In this document: piece after piece, positions 1 through 64,000 of the stretch
Layout of the letters: each line of letters opens with the position of its first letter
How positions within the stretch are numbered: the stretch's first letter is position 1
The notes under the pieces: model-generated
Seen by the model: the letters and a program-made list of their open reading frames with translations, nothing else
What the model was told of the DNA's origin: nothing
The model's database searches: none
NCBI RefSeq assembly: GCF_028583545.1
Contig: NZ_CP087107.1
Location: forward strand, 394,501-458,500
Direction: 5' to 3'
DNA: 64,000 nucleotides
Source of the DNA: Methylobacterium sp. NMS14P
GTDB lineage: Bacteria; Pseudomonadota; Alphaproteobacteria; Rhizobiales; Beijerinckiaceae
Made by a program: the position numbers and the translations under genes

Positions 1-903
1 CTTCTGGGTCCCGGTCCGGATCACGATCGCCAGCTCGGCCCGCACCTTCGACCCGGTGCCCGCCGGCCGCTTCGACAGCGGATGCAACGACACCCGGTAG
101 GGCACGCCGCTCTCGCCGCAGGTCACCGTGATGTGGTCGGCCTGCGTGATCGCCACGTCGCCGCTCGCGGCCGCGAGCGCCTCGCCGGCGGCGCGGGCGA
201 TCCGCCGCCCGGTCTGGCTGTCCTTGAGGACGAGGCTGCCCTTCACGAAGGACAGGCCGGTGCGGGACCGCGCGAGCGCTTCGGCCGCGCGGTTGGCGTG
301 CGCGACGCGCAGGTCGGAATCGGTGAGGATCACGGCGGCGTCGAGGAGGTCCAGGGCGGAGGCGAGATCGGACGTGCGCTCGGAGGCCTGCCGCATCAGC
401 GCGTACAGCTCGAAGGCCCGGCGCAGGTGCGGGACGAGCATCGCCAGGCGCCGGACCTCGTCGGACCGGAAGGGACCGCCGTCCTCGCCCCGCATCGCCG
501 CGAGGGTCGCCATCACGTCGGCTTCCTTGGCGAAGTAGGTGACGAGGCTGTGCTCGATCTCGAAGGGCTGCACGACCTCCTTGAACAGGGCCGACTCGCG
601 GAACTGCACCGCGTCGACCCCCTCCTCGGCGCGGATGACCTTGCCCTGGTTCGACAGGATGTAGGGGAGGCGCGGATCCTCGGTGGCGTGCCGGTAGAGG
701 AACTCGCGGTACCGCGCCCGCTCGAAGCCGGACACCGCCCAGATCGGCTTGCGGTTCCCGTCGAGGCTGAACACGGCGAGCTGTCCGACCCGGCCGCCGA
801 CGAAATCGGTCAGATCCTCCAGGAGCGCCGACCACTCCTCCGGCTGGCCGACGCGGTCGTAGATCGACCCCACCAGCACCGAATACGCCTCGAGATCCTG
901 CAT
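1..903 (-). CDS. PAS-type LuxR-like transcriptional regulator, C-terminus outside window
   Basis: The minus-strand frame is open from an ATG at 901-903 (MQDLEAYSVLVGSIYDRVG) to the window edge, giving 301 residues without a stop. The first ~190 residues look like the sensor half of the alphaproteobacterial regulators that carry a PAS-like region and end in a LuxR-type helix-turn-helix; a stretch around SALDLLDAAVILTDSDLRV is typical of a PAS core. The DNA-binding domain is expected just beyond base 1 and cannot be seen, so the LuxR assignment is an inference from overall architecture. The ligand and targets are unknown. Codon use is strongly GC3-biased, like the neighbours. Confidence 0.7.
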   Translation of the reverse strand, partial: MQDLEAYSVLVGSIYDRVGQPEEWSALLEDLTDFVGGRVGQLAVFSLDGNRKPIWAVSGFERARYREFLYRHATEDPRLPYILSNQGKVIRAEEGVDAVQFRESALFKEVVQPFEIEHSLVTYFAKEADVMATLAAMRGEDGGPFRSDEVRRLAMLVPHLRRAFELYALMRQASERTSDLASALDLLDAAVILTDSDLRVAHANRAAEALARSRTGLSFVKGSLVLKDSQTGRRIARAAGEALAAASGDVAITQADHITVTCGESGVPYRVSLHPLSKRPAGTGSKVRAELAIVIRTGTQK

Positions 904-1057
904 GGCCACGCTCCGCGGTGAGTGCGAGTCTTGAGTGTTCTCAGATCTCCAGCCTTCCGGTCGGACCGACAGGCGCCGAAACTGGACCTTCCATTACGGA
1001 TCCGATTGAACTGCAAATCAATACTGATGAGATGGAAATCGAGGCCGCGGATGGCGT

Positions 1058-2923
1058 CTAGAGGGTTCGCAGATACTCCAGAAGCTGCCGCCGCTGCGCG
1101 TCGTCGAGCTGCTCGGTCCCGTAGGCGGGCCCCTCGTGCCCGGTATTGGCGTTGCCCGGGAGCGCGGTGTCGAACAGGAACGGCCCGCTGTCGGACCGGA
1201 AGCCGATCCGGTCCTCGTCCAGCTCGCGGCTGCCGACCCGGAACGTCCTGGATCGCCGGCTGGCCGGCAGCAGAAGTTCGTACAGGTTCGGCACCGAGCC
1301 GTTGTGCAGGTACGGGCCCGTCGCCCAGATCCCGTTGAGCGGCCGGGCCTTGTAGACCAGCAGATCGCGGTCTCTCCGCGCCCCGACGAACGCGGCGACG
1401 AGGCCCTTGCCGCCGGCGGTCGAGACATCGTCGAGCATCGCGTTGCGGGCTTCGAGGGCGGCGGCGCCGCGCTTGAGGAGCCGGTCGAGGATGACGGCCT
1501 GGTCCGCCCCGACGCCCGACGGATCCGGTCCGCGGTCGAGCGGCGCCAGGATCGCGCCGGCGACGAGCGTGGCCACGAGTTCGAGGCTGCTCGTCTCGGC
1601 GGCCAGCGGCGGCGTCGTCGCCAGGAACGGCATCCGGACCCCTTCGAGGATCCCGGTCCGCGCGCGCCGGGACACGGCGTTCGTCGCCATCTTCGGGTCG
1701 GTCCCGATCTCCGCCAGCGGTGTCAGGGTCACCGTCAGCGCGCGGTTCGCGCCGGTCGGGGCGATCGCGTGGCAGGACACGCAGTACCGGTCGTAGTGGA
1801 CCTTGCCGGCCGCGGCGTCCCGGGTCTGCGCCTCCGTGCGCGGCGCGATCCGGTCGGGCCAGGCCGGCGCCGTGAGGGCGCCCAGCTGGTTCTCGATCCG
1901 CAGGAGGTTGACCCGGTCCGCCGAGGTCTCGAACCACAGCGGCGGCAGGGTCGGCTCACGGATGTCGGTGCGGGCGAAGACCCCCAGCACCTCGCCGACG
2001 TTCCGGCCCAGGCGCTCGACGGCGAGCCCGTTCGCGGCCGAGCCGTTCCACTGCACCCGGTCGTGCCACGACGTATCCCACAGGAACGGGTAGCTGACGG
2101 GCGCGTCGGGCGGGGCGATGTTGTGCGGGTCGCGCAGATCGATGCCGGTCGCCCGGTTGAAGATCATCCCGAAGGCGTCCAGGCGTGCCGGCCCCCAGGG
2201 CACCGCGGTCCGGCTCGACGCGACGTAGCGGGAGAAGTCGTCGGCCAACCGCGTCAGGCTGACCCGCAGGCGGCGGCGGTCGGCCTCGGACGGGCCCGCC
2301 CCCGGCGCCGACAGTTCCGCCGGGATGACGCGGCGGGCGAAGCGCTCGAAGCGCGCCCCGTCGTCGCGCGTCCGCGCGAGGGCGCTGCCGAGTTCCTCGA
2401 TGAAGGCGAACATGTCGGCATCGGCCGGGCCGCCGTCGATCAGGATCGACCGACCGCGCAGGTCGACCCGGTTCACGTGGCAGGCGGCGCAGGTCATGCC
2501 GATCCACTCGCCGCGATCGTCCACATCCTTCACGAAGCCGATGGGAAGCCCGCTGCGGATCGATCCGCGCGTCCCGTCATACGGATTCGGCAGGTAGCCG
2601 AAGCGCGCGAGCCCGTCCTCGACGAAGAGCCTGTCGTCGTCCGGGCGCTCCAGGGACATGAACCAGGCGTAGGGCATGATCTGCGAGCCCTGGCTCGCCC
2701 CGTAGAACCACGCGCGCTCCTGCGGCGTCCAGGACTGTGCGAGAAAGTGCGGGCCGCCGTCCGGCCCGTCCCCCGGCCCCGGGTCGGCGGCCCCCGATCC
2801 GGGCTGCACCGGGACCAGGATCATCGCCGTGAGCGCGACGACGCGGGCGGCCGGGGAGCGGGTCACGATCGCACCTGGGACATGGCGGAACCCTGCCTTC
2901 GCGAAGCGTCTCGCCGATTTCAA
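1058..2923 (-). CDS. RoxA-like diheme cytochrome c, periplasmic
   Basis: A 621-residue exported protein with two CXXCH haem c sites, CAACH at residues 145-149 and CVSCH at 381-385, separated by ~230 residues. An N-terminal hydrophobic stretch (about 26-45) is the probable signal peptide; a GTG near residue 20 is an alternative start. The C-terminal part contains YLHNGSVPNLYELLLP, typical of the family that includes the rubber oxygenase RoxA and related diheme peroxidase-like cytochromes. Expected to be periplasmic, doing electron transfer or oxygenation of an unknown substrate. Rubber cleavage is not implied, because most members of this family are uncharacterised. It stands alone on its strand, divergent from the patatin gene. 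Confidence 0.75.
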   Translation of the reverse strand: MKSARRFAKAGFRHVPGAIVTRSPAARVVALTAMILVPVQPGSGAADPGPGDGPDGGPHFLAQSWTPQERAWFYGASQGSQIMPYAWFMSLERPDDDRLFVEDGLARFGYLPNPYDGTRGSIRSGLPIGFVKDVDDRGEWIGMTCAACHVNRVDLRGRSILIDGGPADADMFAFIEELGSALARTRDDGARFERFARRVIPAELSAPGAGPSEADRRRLRVSLTRLADDFSRYVASSRTAVPWGPARLDAFGMIFNRATGIDLRDPHNIAPPDAPVSYPFLWDTSWHDRVQWNGSAANGLAVERLGRNVGEVLGVFARTDIREPTLPPLWFETSADRVNLLRIENQLGALTAPAWPDRIAPRTEAQTRDAAAGKVHYDRYCVSCHAIAPTGANRALTVTLTPLAEIGTDPKMATNAVSRRARTGILEGVRMPFLATTPPLAAETSSLELVATLVAGAILAPLDRGPDPSGVGADQAVILDRLLKRGAAALEARNAMLDDVSTAGGKGLVAAFVGARRDRDLLVYKARPLNGIWATGPYLHNGSVPNLYELLLPASRRSRTFRVGSRELDEDRIGFRSDSGPFLFDTALPGNANTGHEGPAYGTEQLDDAQRRQLLEYLRTL

Positions 2924-3226
2924 TAGACGCCGATCGACGCCCGCGCGTCCTTCGAATGGATGATGTTCGAATACAGTTTTTCTGTGAGGTTCCGAGCGTC
3001 GGTAATTTCCGCTATCGCCGTCGCGGCGGCGCCGATCAGCTACAAGTCTGCCTCGAGCGAAATGTCTGTCCCATCGAGTTCACGAAATTCGTTCACGGGA
3101 TCAATACTGGAAGCATAGAATTTTATCATAAACTGTTCCGGCGGCCGACGGAGAGATGTTCGCGCGACCACGGATCGGAACGGCTGAACCGCGAAGTCCG
3201 GCCCCGCGCGGACGATAGGAGGAGCG
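2924..3226. other. Divergent intergenic region
   Basis: About 300 bases between the cytochrome and patatin genes. It is markedly richer in A+T than the flanks, notably 3090-3135, and should carry promoters for both genes. An open frame starting at 2956 (+) runs through it, but its codon use is not GC3-biased and it overlaps the patatin gene out of frame, so I do not call it. Confidence 0.5.
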
Positions 3227-6031
3227 ATGAGCGCCAGTATCGCGGACATCCAGGCGGACGCCCCTCCCCATCATCTGCCCGCCGTGATGACGGGGCCGGA
3301 CGCGTGGTTCCTCGACACCGAGCAGGCGCTCGAAGAGGAGATGGATCATTTCTGCGGGCCGCATCCCGGCGATCGCGCGCCCTGGCAGGCGCGGGCCGAC
3401 CAGGCCCGGCTCGCGGCCCTGTGCCTGTCCGGCGGCGGGATCCGCAGCGCCACCTTCTGCCTCGGCGCCCTGCAGGCCCTGGCCAGCCGGCGGATGCTCG
3501 GCGAGTTCCACTACCTGTCGACGGTATCGGGGGGCGGCTTCGCGGGCGGCTGGCTGCAGACGTTCATCCGGCAGTGCGGCAGCATCGCCGAGGCCGAGCG
3601 CCAGCTCGGCGGCTCGGGCAACGAGATCTTCGCCAAATTGCGGCGGTACACGAACTACCTGACCCCGGAAGTCGGGATCCTGTCGTCGGACACCTGGGCC
3701 GGCATCGTTCTCTACACCCGGAACACGATCCTCAACTGGTTGATCATCTTCCCGCTGCTGCTGTTCGTTCCCCTCGCGCTGCTCGCCTACAGGACGGCCC
3801 TCGAGGCGGCGAGCGGCAGCACGCTGTGGCTGCCCCTGGTGCTCGGAAGCGCGGCGCTGTTCGTCGCGACGTTCAGCGCCTGCACCCTGCTGCCGAGCCA
3901 TCGGCCGCGGACGGGCGACGTCACGGCGTACGCGTCCCCGGCGCGGATCGCGGCCTGCATCATCGCGCCGACCTGCGTCTGGGCCCTGGCGCTGCCGTTC
4001 ACGCTCCGCGCGCTGTTCGAGCAGCCGCTGCCGGTCTCGGGCCTGTCCCTGTGCCGTCTGGGCCTCGCGTACTTCGCCGTGCAGGTCGCGGCCTATCTCG
4101 GCGGCCTGATCTGGCAGACCGCGAAGGGCCATCCGGGGCTCTGGCTGTACGAGCGGAATGTCGGTCCCTGGCTCGCCAGCAGCCTCGTCTCGGCCGCGCT
4201 GATCAGTCTCTGCGCCGGCGCATCCATCGACTGGCTGGTCGGCGACGCCGCCAGCTTCGATGCCGGACGGGCCGAGGTCTCGCAGGTCCTGACGGTCGCG
4301 GCCCCGCCGGCGCTGATCGTCATTCACCTCCTCCAGAGTGTCATCTTCATCGGGTTCCGGAAGAGCGCCGAGTGCGCCGACCTCGACCGCGAGTGGGTCG
4401 CGCGCGTCGACGGCCAGTTCCTGCTGGCCGCGATGGGTTGGACGGGCCTGTGCCTGTGCTGCCTGGTCCTGTCCGCCGACGCCCTCGGTCGCCAGGACGC
4501 GCATATCCCCGCCGTGTTCGGCGCGCTCGGCGCCCTCGCCACCGGTCCGGCCGCCGCCTTCCTGGGCAAGCAGGTCTTCGTGCGCGCGCAGTCCCTGGCC
4601 GCCAAGGGCCGCATGGACGACCTCGTGATGATGGGCCTCAGCGCGATGGCGGCGGTCTTCGGGATCAGCCTGTTCGCCCTGATGGGCTGGTGCCTCGGCC
4701 GCGTCCTCGGCTCCGCGCATGATTGGTGGGGCGACTGCCTGCTGCCGCGCTGGGCGCGGGGCGGCGCGGATGCCGGCCCCGCCTGCGGCATCAACCCCTA
4801 CGGCATGATCGTGATCCTGGACGTCGCTGTGGCGGCGCTCCTGGCCGGGGCTGTCTGGCTGTTCGGCCGCGTCAACGTCAACCGCTTCTCCATGCACGGC
4901 GTCTACCGCAACCGCCTGACCCGCGGCTTCCTCGGCTCGGCGCGGACGCGGCGCGACGCCGATCCCTTCACCGACTTCGACGAGGAGGACAGCCCGCGCA
5001 TCGCCGAACTCGGGACGGAGAAGCGGCTGCTGCCCGTCGTCAACATGACGCTCAATCTGACGGATCTCCTCCACACCGAGTGGGCGGAGCGGAAGGCCGC
5101 CTCGTTCACCGCGACACCGTTCGCCTGCGGCTCGGCGATCCTCGACCGCGCCGACAGGGCGCGCGACCTGCCCGGCACCGGCGGTCCGCGCGGGGCCTAT
5201 ATCCGCACGTCGCAGTATGCCGGGATGGAGACGCGGGGCGATCGTGTCAGCGCGGGCAGAGGGCCGCTGCTGGGCGGGCTGCTGACGATCTCCGGGGCCG
5301 CGGTCAGCCCGAACTGGGGCTATCACTCGTCGCGCCTGATCGCGTTCCTGATGACCCTGTTCAACGTCCGGCTCGGCGCCTGGCTGCCGAACCCCGCGGT
5401 GGCGCGCCGGGACGACCTGAAGCTCGCCAAGCCGGCGAACTCCGTGCTCGCGCTCCTGAGCGAGCTCGGCGGCCGCAGCACCGATGTCCGGCAGGCGATC
5501 TACCTCTCGGATGGCGGCCATTTCGACAATCTCGGCGTCTACGAGATGCTGCGACGGCGCTGCGCGCGGATCGTGGTGATCGACGCCGGCCAGGACGAGC
5601 AATGCACCTTCTTCGACCTCGGCAACGTGATCCGGAAGGCCGAGGTGGACGGGTTGGCGAAGGTCCAGATGGGCGAGATGCGCATTCTCTCCCGCTCGAC
5701 GATCGAGCGCGAGGGCAAGCGCGCCGGCGCGCTGGGCTACGCGCGCGGCACGATCGCGTATCCGGGCGCCCGCGACGCGGGATCGCTGATCTACATCAAG
5801 CCGAGCTTCCTGGACGACATCCCCGCCGAAGTCCGCGCCTACGGCGCGACCAGCCCGGCCTTCCCGCACGAGAGCACGGCCAACCAGTGGTTCTCGGAGA
5901 GCCAGTTCGAGAGTTACCGCGCCCTGGGCTTCTACCAGGTCAGCAAGATGTTCGGCTCGCAGCTCACGACCTTGTCGGATTGGTCCGTCTACCTCGACAG
6001 CGAGATCGGCCGGCGCACCGCGGATTGCTAG
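3227..6031 (+). CDS. Patatin-like phospholipase with multiple membrane segments
   Basis: A 934-residue protein. It has the patatin oxyanion loop SGGGIRSATFCLG at 68-80, the nucleophile in STVSGGGF (Ser101) and a DGG motif (Asp762) as second member of the Ser-Asp dyad, in SDGGHFDNLGVYE. Between the two halves of the active site lies a ~350-residue insert with several hydrophobic helices (roughly 170-195, 205-225, 245-270, 280-300, 320-345, 360-385 and more), so the enzyme is membrane-embedded. The likely reaction is hydrolysis of acyl esters of phospholipids or similar lipids. A strong ribosome site (AGGAGG) lies 6-7 bases before the ATG. Large patatin proteins interrupted by membrane helices are poorly characterised, and the substrate is not predictable. 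Confidence 0.85.
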   Translation: MSASIADIQADAPPHHLPAVMTGPDAWFLDTEQALEEEMDHFCGPHPGDRAPWQARADQARLAALCLSGGGIRSATFCLGALQALASRRMLGEFHYLSTVSGGGFAGGWLQTFIRQCGSIAEAERQLGGSGNEIFAKLRRYTNYLTPEVGILSSDTWAGIVLYTRNTILNWLIIFPLLLFVPLALLAYRTALEAASGSTLWLPLVLGSAALFVATFSACTLLPSHRPRTGDVTAYASPARIAACIIAPTCVWALALPFTLRALFEQPLPVSGLSLCRLGLAYFAVQVAAYLGGLIWQTAKGHPGLWLYERNVGPWLASSLVSAALISLCAGASIDWLVGDAASFDAGRAEVSQVLTVAAPPALIVIHLLQSVIFIGFRKSAECADLDREWVARVDGQFLLAAMGWTGLCLCCLVLSADALGRQDAHIPAVFGALGALATGPAAAFLGKQVFVRAQSLAAKGRMDDLVMMGLSAMAAVFGISLFALMGWCLGRVLGSAHDWWGDCLLPRWARGGADAGPACGINPYGMIVILDVAVAALLAGAVWLFGRVNVNRFSMHGVYRNRLTRGFLGSARTRRDADPFTDFDEEDSPRIAELGTEKRLLPVVNMTLNLTDLLHTEWAERKAASFTATPFACGSAILDRADRARDLPGTGGPRGAYIRTSQYAGMETRGDRVSAGRGPLLGGLLTISGAAVSPNWGYHSSRLIAFLMTLFNVRLGAWLPNPAVARRDDLKLAKPANSVLALLSELGGRSTDVRQAIYLSDGGHFDNLGVYEMLRRRCARIVVIDAGQDEQCTFFDLGNVIRKAEVDGLAKVQMGEMRILSRSTIEREGKRAGALGYARGTIAYPGARDAGSLIYIKPSFLDDIPAEVRAYGATSPAFPHESTANQWFSESQFESYRALGFYQVSKMFGSQLTTLSDWSVYLDSEIGRRTADC

Positions 6032-6585
6032 CGCGGGCGATCGTGCCGGACATGGCCGCCCTCCGATCACGGGGGAACGGCCAACCGCTGCAGCCGCGCG
6101 GGCGCGGAGGTCCGGGACGATCCGCGCCGGGGCCCTCGCGCTGTCCGCACCTCGGCACCGAAGATCCGTGGTGGAGCGGAAGATCAGTTCTCCCTCGAGC
6201 GGTCGGAGCTCAGGGCGGCCGATGCCGATCTCGCCGCGCTCGGGACGCCGGCGCGTCGCACAGGCATCGAGGCTCGACGAGCGCGACCCTGTTCACGGCA
6301 TGGCAACCGCCACCGAGCGGCTGGTGCGGGGAGGGCCTTCGCCCGCGCCGCGGTCCCTATTGAGCCGACCAGCGTCCGCCACGAGACCGTACGATCGAAG
6401 CTGAGCGAAGCCGGGATTATTTCGCTCAGGCACCGGTTCGGTGAAGCAGAGAGGGTGGAAACTCTATTGCGCGATTCGATTGGGTCATCAATTTAGCGAT
6501 CTACGTAAACTTGCTCGCTTCAGGGGTGCGGAATCGATCAAATGATGGATGCGTTAATAAGAAGTAGCTGCTAGGACACGTCATC
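6032..6585. other. Intergenic region, no convincing gene
   Basis: About 550 bases after the patatin gene. The first ~370 bases are GC-rich with overlapping short frames on both strands that show no protein-like composition. From about 6410 the DNA becomes A+T-rich and probably holds the promoter of the small gene at 6586. No clear terminator hairpin was found. Confidence 0.4.
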
Positions 6586-6750
6586 ATGTTGGCGGAGGAG
6601 CGGATGCGCTACCGGGCCGTAAGCGTCTTGGATGTGTTGGCCGTGCCTCCGGATGAGAGTCCGACCGACGAGACTCTCATGCTCCGCGAGCACATCCGCC
6701 GAATCCTGCGCAAACTCTCCCGGGCGCGGGCCGAGCTTCAGTACAGCTGA
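6586..6750 (+). CDS. Small hypothetical protein, 54 aa
   Basis: ATG at 6586 to TGA at 6750. The product (MLAEERMRYRAVSVLDVLAV...) is 54 residues, charged, with an amphipathic helical second half (LREHIRRILRKLSRARAELQ). An internal ATG at 6604 is another possible start. It follows a short A+T-rich region that could be a promoter, but there is no strong ribosome site. No family is recognised. Reasons to keep it: the clean stop, regular codon use and helix-like pattern. Reasons to doubt it: its size. Confidence 0.4.
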   Translation: MLAEERMRYRAVSVLDVLAVPPDESPTDETLMLREHIRRILRKLSRARAELQYS

Positions 6751-6879
6751 GGTGGGCGGCGCCCGTCGACGGCGGTGCGGATCTCCACGCCCCCACGGTC
6801 GTCAGGGCCGGTCGATTCGCTCCGCGCTCCCATCGCCGCGATGGGCGGCGTCGCGCTCCGTTTCGCGCCCCTGTGCCGT

Positions 6880-7098
6880 CTACGCGGTGATGTCGGTGTC
6901 GTGGCGGCTCGGCGCGGGTTCGACGTCGCGACCGGACGGGGTGTAGGCGCACCAGCCGCATTGCCCGAGGTCGGCAGCCCGCGGCGCGTTCCACTGCGAG
7001 CACAGCGGGCACACTTTCAGCACGAGCTTGGCGCCGTGCGCGAAGGCCAGACCGCGGCCGCGGAACGTGACTCTACCCTGGGGAAGATCAGTGGACAT
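6880..7098 (-). CDS. Small zinc-ribbon-like protein (two CXXC), 72 aa
   Basis: A 72-residue product with CPLC and CGWC separated by about 15 residues (VCPLCSQWNAPRAADLGQCGWC). This spacing suggests a zinc ribbon or a single metal-binding knuckle. The N-terminal half is basic and hydrophobic. The function is unknown; such proteins can bind nucleic acids or act as metal-dependent adaptors. A 7-base inverted repeat lies 19 bases upstream of the ATG and may control it. Confidence 0.6.
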   Translation of the reverse strand: MSTDLPQGRVTFRGRGLAFAHGAKLVLKVCPLCSQWNAPRAADLGQCGWCAYTPSGRDVEPAPSRHDTDITA

Positions 7099-7116
7099 CG
7101 GCGCCCTGACTGTAAC

Positions 7117-7139
7117 ACAGGTTAGTCACTGGAACCTGT
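7117..7139. promoter_or_regulatory. Inverted repeat, candidate operator
   Basis: ACAGGTT and AACCTGT form perfect 7-base arms around a 9-base spacer, just upstream of the CXXC protein gene. The size and symmetry fit a dimeric repressor site. The binding protein is unknown. Confidence 0.4.
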
Positions 7140-7716
7140 CTAATCTGCGCAGCTCCGTCAACCCCGGTCGGAGCCGGGCGTCGTGATCTGGATGTCGTGA
7201 TCTGCCCCGGTGACGAAGCCGCCCGAGACACTGCCGGACGGTCGCGAAGACTTCGAGCGGGGGCAGCGGCCGGGCATCCGTGCAGCGGGATCCGGATCGA
7301 GGCGCGACCGGATCGGGTCACGGGTTCCGCTCGCACGGGTCTCGCATCACGCATGTCGATAGCCAGGACGGTCCCGGTCAGGTCGCACGGAGGGCGACGT
7401 GCCGGTCGAGCCTCGATCCGGGGCCCTCGAAGCCGACGTCGCACCCGGCGTGGCAGCAGGGCGGCGCTTCGGCGTCCGGCACCAGAGCCTGTCGGGGCAG
7501 CGCGGCGAACTGCGCACCGCCGATGGCGTCGCCACCCGGCGTGAGCACAGCGCGGTCTGCTAAAGCTTGACCGATCCGCGACTCCGGGCGCTTCTCGACG
7601 CGGTCGAGGGTATCCTCGTGACCAACTGCCGACCGCGGCGGCTCCCGGCGCGCGCCCGACGTGCCGGCTCGGGCCCTCGGACAGGCCGCGATGTTCGGGC
7701 AGATCGGAGACGAACC
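7140..7716. other. Intergenic region, no convincing gene
   Basis: About 575 bases between the CXXC protein and the first YeeE gene. Several frames are open on both strands because of the GC content, but none has a recognisable motif, a ribosome site or consistent codon bias. Upstream in-frame codons of the YeeE gene (from 7567) lack family similarity and are treated as untranslated. Confidence 0.4.
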
Positions 7717-8160
7717 GTGACCGCTTTCCTCGCTCCGCTCGCGGGGGGCGCCCTGATCGGCGCCTCGGCGGCGTTGCTGCTTCTGGCCAACGGTCGCATC
7801 GCCGGGATCAGCGGCATCCTCGGCGGCCTGCTCGACGGCCGCCTCGACGGCCGCCTCGGGGCGGCGGCCCGCGACTTGGCTTGGCGCGCGGCCTTCCTCG
7901 TCGGGCTCCTCGCCGGTCCGGCCCTGTACCGGCTGGCGGCGGGCCAGTGGCCGGACATCCGCGTGGGCGCGTCGTGGCCGATGCTGATCGCCGCCGGTCT
8001 TCTCGTCGGCTTCGGGACCCGCCTGGGCTCGGGCTGCACAAGCGGTCACGGGGTCTGCGGACTCGCCCGGCTCTCGCCGCGCTCCCTGGCGGCGGTCGCG
8101 ACCTTCATGGCGGCGGCCATCGTCACCGTCTTCCTCGTTCGGCACGGCGTGACGCGATGA
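7717..8160 (+). CDS. YeeE/YedE family sulfur-transport protein, first half
   Basis: A 147-residue membrane protein of the YeeE/YedE (DUF395) family. It has about four hydrophobic helices and the hallmark [23 protein letters not shown], whose cysteines are thought to relay thiosulfate or related sulfur species across the inner membrane in TsuA-like proteins. The start is taken as GTG 7717, preceded by GGAG. The gene overlaps the next one by ATGA, so the two are translationally coupled and probably form one two-part transporter. Such pairs often accompany rhodanese or persulfide dioxygenase genes, but none is seen here. Confidence 0.85.
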
Positions 8161-8603
8161 GCGCGCCCCGCCTCCTCGTTGCCCTGGTGAGCGGCCTGCT
8201 GTTCGGCGTCGGCCTCGCCCTCTCGGGCATGATGAACCCCGAGCGGGTCCTGGGCTTCCTCGACGTCGCGGGCGCCTGGGATCCGAGCCTCGCCTTCGTG
8301 CTGGCCGGGGCCGTCGGGGTCTCGGCGCTGGGCTACGCGATCAAGGCGCGGATGGCGCAGCCCGCCCTGGCGCCGCGCTTCGAGGTGCCGACGAACCGGA
8401 GCGTGGATGCCCGGCTGCTCGCGGGAGCCGCGCTGTTCGGCCTCGGCTGGGGGCTCGCCGGCTTCTGTCCCGGCCCGGCCCTGGCCGGCCTGACCCTCGG
8501 CCTGCCGGAGGTCGGGCTGTTCGTGGCGGCGATGCTCGCCGGAATGCTGCTCCACCGCGTCACCGCGGCGCGCCGGTCGCGGCCGGTCGGCGCGGCCCGC
8601 TGA
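8157..8603 (+). CDS. YeeE/YedE family sulfur-transport protein, second half (DUF6691-like)
   Basis: A 148-residue membrane protein that starts inside the stop codon of the preceding YeeE gene (ATGA). It carries the family's second motif, [18 protein letters not shown], with the conserved cysteine, plus an N-terminal helix with [20 protein letters not shown]. Together with its partner it reconstitutes the two pseudo-repeats found in single-chain YeeE proteins. Expected role: import or exchange of reduced sulfur across the cytoplasmic membrane. Confidence 0.85.
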
Positions 8604-8625
8604 GAAGCCGTGCGGCTGCCGCTGC

Positions 8626-8960
8626 TCAGGGCGCAGAATCCGGCTTCCGGTGGAAACCGAGGGGCGCGGTGTTGGAGCGCTGCGGCTGCGCCCGCTGCAC
8701 CCAGCGGGCGGCGACCATCGCGCCGAGATCGTGGCCGACTGCCGCCGCGGAACGGCGTCCCAGGGCGTACACGATCCGCACGGCGTCGAGCGCGTAGGTG
8801 TGCGTGCGGAACGCCGCGGCATCGCCGTCGTCGCGGCCGTCCCTGCCCGTCGTGCTCCCGTACCCGCGCTGGTGCTGGTCCGGCGCGACCACGTGGAAGC
8901 CCGCCCGGGCCGGCATCACCCTGCGCCAGCTCCAGGCGCCGGGCTCCTGCGGGCTCGATC
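8626..8960 (-). pseudogene. Remnant of an alpha/beta-fold hydrolase
   Basis: The minus-strand frame reads GAWSWRRVMPARAGFHVVAP, then DQHQRGYGSTTG, then DAVRIVYALGRRSAAAVGHD and LGAMVAARWV. This matches the central part of epoxide-hydrolase-like alpha/beta hydrolases: the strand leading to the APDQRGYG motif, then the nucleophile elbow with GHD. The N-terminal strand and oxyanion segment are missing, as is everything after the nucleophile elbow, and the frame ends after ~100 residues in unrelated sequence. It is therefore a decayed fragment. The limits are approximate. Confidence 0.6.
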
Positions 8961-9025
8961 ACCGGACCCGCGGCACGAGGGGGCCTCGGCGCGGCCGCGC
9001 GACCGCCGCGGCGCCGCGCGCGGCG

Positions 9026-10144
9026 TCAGGTGGCGGTCCGCAGGGTGATCCGCGTCAGCTCCGACGGACGCCCCAGCCGGAGGGCGAAGCCGGGCCAGAG
9101 CCCGGTGCCGTTGCTGACGTAGAGCCGCATCGCCCCGACCCGGTACGCGCCCGAGACGAACCCGGCATTGCCGCGCGCCACAAGACGGTCCAGGCCGCGG
9201 ATCATGCCGCCGTGGGTGTGGCCGGAGAGCTGGAGCGCCACGCCGCGCGCCGCGGCTCGGGCGGCGTTCGCCGGCTGGTGGTCCAGCAGGACGATCGGCG
9301 CGCCCGACGGTGCGCCCGCCAGGGCCGCGTCGAGGTCGGGGCCCGGATGCCCCGTGGCGGGCGCGGAGCGGTCGGTGACGCCGGCCAGCACCAGCGCGGC
9401 GCCCCCGCACGTCAGGATCGTGTGGGCGTTGGCGAGGACGCGGATCCCCAATCCCGCGAGGTGGCGCATCCAGGCGTCGTGGTCGAAGAAGTACTCGTGG
9501 TTGCCGGGCACGGCCCAGACACCGTCGCGCGCGCGCAGGGCCTGCAACGGCGCGACGTCGTTTCGCCGGGCCTCCAGCGAACCGTCGATGAAGTCGCCGG
9601 TCACGACGATCAGGTCGGCGCGGAGGTCGTTGGCGCGCGCGACGACGGCCCGCGCCCAGGCGGCCGGGAACAGGCGGCTGATATGCAGGTCGGTCAGGTG
9701 CAGGATCGTGTAGCCGTCGAGGCCGGGGGGCAGGTCCGCGATCGCGACGGGCACGTCCTTCAACGGCGGCACGCGCGCGGCCTGCCACACGGCGGCGGCC
9801 GAGAGGCAGGCGGCCGACGCGGCCAGCGCGGCGCGCCCAGCGGTCGCGATCGCCCAGCCGCCTCCGGGCAGCGCCAGGGAGATCAGGGCGACGAGGTCGA
9901 GGGCGAGCTGCATCACCGCCGCCAGCGCGATCGCGCCGAACGCCCAGTTGAACAGGATCACGACCGGGCGCGGGAATTCCGGCGCGAAGACCGACCCGGA
10001 GGAGAGGCGGCTCCACAGGTGGTACTGGGAGGCGATCAGGAGGAGCGCGGCGAGGCCGAGCCTGAGCGCGAGCGGCGCCGGCAGGGGCCACACCACCCGC
10101 GCGATGACGTAGGCCGCGGGCAGGCTGGGGATGAGGCGGATCAT
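9026..10144 (-). CDS. Membrane-anchored metallophosphoesterase, YaeI-like
   Basis: A 372-residue protein with about four N-terminal membrane helices (within residues 1-120) followed by a calcineurin-like phosphoesterase domain. The metal-binding motifs are in order: DLH (Asp152, His154), GD (183-184), GNHE (214-217) and GHTHGG (308-313). The family includes E. coli YaeI and bacterial enzymes acting on lipid or nucleotide phosphoesters. The exact substrate is unknown. The catalytic domain may face either side of the membrane. No strong ribosome site precedes the ATG. The gene may share a transcript with the HAD gene 175 bases upstream. Confidence 0.85.
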   Translation of the reverse strand: MIRLIPSLPAAYVIARVVWPLPAPLALRLGLAALLLIASQYHLWSRLSSGSVFAPEFPRPVVILFNWAFGAIALAAVMQLALDLVALISLALPGGGWAIATAGRAALAASAACLSAAAVWQAARVPPLKDVPVAIADLPPGLDGYTILHLTDLHISRLFPAAWARAVVARANDLRADLIVVTGDFIDGSLEARRNDVAPLQALRARDGVWAVPGNHEYFFDHDAWMRHLAGLGIRVLANAHTILTCGGAALVLAGVTDRSAPATGHPGPDLDAALAGAPSGAPIVLLDHQPANAARAAARGVALQLSGHTHGGMIRGLDRLVARGNAGFVSGAYRVGAMRLYVSNGTGLWPGFALRLGRPSELTRITLRTAT

Positions 10145-10318
10145 GGGCGGCTACATGGACCGGGCGACGACCGAAAGGCAAAGCTTGCGCCCGGTTCGCC
10201 CCGTTCGCTCAGTGCGCGGCGACCGGTCGGGCCGCCGTCGCCGGCTCCGAAGGCGCCCTCCGCCGACCCGTCAGCCGCCCCGGGACCGCTCCCCGCCTGC
10301 GCCCGGAGACCGCCGGCG

Positions 10319-10960
10319 TCAGCGCGCGCTCGGATCGAACCAGGCGCGCAGCGGATCCAGGGTGGTCTCGTGCGCCAGCGGGGGCGCCGCGCCGTCCGGG
10401 GCCGCCATGCCCACGCGGTCGTGCCAGTACGTCGCCAGCCCCACCTGCGCCGTGCCCACGAGGTCGAAGGCCGAGCCGGCGACGAACAGGCAGCGCGCCG
10501 GCTCGACCCCGAGGGCCTGCAGTCCCAGCCGGTAGGGACGCGGATCGGGCTTGTAGAACCCGGCCCGCTCCGCCGTGACGACCGCGTCGAGCTCGACCCC
10601 CAGGCAACCGGCGGCGATGCGCCCCAGACGTTCGGAGCAGTTGGTCACGACGCCGAGCCGCACGGAGCGCGCCGCGAGCGCCTGCAGGGTCTCCGTCACG
10701 CCGGGCCAGGGCCGGAGTTCGCCGTAGCGGTCCTCGAGGTCCGCCGCGAGGCGGCGCGGCAGGCCCACCGCCGCGGCGGCCTCGGCCACGAGATCCTCGT
10801 AGGGCCGGTACGCCCCCGTTCGGTAGGTGATCCGCAGGTACTCGGCCCGCCACCGGCGGCCGGCCTCCTCGCTGCCGGCGACCGAGTCCCACAGGGACCA
10901 GCTGTCCAGCAGGGCCGTCAGGAGATCGAACAGGACGGCATCGAATCGGTGGGATGTCAT
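10319..10960 (-). CDS. HAD hydrolase, L-2-haloacid dehalogenase type
   Basis: A 213-residue haloacid-dehalogenase superfamily protein. Asp12 in FDLLTALLDS is the predicted nucleophile, VTNCS (105-109) is motif II, FYKPDP holds the motif III lysine (137), and the aspartate in AGSAFD (166) fits motif IV. The length and overall pattern resemble type II haloacid dehalogenases, but the first motif differs from the usual DAYGTLFD, so dehalogenase activity is not certain and a phosphatase role is possible. A perfect AAGGAGG ribosome site precedes the ATG. Confidence 0.75.
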   Translation of the reverse strand: MTSHRFDAVLFDLLTALLDSWSLWDSVAGSEEAGRRWRAEYLRITYRTGAYRPYEDLVAEAAAAVGLPRRLAADLEDRYGELRPWPGVTETLQALAARSVRLGVVTNCSERLGRIAAGCLGVELDAVVTAERAGFYKPDPRPYRLGLQALGVEPARCLFVAGSAFDLVGTAQVGLATYWHDRVGMAAPDGAAPPLAHETTLDPLRAWFDPSAR

Positions 10961-11166
10961 GATGGGTCCTCCTTCCGTGTCGGGCGCCGCATCGGGCGGT
11001 GTCGTCCGTCGCGCGGCCGCGGGCCGCGCCGACGCGTCCCGGAGCGCGCGTCAGTCCGCGCGGGCGGCGCTCACCCGCCGCACCGCGTCCGGGCCGGCTC
11101 CCGTCGCGTCCGGCGCCGCCGGGCGGTCGAGGGCCGCGTGATCCGGGCCGTCACGGCCGGCGTCGC

Positions 11167-12348
11167 CTACCAGCCATTGATGCGCGGCCAGACGGCGGCG
11201 ACCCGCCCGTCGGCGTCGAGGACGTGGTAGCGGTCGTACTGGGCGCCCGTCGCGCAGGCGTGGTTCGGCAGGATGCGCACGCGGTCGCCGATGGCCAGGT
11301 CGGGCAGGGCGGCGCGGGCGCCCGGGCGCAGGGCGAGGATGCCGTGCTCCTGGTTGGCGTCGGCGACGATCAGGTCGGGGTAGGGGCGGCCGGCGCGGTC
11401 GCAGACCACGCCGTAGCCCTGATCGACCGCCTGCCGGGCCGTGCCCCGGTCCCGCGACAGCGCCATCCAGCCGGCATCGGTGATGAGCCAGCCCTTGTCG
11501 CGGCGGTGCCCGATCACGGTGGCGAGCACGCTCACCGCGATGTCGTCGACCGCGACGGAGCCGACGCCGGCCTGGAACAGGTCGCCGAACATGAACACGC
11601 CGGCCCGGACCTCGGTGATCCCGTCGAGGTCCCGGGCGTAGCGCGCGGTCGGGGTCGAGCCGACGCTCACCACCGGGCACGGCAGGCCCGCCTCGCGCAG
11701 CAGGGTGGCCGCCGTCACCGCCGCCGCGCGCTCGGCCTCCGCGGCCGCCGCGAGAGCCTCGGGATCGCTGAGGCCGTAGCTGTCGCCGGCATGGAGCAGC
11801 ACGCCGCGCAGGTCCGCGCCCGCGTCGAGCGCGCGCCCGATCGCCGCCAGCAGCGCCGCATCGGACGGCTTCACGCCGGAGCGATGCCCGTCGGCGTCGA
11901 CCTCGATCAGGACCGGCAGACGGTCGCCGGTCCGCGCGGCCCAGGCGGCGACCGCGCCCGCCTGCTCGATCGAGTCGAGCACCACGGCGAGGTCCGCGCC
12001 CCAGCGTCGCCGGATCGCGCCGACGCGGTCGAGCTTCTGCGGGGCGATGCCGACGCCGTAGATCATGTCCCGCACCCCGCCCTCGGCGAAGTACTCGGCC
12101 TCGCGCAGGGTCGAGACCATCGCCGGGCCGGCCGGACCGGCCATGGCGAGCCGGGCGACGTCGATCGACTTCGCCGTCTTCAGGTGCGGCCGGAGGGCGA
12201 CGCCCAGCCGGTCCAGGTGCGCCCGCATCCCCGCGAGGTTCGCGCGCAGCCGCGCCTCGTCGAGGAGGAGGCACGGCGTCTGGAGGGGACTCGATGCCCC
12301 GTCGATCTCCGATGACGGCACCTGCGCCTCGGTTCCAATGCCCGGCAT
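11167..12348 (-). CDS. D-threonine aldolase / D-serine dehydratase-like PLP enzyme
   Basis: A 393-residue alanine-racemase-fold (type III) enzyme. RPHLKTAK near the N-terminus contains the PLP-binding lysine (Lys57), and the C-terminus has PNHACATGAQYDRYHVLD, the metal-site region of D-threonine aldolases and D-serine dehydratases. The likely activity is retro-aldol cleavage of D-threonine or another D-3-hydroxy-amino acid to glycine plus aldehyde, with PLP and a divalent metal. The start MPGIGTEAQ at 12348 is preferred over an upstream ATG because GGGAGG lies at good spacing before it. It is transcribed divergently from a LysR gene, a common arrangement for regulator and target. Confidence 0.85.
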   Translation of the reverse strand: MPGIGTEAQVPSSEIDGASSPLQTPCLLLDEARLRANLAGMRAHLDRLGVALRPHLKTAKSIDVARLAMAGPAGPAMVSTLREAEYFAEGGVRDMIYGVGIAPQKLDRVGAIRRRWGADLAVVLDSIEQAGAVAAWAARTGDRLPVLIEVDADGHRSGVKPSDAALLAAIGRALDAGADLRGVLLHAGDSYGLSDPEALAAAAEAERAAAVTAATLLREAGLPCPVVSVGSTPTARYARDLDGITEVRAGVFMFGDLFQAGVGSVAVDDIAVSVLATVIGHRRDKGWLITDAGWMALSRDRGTARQAVDQGYGVVCDRAGRPYPDLIVADANQEHGILALRPGARAALPDLAIGDRVRILPNHACATGAQYDRYHVLDADGRVAAVWPRINGW

Positions 12349-12407
12349 GTCCGCGCCTCCCTGTCTCGCTGCCGGGTGACAGACCATGCCGGACCGGGAG
12401 ACGCCAT

Positions 12408-12445
12408 TAATCCGTTCGGCATTCTGGATTAAGGTCAGCCTTAAT
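12408..12445. promoter_or_regulatory. Divergent operator region of LysR and D-threonine-aldolase genes
   Basis: Two overlapping dyads lie in this A+T-rich patch. TAATCC (12408-12413) is repeated inverted as GGATTA (12426-12431). ATTAAGG (12428-12434) pairs with CCTTAAT (12439-12445) around TCAG. The second dyad overlaps the LysR start codon, so binding could block the regulator's own translation or transcription. LysR proteins typically bind such interrupted dyads between themselves and a divergent target. Confidence 0.55.
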
Positions 12446-13397
12446 GCTCGACACCGACGATCTCCGCTTCTTCGTGGCGGTGGCGGCCAGCCCGTCCCTG
12501 GCCGCCGCGGCGCGCAGCCTGAACGTGTCCCCGCCCGCCGTGACGCAGAGGCTGCGCAGCCTCGAGAAACGGCTGCGCGTCCATCTGGTGGACCGGTCCG
12601 GTCGCGGCCTGACGCTGACCGACGAGGGGGAGTTGCTGGCCGAGCGCGGCCGCGACCTCCTCGGCGCCTTCGACGATCTCACCGACGCCCTGGCCGAGCG
12701 TGTCGGCGCGGTGACCGGACATCTGCGCGTCGTCGCCCCGCTCGGCTTCGGACGCCGCCACGTGGCCCCGGTCGTGACGGCATTCCGGATCCGGCATCCG
12801 GGCGTGCGGATCGACCTGCTGCTCTCGGACCGCCTGGGCCGCATCCCGTCCGAGACCTGGGACCTCGCGATCCACGTCGGTGAGATCAGGGAGGCGACCC
12901 CGAGCCTGACCGTGCGCGCCCTCGCGCCGAACGACCGGATCCTCTGCGCGGCGCCCGCCTACCTGGACCGGCACCCGGCCCCGCGCGTGCCGGCCGATCT
13001 GCGGGATCACACCTGCATCGCGCTGCGCGAGAACGACGAGGACGTGACGCTCTGGCGCTTCCGCGCGGCGGACGGCGCCGAGGCGCGCGTCAGGGTGGAC
13101 GCGGGCTTGGTCAGCAACGACGGCGACGTGGTGCGGGGCTGGGCCGTCGCCGGCCTCGGCGTGATCGTCCGCTCGGAATGGGATGTCGCCGACGACCTGC
13201 GCGCCGGGCGGCTGACGCGCCTGCTCGAAGGCTACGCCCTGCCGTCGGCGCCGGTCGTCGCCCTGCTCGGCTCGGAACGGCGGTCGCGCGCGGCCCGGAC
13301 GGAGCGGTTCCTCGACGCGCTCCGGCGCTCGTTCGACCCGCTTCCGTGGCGCAGCCCCCCGGGGCCGGACGGGCTCGCCCAGGACCCCGTCCGCTGA
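12444..13397 (+). CDS. LysR-family transcriptional regulator
   Basis: A 317-residue LysR protein with an N-terminal winged helix (DDLRFFVAVAASPSLAAAARSLNVSP... within 5-60) and a periplasmic-binding-protein-like effector domain from about 90. The start is placed at the canonical LysR beginning MLDTDDLRFF. No ribosome site is visible in front and the ATG sits inside an 18-base near-palindrome, so the mRNA may be leaderless or autoregulated. The divergent D-threonine-aldolase-like gene is its probable target. The effector is unknown, perhaps a D-amino acid or its product. Confidence 0.9.
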   Translation: MLDTDDLRFFVAVAASPSLAAAARSLNVSPPAVTQRLRSLEKRLRVHLVDRSGRGLTLTDEGELLAERGRDLLGAFDDLTDALAERVGAVTGHLRVVAPLGFGRRHVAPVVTAFRIRHPGVRIDLLLSDRLGRIPSETWDLAIHVGEIREATPSLTVRALAPNDRILCAAPAYLDRHPAPRVPADLRDHTCIALRENDEDVTLWRFRAADGAEARVRVDAGLVSNDGDVVRGWAVAGLGVIVRSEWDVADDLRAGRLTRLLEGYALPSAPVVALLGSERRSRAARTERFLDALRRSFDPLPWRSPPGPDGLAQDPVR

Positions 13398-13529
13398 GGC
13401 CAGGCCGGATGCTGAGGGACTGTCCCCAGGTCGGCGGAGGCCTGTCGGTGCCCCGGCCGGGTTCTTTCCGAGGCGCACCGGTCGCGCGTTCCGGGCCTGA
13501 ACCAGCCTCCGGACGGCGTCCGCTCCGGC

Positions 13530-14069
13530 TCAGCTCCGGATCTCGATCGGCGTGCCGACCTCGACCCGCGCGTAGATCGATCGGGCTTCGGCGTTGGTCA
13601 CGCCCACGCAGCCATCCGTCCAGTCGATCAGACGATGCAGGCGGCCGACCCAGGAGAAGCCGTTCCTGAGACCGTGGATCATGATGTCTCCGCCGGGTGG
13701 CGCGCCGGCCGCGGACGCCGCGGCGCGGTCGGCCGCGTCCGGATAGGAGATCCGCAGCGCGAGGTGGGCGATGCTGTTCGGGTTCTTGCCAGCGATGCGG
13801 TAGTGCCCCTCGGGTGTTCTGCCGTCGCCTTCCGTCGCTTTCGGGCCGATCGACGCGAAGCCCAGGGCAACGCGGTAGACCGCGAGCACGCGTCCGCCGC
13901 GGAGGAGCGTCAGCCGCCGTCGCGCCTTCTCGACGCGAATGAGGTCCGCGCGCTCGGCTTGCGGCAACAGGCCGGGGGCCGCGGAGCCCGCGGGCCCGTC
14001 GGCCGTGCCGAAGAGGAGGGCGAGCGGCGCGACGCACAGGAACGGTCCGACGAGGTAGCGGCGTCTCAT
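13530..14069 (-). CDS. L,D-transpeptidase (YkuD domain), exported
   Basis: A 179-residue protein with an N-terminal signal sequence (about 5-30) and a YkuD catalytic domain covering most of the rest. The catalytic motif is present: His132 in MIHG and Cys154 in DWTDGCVGVTN. It would act in the periplasm, forming 3-3 peptidoglycan cross-links or attaching proteins to peptidoglycan. The single compact domain without LysM or peptidoglycan-binding modules is typical of many alphaproteobacterial paralogues. Confidence 0.85.
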   Translation of the reverse strand: MRRRYLVGPFLCVAPLALLFGTADGPAGSAAPGLLPQAERADLIRVEKARRRLTLLRGGRVLAVYRVALGFASIGPKATEGDGRTPEGHYRIAGKNPNSIAHLALRISYPDAADRAAASAAGAPPGGDIMIHGLRNGFSWVGRLHRLIDWTDGCVGVTNAEARSIYARVEVGTPIEIRS

Positions 14070-14381
14070 CGGCCGACCCTAGGGGACGGGCGGCCCGCGG
14101 CCAAACGGACGGGCCCGGCCCCGCTTCGCGAGCGGAGTATCGGAGCCGCCGACTCTGAAGGCGCGATCGCCCGTGCCCGCACGTCGCTGCGACGGATCCA
14201 GTCCCGCGCGGGAGCGACGGCCGTGCCCCCTCACACATGCCGCCCGCGATCGCGCCGGCCCGGGCGCGGATGACGCTCGGGTGTCATCTGCCCGTGGAAC
14301 CGGTCCCGCCGTGATCACGGCGTCCGAGCTTCCCGCCACCGGAGCGGGTCGGGCGCGCCGGACACGGATGAGGATCGATGG
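14070..14381. other. Divergent intergenic region
   Basis: About 310 bases between the L,D-transpeptidase and porin genes, which are transcribed away from each other. No known operator was recognised, and I saw no PHO-box-like repeat upstream of the porin. Confidence 0.35.
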
Positions 14382-15836
14382 ATGCGGCGATACGGTGTCA
14401 CGACGTTGCTCGGCCTCGGGATGATGATTCCTGAAGCCCCGGCGGAGGCACGCACGGTCGAGGACTTGCAACGGCAGATCGACGAGCTGAAGGCCGTCGT
14501 CAGGACGCTGTCGGCCGAACAGCGGCGCCGGAAGGGCGGAGGTCCCACGCCCAGCCCCAGGCCGGCCGCGCCGAGGCCGGTCGAGACCGCGGGACCTGCC
14601 TCAGGTCCCGCTTCAGGAACCGCGCCGGTTCTGTCGGGTCAGGCGCAGCCCGCGCCGGCCCCGCCTGCTCATGCCGGTCGGCCGAAAACGTGGTTCGAGC
14701 GACTGACCCTGCGGGGCTACACGCAGCTGCGCGTGAACGAGGTCCTCGCGGGCGACGCCGACGCGCCGGCCGGCTCCTCGCGGCTGCGCTCGGTGCACGA
14801 CGGCGGCATCCGCGACAGGGACACCTTCACCTTCCGCCGGGTGCGGCTGATCCTGCAGGGCGACGTCCACGAGCGCGTGGCGATCTACCTGCAGCCGGAT
14901 TTCGCGGTCTCCGTCGGCAACCAGTCGGCCGGGGAGCCGCGGGGCGGCTTCGCCCAGCTGCGGGACGCCTACGCCGACGTCTTCCTCGACGACGAGCGCC
15001 GCACCCGGCTGCGCTTCGGCCAGCAGAAGGTGCCCTACGGCTGGGAGAACCTGCAATCCTCGCAGAACCGCCTGACCCTCGACCGCTCGGACGCGATCAA
15101 CAGCGCGATCCCGGGGGAGCGCGACATCGGCATCACGGCCTACCACACGCCCCCGTCGGTGCAGCGGATCTGGGATCGCCTCGGCAAGGACGGTCAGAAG
15201 CTCTTCGGCAATTACGGAGCCTTCGGCGTCGGCGTCTACAACGGCCAGACGATCAACCGGCTCGAACAGAACGACGACGTGATGATCGTCGGCATGGCGA
15301 CGTGGCCGTTCGCGCTCGACGGCCTCGGATCCGCCTTCGCCGGGCAGGTGCTGGAGGTCGGCGGCTCGGCCTACCGCAACCGGTTCAAGCCGGAGATCCG
15401 CGCCGGGGGCGTCGGCCCCGTCTCGTACGCGGACGAGCGGGTCGGCGTTCACGCGATCCTGTATCCGCAGCCGTTCGGCCTCCAGGCGGAATGGAACTGG
15501 GGGCGCGGCCCCGAATTCGACGCGCTCACCCGGGCGATCGAGACCAAGCCGCTGGAGGGCGGCTACCTCCAGGCGATGTATCGGTTCGAGCACTCGCTCG
15601 TCGGGCCGTTCATGCCCTACGCGCGGCTCCAGACCTATCGCGGCGGCTGGAAGGTGGCGACGAACGCGCCGCCGCTCGCCACCGACGAGTTCGAGGTCGG
15701 CATCGAGTTCCAGCCGATCAAGCCGCTGGAGATCACCCTGGCCTACTCCAAGATGCGGCGGCGCGAGGCGGACGAGCGCCGGTTCGGCCGCGCGCGGGGC
15801 GACCTCTTCCGGGCCCAGGTCCAGTGGAACTACTGA
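14382..15836 (+). CDS. Phosphate-selective (OprO/OprP-type) outer-membrane porin
   Basis: A 484-residue outer-membrane protein. A short signal peptide is followed by a coiled-coil start (TVEDLQRQIDELKAVVRTLS), typical of trimeric OprP-like porins, then a Pro/Ala-rich linker and a long beta-barrel domain beginning near LTLRGYTQLRVNEV. It ends in an aromatic residue pair (VQWNY), the normal outer-membrane insertion signal. The family favours anions such as phosphate or polyphosphate, but specificity cannot be read from the sequence. A perfect bidirectional terminator hairpin follows. Confidence 0.85.
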   Translation: MRRYGVTTLLGLGMMIPEAPAEARTVEDLQRQIDELKAVVRTLSAEQRRRKGGGPTPSPRPAAPRPVETAGPASGPASGTAPVLSGQAQPAPAPPAHAGRPKTWFERLTLRGYTQLRVNEVLAGDADAPAGSSRLRSVHDGGIRDRDTFTFRRVRLILQGDVHERVAIYLQPDFAVSVGNQSAGEPRGGFAQLRDAYADVFLDDERRTRLRFGQQKVPYGWENLQSSQNRLTLDRSDAINSAIPGERDIGITAYHTPPSVQRIWDRLGKDGQKLFGNYGAFGVGVYNGQTINRLEQNDDVMIVGMATWPFALDGLGSAFAGQVLEVGGSAYRNRFKPEIRAGGVGPVSYADERVGVHAILYPQPFGLQAEWNWGRGPEFDALTRAIETKPLEGGYLQAMYRFEHSLVGPFMPYARLQTYRGGWKVATNAPPLATDEFEVGIEFQPIKPLEITLAYSKMRRREADERRFGRARGDLFRAQVQWNY

Positions 15837-15846
15837 CGGCGCGGCC

Positions 15847-15873
15847 GCGCGGCGGCGAAGGGAGCCGCCGCGC
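15847..15873. terminator. Bidirectional hairpin between convergent genes
   Basis: A perfect 10-bp GC stem with a 7-base loop (GAAGGGA), exactly filling the gap between the porin stop and the convergent DapA-like gene stop. No U-tract is present on either side, as is common in GC-rich alphaproteobacteria. Confidence 0.6.
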
Positions 15874-16770
15874 TCAGGCGCCGAGCAGCGCGCGCCGCTC
15901 CTCCGCCGACAGGGCCGTCAGGGGCGGGCACAGGCGCAGCCACCCCGCGTCGCCCGTGGCGTCCGCCAGGAGCGCCTTGATGGACGCCATCTGCCGGGGG
16001 CCCACGGTGCGCTCGCGCGCGGCGACCACGCGGGCCTGCGCCGCGGCGACGGCCTCCGCCCGCGCCGGGTCGGCGGCGTTGCGGAAGATGAAGGCGAGAT
16101 CGGCCGCGCAGACGTTGGACGTGGCCGTGATGCAGCCCGCGCCGCCCTTCGGCAGAAGCGTCAGCAGCAGCGGGTCGGCGCCGGTCAGCACGGCGAAGCC
16201 GGGGAAGCGGTCGATCATCGCCACGTGGTTGGCGAGGTCGCCGGACGAGTCCTTGATGCCGGTCACCGTCTCCGGGTAGCGCGCCCGCAGCCGCTCGATG
16301 AGACCGTGGGGGATCGGCACGCCCGAAACCTGGGGGATGTGGTAGAGCACGACCCGGAGCCGCGCGTCGCCGACCCGCTCGATCACCTCCGCGTAGGCCG
16401 CGAACAGGCCGTCGTCGGTGACGCCCTTGTAGTAGAACGGCGGCAGCATCACGACGGTCGTCACGCCGAGCGAGAGGGCGTGCCGCGTCAGGTCGATCGT
16501 CTCCGAAATGGCCGCGACGCCCGTGCCGGGCATCAGCTTTCCGGGCGCCACGCCGGCCTCGACGGTGGCTTCCAGGAGCGCCTTGCGCTGCGCGAGCGAG
16601 AACGAGTTCGCCTCGCCGGTCGTGCCCAGCAGCGCGACGCCGTCGCAGCCCTCGGCGATCAGCCGCCCGGCATGGGCCACGAAGGGTCGGTGATCGGGCG
16701 CGTAATCGGCCGTCAGCGGCGTGGCGGCGGCGCAGAACACGCCGCGCGGGTGGAGGGTGTTGGCGGTCAT
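15874..16770 (-). CDS. DapA-family aldolase/lyase (last gene of the sugar-acid operon)
   Basis: A 298-residue class I aldolase of the dihydrodipicolinate synthase/N-acetylneuraminate lyase family. It shows GTTGE in the substrate-carboxylate loop, the proton-relay tyrosine in YHIPQVSG and the Schiff-base lysine in GIKDSSGD. Members in catabolic operons usually split or form pyruvate-containing sugar acids (KDG-, HOGA- or similar 2-keto acids) rather than making lysine. Its position, 10 bases after the iron alcohol dehydrogenase, supports a catabolic role. The substrate is not predictable. Confidence 0.8.
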   Translation of the reverse strand: MTANTLHPRGVFCAAATPLTADYAPDHRPFVAHAGRLIAEGCDGVALLGTTGEANSFSLAQRKALLEATVEAGVAPGKLMPGTGVAAISETIDLTRHALSLGVTTVVMLPPFYYKGVTDDGLFAAYAEVIERVGDARLRVVLYHIPQVSGVPIPHGLIERLRARYPETVTGIKDSSGDLANHVAMIDRFPGFAVLTGADPLLLTLLPKGGAGCITATSNVCAADLAFIFRNAADPARAEAVAAAQARVVAARERTVGPRQMASIKALLADATGDAGWLRLCPPLTALSAEERRALLGA

Positions 16771-16780
16771 CGCGGGGCCT

Positions 16781-17908
16781 TCAGTGGGCGGCTCGGTAGA
16801 GCGCGAGGATGTCGGCGCGGCTCATGGCGCGCGGGTTGTTGTCGAGGAGCCGGCGGATGGCGTGGGCCTCGTCCGCCATCGCCTCCAGATCACGCTCCGG
16901 CACGCCGAGGCGCGACAGCCGCAGCTCCACGCCGAGGTCGGCGCAGAAGCGGGCGGCGCGCGCGCGCACGGTGGCCGCGTCGGCGCTGGCCGGGGCGCCC
17001 AGCGCCTCCAGGACGCGCGCCGTCTTCTCCGGGACGGCGGCCGCGTTGAAGGCCAGCGTGTGCGGGAAGATCGCCGCGCAGGCGAGGCCGTGGGCGACGT
17101 GGTGCCGGGTGCCGAGCGGGTAGGCCACCGCGTGGCCCGCCGTGGTGTTCACCGGCCCGAGGCAGAACCCGCCGTAGAGCGCGGCGAGCGCCAGCCCGGC
17201 CCGCGCCTCGCGGTCGGACCCGTCCGCCACCGCCCGCGGCAGGTACCGCCCGACCAGGCGGGCGCCTTCGAGGGCGTAGAGGTCGATGGTCGGGTGCGAT
17301 CGGCGGCTGGTGAAGGCCTCGACGCAGTGGGCCATGGCGTCGACGCCCGTCGCGGCGGTCACGGCGGCCGGCACGGTCATGGTGAGGTCCGGGTCGATCA
17401 CCGCGAGGTCGGCCAGCATGTGGCGGCTCTGCACCGCGAGCTTGGCCTGCGCCTCCGGGTCGGTGACGAGGGCGCGGGTGCCGGCCTCGCTGCCGGTTCC
17501 GGCGGTGGTCGGGACCTGCACGAGGCCGATCCGGCGCCCCGCGACTTTCTCCGCCCCGACCACGTCCCGCAGGCTCTGGCCGCTGCCCGGCAGCACCGCG
17601 ACGAGCTTGGCGAGGTCCATGGCGCTGCCGCCGCCGAAGCCGATGACGCAGTCGGGGCGGAGCTCGTCAGCGCGCGCCAGGGCGGCGTCGAGGTTCGGGA
17701 CGTCCGGCTCGGGCCTCACCGCGCCGAACACGGCGACCGCGCCCGGCAGCCCGAGCAGGTCCGCCCGGCCGGCGTTGAACGCGTCCGCCACCACGAGGGG
17801 CCGGCGGTAGCCGCGCTCGGCGAGGAAGCGGGCGACGCGGGGCAGCGTGCCCGCACCGAAGGCGATCTCCTGCGGCCGGATGAGATCGATCGGTGCGGCG
17901 ATGTCCAT
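16781..17908 (-). CDS. Iron-containing alcohol dehydrogenase
   Basis: A 375-residue group III (Fe-dependent) alcohol dehydrogenase. GGGSAMD (nucleotide-binding loop), TTAGTGSE and the metal-binding residues in GVDAMAHCVEAF and AGHAVAYPLGTRHHVAHGLA are all present. It probably reduces or oxidises a short aldehyde or alcohol produced in the pathway, for example the aldehyde released by the downstream DapA-like aldolase; that link is inference. The ATG at 17908 is 8 bases after the PdxA2-like stop, so the genes are cotranscribed. Maleylacetate reductase is a related alternative but less likely in this setting. Confidence 0.85.
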   Translation of the reverse strand: MDIAAPIDLIRPQEIAFGAGTLPRVARFLAERGYRRPLVVADAFNAGRADLLGLPGAVAVFGAVRPEPDVPNLDAALARADELRPDCVIGFGGGSAMDLAKLVAVLPGSGQSLRDVVGAEKVAGRRIGLVQVPTTAGTGSEAGTRALVTDPEAQAKLAVQSRHMLADLAVIDPDLTMTVPAAVTAATGVDAMAHCVEAFTSRRSHPTIDLYALEGARLVGRYLPRAVADGSDREARAGLALAALYGGFCLGPVNTTAGHAVAYPLGTRHHVAHGLACAAIFPHTLAFNAAAVPEKTARVLEALGAPASADAATVRARAARFCADLGVELRLSRLGVPERDLEAMADEAHAIRRLLDNNPRAMSRADILALYRAAH

Positions 17909-17916
17909 GGCGGTCC

Positions 17917-18950
<1,034 letters not shown>

Positions 18951-18954
<4 letters not shown>

Positions 18955-20054
18955 GCGTCGCTCCTGCTGCGCGGAAAGCCGTTCTGGTGGAGGAGATCGC
19001 GCCAGACGCCGTCTGTTCCGAAGGCGCCGGACTTCGAGACGACCGGCAGGCCGTCCCAGCGGCCGCCCCGGAGGGTGGAGCGGGGCAGGCCGGGCGCGAC
19101 CTGCCCGGTGACGTCGAGGCGCGCGGCGGAGAGGGCGAGGCAGAGCGCCTTCAGGGTCTCGCCGCCGGCGACCAGCAGCGTGCCGGGCCGCGGGATGCGG
19201 TCGATCACGCCCGCGAAGGCGGCGGCGATCCGCGCCGCGGCGTCCTCGCGGGCGGTGCCCTCGGGCAGCGCGAGGCTCGCGAGGACGACGCCGTCGCGGT
19301 CGAGGCGCGCGGCCACCGCGGCGGCAGGGTCGGGGTCGCTCGCCGACAGGACGAGGTGGCGGGTGCCGCAGGCCGCGAGCTGCGCCGCGGTCTCGGGCCG
19401 GTCCGAGCCGAACAGGCCGAGGACCGGGCCGGCGAGCCGGTCGTCGCCCGGCGCCGCCGCGCCGCGCGCCAGGGCGGCGGCGAGGCCGCCGCTGCCGCAC
19501 CACAGGACCGGACCGTCTGCCGGCAGCGCCGCGACGGCGGCGAGGTCCTCGTCCGTCCGGGCATCGTAGACGGCGACGCCGTCCACCGGACCGTCCGTCA
19601 CCGACGCCCGGCGGGCGGGGAGACCGGCCTCGCACAGGGCCCGCGCGATGTCCCCCGAGACCGGGAGCCAGCCGTCGGCCCGCCGCGCCCGCTGCCGGCC
19701 CTCCACCGTCACCCGGCCCTGGACGGGGAAGGCCGGGGCCACGATGCAGCGCCGCCACGCGCCCACCTTCACCGTGGCCGCGAGCTCGGCCGCCCAGGGG
19801 CCGCGCAGGAGGCTGTCGAGCTTCCTGAAGGCGATGTCCGCGCCGTCGAGCAGCGGGGCGAGCCCGCCGGCGATCCGCGCGGCTTCCGCCGCGGCGCGCT
19901 CGCGCGTGCCGGCATCGACGGCGAGGGAGCCCGAGGCCCGGTCCGGCAGGATGCCCGGCCACGCGACCGGGACGGTCCCGCAGAGGCCCGTGAGGCCGGC
20001 CGCCGTGTCGAGGGTTCCGGTCAGGTCGTCGGCGATGAGGCGCAGGGTCGGCAT
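18951..20054 (-). CDS. Four-carbon acid sugar kinase (DUF1537 family)
   Basis: A 367-residue member of the DtnK/DenK/OtnK kinase family: IADDLTGTLDTAAGL at the N-terminus, FRKLDSLLRGPWAAEL in the substrate lobe, and LLVAGGETLKALC plus a Gly-rich SKSGAFGT near the C-terminal ATP site. It phosphorylates four-carbon sugar acids such as D-threonate or erythronate at C4. It overlaps the PdxA2-like gene by four bases and follows the MFS gene by 12 bases. The protein is at the short end of the family's usual ~400-420 residues. The stereochemistry of the substrate is not deducible. Confidence 0.85.
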
Positions 20055-20066
20055 CGGGGCGCGGCG

Positions 20067-21398
20067 TCAGACCTTGGCGGGGCTGGCGCCGGTGGCCATC
20101 GCGTCGCCCGCGGCCTCCTCGTCACGGCTCTTCAGCGGCGCGATCTCGCCGACGATGAACAGGTACGCGCAGGCGCCGACGATGCTGAGGGTGCCGGCCA
20201 CCGCGAGCGGCACCACGAAGGACCCCTTGGTGATCGAGACCATCACGCCGGTGAAGGTGGTGAGCGCGATGCCCGCGAGGTTCGAGGCGAAGTTCTGGAT
20301 GCCGGAGATCGAGGCGACGTGGGCCGGCGTCGGCGCGACGTCGCCCGGCAGCGTCCAGATGTTGGCGCCGGCGAAGGCGAGGCCGGAATACGAGATCGCC
20401 AGGAGGGTCAGGGCCGCGCCGTCCCCCGGCACGAGGGGAGCCAGCGCCACCACCGAGGAGGCGAGCAGGCCGCCGACGAGGCAGGTCTTGCGGGCGGCGG
20501 TGAGGCTCCAGCCGCTCTTGAACAGGCGGTCGGACAGGTAGCCGCCGAGCCAGCCGGCCGGGATCGCCACGAGGCCGGGCAGCAGGCCGAGCGTGCCGAG
20601 CTTGGCGAGCGAGAAGCCGCGGGACTCGGTGAGATAGGACGGGAACCAGGTCGTGTAGAAGTAGATGACGAAGTTCAGGCAGAAGAACCCGATCATCATG
20701 CCCCAGATCGTCCGGTAGCGGAACAGCTCGGCGTAGCGGATCTTCCTGGCGCCGGCCTTCACGGCGTAGTCGGCCTCGAGGACGGCGAGCTGCTCCGCCG
20801 AGACGGCCGCGTGGTTCTTCGGATCGCGGTAGACGAGGTACCACACCACCATCCACACGAGCCCGATGCTGCCCGTGACGAGGAAGGCCTCGCGCCAGCC
20901 GAAATTGGCGATGAGGAATGCCACGAGCGGCAAGGTCATGGCCGAGCCGACGCGGGAGCCGGAGGCCCAGATGCCGGTGGCGAGGCCGCGCTCGGAGCGG
21001 CGGAACCACAGGGACGTCACCTTGGCGTTCACGGGGTAGCAGAACGCCTCGCCGATCCCCAGCACCATGCGGCAGGCGATGAGCGACGCGACACCGCCCG
21101 CGAAGGCCGTGGCCAGCGTCGCCACCGACATGATCAGCGTGGCGACCGTGTAGGTGAGGCGCGAGCCGAACTTGTCGATCAGCCAGCCGCCCGGCAGCTG
21201 CATCAGCACGTAGGACCAGAAGAAGGCCGACAGGATCAGGCCCATCAGGGCCGGATCGATCCCGTACTCCTTCTGGATCATCGGCACGGCGACGCCGAGA
21301 TTGGCGCGGTCGATGTAGTTGATCGCCACCGCCAGGAAGCACATCAGCACGATGAGCCAGCGCTGCTTCGGCAGTGGAATGGATGTGTGTCCCGTCAC
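20067..21398 (-). CDS. MFS sugar-acid importer (anion:cation symporter family)
   Basis: A 443-residue major-facilitator protein with twelve predicted helices and the ACS-family signature near the start (INYIDRANLGVAVPMIQKEYG). Relatives import tartrate, glucarate, galactonate or phthalate. The GTG start at 21398 is chosen because GGGAGG precedes it at good spacing. Cotranscribed with the acid-sugar kinase, it is the probable importer of the pathway substrate. Confidence 0.85.
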   Translation of the reverse strand: MTGHTSIPLPKQRWLIVLMCFLAVAINYIDRANLGVAVPMIQKEYGIDPALMGLILSAFFWSYVLMQLPGGWLIDKFGSRLTYTVATLIMSVATLATAFAGGVASLIACRMVLGIGEAFCYPVNAKVTSLWFRRSERGLATGIWASGSRVGSAMTLPLVAFLIANFGWREAFLVTGSIGLVWMVVWYLVYRDPKNHAAVSAEQLAVLEADYAVKAGARKIRYAELFRYRTIWGMMIGFFCLNFVIYFYTTWFPSYLTESRGFSLAKLGTLGLLPGLVAIPAGWLGGYLSDRLFKSGWSLTAARKTCLVGGLLASSVVALAPLVPGDGAALTLLAISYSGLAFAGANIWTLPGDVAPTPAHVASISGIQNFASNLAGIALTTFTGVMVSITKGSFVVPLAVAGTLSIVGACAYLFIVGEIAPLKSRDEEAAGDAMATGASPAKV

Positions 21399-21436
21399 GG
21401 TCTCGCCCTCCCGTCCTGTCGTGTTCCGGCCGCCGG

Positions 21437-22879
21437 TCAGGTGCGCGGGGCGTCGTCCATCAGGACCTTGCCCGGGTTCATCAGGCCGGCGGGATCGAGG
21501 ACCCCCTTGATCGCCCGCATCAGCTCGAGCTCCAGCGGGTCGGTGACGCGGGCGAGGCGGCCCCGGTTGGACAGGCCGATGCCGTGCTCGGCGCTGATCG
21601 CGCCGCGCTGCAGCCGCGTCTCGTCGTCGACGATGCCGTTGATGAGCGCCACGAGCCGCTCGGCCTCGCGGCCGTCGGCGATCGCGGCGCGGTCGATCAG
21701 CGCGCAGACGTGGATGTTGCCGTCGCCGATATGGCCGTGCATCGCCACGCGGGCCCGGGGCACCGCCTCCTGGATCCGCTTCTCGACGTTGACGGCGAAC
21801 GCGGCCTGACGGTCCAGCGGCACGGCGCTGTCGTGGGAGACCACGAGCCCGGAGCGCTTGTTGCCCTCCGAGACGCTGTGGCGGACCTTCCAGATCGCCT
21901 TGGCCTGCGCCGCGCTCGCGGCGACCAGCGCGTCCGAGATCAGCGCGCGCTCCAGGGCCTCGCCCAGCGCGGCCTCGAGCGGCGTCGCGAGGTCCGTGCC
22001 GGCCAGCGTGTCGGTGAGCTCGATGATGAGATACCAGGGCGCGTCGAGGCCGAACGGGATCGCCGTGTCCGGCACGTGGTCGCGGATCGCCTCGATCTGG
22101 CTGCGGGACATGATCTCCAGCGAGCCCAGCCGGTCGCCGACATGGGCGCGCAGCAGGCCCATCACCGCCAGCGCCGCATCGACGCCGGGCAGCATGGCCA
22201 GGGCCGTGACCGAGACGCGCGGCTTGGCGAAGAGCTTGAGCACGGCGCCCGTGATGACGCCGAGCGTGCCCTCGGCGCCGATGAAGAGCTGCTTCAGGTC
22301 GTAGCCGGTGTTGTCCTTCCGCAGGGCGCGCAGGCCGTCGAAGATCCGGCCGTCCGGCAGCACCGCCTCGATGCCGAGGACGAGGTCCCGGGTCGGTCCG
22401 TAGCGCAGGACGGCCGTGCCGCCCGCGTTGGTGCCGATGTTGCCGCCGATCTGGCAGGAGCCCTCGGCCCCGAGGCTCAAGGGAAAATAGCGGTCCGCCG
22501 CCTCGGCCGCGGCCTGGATGTCGGCCAGGACGCAGCCGGCCTCGACCGTGATGGTGTTGGCGAGCGGGCTCACCGCGCGGATCGCCCGCATCCGGTCGAG
22601 GCGGATCACGAGATTGCGGCCCGGCGCCGTCGGCGTGCCGCCGCCGCACAGGCCGGTATTGCCGCCCTGAGGGACGACGGCGACGCCTTCGCGACGCGCG
22701 AGGGCGACGACCTGCGACACCTCGGCGACGGTGCCGGGCTTCACCACCGCGTCGGCTTGGCCGTGATAGCGCTCGCGCCAATCGGTGACGTAGGGGGCCA
22801 GATCGCCCTCCGGCCCGATCACGTTGCGCGGGCCCACGATGGCGGCCAGGCGATCGACGAAGCCCTCAGCATCACGCAT
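21437..22879 (-). CDS. FAD-linked 2-hydroxyacid dehydrogenase (GlcD-like), first gene of the sugar-acid operon
   Basis: A 480-residue FAD-dependent oxidase of the glycolate/D-lactate/D-2-hydroxyglutarate dehydrogenase group. The FAD-binding segment VVPQGGNTGLCGGG and GGNIGTNAGGTAVLRYG lie in the first 170 residues. The C-terminal cap holds the metal/substrate motif VAMHGHIGDGNIHV and ends with GLMNPGKVL. It should oxidise a D-2-hydroxy acid to the 2-keto acid. The start MRDAEGFVDR at 22879 is backed by GGGGAGG. It heads a six-gene operon and lies 38 bases before the MFS gene. Confidence 0.85.
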   Translation of the reverse strand: MRDAEGFVDRLAAIVGPRNVIGPEGDLAPYVTDWRERYHGQADAVVKPGTVAEVSQVVALARREGVAVVPQGGNTGLCGGGTPTAPGRNLVIRLDRMRAIRAVSPLANTITVEAGCVLADIQAAAEAADRYFPLSLGAEGSCQIGGNIGTNAGGTAVLRYGPTRDLVLGIEAVLPDGRIFDGLRALRKDNTGYDLKQLFIGAEGTLGVITGAVLKLFAKPRVSVTALAMLPGVDAALAVMGLLRAHVGDRLGSLEIMSRSQIEAIRDHVPDTAIPFGLDAPWYLIIELTDTLAGTDLATPLEAALGEALERALISDALVAASAAQAKAIWKVRHSVSEGNKRSGLVVSHDSAVPLDRQAAFAVNVEKRIQEAVPRARVAMHGHIGDGNIHVCALIDRAAIADGREAERLVALINGIVDDETRLQRGAISAEHGIGLSNRGRLARVTDPLELELMRAIKGVLDPAGLMNPGKVLMDDAPRT

Positions 22880-22917
22880 GGCGACCTCCCCCGGGCGCGG
22901 AGCGCTGCTCCGGCGTC

Positions 22918-22945
22918 CAACTTGTTGTAAAGTTGATAGCCAACT
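22918..22945. promoter_or_regulatory. Candidate GntR/FadR operator of the sugar-acid operon
   Basis: CAACTT (22918-22923) and AAGTTG (22930-22935) are perfect inverted 6-mers around a 6-base spacer. AGTTG (22931-22935) also pairs with CAACT (22941-22945). The 8-mer CAACTTGT reappears inverted as ACAAGTTG at 23093-23100, nearer the GntR gene. The arrangement suits a FadR-type repressor acting on both divergent transcripts. Confidence 0.5.
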
Positions 22946-23220
22946 ACGCGGCGTTGTGGGGGCGGTCAAGAGGATGTGGTCGCCAGATTCGAGACAGCTC
23001 CCGGCAGCCCGTCCGCGTCGCAGCGCCGGTATCCACCGGATCAAACGGTTCGCGACGGGCTGTGTCGACGGAGGCTGGCCTTACATGTTTTTACAAGTTG
23101 GGTGACTGCGGCGCTGCGATGTGGCAGGCTGCCGGTTCCTCGAAGCGACAGCCGGCCCCGTGGCCGCGCGGGAACGGTCAGCCAGTGACAGCACCCCTAG
23201 CCCCGGCGCCGGAGGCGCCG

Positions 23221-23922
23221 ATGCCTCGGCCGACGAGCCTTGTGGATACGGTCTACCGCGCGATCGTCGGCGGTATCGCGGACGGCACGTACGCGCCGAA
23301 CGACCGTCTGCCGAGCGAGCACGACCTGGCGGGACAATTCGGGGTCTCGCGTCCCGTCGTGCGCTCCGCCCTCGACCGGCTGAGACGCGAGGGCGCCATC
23401 GTGTCCCGCCGCGGCGCGGGAAGCTTCGTCCGGGCGGCCGAGGTGAAGCAGAAGCTCGGCTTCGCCCCCGTCGAGAGCATCGCCGACATCCAGCGCTGCT
23501 ACGAGTTCCGCCTGACCATCGAGCCCGATGCGGCCTTCCACGCCGCCCTGCGGCGGGACGGTCCGGCGCTGCGGGCTATCGAGGCCGCCCTGGACCTGCT
23601 CGCGACGGCGACGCGCCAGGAGCAGCACCGGGAGGATGCCGACTTCGCGTTCCATCACGCGATCGCGGAGGCGTCCAACAACCACTATTACGCGGCCTCG
23701 CTCCAGGCGCTGCGCTCGCACATCGCCGTCGGCATGAAGATCCACGGCCTCTCGCTGCTCGGGCCGAATTCCGGCCTCAGGGGCGTGTTCGACGAGCACG
23801 AGGCGATCTTCCGCGCGCTCCGCGATGGCGAGGCGGAGGCCGCGCGCAGCACGATGGCCGCGCATATACGGACCTCGCGGGACCGCCTGTTCGAGGGGCG
23901 GCTGCTCGATCTGTCGCTGTAA
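23221..23922 (+). CDS. GntR-family (FadR subfamily) regulator of the sugar-acid operon
   Basis: A 233-residue GntR protein with an N-terminal winged helix (LPSEHDLAGQFGVSRPVVRSALDRL) and an all-helical FCD ligand domain, including DADFAFHHAIAEASNNHYY with the usual metal/ligand histidines. The start at 23221 follows GGAGG by seven bases; longer in-frame versions exist but lack family similarity. Divergent from the FAD oxidase gene, it is the likely repressor of the catabolic operon, released by a sugar-acid intermediate. Confidence 0.85.
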   Translation: MPRPTSLVDTVYRAIVGGIADGTYAPNDRLPSEHDLAGQFGVSRPVVRSALDRLRREGAIVSRRGAGSFVRAAEVKQKLGFAPVESIADIQRCYEFRLTIEPDAAFHAALRRDGPALRAIEAALDLLATATRQEQHREDADFAFHHAIAEASNNHYYAASLQALRSHIAVGMKIHGLSLLGPNSGLRGVFDEHEAIFRALRDGEAEAARSTMAAHIRTSRDRLFEGRLLDLSL

Positions 23923-24145
23923 CGCCAGCCGCTTCAGCGCGGCGGGGCAGGGCGGTCACAGGACGGGGTCGCGCGGCGGAGGTGTTCGGATCCGGCGGGA
24001 CGGGCACGCGCGTCGGCACGGGCAGGCCCGCTGGCGGCGAGAGCGACGTGGACGCGACCCGCGCCGCACGATCACCTGGGCATTGACGGGTCGCCTCGTG
24101 CCAATAGGCCCGGCTTGCAAGCAAAAGCGGCTAATCGGCCAGAAA

Positions 24146-24160
24146 TTAACCAAAGCTTAA
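24146..24160. promoter_or_regulatory. CtrA-type box 1 (TTAACC-N5-TTAA)
   Basis: TTAACCAAAGCTTAA matches the full CtrA consensus TTAA-N7-TTAA, including the favoured CC after the first half-site. It lies ~87 bases before the rpfF ATG. Chance occurrence is unlikely in DNA of this GC content. Confidence 0.6.
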
Positions 24161-24217
24161 TTATCTGAGGAGGGCCGGCTCCGGCCGCCTAGCTCCGCGG
24201 CGCCGGCCGCGATACGG

Positions 24218-24232
24218 TTAAGGACCACTTAA
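24218..24232. promoter_or_regulatory. CtrA-type box 2 (TTAA-N7-TTAA)
   Basis: TTAAGGACCACTTAA is a second exact TTAA-N7-TTAA element, centred 22 bases before the rpfF ATG and 72 bases (about seven helical turns) from box 1. It also forms the dyad GTTAAG/CTTAAC. Its place near the translation start suggests an effect on initiation. Confidence 0.55.
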
Positions 24233-24246
24233 CGGATCCAAATGAA

Positions 24247-25260
24247 ATGGCGTCTATTACAGGTCTCGCCAAGGATTTGGTGCCTTACCCCGGTCCTGTG
24301 CCGCTGCGGCGGCGGCCGGCGCCCGCGCGGCGACCGAGCGAGTCGCGGATCGCTCCGGCCGTATCGCCCGCCGATCCCGGCATCTCCGAGCTCGCTCAGA
24401 TCGAAGTCGATTTCGAAGCCGGCAGCAACACCCTGTGGGCCTTCATGCGCCCGCACGGGCGCCCGTGCCAGAATCCCGAGATGCTGGCCGACTTCAGCCG
24501 GCTGCAGGATGACATCGAGCGCGTCTTCGGCAACGGCGGTCCTGACCTGAACTATTTTGTCTTCGGATCACGATTTCCCGGCGTGTTCAGTCTCGGCGGT
24601 GATCTGAACCTGTTCGCGAGCAAGATCCGTGCGGGCGACGAGGCCGCGCTGGTCGGTTACGGCAACGCGTGCGTCGATGTTCTTCACCGCAACATGAACG
24701 GTCTGAATCTGCCGATCATCACGATCGGCCTCGTTCAGGGCGACGCGCTGGGCGGGGGGTTCGAGGGCCTGCTCTCGTTCGATGTGATCATCGCCGAGAA
24801 GGGCACCAAGTTCGGCTTTCCGGAGATACTCTTCGGGCTCTTTCCCGGTATGGGAGCGTACAGCTTCCTCGCCCGCCGTCTGGGGACCATCAAGGCTCAG
24901 GAGATGATTCTCGATGGAAGAACCTACACCGCCGAAGAGATGCACGAACTGGGGATCGTTCACATCCTCGCCGAGCGTGGCCAGGGCGAGGCCGCCGTGC
25001 GCGCCTACATCGCCGGCAACCGTCGGCGGCGCAACGGGCAGCAGGCGATCTATCAGGCCGCCCGCGAGGTCAATCGCATATCGTTGGAGGAACTGAGAAA
25101 GATCGTTGCGGTCTGGGCGGCCGCCGCGATGAACCTCACGGACAGGGATCTGAGCATCATGGAGCGGCTTGTTCTGGCCCAGGACAAGCTCAGGGGAAAA
25201 GCCCAGGCCGCCCAGGCCCGCACGGTGCCGGCACGGGAGCTGTCGGCGTCAACTCGCTAG
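24247..25260 (+). CDS. rpfF: RpfF-like DSF (cis-2-unsaturated fatty acid) signal synthase
   Basis: A 337-residue crotonase-fold protein. The segment from PIITIGLVQGDALGGGFEG to GFPEILFGLFPGMGAYSFLA is the diagnostic RpfF region. Glu173 and Glu193 match the two catalytic glutamates of Xanthomonas RpfF, with the same 20-residue spacing. RpfF both dehydrates 3-hydroxyacyl-ACP and releases the cis-2-enoic acid, a diffusible quorum signal. An N-terminal extension of ~45 residues, Pro/Arg-rich, is longer than in typical RpfF (~290 residues). The gene ends tail-to-tail with a GGDEF-EAL gene, overlapping it by 12 bases. Two CtrA boxes upstream suggest cell-cycle control. An ordinary enoyl-CoA hydratase is unlikely given the motif. 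Confidence 0.85.
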   Translation: MASITGLAKDLVPYPGPVPLRRRPAPARRPSESRIAPAVSPADPGISELAQIEVDFEAGSNTLWAFMRPHGRPCQNPEMLADFSRLQDDIERVFGNGGPDLNYFVFGSRFPGVFSLGGDLNLFASKIRAGDEAALVGYGNACVDVLHRNMNGLNLPIITIGLVQGDALGGGFEGLLSFDVIIAEKGTKFGFPEILFGLFPGMGAYSFLARRLGTIKAQEMILDGRTYTAEEMHELGIVHILAERGQGEAAVRAYIAGNRRRRNGQQAIYQAAREVNRISLEELRKIVAVWAAAAMNLTDRDLSIMERLVLAQDKLRGKAQAAQARTVPARELSASTR

Positions 25261-27579
25261 CTTCGTCAGGGGCTCCGCGGCCGCGAGCATGGTCCGGATC
25301 TGTGGCGCGGCGACCGGACGGCTGAAGACGTAGCCCTGGATCAGATCACAGCCCTCCGCGCGGAGGATGGAGAGTTGCGTCTCGGTCTCGACGCCCTCGA
25401 CGACGATGGCCATCCCGATGCTTCTTCCCATGCCGACGATCGCCCGGATGATCGCGGTCGACTCGGTCTTCCTGTCCAGATCCGACACGAACGACCGGTC
25501 GATCTTCAACTTGTCGAAGGCGAAATTTCTCAGGGAGCTCAGGGACGAGTAGCCCGTTCCGAAGTCGTCGATCGACAGGCGGATCCCGAGCTGGCGGAGC
25601 TTGTTGATGGTCTCGACGATCTTGTGCGTCGCGCCCAGCGTCACGCTCTCCGTGATCTCGAGCTCCAGGCGATGCGCCGGGAGGCCGGAGCGGTTCAGCG
25701 CGCCGATGACGTGGAAGGCCAGCTGCGGATCGCCGAACTGACGCGGCGACATGTTGACCGCGACGCTCACGGTCGACGGCCACTTCCGGGCCTCGCGGCA
25801 CGCTTCGTTCAGGACCCAGTTGCCGAGCTGGACGATGAGCCCCGTGTCCTCGGCCACCGGGATGAAGTCCGACGGCGGGATGTATCCGGAGACGGGGTGC
25901 TGCCACCGAAGCAAGGCCTCGCAGCTCACGATCGCACCGGTGCTCGAGTCGACGATCGGCTGATAGTGAAGCTCCAGCTCCCCGTTGGTCAGAGCGGCCC
26001 GGAGATCCGACTCGAGGGCGTGCCGCGCGCGCGTGGCCGCCTCCATCTCGTGCTGGAAGATCTTGAACCCGCTCCTGCCGGCCCCCTTGATGGCGTAGAG
26101 GGCTATGTCGGCGCATTTCAGCAATCTGTCCTCGTCGTTGGCGTGGAACGGGGCGATCGCGATGCCGATCGAGGCGCCGACCGTGACGTGATTGCCGTCG
26201 ATATCGAAAGGCCGCTCCAGTTCTTGCAGGACGCGCTGCGCGAGATCCTCCGCGACGGCCGGCGACGTGACGGATTGCTGGACGATGACGAACTCATCGC
26301 CGCCGAGGCGGGCGACCGATCCGGATAGCGCCCCGATCCCGCGCAGCCGGTCCGCGACCATCTGCAGCAATCTGTCTCCGGCCGGGTGCCCCATCGTGTC
26401 GTTGATGACTTTGAAGTGGTCGAGGTCGAGCAGGTGGACCGCGAAATCTCCCTTGCTGCTGGCGCTGGCCTTCAGCGCCTGGGAGACCTTGGCCTTGAAG
26501 CTGCTTCGATTCAGCAGGCCGGTCAGATCGTCGTAACTCGCCATCTGCTGAATGCGGGCCTCGTTCCGACGCCGCTCGGTGATGTCCTCGAAGATGATGA
26601 CGTAGCCCTTCTCGGCGGTCCGCCGCTGCATCAAGGACACCACGCGATCGTCGGGGAGGATCAAGACCAGATTCCCTGATCTCAACGCATTCGACGCCGC
26701 CGAGAACGTCGAGAGTGTCGAGCCGCGTCCCGCTGTTCTCTCATCGACGATGGCGCGGCTCAATTTGTACAGCGATTTGGCCGTGGAGTTGGTGTGGATC
26801 CGGCTCGAGGGAATGCCCGATATCGAGAGGAACTGGTCGTTCCAGACCTGGAGGCGGCCGCGCGCGTCGAACATGCACAGCCCGTGCGACATGTTCCGCA
26901 ACGCGATGTCGAAGAGATTGGCCTGGGCCTGGAATTTCTCGGCGAGCGCCTCCTTCTCCCGCGTCGTGACCAGGGCCGACACGATGATCTCGCGCGTGCT
27001 GAGCGTGATGTCGATCATGCCATAGGCGAACAGGAGCGACAGGATGCCGAGCGAGGCCCGCTCGCCGTCGCCGGACACCAGCAGACCCGCCGAGAGCGGC
27101 ATCGCCGACAGGAGAACCTGCGCGATGGCCAGCAGGGGGCGGCCCGCGTTGCGGCCCGAGATGCCTGCGGCGTAACCGATGGTGAACGTGGGGGTGATGA
27201 CCTGGAGCGCGAGATTGGACGACCGGGTCGTGATGAGAAACGACAGGATGCCGAGCGACGCGGCGTAGGCGAACGCTCCGATGGAGAAGTATTTCTCCCA
27301 GATTTCGTACCGATCGTACTTCTCCGGCCCCTTCGTCAGGTAAACCCGAGCGAGTAGGATGCGGGTGAGCCCGATCAGGCCGACCGCGAACGCGGTCAGG
27401 GTGATTGCCCGATCATCGGACCAGAACGCCGCGGCCGTGGCGACGATCGTGCCGGACGCGGCGCCGACCGCGAGAGATGCGAAGGGTTGATACAGCCCGT
27501 CGACGAGCGAACGCTTCACGTCGCGCGAGAGCAGGGCGTCTTCAGCCAGTGCGGCCCGCAGTTTGGAATACAGTCCCAA
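25249..27579 (-). CDS. Membrane PAS-GGDEF-EAL c-di-GMP enzyme, possible DSF receptor
   Basis: A 776-residue protein. Residues ~33-196 hold about six membrane helices, ~210-335 a PAS domain (IALRNMSHGLCMFDARGRLQ) and ~345-505 a GGDEF domain with intact GGDEF (426-430). An EAL domain follows from ~515, with intact EAL (554-556), EITES and DDFGTGYSS (671-679). Both cyclase and phosphodiesterase activities are therefore possible; an RXXD inhibitory site is not seen before GGDEF. The PAS-GGDEF-EAL order next to rpfF recalls RpfR, the cytosolic DSF receptor of Burkholderia, but here the N-terminus is membranous. A TTAACC half-site (27691-27696, minus strand) lies ~110 bases upstream. Confidence 0.9.
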   Translation of the reverse strand: MGLYSKLRAALAEDALLSRDVKRSLVDGLYQPFASLAVGAASGTIVATAAAFWSDDRAITLTAFAVGLIGLTRILLARVYLTKGPEKYDRYEIWEKYFSIGAFAYAASLGILSFLITTRSSNLALQVITPTFTIGYAAGISGRNAGRPLLAIAQVLLSAMPLSAGLLVSGDGERASLGILSLLFAYGMIDITLSTREIIVSALVTTREKEALAEKFQAQANLFDIALRNMSHGLCMFDARGRLQVWNDQFLSISGIPSSRIHTNSTAKSLYKLSRAIVDERTAGRGSTLSTFSAASNALRSGNLVLILPDDRVVSLMQRRTAEKGYVIIFEDITERRRNEARIQQMASYDDLTGLLNRSSFKAKVSQALKASASSKGDFAVHLLDLDHFKVINDTMGHPAGDRLLQMVADRLRGIGALSGSVARLGGDEFVIVQQSVTSPAVAEDLAQRVLQELERPFDIDGNHVTVGASIGIAIAPFHANDEDRLLKCADIALYAIKGAGRSGFKIFQHEMEAATRARHALESDLRAALTNGELELHYQPIVDSSTGAIVSCEALLRWQHPVSGYIPPSDFIPVAEDTGLIVQLGNWVLNEACREARKWPSTVSVAVNMSPRQFGDPQLAFHVIGALNRSGLPAHRLELEITESVTLGATHKIVETINKLRQLGIRLSIDDFGTGYSSLSSLRNFAFDKLKIDRSFVSDLDRKTESTAIIRAIVGMGRSIGMAIVVEGVETETQLSILRAEGCDLIQGYVFSRPVAAPQIRTMLAAAEPLTKLAS

Positions 27580-28372
27580 AGCGGCGTCTCGCTACTTCGC
27601 TCTCGTTGCGGCTGTCGTCATTGAGGCAGTTCAATCCGCGTCTATCGCCGCAGATTAGCGGCCTCGAATTTCAAAGATATTGAAAAGCTTGGTTAACGGC
27701 CCTCATTGATCGTATCTTCGTGTCGAATATTTGCGCCATCTCCGCGAAGATTTCGTGATTATGGCCATTTGCGGAGCCGAATATCGATGCGGTTCCGGAC
27801 AGTCCGGAACAGGTTCTGAGGCGGCTGACACGGCGGGTTCATACATGTCCCGTCGGGCACCGCGCCGCTGACAACCCATATCCGGAGGCGTCATCTCGCC
27901 CGGCCGTATTCGATCGGAAGACGTCGACCTGCTCGTCAGATGTCGGGGCGATCGCGCGCTCTTGCCCCGGTCCCACGGCGGCTCCGCCCGTCCCGTTTCG
28001 CGCTCGACGTCTTCATGCCGTCCTGACGATGTCGCCGCGTCAGGGACTCTCACGCTCCCGGGCGCGGCTCGCGCTTCTGACGCGATGCCCGGCGCGCGTG
28101 ACCGCCGGGTTGCGGGCGAACAGCCTCGGACGGGTGGCCCCCGAGTGGCAGCCCCAGCGGCGCGATGCTCGCGCGGCCGGCAGCGTCCGGGATCAGCCCG
28201 GGCGAGCGCGGGCTCGCAAGAGCCAGGAAGCCGAGGATGAGCCCCGGCACCAGCTCGACGAAGCCGGGCCGGCTCGAGGCCGATCTCGGAGGGGCCTTTG
28301 CGGTCGCTCCCGCTGCCGGCACCGCGCCCCCCGCGCCGGGAAGGACGGTCACCGTCCGGCGCGGCAGGCCGC
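27580..28372. other. Long intergenic region, no convincing gene
   Basis: About 790 bases. The part 27600-27800 is A+T-rich and should hold the promoter of the GGDEF-EAL gene, including AAGCTTGGTTAA (27685-27696). From 27850 on it is GC-rich, with several overlapping frames (27703-28053 minus, 28050-28604 minus) that lack motifs or ribosome sites. I saw no RNA-like fold that I could defend. Confidence 0.4.
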
Positions 28373-28717
28373 TCAGGGCGCGCGCAGACCGAGTTGCGAC
28401 TTGTCGGTGAGCCGGTCGTTGCGGAACGTGAGCGTGATGTTGGCGCCGTACGTCCCGCGCCCGGGCCAGGAATAGGTCGCGCGCCGGACCCGTCCGACAG
28501 TCAGGTGCGAGACGCGACGGCCGTCGCAACCCAGACGGACCCGCACTTGGCGGTAGGTCATCCCCGGAATGAGGGCGGCATAGTGCGCATGGTCGACGCG
28601 GCACCCTGGCGTCGCCGCGGCCACGGCGGCCTGCACCGGGAGCAGTGTCAGGACGAGCAGCAGGACGAGCGCCGAGACGAGCGCCGAGACGAGCGCGACC
28701 GGGAGCGCGGACCGCAT
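28373..28717 (-). CDS. Small exported SmpA/DUF3862-like protein
   Basis: A 114-residue protein with a long hydrophobic signal segment (MRSALPVALVSALVSALVLL) and a compact domain: YAALIPGMTYRQVRVRLGCD, then YSWPGRGTYGANITLTFRND and LTDKSQLGL. This pattern fits the SmpA/OmlA-BLIP-like fold, small periplasmic or outer-membrane-associated binding proteins. It starts seven bases after the RND adaptor gene stop and is probably cotranscribed with it. A 12-bp tandem repeat within the signal sequence encodes the repeated SALV. No lipobox cysteine is evident. Confidence 0.7.
   Translation of the reverse strand: MRSALPVALVSALVSALVLLLVLTLLPVQAAVAAATPGCRVDHAHYAALIPGMTYRQVRVRLGCDGRRVSHLTVGRVRRATYSWPGRGTYGANITLTFRNDRLTDKSQLGLRAP
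28664..28699. repeat. 12-bp tandem repeat inside a signal-peptide coding region
   Basis: Two perfect and one slightly changed copy of GACGAGCGCCGA. The unit is a multiple of three, so copy-number change would lengthen or shorten the hydrophobic core by four residues without a frameshift. Confidence 0.8.
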
Positions 28718-28724
28718 CGCCCGC

Positions 28725-29942
28725 TCAGCCCGGCGCGCCCGGGGCGGGCCCGTCGGCCTGCGGCGCCCGCGGTTCGGCCGCGGCACCCGCGTCCGCCGAC
28801 CGGATCTCGACCTTGAGGTCCTGCCGCATGTCCTGGAGATGGTCGGTGATCACCCGCTCGCCGGCCTTGAGCCCGGCCAGGATCGCGGTCTCCTCGCCGA
28901 AGCTGTCGCCCGTGGTCACGGGCTTCTGGCGGACCACGCCCTGATCGTCCACCACGTAGACGATCTGCTGGGCGAGCCGGGCCGACAGCGCGACCGTGGG
29001 GACGAGGAGCTTCTCCTCGGTGCCGGTCGTGACCCGGGCGCGGACGAACTGACCGGGCAGGAAGCGCTCGTCGGTGTTCGGCAGCAGCGCGCGCACGAGG
29101 CGCCGGGCGGTGCGGGGGTCGAACCGGTTGTCGAGCTGGTAGACCCTGGCGTCGCGCACGGGCTTGCCGGCCTCGTCCAGCACCTCCACGGTCACCGGGC
29201 CGGTCTGCATCGCCTCGCGCAAGGCCTCGGAATCCTCGGAGGAGAGCGCCATCTGCACGTCGATCGGGTCGAGCTGCACCACCGTGACCAGCTCCGTCTG
29301 GTTCTCGATGACGAGGTCGCCGGGGTTGACGATCGACAGGCTCGCCCGCCCGTCGAACGGCGCGCTGACCACCGCGTAGTCGAGGTTGAGGTTCTGCCGC
29401 GCGATCGCGGCCTCGGCCCCCTGGACCTGGGCGGCGGTCGCGGCCGCGTTCGACTGGAGCTGCTGGAGGCGCTGCTCCGACGCGTAGCCCTTGTCGGCCA
29501 GCGTGTCGGTCCGGCTCACCTCGGCCTGCGCGAACTGGAGCTGCGCCTTGGCCTGCGCCTCCTGGGCCTGGGCCTGGGCGAGTGCCACCTGGAACGGGCG
29601 CGGATCGATCCGGAACAGCACCTGCCCCTTCTTCACGTGGCTCCCGGGCTCGAAGGGGCGCTCGGTGACGTCGCCGGTCACCCGGGCCTGCAGGGCCGCG
29701 TCCTGCTGCGCGATGATCGTGCCCGTGTAGGTGAAGCTGATCGGCACGGTCCGGGTCCGCGCCGCCGTCACCGTGACGGCGATCGGCGGCTCGGCCTCCG
29801 CGGTCTCGGCCGGTTGGTCCGACCAGGGCAGCGCGGCGATCAGCGCCGACGGCTCCGGCCGGCCCATCGCGAGCCAGCCGCCCGCCGCCAGGACCAGCGC
29901 GGCGCCACATCCGAGGAGTCCAGTCCGAAGCCCCGCCCGCAC
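28725..29942 (-). CDS. RND efflux periplasmic adaptor (membrane fusion protein)
   Basis: A 405-residue HlyD/AcrA-type adaptor. It has an N-terminal membrane anchor (about 7-27), a biotinyl-lipoyl-like half (VTGDVTERPFEPGSHVKKGQ), a coiled-coil hairpin (~125-180, ALAQAQAQEAQAKAQLQFAQ) and the returning lipoyl and beta-barrel segments (VSAPFDGRASLSIVNPGDLV). The GTG start at 29942 is chosen for the GGGAGGAG eight bases upstream; an ATG at 30038 would run into the shared promoter region. It is divergent from the RND pump gene, an uncommon layout, and no TolC-like gene is nearby. Confidence 0.85.
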   Translation of the reverse strand: MRAGLRTGLLGCGAALVLAAGGWLAMGRPEPSALIAALPWSDQPAETAEAEPPIAVTVTAARTRTVPISFTYTGTIIAQQDAALQARVTGDVTERPFEPGSHVKKGQVLFRIDPRPFQVALAQAQAQEAQAKAQLQFAQAEVSRTDTLADKGYASEQRLQQLQSNAAATAAQVQGAEAAIARQNLNLDYAVVSAPFDGRASLSIVNPGDLVIENQTELVTVVQLDPIDVQMALSSEDSEALREAMQTGPVTVEVLDEAGKPVRDARVYQLDNRFDPRTARRLVRALLPNTDERFLPGQFVRARVTTGTEEKLLVPTVALSARLAQQIVYVVDDQGVVRQKPVTTGDSFGEETAILAGLKAGERVITDHLQDMRQDLKVEIRSADAGAAAEPRAPQADGPAPGAPG

Positions 29943-30058
29943 GCTGACTGCTCCTCCCGCTGCGGCGCGCCCGCGCCGAGCCCGACGGGGAACACGCCAA
30001 ACGCGTTCGCGTTGCACGCCCGCGGTCCTCGCGGCCACCGATTACCGTCGAGGTCCGA
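29943..30058. promoter_or_regulatory. Shared divergent promoter region of the RND adaptor and pump
   Basis: 116 bases separate the GTG of the adaptor (minus) from the TTG of the pump (plus). Both promoters must lie here. I could not identify a confident operator. Confidence 0.4.
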
Positions 30059-33000
30059 TTGTTCGCCCGCTTCGTCGACCGGCCGGTCCTGGCGGCCGTC
30101 ATCTCGGTTCTGATCACCCTGATCGGTGCGGTCGCCGGCCTGACCCTGCCGATCGCCCAGTTCCCCGAGATCGCGCCGCCGATCATCAACATCCAGGCGA
30201 CCTATCCCGGCGCCAGCGCGCAGCAGGCCTACGACGCGGTCACGACGCCCCTGGAGCAGGAGATCAACGGCGCCCAGCACCTGCTCTACATCGCCTCGAC
30301 CAGCAACACCGACGGGAGCGTCAATCTCGACGCCACCTTCGAGATCGGCTCCGACCTCGATGCCGCCGCCGCCGAGGTCCTGACCCGCGCCAACCGGGCC
30401 GAGGCGAAGCTGCCGGCCTCGGTGCGCGCGCAGGGGCTGGAGATCCAGAAGAGCTCCCGCCAGCGGCTCGGCAACATCGTGCTCTACGCCGATCCGGGCG
30501 CGCCCTACGACGAGCTGTTCCTGGCCAACTGGGCCGAGACCCAGGTGATCAAGCCGCTCCGCCGGGTCGACGGCATGGGCCGGATCCAGAACTTCTCCCA
30601 GAAGCGCTACGCCATGCGCCTGTGGCTCGACCCGGTGAAGATGGAGGCGCTGGCGATCAGCCCGGACGCGGTGATCCGCGCGGTGAGCCAGCAGAACGAG
30701 CAGATCACCACCGGATCCCTCGGCAAGCCGCCGACCGACGGCAAGCCCACTGCCTTCGAGCTGCAGGTCGTCACGCAGGGCCGGCTCAGCCAGCCCCAGG
30801 AATTCGCCAACATCCTGCTGCGGGCCAATCCCGACGGCTCCGTGGTGCGGGTGCGCGACGTGGCGCGGGTGGAGCTGGGTTCGGAGCAGTACGGCGTGCG
30901 CTCCAGCTTCGACGGCAAACCTTCGGCGACCCTCGGCCTCTACCAGACGCCGGGCGCCAACGCCGTCCGCGTCATGGACGGGGTGAAGGCCACGATGGAG
31001 GAGATCGCGCGGCGGTTCCCGCCGGGCCTCAAGTACAAGATCGCCCTCGACCGCACCGAGTTCGTCCGCGAGGCGATCCGCGAGGTGGTGCACACCCTGT
31101 TCGAGGCGCTGATCCTCGTCGTGGTGGTCACCTACCTGTTCCTGCAGAACTGGCGGGCGACGCTGATCCCCTCGATCGCCGTGCCGGTGGCGCTGGTCGG
31201 GACGTTCGGGCCGATGGCGCTGCTCGGCTTCTCGTTCAACACCCTGAGCCTGCTCGGCCTGGTCCTGGCGGTGGGCCTCGTGGTCGACGACGCGATCATC
31301 GTGGTCGAGAACACCGAGCGCCTCATGGACGAGGGGATGGAGCCGCGCCCGGCCGCCCGGGAGGCGGTGAACGAGGTCGCCGGCCCGGTGATCGCCACCA
31401 CCCTGGTGCTGGCCGCCCTGTTCGTGCCGGTGGCCTTCATCCCGGGCCTGACCGGCCAGCTCTACAACCAGTTCGCCCTGACCATCGCGATCTCGGTGAT
31501 GATCTCGGCCGTGGTCTCGCTGACCCTGACGCCGGCGCTCTGCGGCCTGATCCTGAAGCACCGGCCGGAGGGTGCGCAGGCGGGCCAGAGCCGGTGGAGG
31601 GCGCCGCTGCGCTGGTTCAACCGGGCGCTGGAGCGGGCCGCGGGCCTCCTCACCGCGATGATCGGCCGGCTCAGCCGCCACCTCGCCCTCGTCGGCCTCG
31701 CCTTCGCGGCCTTCGCGGCGCTCACCGTGCTCCTCGTGATGCAGCGCCCGACCGGCTTCGTCCCGAACGAGGACCAGGGCTACTTCTTCGCCGACGTCGC
31801 CCTGCCCAAGGGCGCCTCGGTGGCGCGCACCGACCGGATGGTCGAGCGGCTCGGCGGGAGCCTGCGGGACATGCCGGAGGTCGATCACACGATCGGCGTC
31901 GTCGGCCGCAGCATCCTCGCCGACGCGGTGGCGCCGTTCTACGGGTTCCAGATCCCGGTCCTGAAGCCCTGGGGCGAGCGGTCGGCCTCGGCCGACGCCA
32001 TCATCGCCCGCGTGCAGAAGGAATTCCGGCACGATCCGGACGGGAAGGTGCGGGTGGTCAACCCGTCGCCGCTGCCGGGGCTCGGCACCCGCAGCGGCCT
32101 GACGCTCGAGATCCAGGACCGCAGCGGTGCCGGCGGCATCAAGCTCGCCGAGGCGGCCCAGCGCTTCATCGACGAGATGGAGAAGAGCCCCAACGTCGCC
32201 CAGGCGCTGCCGACGACGAGCTACGGGGTGCCGCAGATCCGCCTGGAGATCGACCGGGCCAAGGCCGAGCAGCTCGGCGTGCCCCTCCAGAACCTGTTCG
32301 ACGCGCTCGGGACCTACGTCGGGTCGAGCTTCGTCAACCTCTTCAACCGCTTCGGCTTCGTCTACCAGGTCTACGTGCAGAGCGAGGCCACGGGCCGGCG
32401 CACAATCCAGGATCTGCAGGCGCTGCCGGTCCTCAACAGCCGGGGCGAGCCCGTGCGGATCGGCTCCCTGGTGCGGGCGGAATTCACCACCGGCCCCACC
32501 GCGGTCCTGTCCTACAACACCTACCCGGCCATCGAGGTGGCGATCGAGGTGGCCCCGACCGCGAGTTCCGGCACGGTGCTCAAGGAGGTCGAGGCGCTGG
32601 CCAAGCGCCGGCTGCCCTCGGACTACGCCGTGGAATGGACCGACGTCGCCTACCAGGAGAAGGTCGCGGGCGGCTACGCGCCGCTGATCTTCGGCCTCGG
32701 CGTGCTGATGATCTTCCTGCTGCTCGCCGGGCAGTACGAGTCGCTGCGCCTGCCCTTCGTGATCCTGCTGGCGACGCCGATCGCGATCTTCGGCGCGGTC
32801 GGCTTCCTGGCCGTGCGCGGGCTCGAGCTCGACATCTTCGGCCAGATCGGGCTGCTGCTGCTCGTCGGTCTGGCCGCCAAGAACTCGATCCTGCTCGTGT
32901 CCTTCGCGGAGGACTTGCGCCGGCAGGGCGAGGACGTGCTGAAGGCGGCGCAGGACGCGGCGCGCCTGCGCATGCGCCCGATCCTCATGACCTCCTTCGC

Positions 33001-33223
33001 GTTCATCACCGGCTCGATCCCGCTCGCCATCGCGAGCGGCGCCGGGGCGCATGCCCGCGTCTCGATGGGGACGGTGGTGATCGGCGGCCTCGTCGTCGCG
33101 ACCTTCATCACCCTGTTCATCACGCCGACCTTCTACGTCGCCTTCGAGCGGCTGCTCGGGCGGGGCGACGCGGCCGCCAGGGCGCAGTCCGGGCCGGACG
33201 GCGCGGCGCAGCCGGCCGAGTAG
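30059..33223 (+). CDS. RND multidrug efflux pump (HAE1 family)
   Basis: A 1054-residue inner-membrane RND transporter of normal length. It has twelve membrane helices in the usual 1+5+1+5 pattern with two large periplasmic loops. ARFVDRPVLAAVISVLITLI starts the first helix, GLVVDDAIIVVENTERLMDE contains the proton-relay aspartates of helix 4, and KNSILLVSFAEDL lies in helix 10. It should exchange protons for hydrophobic or amphiphilic drugs. The start codon is TTG, preceded by a purine-rich GAGG; no ATG or GTG nearby fits the family's N-terminus. Confidence 0.9.
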   Translation: MFARFVDRPVLAAVISVLITLIGAVAGLTLPIAQFPEIAPPIINIQATYPGASAQQAYDAVTTPLEQEINGAQHLLYIASTSNTDGSVNLDATFEIGSDLDAAAAEVLTRANRAEAKLPASVRAQGLEIQKSSRQRLGNIVLYADPGAPYDELFLANWAETQVIKPLRRVDGMGRIQNFSQKRYAMRLWLDPVKMEALAISPDAVIRAVSQQNEQITTGSLGKPPTDGKPTAFELQVVTQGRLSQPQEFANILLRANPDGSVVRVRDVARVELGSEQYGVRSSFDGKPSATLGLYQTPGANAVRVMDGVKATMEEIARRFPPGLKYKIALDRTEFVREAIREVVHTLFEALILVVVVTYLFLQNWRATLIPSIAVPVALVGTFGPMALLGFSFNTLSLLGLVLAVGLVVDDAIIVVENTERLMDEGMEPRPAAREAVNEVAGPVIATTLVLAALFVPVAFIPGLTGQLYNQFALTIAISVMISAVVSLTLTPALCGLILKHRPEGAQAGQSRWRAPLRWFNRALERAAGLLTAMIGRLSRHLALVGLAFAAFAALTVLLVMQRPTGFVPNEDQGYFFADVALPKGASVARTDRMVERLGGSLRDMPEVDHTIGVVGRSILADAVAPFYGFQIPVLKPWGERSASADAIIARVQKEFRHDPDGKVRVVNPSPLPGLGTRSGLTLEIQDRSGAGGIKLAEAAQRFIDEMEKSPNVAQALPTTSYGVPQIRLEIDRAKAEQLGVPLQNLFDALGTYVGSSFVNLFNRFGFVYQVYVQSEATGRRTIQDLQALPVLNSRGEPVRIGSLVRAEFTTGPTAVLSYNTYPAIEVAIEVAPTASSGTVLKEVEALAKRRLPSDYAVEWTDVAYQEKVAGGYAPLIFGLGVLMIFLLLAGQYESLRLPFVILLATPIAIFGAVGFLAVRGLELDIFGQIGLLLLVGLAAKNSILLVSFAEDLRRQGEDVLKAAQDAARLRMRPILMTSFAFITGSIPLAIASGAGAHARVSMGTVVIGGLVVATFITLFITPTFYVAFERLLGRGDAAARAQSGPDGAAQPAE

Positions 33224-33296
33224 CCACTTTGGTCCGTCGCCGAGACGGTCGCGCCGCCGGTCCCGCACCCGGCGGCGAACGGGAGCCATCGAGAGC

Positions 33297-34544
33297 GTGA
33301 CGACCGTCCTGCCGCGCTGGCGGCTGATCCTGTCCCGAACCCTCCGTCAGGCCTGGGTCCGCGCGGCGCTCTACTGCGTCGGCGGTGTCCTGACGGCCCT
33401 GCTCGCGTGGCGCTTCCAGTTCCACGTGGAGGAGGATTTCGCCCTGAGCGTCGGCGCCGACGCCGTCGGCAACGTCCTGAGCATCCTCGCCTCCTCGATG
33501 CTGACGGTGACGACCTTCTCGCTGACCGTGCTGGTCAACGCCCTCGGTTCCGCGTCGTCGGGCGTGACGCCGCGCGCCACGACCCTGTGGAGCGAGGACC
33601 GGCGGGCGCACGACGCGCTCGCCACGTTCCTCGGCGCGTTCATGTTCTCGGTGGTGGGGATCATCGCCCTGTCGACCCGCCTCTACGGGCCGGGCGGGCG
33701 CCTCGTGCTGCTGGGCGCGACGGTGGTCGTCATCGGCCTGATCGTCGTCACCCTCCTGCGCTGGATGCAGCAGCTCACCCGTTTCGGCCGGGTCGGCGAG
33801 ACGATCCGGCTGGTCGAGCACGCGGCCGCCCGGGCCCTGCGCGGCCGGCGCGACCGGCCCCATCTCGGCGGCGTGCCGCCGGACCCGGCGCACCGCCACG
33901 CGCGGCCGGTTCTCGCGGATCGGATCGGCTACATCCAGCACGTCGACCTAGCGGTGCTGACGCGGGCGCTCGGCGGGCGCGACGTGATGCTGGACGTGGC
34001 CGCGCTGCCGGGCGCCTTCGTCCACACGGCCACGCCCCTCGCCTTCGTCGATCCCGACATGGAGGCCGCCGCCCTGGCGGCGATCCGCCGGGCCTTCCTG
34101 ATCGCCGACGACCGCGCCTGGGAGCAGGATCCGCGCTTCGGCCTGTCGGTCCTGGCGGAGATCGGCTCGAAGGCGCTCCCGCCGACGGCCGCCGATTACG
34201 GGACGGCCATCGCGGTGATCGGCGCCGGTCTGCGCGTGCTCTCGGAGTGGGTCCCGGATCCGGACCGGCCACCGCCCGAACCCGAGCATCCGCGCATCCG
34301 TGTCCCGGCCCTGTCGACGGACGACCTGATCGCGGATTTCTTCCATCCGCTGGCCCGCGAGGGCGGGGGGATCGTTCAGGTCGGCGTGCGGTTGCAGAAG
34401 GTCCTGGCGGCGCTGCGCAGCATGGCCCCGGAGCGGTTCGCCGCCCCGGCCACGCGCGCCTCGATCCTGGTCACGGAGCACGCGGGCGCCGCGCTCGGGG
34501 TGCCCTCGGAGAAGGCCGCCGTGGAGGCGCTGACGCTGCGCTGA
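33297..34544 (+). CDS. DUF2254 family membrane protein
   Basis: A 415-residue protein matching the DUF2254 family. Two helices lie in the first 80 residues (AALYCVGGVLTALLAW and the VGNVLSILASSMLTVTTF region) and two more around 105-150, followed by a cytoplasmic region with IGYIQHVDLAVL and DPRFGLSVLAEIGSKAL. The start is GTG 33297 after GGAG. The function of the family is unknown. It lies 73 bases after the RND pump on the same strand and could be cotranscribed. Confidence 0.8.
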   Translation: MTTVLPRWRLILSRTLRQAWVRAALYCVGGVLTALLAWRFQFHVEEDFALSVGADAVGNVLSILASSMLTVTTFSLTVLVNALGSASSGVTPRATTLWSEDRRAHDALATFLGAFMFSVVGIIALSTRLYGPGGRLVLLGATVVVIGLIVVTLLRWMQQLTRFGRVGETIRLVEHAAARALRGRRDRPHLGGVPPDPAHRHARPVLADRIGYIQHVDLAVLTRALGGRDVMLDVAALPGAFVHTATPLAFVDPDMEAAALAAIRRAFLIADDRAWEQDPRFGLSVLAEIGSKALPPTAADYGTAIAVIGAGLRVLSEWVPDPDRPPPEPEHPRIRVPALSTDDLIADFFHPLAREGGGIVQVGVRLQKVLAALRSMAPERFAAPATRASILVTEHAGAALGVPSEKAAVEALTLR

Positions 34545-34622
34545 GGCCAGCGGAACTGCCCGCGCGCCGATCCATTGGGTCACCGGACGCAGACCGACCG
34601 GCTCTCAAGGATGGATGGATCG

Positions 34623-34964
34623 ATGGTATCGACATGCGCGCGCTCCGGCGGAACCGCCCGAGCTTCCGCGGTTCGCGCGGCCGTGGGAGCCTGCGCGCTG
34701 ATCCTGGTGTCCGGACCGGTCCTCGCCCAATCGGCGGCGAGCCGGATCGATCAGCCGACTGCGGCCACGCTGCCCCCAAGCGTCAGCACGACGAAGGGCG
34801 GCGCTGCCCCCGCCGACCGGTCGACCGGCCCCGTCGCACCGCCGAGCGCCATCTCGTCGTCGACGGACGTGATGCAGGGCGGGAGCCCCGGTGCCGAGAC
34901 GGGCCGGACGAAGGACGCGCGCACCAACCCGCTCGATCATCTCTCCCCAGAGTACAAGCGGTAG
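34623..34964 (+). CDS. Small exported hypothetical protein
   Basis: A ~113-residue protein with a signal peptide (AVRAAVGACALILVSGPVLA, cleavage likely after AQS) and a low-complexity Ser/Thr/Pro-rich mature part ending DHLSPEYKR. In-frame ATGs at 34575, 34611 and 34623 are possible starts; 34623 leaves the most normal signal peptide. No family is recognised. Probably periplasmic and disordered. Confidence 0.5.
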   Translation: MVSTCARSGGTARASAVRAAVGACALILVSGPVLAQSAASRIDQPTAATLPPSVSTTKGGAAPADRSTGPVAPPSAISSSTDVMQGGSPGAETGRTKDARTNPLDHLSPEYKR

Positions 34965-35070
34965 AGCGCGCGCGACCGCCGCGCGACCGCCGCGCGAGCC
35001 CGAGCGGCCGCCCGCGCGACGATCGGGCTCCGGCCGGGCTCCGCGCAACCGAGAGCCGGGTCGGCCCGCA

Positions 35071-35994
35071 TCAGAATTCCAGAGGTCGAAGCCCGGCCGA
35101 CGGGGGCTCGGCCGCAAGACCGCAGGTGTGGTCCTGCAGGATCTCGCCGTTGGCCGCCTTGCCGAAACGGCTGGTCACCAAACCGTCCAGGAGCACGAAG
35201 CCCGGCTTTCCGCCCGGGAACTCGGCCCCCACGACAGCCAGCGAGTGCTCGCCCATGGCGGCGCGGGCCCCGCCGTCGCGCGCCAGCAGGTCGAACGGGT
35301 CCGCGGCGTCCAGATCGTCCCCGAGCACGCGCATCGCCCTGAACGGACGACCGACCAGCGGTTCGGCCAGCGGCGCCCACCGATCGCCGATCGCGGGCGC
35401 GAGGCGGCGGAGAGCGTCGCGGACATCCCGGCGGACGCAGTCGATGTGGATGTGCAGCTGCCCCTGACTCCGCCGCAGCCGCGCGTTCACCGCGAGGCTG
35501 ACGTCGCGCCGGTCGAGCGGATGGCCGAGGCGGTCCTCGACGAAGGTTCGCGCGCGCCACGCCTTGGCGAAGTAGTTCGTCGTCCCGGGTTGAAGGAGCA
35601 CGGGGCTCTCGATGCCGGTGATGCGCGCCGTCGGGATCAGGAGAAACTGCGCCCGCCCGCGGAGGTCCTTGAGGATGGCGTAGCCCTTCTCGACCCCGCC
35701 CTCTAGGTCGACCAGGCTGCAGGGGGCGGGGCCCTGTCCGCGCCTCTCATGGGGGACGCACGCGCCGTGCACGATCGCCCACAGGGCTCCGCCGTTTCCG
35801 AGGAGGTTGGGCACGACGGCGACAGCCAGCCAGACCGAGGCCGTCGCGAGGATGATCAGGGCGCCGAGCGATCTGCGCGACGGCCCGGTCCGCGCGCGAC
35901 CGGTCGAACCGCGCGGCGACGCGGTGTCCGGCCGGCCGCGGGCGGCGTCACGCACCTGACGGGCGAGCCTGACCGCCGCTCTGCGCAAATCCAT
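35071..35994 (-). CDS. cdh: CDP-diacylglycerol diphosphatase (Cdh family)
   Basis: A 307-residue protein with one N-terminal membrane anchor (about 43-65) and a Cdh/HIT-like domain. The histidine motif QLHIHIDCVRRDV is the catalytic site, and SLVDLEGGVEKGYAILKDLRG, TARITGIESP and YFAKAW match the family. It hydrolyses CDP-diacylglycerol to phosphatidate and CMP at the periplasmic face of the inner membrane. The N-terminal ~35 residues are Arg-rich and longer than usual. Confidence 0.85.
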   Translation of the reverse strand: MDLRRAAVRLARQVRDAARGRPDTASPRGSTGRARTGPSRRSLGALIILATASVWLAVAVVPNLLGNGGALWAIVHGACVPHERRGQGPAPCSLVDLEGGVEKGYAILKDLRGRAQFLLIPTARITGIESPVLLQPGTTNYFAKAWRARTFVEDRLGHPLDRRDVSLAVNARLRRSQGQLHIHIDCVRRDVRDALRRLAPAIGDRWAPLAEPLVGRPFRAMRVLGDDLDAADPFDLLARDGGARAAMGEHSLAVVGAEFPGGKPGFVLLDGLVTSRFGKAANGEILQDHTCGLAAEPPSAGLRPLEF

Positions 35995-36518
35995 GACGTG
36001 ACCCGGTGTCCGGTTGCCGCGGAAGCGCCGGGCCAGCCGACGCCAGGACGATCTTACAGGCCGCCCGCGGCCCGAGCGATCTCCGTCCCGCTACGGATGC
36101 AACACCGGACGGATCGGGCGGGACGCGGGCGCTGCCGGTCACCGGCTCGCGCCAGACCCGGATCGGCGGCGTCGCCGATTCCGGCATCGGACGCGGTGAC
36201 GCCGCGGCGTCTTTCGTACGCCGGATCCCGCGCGGCCCCTTCTCGGACGACTATCCGATGGGCCATGCCTTGCGCGGACCTCGTCAGCGCCGCCGAACTG
36301 GGCCATGCCTCTCCGCATCCCGGTGCCGGTGCCAGAGCCACCTGCGGTCGCAACCTATCGGGCGGCGCGCCGCCGGAATCGCGGCGAGAAGGACAGGGGC
36401 GGGATGAACCGCGCGCTCGAGGACCGGCTCGACGCGCGTCAGGCGCCGGGAGCCCGGCGACCGCTGAGACAGACCGGACGGCCGCGTTGACCCGGGCCGC
36501 CCTCGCGAGGAGACGACC
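35995..36518. other. Intergenic region, no convincing gene
   Basis: About 520 GC-rich bases between the divergent cdh and sugar-acid dehydratase genes. Overlapping short frames exist in every direction without motifs. Only the ribosome site GAGGAGA just before 36519 is clear. Confidence 0.4.
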
Positions 36519-38216
36519 ATGACCGACGAACCGCACGGCCTCGACCGCGGCCTGACCAATTACGGCGACCGCGACTTCGCCCGCTACCTGCGCCGCTCCT
36601 TCGCGCGCTCCATGGGCATCTCGGTCGGCCTCCTGAACAAGCCGGTGGTCGGCATCGCCATGACGCCGTCGGGCTTCAACAACTGCCACCGGGGCATGCC
36701 CGAGCTGGTGGAGGCGGTCTCCCGCGGCGTGCTGGCGGCCGGGGCCCTGCCGCGGCCGTTCCCGACCGTGTCACTCGGCGAGGTTTTCCTCAACCCGACC
36801 AGCATGATGTACCGCAACCTCATGGCCATGGACACCGAGGAGATGATCGGCGCCCAGCCGATGGACGCGGTGGTGCTGATCGGCGGCTGCGACAAGACCG
36901 TGCCGGCCCAGCTCATGGGCGCGGCCTCCGCCGACCTGCCGGCGATCCAGCTCGTCACCGGCCCGATGTCGACCGGCCGCCACAGGGGCCAGCGGCTCGG
37001 CGCCTGCACGGATTGCCGGGGTTTCTGGGCCAAGTACCGGGCCGGCACCGTCGACGCCGAGGAGATTGCCGAGGTCGAGGGCCGGCTCTCCGTCACGGCC
37101 GGCACCTGCGCGGTGATGGGTACGGCCTCGACCATGGCGTGCATCGCCGAGGCGCTCGGCATGTCGCTGCCGGGCACCGCGGCGATCCCGGCGGTGCATT
37201 CCGACCGGCTGGTGGCCGCCGAGGAGACCGGCCGCGCGGCGGTGCGGCTGATCCAGTCGAAGATCCGGCCCTCCCGGGTGATCACCCAGAAGTCGGTCGA
37301 GAACGCGATCCGCGTGCTGATGGCGGTGTCGGGCTCGACCAACGCCATCGTGCACCTCACCGCCATCGCGGGGCGGCTCGGCATCCGGATCTCGCCCGAG
37401 CGCTTCAATCAGATCTCCGACGAGACACCGGTGCTGATCGACCTGAAGCCCGTGGGCCAGGGCTACATGGAGGATTTCCACGCCGCCGGCGGCATGGGCG
37501 CGCTCCTGCGCGAGCTGCGCCCGCTCCTCCACCTCGACACCGTGGACGTGGAGGGCCGGACGCTCGCCGAGCGCCTGGACGAGCCGGCCGGCTGGGTCGA
37601 CCGCGCGATTATCCGCACCGCGGAGGATCCCGTGTCGCCGGTCGGCGGCCTCGTGGCTCTGTCCGGCAGCCTCGCGCCCGACGGGGCGATCTTCAAGCGC
37701 GCGGCGGCGACGCCCGACCTGTTCGAGTCGGAGGGCCGGGCGGTGGTGTTCACCGGCCTGGAGGACCTGTCGGCGCGCGTCGACGACCCCGATCTCGACG
37801 TGGCGCCCGGCGACATCCTCGTCCTGCAGAACGCCGGCCCGCACGCGGCCGGCATGCCGGAGGCGGGCTACCTGCCCATCCCCAAGAAGCTGGCGCAGGC
37901 GGGGGTGAAGGACATGGTGCGCATCTCCGACGCGCGGATGTCGGGCACGGCCTTCGGGTCGATCGTCCTGCACGTGGCGCCCGAGGCCGCTCTCGGCGGG
38001 CCGCTGGCGGCGGTGCGCGACGGCGACCGCATCCGCCTGTCGATCCAGGACAAGCGCGTCGATCTCCTGGTCGCGGAGGACGAGATCGCCCGCCGGCTCG
38101 CCGACCACCGGCCGCCGCCGGCCCCGGCCCGGGGCTACAAGGCGCTCTACCGGCGCAGCGTCACGCAGGCCCCGGAGGGCTGCGACTTCGACTTCCTCGC
38201 CAAGGCCGAGGGCTGA
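36519..38216 (+). CDS. IlvD/Edd-family sugar-acid dehydratase
   Basis: A 565-residue dehydratase. Iron-sulfur ligands are Cys56 (FNNCHRG), Cys124 (GGCDKTVPA) and Cys197 (AGTCAVMGTAST); DARMSGTAFGSIVLHVAPE near the C-terminus is the family's product-side motif. The sequence is closer to the arabinonate/xylonate/galactonate-type branch than to housekeeping IlvD, which usually has ~615 residues, so its likely reaction is dehydration of a sugar acid to a 2-keto-3-deoxy acid. It could feed the DapA-like aldolase of the operon 17 kb upstream, but that is inference. Confidence 0.85.
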   Translation: MTDEPHGLDRGLTNYGDRDFARYLRRSFARSMGISVGLLNKPVVGIAMTPSGFNNCHRGMPELVEAVSRGVLAAGALPRPFPTVSLGEVFLNPTSMMYRNLMAMDTEEMIGAQPMDAVVLIGGCDKTVPAQLMGAASADLPAIQLVTGPMSTGRHRGQRLGACTDCRGFWAKYRAGTVDAEEIAEVEGRLSVTAGTCAVMGTASTMACIAEALGMSLPGTAAIPAVHSDRLVAAEETGRAAVRLIQSKIRPSRVITQKSVENAIRVLMAVSGSTNAIVHLTAIAGRLGIRISPERFNQISDETPVLIDLKPVGQGYMEDFHAAGGMGALLRELRPLLHLDTVDVEGRTLAERLDEPAGWVDRAIIRTAEDPVSPVGGLVALSGSLAPDGAIFKRAAATPDLFESEGRAVVFTGLEDLSARVDDPDLDVAPGDILVLQNAGPHAAGMPEAGYLPIPKKLAQAGVKDMVRISDARMSGTAFGSIVLHVAPEAALGGPLAAVRDGDRIRLSIQDKRVDLLVAEDEIARRLADHRPPPAPARGYKALYRRSVTQAPEGCDFDFLAKAEG

Positions 38217-38311
38217 CGTCCCGGGCCGTCCTGTCCGGGCGCGTCAGAGACCGGCTCCGCCATCCGGGACGCGCCCGCCGGCCCCGCGACCCGGCAGGCA
38301 GACCGCGTTCG

Positions 38312-39796
38312 TCATCGCCCCGACGGTGCCGGGGCGTCACGACGCGTCGCGTCGCGCGTGCCCATCGGCTCCGGTCCGGGCATCGCGGCCCGCCGGGCGA
38401 GGCTTCCAGCCGCCGCGACGGCTCCGGGCACCGCGGCCATCTCGGGCGCGGCCTTGGTTCGGATCATCCGTCCCGTGGCGAAGGCGGTGGCATTGACGAG
38501 GCCCATGGTGACGAAGCCGGCCGAGAGGGCGGCGAACATCCCGGCCAAGCCGAGCCCGAGCACGGCCGCGATCCAGGCGCCGCCCAGCGCCACCCCCAGC
38601 CGGAGCAGGCTGGCGGTGAGCGGCCAGCCGACGCGGCCGGCGCCCTGGGCGGCGAAGTAGAGGGCGAGGCCGGCCCCGAAGAACCCGTAGAAGGGCCCGG
38701 CGATCCGGAGATACGATGAGCCGGTGGCCATCATGGCCGCGTCGCCCCCGAACAGGCTCAGCCAGGTCTCGGGATACGCGGCCGCCGCGAGGCCGATGGC
38801 CTCCGTCAGGCCGCCGGCCACGAGGGCGCCGGTCAGCGCGGCCCGGCGGGCGCGGGCTTCCATGCCGGCGCCGAGGGCCGTCCCGACGAGCGCCGCGATG
38901 GGCGAGCCGAGCCCGAACACGAGCGGGACCAGCAGGTACTCCAGCCGCGCGCCGGTGCCGTATCCGGCCACCGCCGCCGGCCCCGCCGTCCCGACGAAGC
39001 CGGTCGCCGCGATGACTGTGACGTTCGAGGTCACGCTGGCGATGCCCGACAGAAGGCCGATGCGCAGGATCTCACGGGACGGTGCCCAGGTCAGAATCGG
39101 GGGACGCCGGCTCGGGCGCAGGACGCCGCGGCCGGACCAGATGTAGGCGGCGAAGACGGCGGAGCCCACGGCGTAGTAGCCCGCGAAGGCGACGCCGCCG
39201 CCCACGACCCCGAGCCTGGGGAGCGGGCCCCAGCCGAAGATCAGCGCGGGCGAGAGCGGGATCAGCACGGCGGCCCCGGCGCAGGTGACGCCGGCCGGGA
39301 GCGCCATGTTGCCGGTCCCGCGGATCACCGCCGCCAGCGCGTTGAACAGCCAGATCAGGATCGCCGCGCCGAACACGACGCCCGCGTAGGCGGTCGCGGC
39401 CCCGAGCGAGCCCCCGGTGCCGCCCATGGCGGCGTACAGCCTCGGGCCCAGGGGGAGGGCGAGGAGGCTGGTGACGGCACCCAGCCCGAGGCCGATCGCG
39501 GCGGCGTGCCAGGCGAGGAGATCTGCCTCCGCCCGCCGGCCCGCGCCCAGGGTGCGCGAGACCGCCGACTGGATGCCGCCGCCCATGCCGCCGGCGGACA
39601 GCATCTGGACGAGCATCACCACCGGGAAGACGAGGGCCATGCCGGCCAAGGCATCGGTTCCGAGTTCCGCGACGAAGTACGTCTCGATCAGGCCGATGGA
39701 GGTCTGGACGACCATGACCACGACGTTCGGCACGGCCATTCGGGCCAGGGTCGGCACGAGAGGCGCTTCGAGCAGGCGGCGCGTGCGGATGTCCAT
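38312..39796 (-). CDS. MATE family efflux transporter
   Basis: A 494-residue polytopic protein with twelve predicted helices in two pseudo-symmetric halves (PTLARMAVPNVVVMVVQTS at the start, GLLSGIASVTSNVTVIAATG in the second half). It should export cationic or neutral compounds using Na+ or H+. No regulator sits beside it. It is convergent with the sugar-acid dehydratase, with a 95-base gap. Confidence 0.85.
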   Translation of the reverse strand: MDIRTRRLLEAPLVPTLARMAVPNVVVMVVQTSIGLIETYFVAELGTDALAGMALVFPVVMLVQMLSAGGMGGGIQSAVSRTLGAGRRAEADLLAWHAAAIGLGLGAVTSLLALPLGPRLYAAMGGTGGSLGAATAYAGVVFGAAILIWLFNALAAVIRGTGNMALPAGVTCAGAAVLIPLSPALIFGWGPLPRLGVVGGGVAFAGYYAVGSAVFAAYIWSGRGVLRPSRRPPILTWAPSREILRIGLLSGIASVTSNVTVIAATGFVGTAGPAAVAGYGTGARLEYLLVPLVFGLGSPIAALVGTALGAGMEARARRAALTGALVAGGLTEAIGLAAAAYPETWLSLFGGDAAMMATGSSYLRIAGPFYGFFGAGLALYFAAQGAGRVGWPLTASLLRLGVALGGAWIAAVLGLGLAGMFAALSAGFVTMGLVNATAFATGRMIRTKAAPEMAAVPGAVAAAGSLARRAAMPGPEPMGTRDATRRDAPAPSGR

Positions 39797-39907
39797 GGCG
39801 GGGACCTCACAGTCTCACGGATCGCGGCCGAGCGCCCGCGATGGCGATAGGGCTCGAGACCGACTTTCGGTGCGGTGCAGGCACCCGGGCGGCGACGGCC
39901 TGCGCGG

Positions 39908-40453
39908 TCAGCCGGCGGCCGGCGTCCGCGCTCCGGGCAGATCGAACAGGAGGCAGGTCGTGCTCGCGGTCGCGACGAGGCGGCCGGACTCGTCGCTGAG
40001 GCGGCCCTCGGCCACGGCCTGCTGCCGACCGGCGTGGACGACCTGCCCGACCGCGGTCAGCAGGCCGGACCTCTCGGTGGCGGCCCGCAGGAAATTCAGC
40101 TTGAACTCCAGCGTCGTGTAACCGCGACCGACCGGCAAGGTCGCGTGCACGGCACAGCCCATGACGCTGTCGAGCAGCGTGGCGAGGGAGCCGCCGTGGA
40201 CGGAGCCCAGCGGGTTGAAGAGGTACTCCGCGGCCGGCATGCACATCCGGGCCGTGCCGGGATCGACCGACACGAATTCGATGCCGAGCAGCTGGATCGC
40301 GGGCGGCGGCGGGATCTCCCCCGCGATGAGCGCGCGCAGGAAGTCGATCCCCGCGAGGGCTTGTCCCGCCGCGGCGATGGAGCGGGGATCCGCCCATTCG
40401 ACGATCCTCCGCCGCGAAGGCTCGGGCGATCTCGAAGCCGCGTCGCCGGTCAT
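39908..40453 (-). CDS. PaaI-type hotdog thioesterase
   Basis: A 181-residue hotdog-fold protein with the PaaI/4HBT motif YLFNPLGSVHGGSLATLLDSVMG, containing the HGG turn and catalytic aspartate, then TTLEFKLNFLRAAT. Expected to hydrolyse acyl- or aryl-CoA thioesters. The start at 40453 follows AGAAGG. It lies 235 bases after a TetR gene on the same strand and probably has its own promoter in the A+T-rich 40540-40600 patch, where CGYAATCTA occurs twice as a direct repeat. Confidence 0.8.
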   Translation of the reverse strand: MTGDAASRSPEPSRRRIVEWADPRSIAAAGQALAGIDFLRALIAGEIPPPPAIQLLGIEFVSVDPGTARMCMPAAEYLFNPLGSVHGGSLATLLDSVMGCAVHATLPVGRGYTTLEFKLNFLRAATERSGLLTAVGQVVHAGRQQAVAEGRLSDESGRLVATASTTCLLFDLPGARTPAAG

Positions 40454-40687
40454 CGGTGAACCTTCTGGAATCGGGGGCGGGCGACGGAGGCGCGGCCTCG
40501 CGGGCGACCCAGGCGGGCCGCGTCGGGTCCGCGATCCAATTTTCAATGTTGACCGTAATCTATATGGATGCGGGTCGCAATCTAAAAGCGCGGGGTGCGG
40601 CGCGTCCGGCTCGCCGGGCGACGCGCGATGCGCGATGCGCCGCCCCGACGGTGCGGCAGCCCGGGCCAGGCGCCGCCTTGGATCGAC

Positions 40688-41230
40688 TCAGACCGGGATC
40701 GCGGAGCGCGCCGCCTCGAGCAACTCACTGGCCAGGGCCTCGTCGTCGACGCCCCGCGCCAGCACCACCGCCCCCACCATGGTCGATAGCGCGATCAGGG
40801 AGCGCTGCCTGCGGCGCTCCTTCGAAGCTCTGGGCAGCCTGTCCGCGATGAGGCCGGCGAGCCCCTTGACCCCCTGCGTGAACCGCGACCGCAGGGCGCT
40901 TCCGGGCGGCTCGCGCCCGACGTCGTTCACCAGCGCCGCCACGGGGCAGCCTCTCCCCGGCGTCCGGACGTGCCCGAGGGAGAGATAGTTCTCGATGAAG
41001 GCGTCGAGGTTCGCGCGGTACTCGGCGCCGATCGCGGCGTCGAACGCCTCCGCGGCGAGGGCGTCCTTGTTGGCGAACTGACCGTAGAAGCCGCCATGGG
41101 TCAGGCCGGCGGCCGCCATGATGTCGACGACGCCGATCCCGTGCAGGCCGCGCTCCCGGAACAGGGCCGATGCGACCTCGACCACGCGCTGGCGGTTCAG
41201 CTTGGCTTGCTCCTGCGAGACCCTTGGCAT
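40688..41230 (-). CDS. TetR/AcrR-family repressor, likely of the adjacent RND operon
   Basis: A 180-residue TetR protein with the N-terminal helix-turn-helix (VVEVASALFRERGLHGIGVV then AGLTHGGFYGQFANKDAL) and a C-terminal ligand domain with GCPVAALVNDV, as in AcrR/NemR-like members. It lies downstream of the RND operon on the same strand but has its own A+T-rich promoter region. A shared 12-base motif in front of this gene and the RND adaptor gene supports local and self regulation. Confidence 0.85.
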   Translation of the reverse strand: MPRVSQEQAKLNRQRVVEVASALFRERGLHGIGVVDIMAAAGLTHGGFYGQFANKDALAAEAFDAAIGAEYRANLDAFIENYLSLGHVRTPGRGCPVAALVNDVGREPPGSALRSRFTQGVKGLAGLIADRLPRASKERRRQRSLIALSTMVGAVVLARGVDDEALASELLEAARSAIPV

Positions 41231-41258
41231 CGTACCGTCCTCCGCACCGCTCTCTCAC

Positions 41259-41270
41259 ATAGATGCGAGA
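41259..41270 (+). promoter_or_regulatory. Candidate TetR operator, copy 1
   Basis: ATAGATGCGAGA lies 29-40 bases upstream of the TetR start. It matches, at 10 of 12 positions, the sequence in front of the RND adaptor gene (45717-45728, opposite strand). Confidence 0.4.
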
Positions 41271-41439
41271 TGTCATTTATTGAAGGGAGGGCGACCCGCG
41301 GATGCTCGAGACCCGGCGGATGGCGGCGTCGCGGTCGCGCCGCGGCCGCCGGTCAGGGCTGTCGACCGGCCCGCGCGAGGGGGCGAAGCGCGGGCCGGTC
41401 GATGCACCGCGCGCCCGAGACGCGAACGCGCGATCGCGG

Positions 41440-41462
41440 GATGCCCCGGACAGCGGGGCATC
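41440..41462 (-). terminator. Hairpin after the RND pump gene
   Basis: GATGCCCCG and CGGGGCATC form a perfect 9-bp stem with a GACAG loop, 19 bases after the pump's stop codon. There is no U-tract; it may act as an intrinsic or Rho-assisted terminator, or as an mRNA 3' stabiliser. Confidence 0.5.
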
Positions 41463-41480
41463 GGTGGGGGTGATGCCGGG

Positions 41481-44400
41481 TCAGGGCTCGGCCGGCACCG
41501 GCACCGGTGCGGGGCCGGACGCGGTCCGCGCCGCGCGCGCGTCCCGCTTCACCCGGAACCAGAGGGCGTAGAGGGCCGGCAGGAACAGCAGCGTCAGCAG
41601 GGTCCCGACCCCGACGCCGCCGATCAGCACGTAGGCCAGCGCCCCCCAGAACACCGAGTGGGTGAGCGGGACGAAGGCGAGCATCGCGGCGGCGGCCGTC
41701 AGGATCACCGGTCGGGCCCGCCGCACCGTCGACTCGACGATGGCCTCGTAGTCCGACAGGCCCGCCGCGCGGTCGTGGTGGATCTGGTCCACCAGGATCA
41801 GCGTGTTGCGCATCAGGATGCCCGACAGCGCGATCAGGCCGAGGATCGCGTTGAAGCCGAAGGGCTGGTGGAAGACAAGCAGCGTCGGGACGGCCCCGAC
41901 GAGGCCGAGCGGCGCGGTCGCGAACACCATGACCATGGTGGTGAACGAGCGCACCTGCAGCATGATGACCGTCAGCGTCACGATCAGCATCAGCGGGAAG
42001 ACCGTCACCAGCGCCCTCATCGCCTTCTCGCTCTCCTCCACCGAGCCGGCCGTGTCGATGCGGTAGCCGGGCGGCAGCTTCGCCTTGATGGCCGCGAGTT
42101 CGGGCACGATCTGCGCGTGGATGTCCGGCGGCTGCTTGCCGTCGATCACGTCGCCCTGCACGCGGATGTAGCTCTCGCGGTTGTAGCGCTTGAGCACCGC
42201 GTCCTCGTTGCGGCTCTCCAGGTGCGCGACCTGGGAGAGCGGCACCTGCCGCCCGTCCCGCGTGGCCAGCGTCAGGTCGCCGATGTCGCCGAGCGAGCGG
42301 CGCTCGGGGCCGGGGCTGCGCAGGAGCACGTCCACGGAGCGCAGGTTCTCGCGGACCTGGGTCGCCGGCGTCCCGTTGAGGTAGCTCTGCAGCTGCTGGC
42401 CGGCCTCCTTCGGCGTCAGGCCGATCAGGCGCAGGCGTTCCTGGTCGAGGGCGAGGTGCAGGGTCGGCGTCCTGTCGCCCCAGTCGAGGTGGACGAGGCG
42501 CATGTTGGGGTTGGCCATCATGACGTCGCGCACCTCCGCGGCGATGCCCCGGACGACGTTGAGGTCGGGACCGACCACCCGGAAGGCGACGGGGAAGCGC
42601 ACCGGCGGCCCGAACACGATCTGCAGCACCCGCACCCGCGCCTCGGGGAAGAGGCCCTCGTCGACGAGCCGCCGCACCTTGACCCGAAGCGCGTCGCGGG
42701 CGTGGGCGTCGGCGGTCTGGACGACGATCTGCGCGAAGGCGGGGTCCGGCAGCTCCGGGTCGAACGAGAGCACGAAGCGCGGCATGCCCTGGCCGATATA
42801 GCTCGTGATCTCGCCCGCCTCGGGGAGCGCGCGCACGGCCGCCTCGACCCTCCGGACGCTCGCCTCGGTGGTGGCGAAGGCGGAGCCGGTCGGCAGCGTC
42901 ACCTCGACGATGAGCTCGGAGCGCTCCGAGTTCGGGAAGAACTGCTTCTCGACCTTGCCCATGCCGACCGCGGCCGCCGCGAACAGCGCCACGGTGATGC
43001 CGGCGGCCATCCACTTGTGATCGACCGAGAGCCGAACGACCCGGCGCAGGCGCTGGTAGTTCCGCGTGGCGTAGATCGCGGCGTGCCCGCCCTCGACCTT
43101 CTTGATGTCGGGGAGGAGCTTGACGCCGAGGTAGGGCGTGAAAGTCACGGCCACGATCCACGACACGATCAGCGAGAAGGCCACCACCCAGAAGATGTTG
43201 CCGGCATACTCGCCCGCCGTAGAGGCGGCGAAGCCCACCGGCAGGAAGCCCGCGATGGTGACGAGCGTGCCGGTCAGCATCGGCGCGGCGGTGGCGCTCC
43301 AGGCATAGGTCGCCGCCGAGACCCGGTCGGCGCCTTCCTCCATGCGCACCACCATCATCTCGATGGCGATGATGGCGTCGTCGACGAGGAGGCCCAGCGA
43401 GATGATCAGGGCGCCGAGCGTGATGCGGTCGAAGTCGCGGCCGGTGATCATCATGACCACGAACACCGCCGAGAGGGTCAGCGGCACGGCCAGCGCCACC
43501 ACGATGCCGACCCGGAAGCCCAGGGCCACGAGGCTCACGAAGATCACCACCGAGAGCGCGGTGAAGAACTTCACCATGAACTCGTGGATGGCGTCGTCGA
43601 TCACCTTCGCCTGGTCGGTGATTTTCGTGAAGGTGATGCCGGTCGGGAGTTCGTGATGGATCGCGACCTCCTCGGCGTTCAGCGCCTCGCCCAGGCTGAG
43701 GCCGTTGAAGCCCGGCTTCATCACGAGCCCCAGCACCAGGGCCGGCGCGCCGTCGTTGCGGATCGCGAAGACCTTCGGGTCCTCGTAGCCGCGCCTCACC
43801 GCGGCGATGTCGCCGAGCTTGAGGCTGCGGTCGCCGGCCGCCACCGGGAGGTCGCGGATCGCGTCGAGGCCGTCGATGGCGCCGTCGAGCCGCAGGTACA
43901 CGCGCGGGCCGTCGGCCTCGACGAAGCCGGCCGGGGTCACGTCGTTCTGGTTGGCGAGCGCCGCCAGGAGCTGCTGGCCGGTGATGCCCAGAGTCGCGAG
44001 GCGCTGGTAGGAGACCTCGACGAAGATCTTCTGCGCCTGCTCGCCGAGGATGTTGATCTTCTCGACGCCGGGCACGCGCAGCAGCCGCTGGCGCAGGTCC
44101 TCGGCGCGCAGCACGAGATGCCGGTGCGGCAGCCCTTCGGCCTGGAGCGCGTAGAGGGCGAAGTAGACGTCCGAGAACTCGTCGTTGAAGAGCGGCCCGA
44201 GCACGCCGCGCGGCAGGCTGGAGGCCTGGTCGGAGAGCTTCTTGCGCGCCTGGTAGAACTCCGACTGGAGCTTGGCCGGCGGCATGTTGTCCTTGAAGAA
44301 GACCTTCATCAGCATCAGGCCGGGGCGGACGGTCGTCTCGACCCGGTCGTAGTAGACGAGCTCCTGGAGCCGCTTCTCCAGCGGGTCGGCGACCTGCCGC

Positions 44401-44594
44401 TGCATCTCGTCGGTGGTCGCGCCGGGCCAGGCGGCCGAGACCGCCATGGTCTTGACCGTGAAGGTCGGGTCCTCGGCGCGCCCGAGCTTCTCGAAGGCGA
44501 AGATCCCGGCCGCGGTGACGGCGAGCAGGAGGAACAGCGTGACGGCGCGCTCGCGCACCGCCAGGGCCGAGAGGTTGAAGCCGGAGGCGGTCAT
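41481..44594 (-). CDS. RND efflux pump (second system)
   Basis: A 1037-residue RND transporter of full length. Helix 4 contains LGLLVDDAIIAIEMMVVRME with the proton-relay aspartates, and the last helices include RNTLILVDQIHHDRAAG. The porter domains contain VRPGLMLMKVFFKDNMPPAK and related segments of the AcrB/CusA-related branch that lacks the classical drug-binding phenylalanines. The ATG at 44594 overlaps the adaptor's stop (ATGA), so pump and adaptor are translationally coupled. Substrates are unknown. Confidence 0.9.
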   Translation of the reverse strand: MTASGFNLSALAVRERAVTLFLLLAVTAAGIFAFEKLGRAEDPTFTVKTMAVSAAWPGATTDEMQRQVADPLEKRLQELVYYDRVETTVRPGLMLMKVFFKDNMPPAKLQSEFYQARKKLSDQASSLPRGVLGPLFNDEFSDVYFALYALQAEGLPHRHLVLRAEDLRQRLLRVPGVEKINILGEQAQKIFVEVSYQRLATLGITGQQLLAALANQNDVTPAGFVEADGPRVYLRLDGAIDGLDAIRDLPVAAGDRSLKLGDIAAVRRGYEDPKVFAIRNDGAPALVLGLVMKPGFNGLSLGEALNAEEVAIHHELPTGITFTKITDQAKVIDDAIHEFMVKFFTALSVVIFVSLVALGFRVGIVVALAVPLTLSAVFVVMMITGRDFDRITLGALIISLGLLVDDAIIAIEMMVVRMEEGADRVSAATYAWSATAAPMLTGTLVTIAGFLPVGFAASTAGEYAGNIFWVVAFSLIVSWIVAVTFTPYLGVKLLPDIKKVEGGHAAIYATRNYQRLRRVVRLSVDHKWMAAGITVALFAAAAVGMGKVEKQFFPNSERSELIVEVTLPTGSAFATTEASVRRVEAAVRALPEAGEITSYIGQGMPRFVLSFDPELPDPAFAQIVVQTADAHARDALRVKVRRLVDEGLFPEARVRVLQIVFGPPVRFPVAFRVVGPDLNVVRGIAAEVRDVMMANPNMRLVHLDWGDRTPTLHLALDQERLRLIGLTPKEAGQQLQSYLNGTPATQVRENLRSVDVLLRSPGPERRSLGDIGDLTLATRDGRQVPLSQVAHLESRNEDAVLKRYNRESYIRVQGDVIDGKQPPDIHAQIVPELAAIKAKLPPGYRIDTAGSVEESEKAMRALVTVFPLMLIVTLTVIMLQVRSFTTMVMVFATAPLGLVGAVPTLLVFHQPFGFNAILGLIALSGILMRNTLILVDQIHHDRAAGLSDYEAIVESTVRRARPVILTAAAAMLAFVPLTHSVFWGALAYVLIGGVGVGTLLTLLFLPALYALWFRVKRDARAARTASGPAPVPVPAEP

Positions 44595-45676
44595 CGGCCG
44601 GCCTCCGCCATGCTCGCGGTCGCCTGCCGGACCGTCTGCCCCGCCTTGAGCAGATGGGCGCCGAGCGCGACGACGCGGTCGCCGGGGTTCAGGCCGGAGG
44701 CGATCTCGGCGTTCTCCTCCGCCAGGCGCGCGACGGTGACGGGCTGCGCCGCGACGGTCTGGGTCTCGGCGTCGTAGCGCCAGACGGCCGAGCCGCCGCC
44801 CTGGTCGAACAGGGCCCCGAGCGGCACGGACACCGAAGCCCGCGCCTGTGCCTGGACGGGAGTCAGCTGGAGCGTCACGGTCGCCCCGAGGGGCGCGGTC
44901 TCGCCCCCGCCCGAGAGGATGTAGCGGGCGCGGTAGGTGCGGGTCGCCGGGTCGGCCGTGGCCGACAACTCCCGGAGCTTGGCCGGGTAGGTGGTCTCCC
45001 CCTCGGCGTAGAGGGTCGCCGACGCCGCGCCCTGGGCCAGCTGCCGGCTTCCCTCCGGCAGGAACACCTCCGCCTCGCGGGCGCCGTCGCGGGCGAGCCT
45101 CACCACCGTCTGCCCGGCGGCGACGACCTGCCCGGGCTCGGTCGGCACCTCCATCACGACCCCGTCGGCATCGGCCTGGAGCTCGGAATAGCCGGCCTGG
45201 TTGGCGATCTGGCCGGCCTGGGCCTCGGCGTTGGCGAACTGGGCGATGGCGGCGTCGGCGGCCGCCTTGTTCTGGTCGTAGGTCTGCTTCGAGGTCCAGC
45301 CGTCGCCGACGAGCCTGCGGCTGCGCTCCTCGTCGGCCCTGGCCTTGATCATCTGCGCGCGGGCCGCCTCGACCGAGGCGCGGGCCGCGTTGAGCGCCAG
45401 GGTGAAGTCGGTCCGGTCGAGCCGCATCAGGGGCTGCCCGAGGCGCACGTGGTCGCCCGGGTCGACGAGGCGCTCGAAGATCTTGCCGCCGACCCGGAAG
45501 CCGAGATTGCTCTCGGTGCGGGCCCGGATGACCCCGGTGTAGCGCGCGACGGCCGCCGCGGCGGGCGCGACCGCGACGGTCTGGACCAGCGCCGGCTCCG
45601 GCGTGACGGCGGTCTCGGCCGGCGAGCATGCCGCGAGTGCCAAGCCGGCGAACCCGATCACCCATCGCGCATCCAT
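44591..45676 (-). CDS. RND efflux adaptor lipoprotein (second system)
   Basis: A 361-residue membrane-fusion protein. The lipobox LAAC places the lipidated Cys at 17, so the adaptor is anchored to the inner membrane by a lipid. Lipoyl halves (FRVGGKIFERLVDPGDHVRL and a later DADGVVMEVPTEPGQVVAAG) flank a coiled-coil hairpin. The ATG at 45676 is chosen because it gives a proper lipoprotein signal; an ATG at 45724 would add residues from the A+T-rich operator region. First gene of the two-gene efflux operon. Confidence 0.9.
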   Translation of the reverse strand: MDARWVIGFAGLALAACSPAETAVTPEPALVQTVAVAPAAAAVARYTGVIRARTESNLGFRVGGKIFERLVDPGDHVRLGQPLMRLDRTDFTLALNAARASVEAARAQMIKARADEERSRRLVGDGWTSKQTYDQNKAAADAAIAQFANAEAQAGQIANQAGYSELQADADGVVMEVPTEPGQVVAAGQTVVRLARDGAREAEVFLPEGSRQLAQGAASATLYAEGETTYPAKLRELSATADPATRTYRARYILSGGGETAPLGATVTLQLTPVQAQARASVSVPLGALFDQGGGSAVWRYDAETQTVAAQPVTVARLAEENAEIASGLNPGDRVVALGAHLLKAGQTVRQATASMAEAGR

Positions 45677-46131
45677 GGCCGTAACCCCGTCGCCAGCTGG
45701 TCGCCTAAAAATTATGTCTATCATCTATTATGGCTCGGCATCGCGGTCAAGGGTTCCCCCTCGTCGCCCGGTCCGCGGGCCCGCTTCGGCGACGGCCGAG
45801 GACGTGCGGTCGATGGGCGATGCCCTCTGGCAGGTTCCGCCGACCCGCGGGCGTCGCGCCCGGTCGACGGCGAGGATCGGCGCGCTTCGGAGGGTCTCGG
45901 GTTCACGGGCGGCGGCGCGTCCGCCGGCCGCACGTGCCCGGGCGGACGCGGGGCGCTCGGCCAGATGCGTCCGGCAGCCAGATGCCCAGGCGGGGCGCGC
46001 GAGACGGCCTCGGTCGTGGTCGAAGGCCGGCACTGGCCGGTGGCTGAGGCTCAAGCTCGCCCCTCGGGCTGTCGACCCGGCGAGCGTCCCGTCCCCTTGA
46101 AGAGACCGGCCCCTGCCGGCATCTCACGATC
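45677..46131. other. Divergent region between RND adaptor and haemoglobin genes
   Basis: About 455 bases. The first 60 bases are A+T-rich (promoter/operator of the RND operon); the rest is GC-rich without a credible gene on either strand. A promoter for the haemoglobin gene is not evident. Confidence 0.4.
45717..45728 (-). promoter_or_regulatory. Candidate TetR operator, copy 2
   Basis: On the minus strand this reads ATAGATGATAGA, 41 bases before the RND adaptor start, matching copy 1 in front of the TetR gene at 10 of 12 bases. Confidence 0.4.
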
Positions 46132-46542
46132 ATGCCCGATGTCGCACTCGACGAGGCCAGCCTCGCCCGCTTTCTCGATGCCTTCTACGGCCGCGTGCGC
46201 GGCGATGGGCTGATCGGACCCGTCTTCGCGGCCGCGATCCCCGACTCGGACTGGCCCCGGCACATGGAGACCGTCCGGGCGTTCTGGTCTTCGGTCCTCT
46301 TCAAGTCAGGCCGGTACAAGGGCAATCCGTTCGGCAAACACCTCGCGCTGGGCCGACTCCAACCCGAGCACTTCGCGCGCTGGCTCGGCCTGTTCGAGGA
46401 AACGGCCTCCGCCCACTTCTCACCCGAACCTGCCGCCCTCCTGATCGAGCGCGCTCACCGCATCGGCGACAGTCTGAAGGCGGGCCTGTTCTTCCGGCCC
46501 GACGAGTCGCCCGTGCGCGAGACAGGATCGGCCGCGCCGTGA
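46132..46542 (+). CDS. Group III truncated haemoglobin
   Basis: A 136-residue globin with the short 2-over-2 fold pattern of group III: FLDAFYGRVRGDGLIGPVFA at the B/E region, then WPRHMETVRAFWSSVLFKSGRYKGNPFGKH and a proximal-histidine region (LQPEHFARWLGLFEETA). Cytosolic haem protein; proposed roles for the family include nitric-oxide or peroxide chemistry and ligand sensing. Start at the first ATG. It stands alone, between the RND operon and a convergent MFS gene. Confidence 0.9.
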   Translation: MPDVALDEASLARFLDAFYGRVRGDGLIGPVFAAAIPDSDWPRHMETVRAFWSSVLFKSGRYKGNPFGKHLALGRLQPEHFARWLGLFEETASAHFSPEPAALLIERAHRIGDSLKAGLFFRPDESPVRETGSAAP

Positions 46543-46645
46543 CCCCCAGAACGGTTCGGGCGTGATGCGCGCGGCGAGCCGGGACTGGCGGGCGGCCGCG
46601 CGACCGGCCTGACGGCACGAGAGTCCGGGAACAGGTCCGGCACTC

Positions 46646-47869
46646 TCAGAGCGCGGCCAGACCCGTGCGCGCGCGGCGGCAGTGGATCAGCCACAGCACG
46701 ATCGCCACGTTGACGGCGTTCCAGGCCAACCCGTTGACGAACGCCGCATGGTAGGAGCCGGTGGCGTCGAAGATCACCCCCGTGAGCCAGCCGCCGAGCG
46801 CCATGCCGGCCAGCGTCGCCATCAGCACCGCACCGATCCGCGCCCCGGCCTCCTCGGCGGGGAGGTACTCGCGCACGATGATCGCGTAGGCCGGCACGAT
46901 GCCGCCCTGGAACAGGCCGAACAGGGCCGAGATCACGTAGAGCGAGGTCAGGTCGTCGAACGCGAGATAGAGCGCGAGTGCCGCCGCCTGCAGCAGCGCA
47001 CCGGCCAGCAGCGTCGCGAGCCCGCCGATCCGGTCGGCGACGAAGCCCGACGCGACCCGGCTGACGATGCCGAAGCCGAGCATCAGCGACAGCATCTGCG
47101 CGCCCCGGGCGACGCCGTAACCGAGATCGCTGCAGTACGCCACGATGTGGACCTGCGGCATCGCCATCGCCACGCAGCACGCGAGACCGGCCACGACCAG
47201 GAGGCCCTGCATCGCCGCGGGCGACAGCGTCGTCACGGCCTGGGGGCCGGCCGCGCGCGTTGCCGGTGCCCGTGGCGGCCGGCCGCGCATCAGCAGCGCG
47301 AGGGGCAGCATGGCGACGAGGCAGAGCAGGCCGATGCCGGCCTGCGTCGCGCGCCAGCCGAAAGCGTGGACACCCCGCTCCACCACCGGCGGCCAGAGCG
47401 TGCCCGCGAGGTAATTGCCGGACGCGCACAGCGCGACGGCGAGCCCCCGCCGCCGCCAGAACCAGCGCGACACGTCGGCCATCAGCGGCCCGAACGCGAC
47501 CGAGCTGCCGAGCGCCCCGACGAGCACGCCGTGCACGAGGGCGAACTGCCAGAGGTTCGTCGAGAGGGCGCTGAGCCCGTAGCCGAGGGCGAGGCACACG
47601 GCGCCGAGGACCAGCGGCGGCACGATGCCGATGCGATCCGCGAGCCGCCCCATCAGGAGGCCGCCGATCGCGAAGCCGAGCATCGTCAGGGTATAGGGCA
47701 GGGCGGCCGCAGCCCGATCAACCCCGAATTCGGCCTGGACCGCGGGCAGCACGACGACGACCGACCACATGCCGACGCCCCCGACCGTGCCGAGCGCCGT
47801 CGCCGCGGCGAGCCGACGCCAGGCCCGGCCAGAGTCAGCGATCCCGTCCTCAGCCATTCCGGCGCACAT
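46646..47869 (-). CDS. MFS transporter
   Basis: A 407-residue major-facilitator protein with twelve predicted helices. GFAIGGLLMGRLADRIGIVP carries the conserved loop 2-3 motif, and the overall pattern resembles the oxalate/formate antiporter or monocarboxylate group. The substrate is unknown. Two possible starts (47869 and 47857) differ by four residues. No regulator or enzyme gene is clearly linked. Confidence 0.8.
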   Translation of the reverse strand: MCAGMAEDGIADSGRAWRRLAAATALGTVGGVGMWSVVVVLPAVQAEFGVDRAAAALPYTLTMLGFAIGGLLMGRLADRIGIVPPLVLGAVCLALGYGLSALSTNLWQFALVHGVLVGALGSSVAFGPLMADVSRWFWRRRGLAVALCASGNYLAGTLWPPVVERGVHAFGWRATQAGIGLLCLVAMLPLALLMRGRPPRAPATRAAGPQAVTTLSPAAMQGLLVVAGLACCVAMAMPQVHIVAYCSDLGYGVARGAQMLSLMLGFGIVSRVASGFVADRIGGLATLLAGALLQAAALALYLAFDDLTSLYVISALFGLFQGGIVPAYAIIVREYLPAEEAGARIGAVLMATLAGMALGGWLTGVIFDATGSYHAAFVNGLAWNAVNVAIVLWLIHCRRARTGLAAL

Positions 47870-48306
47870 CTGTCTCCGTCCCTGGAGCGCGTTTCACACG
47901 AAAGCGCCCTCGTCGCCAGCGCGGAGCCCGATCGTCGGGACGGTCCTCGGAAAGCCCGGTCGCTCGGCACCCGGTGCGGCCACCCGGCGGACCGCGCCGT
48001 CGTCGCCAGGGCGGACGCCGGCGACGGGTTCGTGAGCAACGCCTCGCCCTGCCGAGCTGATCAGGTCTCGGCCAGAAGGCCGCGGGGCGGCCGCTCCGCT
48101 CGGAGGGGCAGGCCCGCGACGATCTCGATCCCGCCGGTGAGCGCCCGACCGGCCCTGGCACGGCGCGGGATCGGTGATAGACGGGCTGCCCAGCGCGCCG
48201 CACGCCAGCGGCACAGGCCTGGCTTGGGGCTACCATCTGTCAGCCGATTTCGGGCATCGATGGCGGCCATCCACCGACCACCGCGTACGAGAGGGCTGAC
48301 GCCAGG
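47870..48306. other. Divergent intergenic region, no convincing gene
   Basis: About 440 bases between the MFS gene (minus) and RNase HI (plus). Open frames occur on both strands but without motifs, ribosome sites or consistent codon bias. Confidence 0.4.
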
Positions 48307-48969
48307 ATGCGAACGATCGTTTATGCCGATGGCGGTTGCGACCCGAATCCCGGACCTGGGGGGTGGGGCGTCGTCATCGCGGCCCCGGACGGCACGGTCG
48401 AGCTGTGCGGCGGAGAGCCCGGCACCACGACCAACAACCGGATGGAGCTGACGGCCGCGATCAAGGGCCTCGAGCATTTTCCCGCCGGGGCCGCGATCGA
48501 GATGCGGTGCGACAGCCAGTACGTCGTCAAATCCGTGACCGAGTGGATGCGCGGTTGGAAGGCGAGGGGCTGGCGTTCCACCACGGGTGACGTGAAGAAC
48601 GTCGATCTCATGAAGCGCCTCGACGAACTGAACGCGGCGCGCGACGTGAAGTGGACCTGGGTCCGGGGGCATGCCGGCGACCGTCTCAACGAGCGCGCCG
48701 ACGCGCTCGTCCACCGGGGCCGTCGCGAAGCGAAGCTCGGCAAGCTCGAGTCGCGCAACACCGCTGCACCCATACCCGCTCCCACCGCCGCACCGGCGCC
48801 GTCGAGCCGGGGCGCCGACCTGCGCGTCGATCTCGCGCTCGGTCTCCAGGTTGCTCGGGCCGCGAAGGCGGCGGGTGTCACGCCCGACGCCCTGGTCGAC
48901 GACGCGATTCGCTTCTACCTCGAGATCGGGCCGAGCGAGGTCGCACGCCTGCGATCGGGCCGAACGTAG
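48307..48969 (+). CDS. rnhA: Ribonuclease HI with an extra C-terminal domain
   Basis: A 220-residue protein. Residues 1-150 form a complete RNase HI domain with catalytic Asp8 (YADGGCDPNPGPGGWG), Glu47 (NNRMEL), Asp69 (CDSQYV), His122 and Asp132 (VRGHAGDRLNERAD). It removes RNA from RNA-DNA hybrids. Residues ~151-170 are a Pro/Ala linker, and 171-220 form an extra helical domain (DLRVDLALGLQVARAAKAAG then VTPDALVDDAIRFYLEIGPS) absent from standard ~150-residue enzymes. Known eukaryotic-type hybrid-binding domains are N-terminal, so this tail is a different add-on. Confidence 0.9.
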   Translation: MRTIVYADGGCDPNPGPGGWGVVIAAPDGTVELCGGEPGTTTNNRMELTAAIKGLEHFPAGAAIEMRCDSQYVVKSVTEWMRGWKARGWRSTTGDVKNVDLMKRLDELNAARDVKWTWVRGHAGDRLNERADALVHRGRREAKLGKLESRNTAAPIPAPTAAPAPSSRGADLRVDLALGLQVARAAKAAGVTPDALVDDAIRFYLEIGPSEVARLRSGRT

Positions 48970-49273
48970 CGGACGAGGCCGAATGCGGCGGCGCCAGATC
49001 GCCGCTTCGGCCCGAACTTCGCTGCATGCGTCCGCTGCCCGAACAGCAGAAGGCTCGCCCTCGGGCCGCTCACGTCGGTTCGAGGCGGTTTGCCCGAAGA
49101 GCTGCGCCAGTTTGATCTCCGCGGGCCCGTTCCCGGGCGGCCGTGCGTGGTAGCGGACGTCCCCTCCGCGCCCGTAGCCGGCGCGCAAATCTTGAGTGGC
49201 CAAATTATATACAATAGACGGTCGCCTCCCCATCTCTCGCCGCCGAACGGCGAGCTGTGCGCGCAGGCCGCGG
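48970..49273. other. Intergenic region upstream of the AraC gene
   Basis: About 300 bases, GC-rich except for a patch at 49188-49220 (containing TTGAGT and TATACAAT) that may be a promoter for the AraC-type gene, although the spacing between these two is too short for a standard pair. Confidence 0.35.
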
Positions 49274-50248
49274 ATGCTACCGCTCTTCTCGACGGACGGA
49301 ATTCATCCCCGGAACGCGTTTCGTCGATGGCGGGAGATGGTCTGCGAGCGGCTGGTGCCGGCCGATCTGCGGACCCTCCAAGACGCCCCTTTCCAGGGCC
49401 GTCTGGATGGGTCGAGCATCGGCCCACTGCCGATCTCGCGCTTCTCTCACACGGCGGTGCGAACCGAGGCGACGGCCGACGCGGTCCGGCGCAATGGCCA
49501 GCACGACCGGGTCTACGCGGTCATGAAGCTCTCCGGCCGGGACGCCATCCAGCAAGGCGACCGAGAGGCGGTGAGCCGGACGGGCGACTTCGTCGTCCTC
49601 GATGCACGCCCGGCTGTCATCCAGACGGAGACGGGCAGCGCGCTGGTCCTCGACCTGCCGCGCGAGCGTTTCGAGGCCATGCTGGGTCCGTCCCGGCTGT
49701 TCAGTGTCCTCACGGTCGGAGCAGGCCTCGCCTCCACGACGCTGGCGAACACGTACATCCGGGATCTGATCCAGGTGAGCGATCGGCTCAGCCCCGACGC
49801 GGCCACCCGCATGGCGTCGATCGGGATCGACCTGATCGTGGCGAGCCTCTCCGAACGAATGGCGCAGGAGGTGCCGCGTTCCATCCACGGCAACGTCACG
49901 GTCCAGCGCGCCAAGGCGTATATCGAGGCGAACCTGGGCGACCCGACGCTGGACCCGCCGCAACTCGCCGCCGCGATGGGCGTGTCGCTGCGCCGGCTGC
50001 AGGAGTTGTTCCACGAGCGGGGCCGCCACATCTCCGATTACATCTGGGAGCGCCGGCTCCAAGTGGCAGCCAAGCGGCTGGCTGATCCGGCCTGCCTCCA
50101 CTTGTCGATCGGCATGCTGGCTTACGGGTGCGGCTTCTCGAACCAAGCCCATTTCGCCCGCCGCTTCAAGGCGCGTCACGGTATGGCTCCGCGAGAATAC
50201 AGGATTGCCTCCGCTCTGAGCGGATCCAGTACCGAGCCCGATTCCTGA
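49274..50248 (+). CDS. AraC-family transcriptional regulator
   Basis: A 324-residue protein with an N-terminal cupin-like domain of the AraC-binding-domain-2 type (FRRWREMVCERLVPADLR) and a C-terminal double helix-turn-helix (LAAAMGVSLRRLQELFHERG then IGMLAYGCGFSNQAHFARRF). The start at 49274 (MLPLFSTDGIHPRNAF) fits family N-termini better than the longer frame from 49196. The target is unclear; the AT-rich dioxygenase gene downstream is a candidate by position only. Confidence 0.85.
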   Translation: MLPLFSTDGIHPRNAFRRWREMVCERLVPADLRTLQDAPFQGRLDGSSIGPLPISRFSHTAVRTEATADAVRRNGQHDRVYAVMKLSGRDAIQQGDREAVSRTGDFVVLDARPAVIQTETGSALVLDLPRERFEAMLGPSRLFSVLTVGAGLASTTLANTYIRDLIQVSDRLSPDAATRMASIGIDLIVASLSERMAQEVPRSIHGNVTVQRAKAYIEANLGDPTLDPPQLAAAMGVSLRRLQELFHERGRHISDYIWERRLQVAAKRLADPACLHLSIGMLAYGCGFSNQAHFARRFKARHGMAPREYRIASALSGSSTEPDS

Positions 50249-50627
50249 CCCAGGGTGGTTTGATGGGGGCGCCGCGTAACGGGGGCAGGCGTCCGGCCGG
50301 TCGTTCGATCCGCACCGCCGGTCCGCCGCCGGGCGGCAGTGCCGGGAAGCGGACGCGATCATCGCGCCCACTCACGGCTCCGGAGACGGACATTTGCGCG
50401 GGCACCGATTGATATGATTTTAGCAGATGCGGCGGCAGCTAGTTATTGACCGCGGCATGAGCATCGATAATAGATGAAATATCTCGGGGCTACAGCTGCT
50501 TATGCCCTATGGAGCATCTCGTTGTAACGGAACAGCTCGGCTCTTCGAAGTGTGTATTTGTAGGGTGCCAAGGCGTTTTCGAAGATTATTTATAGCCATT
50601 TTTCGAAATTTCAGGAATCGATCCTCC
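50249..50627. other. A+T-rich region upstream of the dioxygenase
   Basis: A 379-base gap. From about 50405 base composition changes abruptly from GC-rich to A+T-rich and stays so through the following gene, marking the probable left edge of acquired DNA. It contains one good promoter (listed). Confidence 0.6.
50446..50473 (+). promoter_or_regulatory. Sigma-70-like promoter of the dioxygenase gene
   Basis: TTGACC (50446-50451) and TAATAG (50468-50473) with a 16-base spacer, about 155 bases before the chosen ATG. Both elements are close to the consensus TTGACA / TATAAT. Confidence 0.5.
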
Positions 50628-51620
50628 ATGGGAATCGTTCGGAAAATCGTCGTCGTCATACAAAAAGTCGCTCACAGGATACTGCAGTGGCCGTCTAAGG
50701 CGGTTCACCAGATATATTCAATTGACATCATAAGGACGAGAAGGGAGAACAGCAGGGCGGAGTCTGTACGGGCCCATAACTCCAGTTTGTCAGTATTGAG
50801 AGATGACGAAAGATTGTTGGGGCAGAGTTTGGTGGAGGATGGGTTCTGCGTAACGGAAGCCGAGATGTTCGGATCGTTCGGGGACGCAAAATTTCAGGCC
50901 GCCGCGAACGAGATTTATAATCGCATGGAGGAGCATTACCTCGGGACTGGCCGGAGCATCGATGCCGTAAAATTACTCAGCATGTATCCCTCGCTGTTGG
51001 ATCAATTCAAGGTCGTCTTTCGCGCCGGGCTCGACATCCGGCTTCTGGCAATCATCGAACATTATCTGAAGCTTCCCGTTGCTTACGGGGGCGTCGATGT
51101 ATTTTTTACTATAGCCGACGGGTCCGAAAGGGGCGCGAGAACCTGGCATAGGGACAGTGAAGATAATCCCATGGTGAAAGTTGCCGTCTATCTCAACGAC
51201 GTTGACGAGAGTGGCGGCCCCCTGGAAATCCTTCATCTGCAGCACGTCTCCGCTGAATCGAAGAGATTCCGCGGATTTATGCATCAAAAACTCGAAAAAC
51301 TCGAGAGCGAAGGTAAAATCAAATTCAAAATAACGTCCTTCGTAGGCTCCAAAGGAACCGTAATACTCTGCGATACATTCAAATATTTCCACAGGGGCAA
51401 GCCCGCGACAGGGCAAAACCGAAGGGCGCTCTTTTTTAATTACTACGGCAACAAGCCTCTGACCCCGTATTTTTGCCCAAATCCACCCTTCTCAGCTCAT
51501 AAAATGGAAGATTTGGTTTCGGATCTCTCTGCAAAACAGAGGGACGCGGCTCTGTGGCGCGAGACGCTGACAGGCTTCGACAGATGGGTCACGAAAAAAA
51601 AGCCGTATCTGAACGTTTAG
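50628..51620 (+). CDS. PhyH-like Fe(II)/2-oxoglutarate dioxygenase, probably acquired
   Basis: A 330-residue protein with the phytanoyl-CoA-dioxygenase pattern. His174 and Asp176 in TWHRDSED, His255 in KYFHRGK and Arg266 (QNRRALFF) form the 2-His-1-carboxylate iron site and the 2-oxoglutarate anchor. VAVYLNDVDESGGPLEIL is typical of the double-stranded beta-helix. It should hydroxylate a small molecule; the substrate is unknown. ATG 50628 is preferred over the longer frame from 50502 because AGGAA lies upstream and family similarity begins later. Codons ending in A or T are frequent, unlike every neighbour. No mobility gene is adjacent. Confidence 0.75.
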   Translation: MGIVRKIVVVIQKVAHRILQWPSKAVHQIYSIDIIRTRRENSRAESVRAHNSSLSVLRDDERLLGQSLVEDGFCVTEAEMFGSFGDAKFQAAANEIYNRMEEHYLGTGRSIDAVKLLSMYPSLLDQFKVVFRAGLDIRLLAIIEHYLKLPVAYGGVDVFFTIADGSERGARTWHRDSEDNPMVKVAVYLNDVDESGGPLEILHLQHVSAESKRFRGFMHQKLEKLESEGKIKFKITSFVGSKGTVILCDTFKYFHRGKPATGQNRRALFFNYYGNKPLTPYFCPNPPFSAHKMEDLVSDLSAKQRDAALWRETLTGFDRWVTKKKPYLNV

Positions 51621-52148
51621 ATTGTCGCGCGGCATCAAGACGTCCGTGGATATTTCGCAGAGCTGAGAAAGACGATGCCACCCGGTGGTGATTTGCTGGA
51701 CGCGCGATAAACGACGGCGATCGAGAAACTCTCGGTGGCGCTCCGCTTGACCGAGATGGTTCGGGCGCCGAGTGGGCGCTCCGGGCGGTCTTCCCACCGA
51801 CCGCACCCGTCGCGCGACGCGGCAGAAGCGGCCGTCGGGGTGGCGCCGCTGAGTTCGTGCCACGATACCGTGCGAGGCGATTGCGGGCTCCGCACGCCGG
51901 ATCTGGGTCGCCGTCGCAACCTCGATGAAGTAGCCGCCTCTGGCCTTGAAGTAGAGCGTCCAGGCCCCGAGGTACTCGCGCGGCTCGGGCACCGCCCCGC
52001 CGTCGGCTCCGAGGCGAGCGTTCAGCGCGTCGACCCGCTCCCGGCTCTCCTGGATGAAGCCGAAGGCCACCCGGACAACCGACCGGGCTGTGGCTTCGAC
52101 ACGTCCGCGTCCGGGCGAGGCAGCAGGCGACAGCCCGTCAAGGGTCAC
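51492..52148 (-). CDS. Doubtful hypothetical ORF
   Basis: A possible 218-residue product from GTG 52148 (VTLDGLSPAASPGRGR). The middle part (AFGFIQESRERVDALNARLG, then YLGAWTLYFKARGGYFIEVA) looks protein-like and helical, with good GC3 bias. From about 51880 downward the composition degrades, and the frame ends inside the opposite-strand dioxygenase gene. It may be a real gene truncated or frame-shifted at the island edge. No family recognised, and the start has no ribosome site. Confidence 0.3.
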   Translation of the reverse strand: MTLDGLSPAASPGRGRVEATARSVVRVAFGFIQESRERVDALNARLGADGGAVPEPREYLGAWTLYFKARGGYFIEVATATQIRRAEPAIASHGIVARTQRRHPDGRFCRVARRVRSVGRPPGAPTRRPNHLGQAERHREFLDRRRLSRVQQITTGWHRLSQLCEISTDVLMPRDNLNVQIRLFFRDPSVEACQRLAPQSRVPLFCREIRNQIFHFMS

Positions 52149-52191
52149 GCTCGGATAGCTCGTGGCCGTTCCGTGACCTTCGGGGCCCGGC

Positions 52192-52485
52192 CTACTCGCA
52201 GACCTCGACCCGCCGAACGTGCTCGTACCCGTACGGGTCGACGTAGGCGCGTCGCTCGAAGTGGCAGGCGCCGTACGGATCGGGCGCGGCGTAGACGGGG
52301 CGACCCGGGTAGTACCCGCTGTTGGCCGACGCGATGGCGCTGCCAGCCACGACGCCGCCGAGAATGCCCAGCGCCACGGCGCCGCCGACGCCGATGCCGC
52401 GCGCCTGAGCGGCCGGCGGAGTGGCGCAGAGTGCCAGAGCGACCAGGGCAGCCGCACCGCCGGTCCGCAGAAACGTTTGACGCAT
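52192..52485 (-). CDS. Small exported Gly/Tyr-rich protein
   Basis: A 97-residue protein with a signal peptide (LVALALCATPPAAQA) followed by a Gly-rich hydrophobic segment (GIGVGGAVALGILGGVVAGS) and a tail with repeated PYG and Tyr (YYPGRPVYAAPDPYGACHFE). Such small proteins are abundant in Methylobacterium-like genomes and are thought to sit in the periplasm or outer membrane; the role is unknown. The start follows GGGAGG. Confidence 0.75.
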   Translation of the reverse strand: MRQTFLRTGGAAALVALALCATPPAAQARGIGVGGAVALGILGGVVAGSAIASANSGYYPGRPVYAAPDPYGACHFERRAYVDPYGYEHVRRVEVCE

Positions 52486-52833
52486 GGTGTCCTCCCATCC
52501 CTCGATGCGGCTACCATGAGCCCGTAACCGCCGGTTCTCGGTGCTGATCGGCACACCGAGTCCGGCGCGCACCGTGCTCGACGCGGGAGGGCGCCCGACA
52601 GGTCCCGGAGCGCCTTCCGGACCGGCGTGCACCAGCACCGCCGCCGATCGTCCGGTTCGGCGGCGCACTCGCGAACTCGCGCCCCGGGGCGCGTCTTCGT
52701 GTCAGGATCGGGCGCCGCGGCGATCGACCGACCGACGGGAGCGCGCCAGCTGCCACTCGGTCGGTCGCGGCCGGAGCGGTCCATGTCGGCCCGGGGCGTG
52801 CCGTTCAGTCAACGTTGAGAGGGGGCATCCGGG

Positions 52834-53094
52834 ATGGGAAGTGAAGCGCGACACCCGCAATCGCGAGCCGCGATGGCCGTGTTCGTCGCCGTCGGCATCG
52901 CCTTGGCGGGGGCCGGTACGATCGGCTGGCGCTGGTACAACTACGTCACGGCCGGCGCCTCGCCCTACGACGAGGTCGGCATCGAGGTGAACCGCCGCCT
53001 GCCGGAGCCGCTCCGCGCGTGGGGCTGCCAGCGCATCAAGGAGCGCTTCCCCCGCGCCGTGCCACCCTACGGCTGCCAGCCCGGACAGGTCTGA
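52834..53094 (+). CDS. Small membrane-anchored hypothetical protein
   Basis: An 86-residue protein with one transmembrane helix (AAMAVFVAVGIALAGAGTIG) and a short extracytoplasmic tail containing YDEVGIEVNRRLPEPLRAWG and two cysteines (WGCQRIKE, PYGCQPG). A GAGAGGGGG run provides the ribosome site. No family recognised; the cysteine pair may form a disulfide in the periplasm. Confidence 0.65.
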   Translation: MGSEARHPQSRAAMAVFVAVGIALAGAGTIGWRWYNYVTAGASPYDEVGIEVNRRLPEPLRAWGCQRIKERFPRAVPPYGCQPGQV

Positions 53095-53212
53095 CGGCTG
53101 CCGGGGCGCCGGGCGATCCCGCGCTGTCATCGATCCTGTTCAGGGCTGTGGTAGCAACCCGGACCGGCCGCGCGGCCTTCTGAAGCGCGCGGCGCTCGTG
53201 AACGGGGTCACC

Positions 53213-53749
53213 ATGCGCGTCTCTGCACTTGTCGTCGGCTTGTGCCTGGCCTCCACGCCGCTCGGCGCGGCGCGGGCACAACCGGCTCCGAAGCCTGCTC
53301 CCACGACGGCGCCGGATCCGGCCTTGCTGAAGGTTGCCCGGGAGACCGTCGCGCAGATGCAGGGCGACCGCACCGCGACGCTCGGCTCGATGGCGGCCCC
53401 CATGATCGGCATGATGCAGCAGATCGGGATCAAGGAGCCCGACAAGGCGCAGGTGCTGGTGCAGGAGGTCGTCATGCCGACCCTGACCGCGCACTACGAC
53501 GAGCTGCTCGACATCCAGGCGCGCGGTTTCGCCACCGTCCTGAACAAGGACGAGTTGCAGGCCATCGCGGCCTTCTACGCGACGCCCGCCGGGAAGCGCC
53601 TCGCGGCAGCCCAGCCGCAACTCGCCCAGATTCAGCTCGCGGGCATGCAGCAATGGATCCAGTCCGTGATGCCCGAGATGCAGGGCAAGCTGACGACGGC
53701 CATCCAGGCCCACGGCTGGGCGCCGGGCGGAGCGGCGAAGCCGCGTTGA
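53213..53749 (+). CDS. DUF2059 family exported protein
   Basis: A 178-residue protein with a signal peptide (VSALVVGLCLASTPLGAARA) and the helical DUF2059 domain (MPTLTAHYDELLDIQARGFA, then ELQAIAAFYATPAGKRLAAA). The family is periplasmic and of unknown function. A GTG at 53198 is an alternative start. It lies 118 bases after the small membrane-protein gene, on the same strand. Confidence 0.85.
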   Translation: MRVSALVVGLCLASTPLGAARAQPAPKPAPTTAPDPALLKVARETVAQMQGDRTATLGSMAAPMIGMMQQIGIKEPDKAQVLVQEVVMPTLTAHYDELLDIQARGFATVLNKDELQAIAAFYATPAGKRLAAAQPQLAQIQLAGMQQWIQSVMPEMQGKLTTAIQAHGWAPGGAAKPR

Positions 53750-53880
53750 GCCTCGCCGCGAGCCGCGACGTCTTCGAAGCAGAGCGGCGCCCTGCTTCGA
53801 AGGCGTTGATAGGCCAGTCCCGACGCGCGGCGCCGGGACAGCGCGCCCGAACGCTCAGGCCGTGCGGAGAGCCTGAACGG

Positions 53881-53994
53881 TCAGCCGATGGCCCAGAACA
53901 GCGGCAGCGCGCCCGCGAGGAACAGGGCCGAGGAGACGAGCACGGCGAGGCGCTCGCGATGGTGCAGGACGAAGGCGTGAGGGCTGGCGAACAT
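53881..53994 (-). CDS. Very small single-pass membrane protein, 37 aa
   Basis: ATG at 53994 to TGA at 53881. The product is a short charged start (MFASPHAFVLHHRERLA) followed by one hydrophobic helix (VLVSSALFLAGALPLFWAIG). Codon use is GC3-biased and the pattern is that of a small membrane protein, but there is no strong ribosome site. Confidence 0.4.
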   Translation of the reverse strand: MFASPHAFVLHHRERLAVLVSSALFLAGALPLFWAIG

Positions 53995-54395
53995 GGCACG
54001 GTCGGATCGGTGGAGAGGTCATCACGCTCGCTCCTGAACCTTGACGGATCGAGGGCGCTGCGCGCTGTCCACAGGTGATGGCCGATCCCTGTCGCTGCCG
54101 CGCCACATCCTTTCGGATGTGCTCGAGCGCACCTCGCGGACCGCCCATCTGGTATACCAAGTTCCTCGGGTCGTCTTTCCCCCCTCGGCGGCCCGATCCA
54201 TCGGCGCAGTGACCCCACGGGTTGCTGCGCCGTTGTCGTTGTGGATCAGGCTCGGCGCGATCGCCCGGTTCGTTTCTGTGCCGCGCCGAAGCTTCTCGGC
54301 AGCGAGCGCTCCGCCGGGAAGCAAGATCCGCGAAGGATTCTGGATCGTAGCGCTCGGTGCAGTGAGGCTCTGCAACGGAGCGGCGCGTCGCGCCG
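53995..54395. other. Intergenic region downstream of the hydroxyacid dehydrogenase
   Basis: About 400 bases. It contains the perfect palindrome TGGTATACCA (listed). Plus-strand frames here overlap the next gene and lack motifs. Confidence 0.4.
54150..54159. promoter_or_regulatory. Palindrome TGGTATACCA, operator-like
   Basis: A perfect 10-bp palindrome fitting the TGGT-N2-ACCA pattern used by some FadR-type GntR regulators of hydroxy-acid genes. It lies ~240 bases past the 3' end of the LldD-type gene and no regulator gene is adjacent, so its role is unclear. Confidence 0.3.
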
Positions 54396-55589
54396 TCAGG
54401 ACGCGACGCGCCGCGCGGCCGGCGCATCGTCCCGGTTCTCCTGCGCGGGGGGCGTCCAGAGGATCGACCGGTCGACCGCGCGGATGTCGCGATGGCCGCA
54501 CAGGGCCATCGTCATGTCGAGCTCCGTGCGGATGATCTCCAGGGAGCGGGCGACGCCCGCCTGGCCGTAGGCGCCGAGCCCGTAGAGGAAGGCGCGGCCG
54601 ATGAACACGCCCTTCGCACCCAGGGCGACGGCCTTCAGCACGTCCTGGCCCGAGCGGATCCCGCCGTCCATCAGCACCTCGATGCGCGAGCCGACCGCGT
54701 CCGCGATCCCGGGAAGCGCGGCGATGGACGAGGGGGCGCCGTCGAGCTGCCGCCCGCCGTGGTTCGAGACGATGAGCGCATCGGCCCCGGTCGCGGCCGC
54801 CTTCTCGGCATCCTCGACGTCCAGAATGCCCTTCAGGATCAGAGGACCCTGCCACCGGTCGCGGATCCGCCGCACGTCGTCCCAGTCCAGGCGCGGGTCG
54901 AACTGGTCCGCCGTCCAGGCCGAGATGGAGCGGGTATCCCGCACGCCGTCCACGTGCCCCACGATGTTGCGGAAGGTCCGGCGCTTCGTGCGCAGCATGG
55001 ACCAGCACCAGCGCGGCTTGGTCAGGAGATCGAGGGCCGTGCCCGGCGTCAGCCTCGGCGGGGCCGACAGGCCGTTGCGGATGTCCTTGTGGCGCTGCCC
55101 GAGGATCTGGAGGTCCAGCGTCAGGACCAGGGCCGAGCAGCCCGCCGCCTGCGCGCGGTCGATGAGGCGGTCGTTGAAGCTGCGGTCGCGCATGAAGTAC
55201 AGCTGAAACCAGAACGGCTTGCTCACGTTCTCCGCGACATCCTCGATGCTGCAGATGCTCATCGTCGACAGCGTGAACGGCACCCCCGCCGCCTCCGCCG
55301 CCCGCGCGGCCAGGATCTCGCCGTCGGCGTGCTGCATGCCCGTGAGCCCCGTCGGCGCCAGGGCGACGGGCATCGCGACGGCTTGGCCAGCCATCGTCGT
55401 CGCGAGGGTGCGGTCGGTCATGTCGACCGCGACGCGCTGGCGGAGCCTGATGCCGGCGAAATCGGCCGCGTTCGCGCGGTAGGTCGACTCCGTCCACGAA
55501 CCGGAATCGCAGTAATCGTAGAACATCCGCGGCACCCGCCGCTTCGCGACCCGCCGCAGGTCCTCGACCGTCGTGATGATGGGCGCCAT
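54396..55589 (-). CDS. FMN-dependent alpha-hydroxy-acid dehydrogenase (LldD-like)
   Basis: A 397-residue protein of the L-lactate dehydrogenase/glycolate oxidase family. YDYCDSGSWTESTYRANAADF marks the N-terminus, WFQLYFMRDRSF the substrate side, and LIVSNHGGRQLDGAPSS contains the catalytic His and Arg, followed by the FMN-phosphate loops DGGIRSGQDVLKAVALGA and IGRAFLYGLGAYG. It oxidises an L-2-hydroxy acid such as L-lactate to the 2-keto acid, passing electrons to the membrane or oxygen. The start MAPIITTVEDLRR at 55589 matches family N-termini. No permease or LldR gene is adjacent. Confidence 0.9.
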   Translation of the reverse strand: MAPIITTVEDLRRVAKRRVPRMFYDYCDSGSWTESTYRANAADFAGIRLRQRVAVDMTDRTLATTMAGQAVAMPVALAPTGLTGMQHADGEILAARAAEAAGVPFTLSTMSICSIEDVAENVSKPFWFQLYFMRDRSFNDRLIDRAQAAGCSALVLTLDLQILGQRHKDIRNGLSAPPRLTPGTALDLLTKPRWCWSMLRTKRRTFRNIVGHVDGVRDTRSISAWTADQFDPRLDWDDVRRIRDRWQGPLILKGILDVEDAEKAAATGADALIVSNHGGRQLDGAPSSIAALPGIADAVGSRIEVLMDGGIRSGQDVLKAVALGAKGVFIGRAFLYGLGAYGQAGVARSLEIIRTELDMTMALCGHRDIRAVDRSILWTPPAQENRDDAPAARRVAS

Positions 55590-56311
55590 GCGATGTTCGG
55601 CCTCGCGACTGTGTGAGGGGACCGGTCGCGGGGGAGGCGGGCTCGCGCCCGCTGTCCCGAACGCCGCACGCGCTTCGGGTCGCGAGGCCCCGTGTTGTGG
55701 AAGCGCGACGGTGCAACGGTTCGCTGGAAAACGAAAGCGCACCGGCCGGGATGATCCGTCGCGGCGGGACGAGGGCCGGGATGCACGGCCCGCCCGTCGG
55801 CCTTGACGGGTCGGCCCGGGAGACCGCCGGCCGGATCGGCCCCAGCTTCATGAACTCCGATCCCGCGGCACGCGACCCGCCCGCATCGGAGCACGGGCCG
55901 CGGGCACCCGGACGCCGCGCGCCTGAGACGCGCGGTGGGCCGCGCCCAGGCGACGCCGTCGTGTCGCGCCCGGCTTCACCCGCCAGCGTAAACCGACCCT
56001 ATTGGGCCGGTGGCGCTCGTCCGCGCGGCAGAGGACGGCCGGGTTTCCGCCTGAAAGTACACATTTCAGTTCGCGCCTACTCGGATCTTCGCGTTCCGGC
56101 CGGGCATCGGGACCGGTTTACGGCGTCGGTGTTTTGTCGCGATCACTCTTCGCTGCACCGCACCGCGGCGAAAACGGTCGAGTGACGATCCGAAGGCTTC
56201 TTCTCATCGAAGCTGACCGGCGAAGGTTTGCAGGATAGACATCGGCGCGCGGAATAGGGACCATCGTTGCCAACGCCGGGCCTGAGCATCGGCGATGGGA
56301 CGGATACGCCA
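55590..56311. other. Long divergent intergenic region
   Basis: About 720 bases between lldD-like (minus) and the ABC operon (plus). It is GC-rich up to ~56040, then more balanced; promoters for the ABC operon are expected in 56050-56250. The frame at 55613-56185 (+) has no motifs and poor codon bias. No riboswitch-like structure was recognised. Confidence 0.4.
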
Positions 56312-57475
56312 ATGAGGACGACGCGCCGCGTTTTCTTGACGGGTGCCGCATCCGCAGTCGCGAGCGGCCTGGCGCCGGGCGTGATCCGGTCGGCCTGCGC
56401 TCAGGGCGCCGGGTCGACCGTCCGGATCGGCATGGTGCTTCCGGTGACGGGACCCGGCGCGGATGCCGGCCGTTACGCCCTCGCCGGCGCCAAGATCGCC
56501 CTGGAGGCGGTCAACAAGGCCGGCGGGGTGCTCGGCAAGCCCCTGGAGATCGTCACGGAGGACGATCAGACCACCAATCCCGGCGCGGTCTTCGCCTTCT
56601 CGAAACTGGCTTCGCAGAGCGACCTCGTCGGCTTCCTCGGTTCGATCCGCTCGACCCAGAACCACGCCATGGCGCCCGACATCCTGAAGACCGGGAAGCC
56701 TGTCTGTTTCGGCGGCACCGACCCGGTACTGACGCAGCTCGGCAATCCCTGGCTGTTCCGCTTCCGCCCCAACGACAGCTTCTCGGCCCGGGTGATCGCC
56801 GAGCACGGCGTCAACGGGTTGGGGAAGAAGAAGTGGGCGATCATCCACTCCACCGACGCCTTCGGCACCAGCGGCGCCAAGGCGCTGACCGAGAGCCTCG
56901 CCAAGGGCGGCGCCACGGTCGCCCTCGACCAGGGCTACACCAACCAGAGCCAGGACTTCACGCCGGTCGTGCTGGCGATCCGGCAATCGGGCGCCGACGT
57001 CATCGGCTCGTACTTCACCTTCGAGAACGACATCGGCATCTTCGCCCGGCAATTGCGCCAGCTCGGCGTCACCGCGCCCTGGGTCGGCTCGCCCTCGATC
57101 ACCAACGTGACCGCCCTGAAGCTCGCCGGGCCGTCGCTCTACGGCACCTACGGCGTGGCCGACTACGCCGAGGAATCGAGCGACGCCGCCCGGGCCTTCG
57201 GCAAGGCCTACCGCGCCGCGATGAAGGTCGCCCCCGACAACCAGTCGTCCTGGACCTTCGACGCGGTCACGGTGCTGGCCAAGGCGATCAACGCGGCGGG
57301 CAAGACCGATCCGCAGGCGATCCGCGAGGCCCTGCTCGCGGTGCGCGGCCACGAGGGGGCCGAGGGCACCTACAACTTCGACAAGAACGGCGACGGCCTG
57401 CACGGCTACAACGTCGTGCGCAACGACAAGGGCAACATCGTCTTCGACCGGCGGATCGACTTCTACCAGGGCTGA
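56312..57475 (+). CDS. Branched-chain amino-acid-type ABC substrate-binding protein
   Basis: A 387-residue Leu/Ile/Val-type periplasmic binding protein (type 1 fold): VRIGMVLPVTGPGADAGRYA, GVLGKPLEIVTEDDQTTNPG and AIIHSTDAFGTSGAKAL. The signal sequence carries twin arginines (TTRRVFLTGAASAVASGLAP), suggesting Tat export. The start at 56312 gives the normal signal; the longer frame from 56267 adds unrelated residues. First gene of the liv-type operon. Ligands of this family range from amino acids to urea and amides, so the substrate is open. Confidence 0.85.
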   Translation: MRTTRRVFLTGAASAVASGLAPGVIRSACAQGAGSTVRIGMVLPVTGPGADAGRYALAGAKIALEAVNKAGGVLGKPLEIVTEDDQTTNPGAVFAFSKLASQSDLVGFLGSIRSTQNHAMAPDILKTGKPVCFGGTDPVLTQLGNPWLFRFRPNDSFSARVIAEHGVNGLGKKKWAIIHSTDAFGTSGAKALTESLAKGGATVALDQGYTNQSQDFTPVVLAIRQSGADVIGSYFTFENDIGIFARQLRQLGVTAPWVGSPSITNVTALKLAGPSLYGTYGVADYAEESSDAARAFGKAYRAAMKVAPDNQSSWTFDAVTVLAKAINAAGKTDPQAIREALLAVRGHEGAEGTYNFDKNGDGLHGYNVVRNDKGNIVFDRRIDFYQG

Positions 57476-57570
57476 GGCGCGCGTGCGGGACGGAGACTCA
57501 GAGCCGTGAACGATCACGGAAGCGCGGTCCATGTCCGTCGAGGGCCGACGCCCTCGGCGAGCGCACCGCG

Positions 57571-57711
57571 CCCCCTCGCCCGTGCGGGAGAGGGCTGGGG
57601 TGAGGGACGAGACGCGTCGGGATCGCGCGCGCCTTCGCGGCGCGTCGCGGGCGAGCCTCCTCCGGAAGGCGCGGACCCCTCACCCTGTCCCTCTCCCGCG
57701 CGGGAGAGGGG
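57571..57711. repeat. REP-like inverted repeat pair
   Basis: Two ~36-base elements in opposite orientation, 57571-57607 and 57676-57711. Each contains a CTCTCCCGC-type stem (CCCTCACCC...CCCTCTCCCGC) and its complement. This sequence type recurs as an interspersed extragenic palindrome in many GC-rich proteobacteria. The pair can fold into one large cruciform or hairpin. Confidence 0.7.
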
Positions 57712-57746
57712 ACCTGCGCCTCCTCCGTCGACGGGGCTGTCGCAGA

Positions 57747-57782
57747 CCGTGTTGCCCGCCGTGTTTCCCGCCGTGTTTCCCG
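57747..57782. repeat. 12-bp tandem repeat, three copies
   Basis: CCGTGTTGCCCG followed by two copies of CCGTGTTTCCCG, 25 bases before the livH start codon. It lies in the leader just ahead of the ribosome site, where copy number could affect expression. Confidence 0.75.
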
Positions 57783-57807
57783 AGGGGACGTTGAGAGTGC
57801 GGACCGC

Positions 57808-58683
57808 ATGGACCTGATCCTGCAGCTCCTCTTCACCGGGATCGGCATCGGCTCCGTCTACGCCCTGGTGGCGCTCGGCTTCGTGCTGATCTTCCGTGCC
57901 ACCAACGTGGTGAACTTCGCGCAGGGCGAGTTCTCGATGGTGGCGGCCTTCCTGATGGTGGTCTTCGCCGTCGATCTCCAGTGGCCCTACTGGCTCTCCC
58001 TCCTCCTGACCCTCGGCGGGATGGCGCTGCTCGGCGCCCTGTTCAATCTCGGCGTCTACTACCCGCTGCGGCACCGCAGCTACCTGCCGGTGATCATCTC
58101 GACCATCGGCGCCTCGATCTTCCTGGCCAACACCACGCTCGCCCTCTACGGGCCGCAGCCGCAGGTGCTCCCGCCCGTCTTCGAGACCCAGGGCTTCCTG
58201 CTCGGGCCGGTCTTCCTCGACAGCCAGTACCTGCTGATCATCGCGGTGACGGCGGCCCTGGTGGCGTTCCAGTACTGGTTCTTCGAGCACACTCTGGTCG
58301 GCAAGAAGCTGCAGGCGACGTCCCAGGACAAGGAGATGGCCGCCCTCCTGGGCATCCCGGTGGCGGGCATGATCATGCTGACCTTCGTGTACAGCGCGGT
58401 GCTCGGCGGCATCGCCGGCATCCTGGTGGCGCCGGTGCTGTTCGTGTCGATCCAGATGGGGGCCACGATCGCCCTCAAGGCCTTCGCGGCGACGATCATC
58501 GGCGGCTTCGGCGACGTCACCGGGGCGATCATCGGTGGCCTCGCGCTCGGCATCATCGAGACCTTCGGGGCGGCCTACATCTCGGTCCCCTACAAGGACG
58601 CCTTCGCGTTCCTGGTGCTGGTGGTCTTCCTGGTCGTGCGCCCGCAGGGCCTGTTCGGCGAGCGCGTGGCGGAGAAGGCATGA
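57808..58683 (+). CDS. livH: LivH-type ABC permease
   Basis: A 291-residue inner-membrane permease with about eight helices; VYALVALGFVLIFRATNVVN and FAQGEFSMVAAFLM are the LivH signature, and SQDKEMAALLGIPV lies in the ATPase-contacting loop. It pairs with the LivM half encoded next, which starts inside this gene's stop codon (ATGA). Confidence 0.9.
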   Translation: MDLILQLLFTGIGIGSVYALVALGFVLIFRATNVVNFAQGEFSMVAAFLMVVFAVDLQWPYWLSLLLTLGGMALLGALFNLGVYYPLRHRSYLPVIISTIGASIFLANTTLALYGPQPQVLPPVFETQGFLLGPVFLDSQYLLIIAVTAALVAFQYWFFEHTLVGKKLQATSQDKEMAALLGIPVAGMIMLTFVYSAVLGGIAGILVAPVLFVSIQMGATIALKAFAATIIGGFGDVTGAIIGGLALGIIETFGAAYISVPYKDAFAFLVLVVFLVVRPQGLFGERVAEKA

Positions 58684-60515
58684 GCGGTCGCCCTTCCACA
58701 CTCGCCGGCCCGGCCGGCGCGGCTCCAGCCCCCGCGCCGCGCCGGCTGCCCCTCGGAAGCCTCGCCTACGCGGTCCTGGCCGCCGCCCTGGTGACGCTGG
58801 CCGCGACGACGCCGCTCAGCGGCTACGCCCTCAACATCCTGATGCAGGCGGCGACCTACGCCATCGCGGTGATCGGGCTCACCGTGGTGCTCGGCCTGTG
58901 CGGGCAGATCAACCTCGCCCAGGCCGCCTTCTTCGGGATCGGTGCCTACGCTGTCGGGCTCGGCACGGTCGACGGGGGCCTGAACTTCTGGATCTGCCTG
59001 ATCACCGGCCTCGGTCTCGCGCTCGTGCTGGGCGCCGCGCTCGGCGCCTCCACGCTGCGGCTCGGCGGCCACTACCTCGCCATGGTGACGATCTCGTTCC
59101 AGCAGATCCTGACGCTGGTCCTCACCAACTGGATCCCTGTCACGCACGGGCCCGACGGCGTGCCGAACATCCGCCGCCCGGCCCTGTTCGCCGACGGGCA
59201 GAGCTATCTCGCCCTGTGCGTGCTCGTGCTGGCGATCGTCGGCTGGCTCGTCTGGCACATGCCGCGGACGCGGCTCGGGCGCGCCATGCGGGCGGTGCGC
59301 GACAACGAGCTGGCGGCGGGCGTGTCGGGCATCGACATCTACCGCACCAAGGTCGCGGCCTTCGCCCTCGGGGCGCTGCTGGCGGGGCTCGGCGGCGGCC
59401 TGTTCGCCGGCAGCTTCACCTATATCAGCCCGGACCAGTTCTCCTTCGCCGAGTCGATCGTCTTCCTGACGATGGCGCTGCTCGGCGGCGTCGGCTCGCC
59501 GGTGGGCGCCGTGATCGGCACGGCCCTGCTGATCCTGATCCCGGAATGGCTGCGCTTCCTCAAGGAGATCCCCGGGCTCTACCTCGCGATCTACGGGCTC
59601 GCGGTGATCCTGATCGTGGTGTTCATGCCCGACGGGATCTGGGGCTTCCTCGGCGACCAGGTCCGGCGCCTGCGCCGGGCCCGCCCGGCCCCGCCGCCCG
59701 CCGCCGAGCTGACCCTGAGCCAGGGCGAGGCCTCCGCGGCGCCGATGCTGGAGGTGTCGGACCTGTCCAAGCACTTCGGCGGCCTCAAGGCCGTGGACGC
59801 CGTGAGCTTCACGGTGGCGCGGGGCGGCATCCACGCGCTGATCGGCCCGAACGGCTCCGGCAAGACCACGACGCTGAACGTCCTCTCGGGCCTCTACAGC
59901 CCCACGGGCGGCACCGTGCGGCTGGCCGGGCAGGACGTCACGCGCCTGTCCCCGCACCGGCGGGCGGCGGCCGGGATCGGCCGCACCTTCCAGAACATCC
60001 GCCTGTTCCGCTCCATGAGCGCCCTGGAGAACGTTGTCATCGGCGCCGAGCGCCCCAACAACCCCCTCGGCGCGCGCGACCGGGCGGGGCTGGAGGCCCG
60101 CGCCCGGGCGGCGCTGGCCTTCGTGGGGCTGGAGGGGCGGGCGCAGGAGCCGATCTCCGGCTTCTCGTACGGCCACCAGCGCCTGATCGAGATCGCGCGG
60201 GCGCTGGCCGGCAACCCCGTGCTGCTGCTCCTCGACGAGCCCGCCGCGGGGCTCAATTCCAGCGAGAAGAACGCCCTGACGGCGCTCCTGCGCCGGATGG
60301 CCGCCAAGGGCCTGACCATCCTGATCATCGACCACGACATGACGCTGGTGAGCGACGTGGCGAGCCACATCACCGTGCTGAACTTCGGCCGCCGCATCGC
60401 CGACGGCGTCACGGCGACCGTGCTGCGCGAGCCGGCGGTGATCCAGGCCTATCTCGGCGAGGACGCCGCCGCCGGTCCGGCGGCGAGCCTCAAGACCGAC
60501 CTCGCTCCGGCGTGA
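58680..60515 (+). CDS. Fused LivM permease - LivG ATPase
   Basis: A 611-residue fusion. Residues ~25-340 are a LivM permease (GLCGQINLAQAAFFGIGAYA, then RAVRDNELAAGVSGIDIYRT), followed by a Pro/Ala-rich linker (~340-355). From ~358 there is a complete LivG ATPase with Walker A GPNGSGKTTT, Q-loop (GRTFQNIRLF), a variant ABC signature FSYGHQRLIEIA, Walker B LLLLDEP and switch His (IDHDMTLV). Permease and ATPase are thus made in fixed 1:1 ratio. Both parts look intact, so this is a genuine fusion rather than a missed stop. Confidence 0.9.
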   Translation: MSGRPSTLAGPAGAAPAPAPRRLPLGSLAYAVLAAALVTLAATTPLSGYALNILMQAATYAIAVIGLTVVLGLCGQINLAQAAFFGIGAYAVGLGTVDGGLNFWICLITGLGLALVLGAALGASTLRLGGHYLAMVTISFQQILTLVLTNWIPVTHGPDGVPNIRRPALFADGQSYLALCVLVLAIVGWLVWHMPRTRLGRAMRAVRDNELAAGVSGIDIYRTKVAAFALGALLAGLGGGLFAGSFTYISPDQFSFAESIVFLTMALLGGVGSPVGAVIGTALLILIPEWLRFLKEIPGLYLAIYGLAVILIVVFMPDGIWGFLGDQVRRLRRARPAPPPAAELTLSQGEASAAPMLEVSDLSKHFGGLKAVDAVSFTVARGGIHALIGPNGSGKTTTLNVLSGLYSPTGGTVRLAGQDVTRLSPHRRAAAGIGRTFQNIRLFRSMSALENVVIGAERPNNPLGARDRAGLEARARAALAFVGLEGRAQEPISGFSYGHQRLIEIARALAGNPVLLLLDEPAAGLNSSEKNALTALLRRMAAKGLTILIIDHDMTLVSDVASHITVLNFGRRIADGVTATVLREPAVIQAYLGEDAAAGPAASLKTDLAPA

Positions 60516-60523
60516 CCCCCGCG

Positions 60524-61279
60524 ATGACGACGCCCGCCACACCCCTTCTCGAGATCCGCGACCTCGCCGTCCGGTACGGGGAGATCGAGGCCGTGCGCGG
60601 CCTGTCCTTCTCGGTCGGCGCCGGGGAGGTGGTGACGCTGCTGGGTTCCAACGGTGCCGGCAAGTCCACGACCCTCAAGGCGATCTCCGGGCTGGTGCGG
60701 CCCGCCGCCGGCACGATCCTGCTGGAGGGGCGGCCGCTGGAGGGACTGAAGCCCGAGGCGATCGTGCGGCTCGGCGTCGCCCACGTCCCGGAGGGGCGCC
60801 GGGTCTTCCCGGGGCTCACGGTGCGCGAGAACATCATGCTGGGCGCGTCCAACCGCTCCGGCCTCGGCAAGCGCGCGCTGCGCGACGAGGTCGAGGCGAT
60901 GTTCGACCTCTTCCCGGACATCCGCCGCTTCGGCGACGCCCTGGGCTGGACGCTGTCGGGCGGCCAGCTCCAGATGGTGGCCCTCGCGCGGGGGCTGATG
61001 GCCAAGCCGCGGATCCTGCTGCTCGACGAGCCCTCGCTCGGGCTGGCCCCGGTGATCGTCCAGGCGGTGTTCGCGATCATCGCCGAGGTGCGCCGCCGCG
61101 GGACCACCGTGCTGCTGGTGGAGCAGAATGCCCGGATGGGGCTCTCGGTCGCCGATCGGGGCTACGTGCTGGAGACGGGCCGGCTCGTCCTGCAGGGCGC
61201 GCCCGACGCCTTGTGGGCCAACGACGAGATCCGGTCGGCGTATCTCGGCGGGCGGACGAGGCCCGAACCCGCGGTCTGA
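60524..61279 (+). CDS. livF: LivF-type ABC ATPase
   Basis: A 251-residue ATPase: Walker A GSNGAGKSTT, Q-loop VPEGRRVFPGLTVREN, signature LSGGQLQMVALARGL, Walker B ILLLDEPSLGLAP and switch VEQNARMGL. It forms the second nucleotide-binding subunit with the LivG half of the fusion. A GTG at 60512 overlapping the previous stop (GTGA) is an alternative start that would add four residues and couple translation. Confidence 0.9.
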   Translation: MTTPATPLLEIRDLAVRYGEIEAVRGLSFSVGAGEVVTLLGSNGAGKSTTLKAISGLVRPAAGTILLEGRPLEGLKPEAIVRLGVAHVPEGRRVFPGLTVRENIMLGASNRSGLGKRALRDEVEAMFDLFPDIRRFGDALGWTLSGGQLQMVALARGLMAKPRILLLDEPSLGLAPVIVQAVFAIIAEVRRRGTTVLLVEQNARMGLSVADRGYVLETGRLVLQGAPDALWANDEIRSAYLGGRTRPEPAV

Positions 61280-61569
61280 CCCGACCGTGCCTCGGCGACG
61301 ACCTCGCTGCGCCGCCGGACGGAGTCGATGCCCGGCGCGGATCGTACGCGCGTGGCCGGAGGGACCGGTGTCTTCGACGCGGCGGTCCGGCAAAGGTCGG
61401 CGGAGGAGCGTCCCGGCATCGTCGCCGATCAGTGCGGCGCGGCCGCGGTGATCACCGCGGCCGCGACGTTCCCCCGCTTCCGAGCCTGCCGGCGTCGTCG
61501 CCGGCGGCTCCGCCGTGACCGTAGGGACCCGGGACAGCCGGGAGTCCGGCGGGCCCCGGCCCGGTGAGC
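61280..61569. other. Intergenic region after the ABC operon
   Basis: 290 GC-rich bases between convergent livF and msrA, holding a 28-bp perfect palindrome (listed) but no gene. Confidence 0.5.
61438..61465. repeat. 28-bp perfect palindrome
   Basis: A perfect palindrome centred on TGATCA (between 61451 and 61452), with CGCGGCCGCGG arms. As DNA it is an extended symmetric site; as RNA it would fold to a very stable hairpin. It lies between two convergent genes and may serve as a bidirectional terminator, though without U-tracts. Confidence 0.6.
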
Positions 61570-62088
61570 CTAGGCGCCCTGCGTGGCGGGGGAGCGCGCG
61601 GGCAGCACCCAGCCCGGCCTGATGAAGTGGCAGGTGTACCCGTCGGGACGCCGTTCCAGGTAGTCCTGATGCTCCGGCTCGGCCTCCCAGAACGGACCGG
61701 CGGGCGCCACTTCGGTCACGACCTTGCCGGGCCACAGGCCGGAGGCGTCGACGTCGGCGATGGTCTCTTCGGCGACGCGGCGCTGGTCGTCGTCGGTGTA
61801 GAAGATGGCCGAACGGTAGCTGAGGCCCCGGTCGTTGCCCTGGCGGTTCGGCGTCGTCGGGTCGTGAATCTGGAAGAAGAACTCCAGCATGCGCCGGAAG
61901 CTCGTCCGATCCGGGTCGTAGACGATCTCGATGGCCTCGGCGTGGGTGCCGTGGTTGCGGTAGGTCGCGTCCGGCACGTCGCCGCCCGTGTAGCCGACGC
62001 GGGTCGATATCACGCCCTCCTGGCGCCGGATGAGGTCCTGCATGCCCCAGAAGCAACCACCGGCTAGCACCGCCCTCTCGGTTCTCAT
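61570..62088 (-). CDS. msrA: Peptide methionine sulfoxide reductase A
   Basis: A 172-residue MsrA with catalytic Cys12 in AGGCFWGMQ and the conserved [21 protein letters not shown] (substrate and fold residues). It reduces methionine-S-sulfoxide in proteins with thioredoxin. A GAGGAG ribosome site precedes the ATG at 62088. MsrB is not in the window. The C-terminal Cys in [11 protein letters not shown] may be the resolving cysteine. Confidence 0.9.
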
Positions 62089-62517
62089 CGTAGCTCCTCC
62101 TGAGCCGTTCCACTGACTGCGCAGATATAGGGATCCCTCGGGCCCCGCGTGCTGCGACGTCCTAGCCCGCCGTCGCGATCGAGGCGGCGGGCGGTCTCGC
62201 GTCCGCCTCGGCGTCAGCCACCGACGCCCGCGATGCGGGACCGCGGGCTACGACGCCCGCGGGCCGCCAGAGATCTCGCCAGCGGCGATCCCAGTCTCGA
62301 TCTCGCGCGGCAGGCGCGGGATGCAGGCGCGGGCTGAGGCCCGCCCTGTCCGGAAGTTCACCGACTGGCCGAGCGTCGAGGGTGAGCGTCGCGCGCGGCT
62401 GACGCGCGGCTGACGCGCGGCTGACACGTGCCGGACGGCCCGGTCACCGACGGCGCGGGCCTGGCCGGGGACCGGGCGAGACGTCCGCTCCTGAGCGAAC
62501 GTCTCCGGAGCGGCCTC
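62089..62517. other. Intergenic region with tandem repeat
   Basis: About 430 bases. Apart from an 11-bp tandem repeat at 62393-62425 (listed) I see no gene; the short plus-strand frames here lack motifs. Confidence 0.4.
62393..62425. repeat. 11-bp tandem repeat, three perfect copies
   Basis: Three identical copies of GCGCGGCTGAC in a non-coding stretch. The unit is close to one helical turn, so each copy presents the same DNA face. Confidence 0.75.
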
Positions 62518-62673
62518 CTAGCTCCCCGCGAGGGGCTTGTTGGCCTTGAAATTCTTCCGCGCCGGCTCGGCCTTGCGGGGATCCGGCTTGTCGGCGAGCA
62601 GGCGCTTCACGCGCTCGTTGAAGTCCTCGGGCGTGACGCCCTGGGCTTTGCCGGTCTTGAGTTCGCGTGCCAT
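62518..62673 (-). CDS. Small basic hypothetical protein, 51 aa
   Basis: A 51-residue Lys/Pro-rich protein (MARELKTGKAQGVTPEDFNE, then RVKRLLADKPDPRKAEPARK). GGAGG lies five bases before the ATG at 62673, which is why I prefer it to the longer frame from 62748. It is probably soluble and partly disordered; a nucleic-acid-binding role is possible from its charge but not shown. Confidence 0.6.
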   Translation of the reverse strand: MARELKTGKAQGVTPEDFNERVKRLLADKPDPRKAEPARKNFKANKPLAGS

Positions 62674-62828
62674 CTCGGCCTCCGCTTCGTGGCCCAGAGC
62701 ACGGGATTGCGCGGAGGGATCGGACTCATATGGGCACTCGTCCGGCACGGCGCCACCAACTTCAGGCCAGGATAGCCGTTCGCCCGCGATGGACCCGCGG
62801 GCCGGGATGGGATAGGCTCGCTGCGAGG

Positions 62829-63209
62829 TTGATGACCGGTTCGTAATAACGCTTCAGGACCCGGGGGCGGTACCCGGCGCCTCCACCAGAAGCACCCTGC
62901 CCCGGTTACCGCGCGGGGACGAGGGCGAGCGTCCGACGTTGCGGACCGCGCGCTGCCAGGGTGCTTCTGCTGGGGGTGAAACAGGTTCGACTGGGCGGTA
63001 AAGGGATCGCGAGTTCTGTCCTGCTTCGGCAGGGTAAGATGCGGCTTTCGGTAAGGACTCGACCGGTTCGGCGCGGGCAACCCCCGTTCCGAGCACCTGA
63101 CCAAAACTCTAAATGCCAACGACAACGTCGGCATGGAGATGCGCCTCGCGGCGTAATCTTCCGGGGCGTGGGTACGCCTAGCAACAGAACCCGAGGCTTC
63201 GGCCTCGGG
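62829..63209 (+). ncRNA. ssrA: Two-piece (circularly permuted) tmRNA
   Basis: Trans-translation RNA. The acceptor piece comes first and ends in encoded CCA (62886-62888); the coding piece begins at 62972 with GGGGGTGAAACAGGTTCGAC. GGGGGTG (62972-62978) pairs fully with CGCCTCC (62878-62884), rebuilding the alanine-type acceptor stem. The intervening segment is closed by a perfect 12-bp inverted repeat (62888-62899 with 62957-62968), the expected processing stem. The tag frame, 63115-63156, encodes ANDNVGMEMRLAA and a TAA. An 8-bp hairpin with a TTCG loop (63190-63209) closes the 3' end. The 5' end is approximate. The loop of the T-arm-like hairpin (CCGGG/CCCGG) is atypical, lacking TTC. Confidence 0.9.
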
Positions 63210-63272
63210 ACCCGCCTTTATCGTCTGCCCGTTTCAGGTTCAGGGTCGCGGCTGGGCAGATCGGAGCGTCGC

Positions 63273-63566
63273 TTGAACGAGCCCGAACAGGGCAGTGCGG
63301 AGGCCGTCTACATCTCGGCCATGGTCGGCGAGATGATGCGGCGCGTCCTGGAGGACGCTCTCGCCGAACTCGCGAGAACCCGCGGTGCTGCCTTCCTGGA
63401 GATCTTCGTGGCGCGCGAGCTGGCCCGCTGCGCCGACCTGTTCCGTGAGCGGCCCGGCGATACGCCCGAGACGACGGACATGCTGCGGGCCTGGTTCGCC
63501 ATGGAAGGCGGCGAAGCGCTGCGAGCCGTGGTCGATCGCGCCAACGTCGAGGCGGCGCGTGATTGA
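63273..63566 (+). CDS. Small helical hypothetical protein, 97 aa
   Basis: A 97-residue acidic, helical protein (AMVGEMMRRVLEDALAELAR, then FLEIFVARELARCADLFRER and MLRAWFAMEGGEALRAVVDR). The start is TTG 63273, preceded by GGAG; ATG 63321 is the other option. The open frame extends further upstream through the tmRNA gene, but that part is not protein. No family recognised. Confidence 0.6.
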   Translation: MNEPEQGSAEAVYISAMVGEMMRRVLEDALAELARTRGAAFLEIFVARELARCADLFRERPGDTPETTDMLRAWFAMEGGEALRAVVDRANVEAARD

Positions 63567-63901
63567 GGCGCTCCGCAGATGTACCTGCCAGCGGCCTTGT
63601 AGACGGTGATCGCGCGGCGGCACGCCTCGGAGAGCTGCGCACGGTCTGTCCGGGCAGGTTTCGTCTCGAGGATGTTCGGCCCGTGATCGCGGCCGTCGAT
63701 AACGGCATCCCGAGTCAAAGAGCCTCAGACTCCTCTCGGCTCAGTCAGGGGCAGGGGTGGCCGGAACCGCCGATGAGGCCGGTCGCGCGCGGCCAGGCTG
63801 CCGTCATCCGCGGCGAAGCAATCGCCGCTTCCTCGCTCCACTCCGTTCCGGCTTCGGGACCAGGGAGCGTTCGAGCGCTCAACGGGGAACGGCGACGCGA
63901 C
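63567..63901. other. Intergenic region, no convincing gene
   Basis: About 335 bases between two convergent genes. No hairpin terminator or motif was found; short frames on both strands look random. Confidence 0.4.
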
Positions 63902-64000
63902 CTACAGATCTGTCGCTGAGAAGTTGGCGCTCGCGCTCATCACGAGCATGCCCGCTTCGTCATAGGCCTGGGCGGTGAAAGCGTTCACCTCGGTGCGATA
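63902..64000 (-). CDS. C-terminal end of a CDS running past the window edge
   Basis: The minus frame from the window edge to TAG at 63902-63904 gives the last 32 residues of a protein (YRTEVNAFTAQAYDEAGMLV then MSASANFSATDL). The alternating pattern resembles the final beta-strands of a hotdog-fold thioesterase, but the fragment is too short to be sure. Confidence 0.5.
   Translation of the reverse strand, partial: YRTEVNAFTAQAYDEAGMLVMSASANFSATDL

Follow-up and report, generated by a model that had tools for sequence, protein, structure and literature searches.

The question raised by this locus of Methylobacterium sp. NMS14P, in a stretch of 64,000 nucleotides of contig NZ_CP087107.1 (the window), is whether a crotonase-type enzyme and a membrane-bound GGDEF-EAL protein encoded tail to tail constitute a DSF signalling system and, if so, which part of the receptor would sense the signal. 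In the available portions of the literature, RpfR and RpfC, the latter a membrane kinase, are the best-described DSF receptors, with a dCACHE chemoreceptor and an accessory system of Burkholderia also reported. We consider it probable that the two genes form a DSF-type module for cell-to-cell signalling, composed of an RpfF-like synthase and a membrane c-di-GMP receptor, a reading backed by the kinship of the enzyme to RpfF, the pairing of the genes, their domain make-up, the conserved catalytic motifs and a sharp-edged shared block. The features are as follows.

23928..28073, no strand: block with both genes and their upstream regions, 4.15 kb
24247..25260, forward strand: RpfF-like DSF synthase gene, 337 aa, ATG start, crotonase fold, NCBIfam PRK08788 family
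24763-24765, forward strand: codon of synthase Glu173
24823-24825, forward strand: codon of synthase Glu193
25249..25260, no strand: overlap of the two convergent genes, 12 bases (ORF positions)
25249..27579, reverse strand: membrane receptor 6TM-PAS-GGDEF-EAL, 776 aa, TTG start
25315..26007, reverse strand: receptor EAL domain, residues 525-755 (Pfam)
26074..26541, reverse strand: receptor GGDEF domain with intact GGDEF motif, residues 347-502 (Pfam)
26560..26901, reverse strand: receptor PAS_7 domain, residues 227-340 (Pfam), missing in Sphingobium relatives
26914..27579, reverse strand: receptor residues 1-222, predicted membrane region, no Pfam family
27136..27156, reverse strand: receptor GRNAGRP, residues 142-148, between helices 4 and 5

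Identity of the crotonase-type enzyme

The 337-residue synthase matches Pfam ECH_1 and is thus a crotonase-fold protein. First of all, the first-pass annotation had singled out Glu173 and Glu193 as the counterpart of the RpfF catalytic pair. As an alignment this stands: the two residues coincide with that pair at the same spacing of 20 residues and, in an alignment to 3m6m, the RpfF residues named in the accessible part of PMC9040811 (catalytic Glu141 and Glu161, plus Gly86 and Gly138) are all present, as E173, E193, G118 and G170, the chain numbering of 3m6m being apparently shifted by 16 residues in this matching. As proof of RpfF, on the other hand, the pair had to be given up, because it is intact, equally spaced, in four of the six aligned hydratases (the genome's own L002, L004 and L006, and PDB 3rsi), the remaining two each lacking one Glu; it is therefore not diagnostic of RpfF as against a hydratase. 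The fold and this general Glu pair would equally suit a common enoyl-CoA hydratase that serves fatty-acid catabolism and lies by chance beside a c-di-GMP gene, as would several public names, which read 'crotonase/enoyl-CoA hydratase family protein'.

Second, the phylogeny argues against such a hydratase and bears out the earlier assignment of the crotonase as RpfF-like: the synthase groups with characterised RpfF and is split from the six hydratases with SH-aLRT 100, in a quick tree of 76 rows whose hydratase branches are long. Third, the top four PDB chains in a sequence search with the synthase are all RpfF-type (E 3.5e-55 to 3.4e-50), the next chain following at 1.7e-15. Finally, on NF006452 (cut-off 177) the synthase scores 391.7 bits, close beside parts of two RpfF chains (397 and 400), and the cut-off is passed by the synthase, the 5fus part and the 3m6m part. 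On NCBIfam NF053515, the RpfF equivalog with a cut-off of 550, it scores 203 bits; RpfF chain parts also remain below 550 (5fus, part, 186 bits; 3m6m, part, 526 bits), and this model thus does not define the family. Chain 5fus is nearly identical to 6dgn, which is named 'RpfF'.

Receptor layout compared with known systems

The tail-to-tail overlap of 12 bases (25249-25260) and the presence of PAS, GGDEF and EAL in the 776-residue partner (Pfam PAS_7, GGDEF and EAL) were both confirmed as first described. Across 36 aligned relatives, Glu554, Asn609, Glu641, Asp671 and Asp672 of the EAL domain are invariant, and Glu728 and Gln748 are kept in at least 90%. It is in this GGDEF-EAL half that the receptor resembles Pseudomonas PA0575, MorA and PA0861; to the first two its identity is 42-44% along roughly 425 columns. 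In the AlphaFold2 model, six long helices, which we read as membrane helices, run from residue 33 to about 195 (33-54, 57-82, 91-119, 123-143, 148-168 and 172-about 195); two short helices lie N-terminal to them and the sixth continues to residue 221.

Three kinds of known system invite comparison. First, the RpfF-RpfR (BDSF) systems of Burkholderia and Cronobacter likewise pair an RpfF-family synthase with a PAS-GGDEF-EAL protein encoded convergently to it (PMC6361424, available portion). In RpfR, an RpfF-interacting domain occupies the N-terminus and the PAS binds BDSF, whereas the N-terminus here consists of six predicted membrane helices with no RpfF-interacting domain, and the PAS matches Pfam PAS_7 and is missing in some relatives. 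Second, the RpfF-RpfC-RpfG system of Xanthomonas also combines an RpfF-family synthase with a membrane-embedded receptor coupled to c-di-GMP (PMC5391125 and PMC13220807, each in the part accessible). RpfC, however, is a five-helix hybrid kinase that acts through RpfG, whereas the receptor here joins membrane input and GGDEF-EAL output and is devoid of the R.D[ST]E five-helix input and of histidine kinase, REC and Hpt. Third, six-helix membrane domains are described for nucleotide cyclases and the quorum sensor CqsS (in the sections available of PMC4821796 and PMC11606603), and the domain here has no sequence match to them in the PDB. The best reading of these sequence comparisons is that the receptor is not RpfR and that the locus represents a further DSF receptor layout, unlike both RpfC and RpfR.

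As DSF is bound at the membrane end of RpfC, kinship of the membrane domain to the RpfC input domain looked attractive. It was dropped: hhalign gave a probability of 0.4% (23 vs 13 sequences) and, with larger sets (32 vs 29 sequences), 1.9%, while three splits within the two families each gave 100%. The RpfC motif R.D[ST]E occurs in none of 32 receptor membrane domains. What connects the membrane domain to DSF binding is thus association only. A scan of 19 members found no Pfam sensor family for the domain (best E 0.012), each family matched being hit by a single member, which we took as chance, and no solved sequence relative was found in the PDB (best E 0.015, to CDP-archaeol synthase, likewise taken as chance). 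Foldseek with the domain model returned nothing at E <0.001; its nearest folds are ImcA and adenylyl cyclase 9, at a score below the tool's trust level for helical bundles, a likeness that is suggestive only.

Conservation of the gene pair and of the 4.15-kb block

The synthase is patchily distributed, occurring in 7 of 111 Methylobacterium-genus genomes, and the receptor adjoins it in five of these seven. In the order sample, a signalling gene lies beside 24 of the 28 synthase genes, namely the six-helix GGDEF-EAL receptor beside 12 and RpfC-like kinase loci beside the other 12; in three of the 28 order genomes, neither an RpfC-like kinase nor a GGDEF-EAL gene was found close to the synthase. 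A scan of genome contigs gave the pairing at seven of eight loci, the M. soli locus among them probably being G244 of the genus count. Named organisms among the relatives matched are M. soli, 'M. radiotolerans' and one 'Methylorubrum extorquens'. The adjacency to a GGDEF-EAL gene is thus conserved in the genus and order samples, a check that the first-pass reading survives, and is kept across three gene orders (convergent; tandem with the receptor upstream; receptor downstream with a 4-base overlap).

In the class sample outside G000 and G117, the six-helix receptor adjoins none of 23 synthase genes, and an RpfC-like kinase adjoins 17. In four genomes of this sample (G449, G319, G385 and G451) an enzyme gene occurs together with a match to the membrane domain, the two being widely separated or on different contigs; the matches in G319, G385 and G451 are weak. 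Around eight receptor relatives, no synthase lies within the stretch examined. The idea of a distinct alphaproteobacterial variant survives for the receptor; synthases of this family are no rarity in Alphaproteobacteria and frequently have an RpfC-like kinase as neighbour. Among 29 such kinases adjoining sister synthases, 22 carry R.D[ST]E and 16 the longer R.D[ST]E..Q, the Thiobacillus MAG included; these are residues needed for DSF sensing by Xanthomonas RpfC according to the available part of PMC5391125. Several independent recruitments of the receptor were considered and set aside: the free quick tree needs four changes, yet a single clade is not rejected (p-AU 0.76, for a one-clade group picked after the tree was seen).

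The 4.15-kb block is 94.2% identical to its counterpart in G239, whose flanks differ; compared with two relatives, the flanks of the pair are different. Its GC content is 64.6%, against 71.6-75.1% in neighbouring stretches. Between 23800 and 28200 no Rfam family reached its gathering score; 23900-27900 holds a single match resembling a promoter (shuffles: mean 0.4, sd 0.6) and a single one resembling a terminator (shuffles: mean 2.0). Both the signalling neighbours in the order sample and the sharing of a two-gene block tell against a catabolic hydratase placed there by chance, which we regard as highly improbable.

A different alternative is that the product of the crotonase is an acyl compound of another kind, such as a precursor for modified membrane lipids, and that the receptor senses lipid state and not a secreted signal. 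The block shares no third gene, and mammalian adenylyl cyclase membrane domains respond to ordinary fatty acids (PMC11606603, in its accessible part), both of which fit such a function. Set against it are the RpfF-type nearest solved relatives of the synthase and the RpfC-like kinases that adjoin related synthases, the DSF-sensing motif being present in many of these kinases; we judge it unlikely.

Candidate sensor domain and proposed mechanism

Within a DSF system, the signal could be bound by the PAS, as in Burkholderia RpfR, with the helices serving as an anchor only. The PAS-GGDEF-EAL order and the convergent genes are those of rpfF-rpfR (PMC6361424, as far as available), and PAS_7 is found in the window protein. 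By sequence, however, this PAS matches no RpfR chain in the PDB up to E 10, and a PAS is missing from five Sphingobium-type receptors adjoining a synthase, as seen in an alignment of all five and a Pfam scan of one. The membrane domain, in contrast, is common to the synthase-linked receptors of this kind and is conserved with a fixed motif across 19 aligned receptors, RNA[G/A]R being conserved among the synthase-linked ones. A sensing PAS therefore appears quite unlikely, and of the first-pass proposal the membrane-bound receptor with about six helices holds, whereas its description as no more than an RpfR whose RpfF-interacting domain has been exchanged for helices does not. Since the Sphingobium partners dispense with PAS, sensing is more likely to reside in the membrane domain, and we take it as likely from these comparisons that this domain is the sensor of this receptor.

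In the DSF module as we envisage it, the RpfF-like enzyme would convert 3-hydroxyacyl-ACP to a free cis-2-unsaturated fatty acid, as expected from its family. The fatty acid would then enter the membrane and bind the six-helix domain of the adjoining receptor, and the resulting change may travel along the long last helix, via the PAS where present, to the GGDEF-EAL pair. By analogy with RpfR, c-di-GMP would be altered, most likely through higher EAL phosphodiesterase activity.

If this is true, membrane input and c-di-GMP output would be united in one protein in Alphaproteobacteria; a literature search, mostly outside subscription journals and of sources available in part, found no alphaproteobacterial RpfF with such a receptor, which is weak evidence. 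How six-helix membrane domains sense fatty acids is a question raised for adenylyl cyclases too (PMC4821796 and PMC11606603, available portions). We put forward, tentatively and at less than even confidence, that the six-helix domain is dedicated to the reception of fatty acids and belongs to one kind with the membrane domains of adenylyl and diguanylate cyclases, with the gene for its ligand's synthase adjacent. Because the synthase of the likely ligand is encoded next door and some relatives are free of PAS, the pair may offer a small and clean system for six-helix fatty-acid sensing and, should the six-helix domain be a fatty-acid receptor, 'orphan' membrane receptors would gain a natural, genetically linked ligand.

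Identity of the synthase

On re-examination of the window, both open reading frames are as the first-pass annotation described them:

24247-25260, plus strand: RpfF-like crotonase, 337 aa (the synthase)
25249-27579, minus strand: six-helix PAS-GGDEF-EAL protein, 776 aa (the receptor; membrane domain, residues 1-222)

Pfam places the synthase in the general ECH_1 family. In a PDB sequence ranking, the top four chains are of RpfF type (E 3.5e-55 to 3.4e-50) and the fifth is a hydratase (E 1.7e-15). The PDB names 6dgn and 3m6m RpfF and 5fus and 7zq7 enoyl-CoA hydratase; by the PDB-search alignments, the latter two are nearly identical to 6dgn and close to 3m6m. The synthase passes NCBIfam NF006452 (391.7 bits, cut-off 177) and falls below the cut-off of NF053515 'RpfF' (203 bits, cut-off 550). 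As controls, part of 5fus (269 residues), which we take to be a Burkholderia chain, scores 186 with NF053515, below the cut-off, and 400 with NF006452, above it, while part of 3m6m (247 residues), presumably a Xanthomonas chain, scores 526 and 397, respectively. From these scores, NF053515 seems confined to the xanthomonad type, and NF006452 appears to take in RpfF too. Glu173 and Glu193, which the first-pass annotation had matched to the catalytic pair of RpfF, are both present; both also occur in four of the six hydratases compared, and the pair alone thus cannot tell RpfF from a hydratase.

The expected grouping of the crotonase with RpfF, apart from hydratases, is borne out by a quick tree of 76 rows, kept from 82 after leaving out L103 (cut short) and the near-copies L077, L079, L056, L065 and 6dgn. 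Here, the RpfF side is split with SH-aLRT 100 from six hydratases on long branches, namely, five of the genome's own 11 weaker matches and 3rsi. The window synthase lies in a 25-row group (SH-aLRT 99), with 17 rows labelled receptor-linked; for the database relative P0006, this label means only an apparent common contig with a receptor match, and L052 owes it to its contig end. Many of the 120 relatives listed are already called 'DSF synthase' in JGI names, so this label for the enzyme is not new.

Neighbours of the synthase across genomes

The proposed adjacency to a GGDEF-EAL gene recurs in related genomes. At E 1e-30 or better, the synthase occurs in 7 of the 111 genus genomes, and in five of these 7 the receptor lies directly beside it (synthase 66-100% identical; receptor 59-100% over nearly full length). 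The other two, G117 and G205, hold a synthase relative, 35-36% identical, with no receptor neighbour. By eye, this relative is convergent with an Obg-like GTPase gene (L075:7037-8026 and L076:6714-7703), and L075 has an EAL gene at a distance of about 6 kb. G268 has a receptor relative (40%, residues 22-774) and no synthase at E 1e-30. Since the window's genome has 51 first-look GGDEF-EAL candidates, we roughly estimate the chance of such a neighbour for a random gene at a few percent at most.

In the order, the synthase is present in 28 of 199 genomes, with neighbours classed within stretches mostly of about 15 kb. The six-helix receptor adjoins it in 12; an RpfC-like hybrid kinase and a REC-PAS-GGDEF-EAL protein do so in 10 (domains scanned in L059, others assigned by similarity), with an extra ORF between kinase and synthase in G010; an RpfC-like kinase and a REC-PAS-kinase, divergent from the synthase, are found in two; and three (G170, G142, G117) have no such signalling gene close by within these stretches. 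In G181, synthase and receptor are on different contigs, each a few hundred bases from a contig end, which is what a broken pair would look like. In the class, the synthase occurs in 24 of 385 genomes (25 genes). Among the 23 genes remaining once G000 (the window's genome) and G117 are left out, an RpfC-like kinase adjoins 17, a REC-PAS-kinase alone one and a contig end two; three have none of the genes searched for, and none has the six-helix receptor. The membrane domain has a match elsewhere in G449 and, weakly, in G319, G385 and G451. Of eight loci in named records that came from a scan of genome contigs, seven have the receptor beside the synthase (M. soli, a Hyphomicrobiales MAG and five Sphingobium or Sphingomonadales); in the eighth, a Thiobacillus MAG, rpfF is accompanied by an RpfC-like kinase and by a REC protein whose C-terminus is HD-GYP-like.

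Gene order varies among linked loci. In Methylobacterium and Sphingobium the two genes converge; in five genomes of family f29 they run in tandem, with the receptor upstream of the synthase; and in G186 the receptor lies downstream and overlaps the synthase by 4 bases. The receptor-linked synthases are dispersed over the unconstrained quick tree, requiring 4 changes. Constraining them to one group, which also held seven database relatives of unassigned neighbourhood and the unlinked L085, improved on the score of the free tree, and the AU test did not reject this arrangement (p-AU 0.76). The pairing may have arisen once and then been reshuffled.

A two-gene block on a probable secondary replicon

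The relatives identified place the genome in Methylobacterium. The window (G000:C2:394501-458500) belongs to a contig of 542,519 bases that carries a RepC gene (G000:C2:340623-341123); the pair therefore probably resides on a RepABC megaplasmid or chromid of about 0.54 Mb. Identity to G239 is 94.2% over window positions 23928-28073; to G293 it is 90.6% over 24075-28064, immediately outside which some 150 bases more match at 78%. Beyond the block, this stretch apart, the window flanks have no similarity to either genome at E 1e-10; the flanks of G239 and G293 have much in common with each other. GC content is 64.6% in the block versus 71.6-75.1% in adjoining stretches, and in G244 and G218 similarity extends no further than the two genes and the sequence right around them. 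The pair seems to have moved as a unit.

Other features in and next to the block are:

27580-28073: the receptor's upstream region, part of the conserved block
27703-28053, minus strand: ORF of 116 aa
28725-33223: divergent RND efflux adaptor and pump look-alikes (by eye), just beyond the block

The protein of the 116-aa ORF is less conserved (71% and 55%) than the block DNA (94% and 91%), which suggests that it is probably not a gene. The RND-like pump has one weak match (25%, L067) in 73 other loci.

The membrane domain and its proposed role in sensing

AlphaFold2 models the receptor (36 sequences; pLDDT 84.4) with six long helices at the N-terminus, a long helix reaching residue 221, a PAS fold and the GGDEF and EAL domains; a pTM of 0.49 leaves the domain arrangement unsure. 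Charge counts in 19 sequences are consistent with both ends inside. The GGDEF motif and the EAL residues, which we take to be those known for catalysis, are invariant or nearly so. Modelled alone, the membrane domain reaches pLDDT 92.5; a Pfam scan assigns it no family. It has 32 members from 74 loci, 24 of them beside or paired with a synthase. RNA[G/A]R follows helix 4 in all 24 (22 by pattern search; L042 and L053 from the alignment) and in two of the eight members without a synthase link (L105, L114). Five Sphingobium-type receptors that adjoin a synthase lack the PAS, with GGDEF coming straight after the membrane domain (alignment of all five, Pfam scan of one), and 8 of 30 database relatives list EAL and GGDEF only. 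The input-side part common to these synthase-linked receptors is the membrane domain, which makes it the likely, putative sensor. Eight receptor relatives have no synthase in the stretch fetched (L105, L106, L107, L108, L110, L112, L113, a barely tested 3.7-kb contig, and L114), and are possibly listeners to others' signals or sensors of other lipids.

The available text of PMC5391125 reports Arg15, Asp17, Ser18, Glu19 and Gln22 of Xanthomonas RpfC as essential for DSF sensing. Among 29 RpfC-like kinases beside related synthases (some near-copies, one from the Thiobacillus MAG), 22 have R.D[ST]E and 16 R.D[ST]E..Q, which makes DSF-type signals the probable products of the synthases of this clade.

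Synthase, RpfC-like hybrid kinase and REC-PAS-GGDEF-EAL protein lie together in L059:2487-7144 and in L054, L055, L056, L060, L061, L062, L066, L070 and L071; in such order loci, GGDEF-EAL stands where RpfG has its HD-GYP output (L059 scanned, the rest by similarity). The synthase lies beside a REC-PAS-histidine kinase in L073:2558-6738, L074:8419-12587, L083, L084, L086, L087, L092, L094, L096 and L100. A c-di-GMP domain is absent from these alphaproteobacterial kinases, as judged by domain scans of 8 and by eye for L073 and L074, and each such locus is a putative DSF-type locus with a different output.

The six-helix receptor and its pairing with the synthase appear new, and our literature searches, of incomplete coverage, found no description of either. 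The RpfC motif is in none of the 32 six-helix members, and in profile comparisons the domain does not resemble RpfC's input region, so it would represent a distinct means of detecting signals of the same class.
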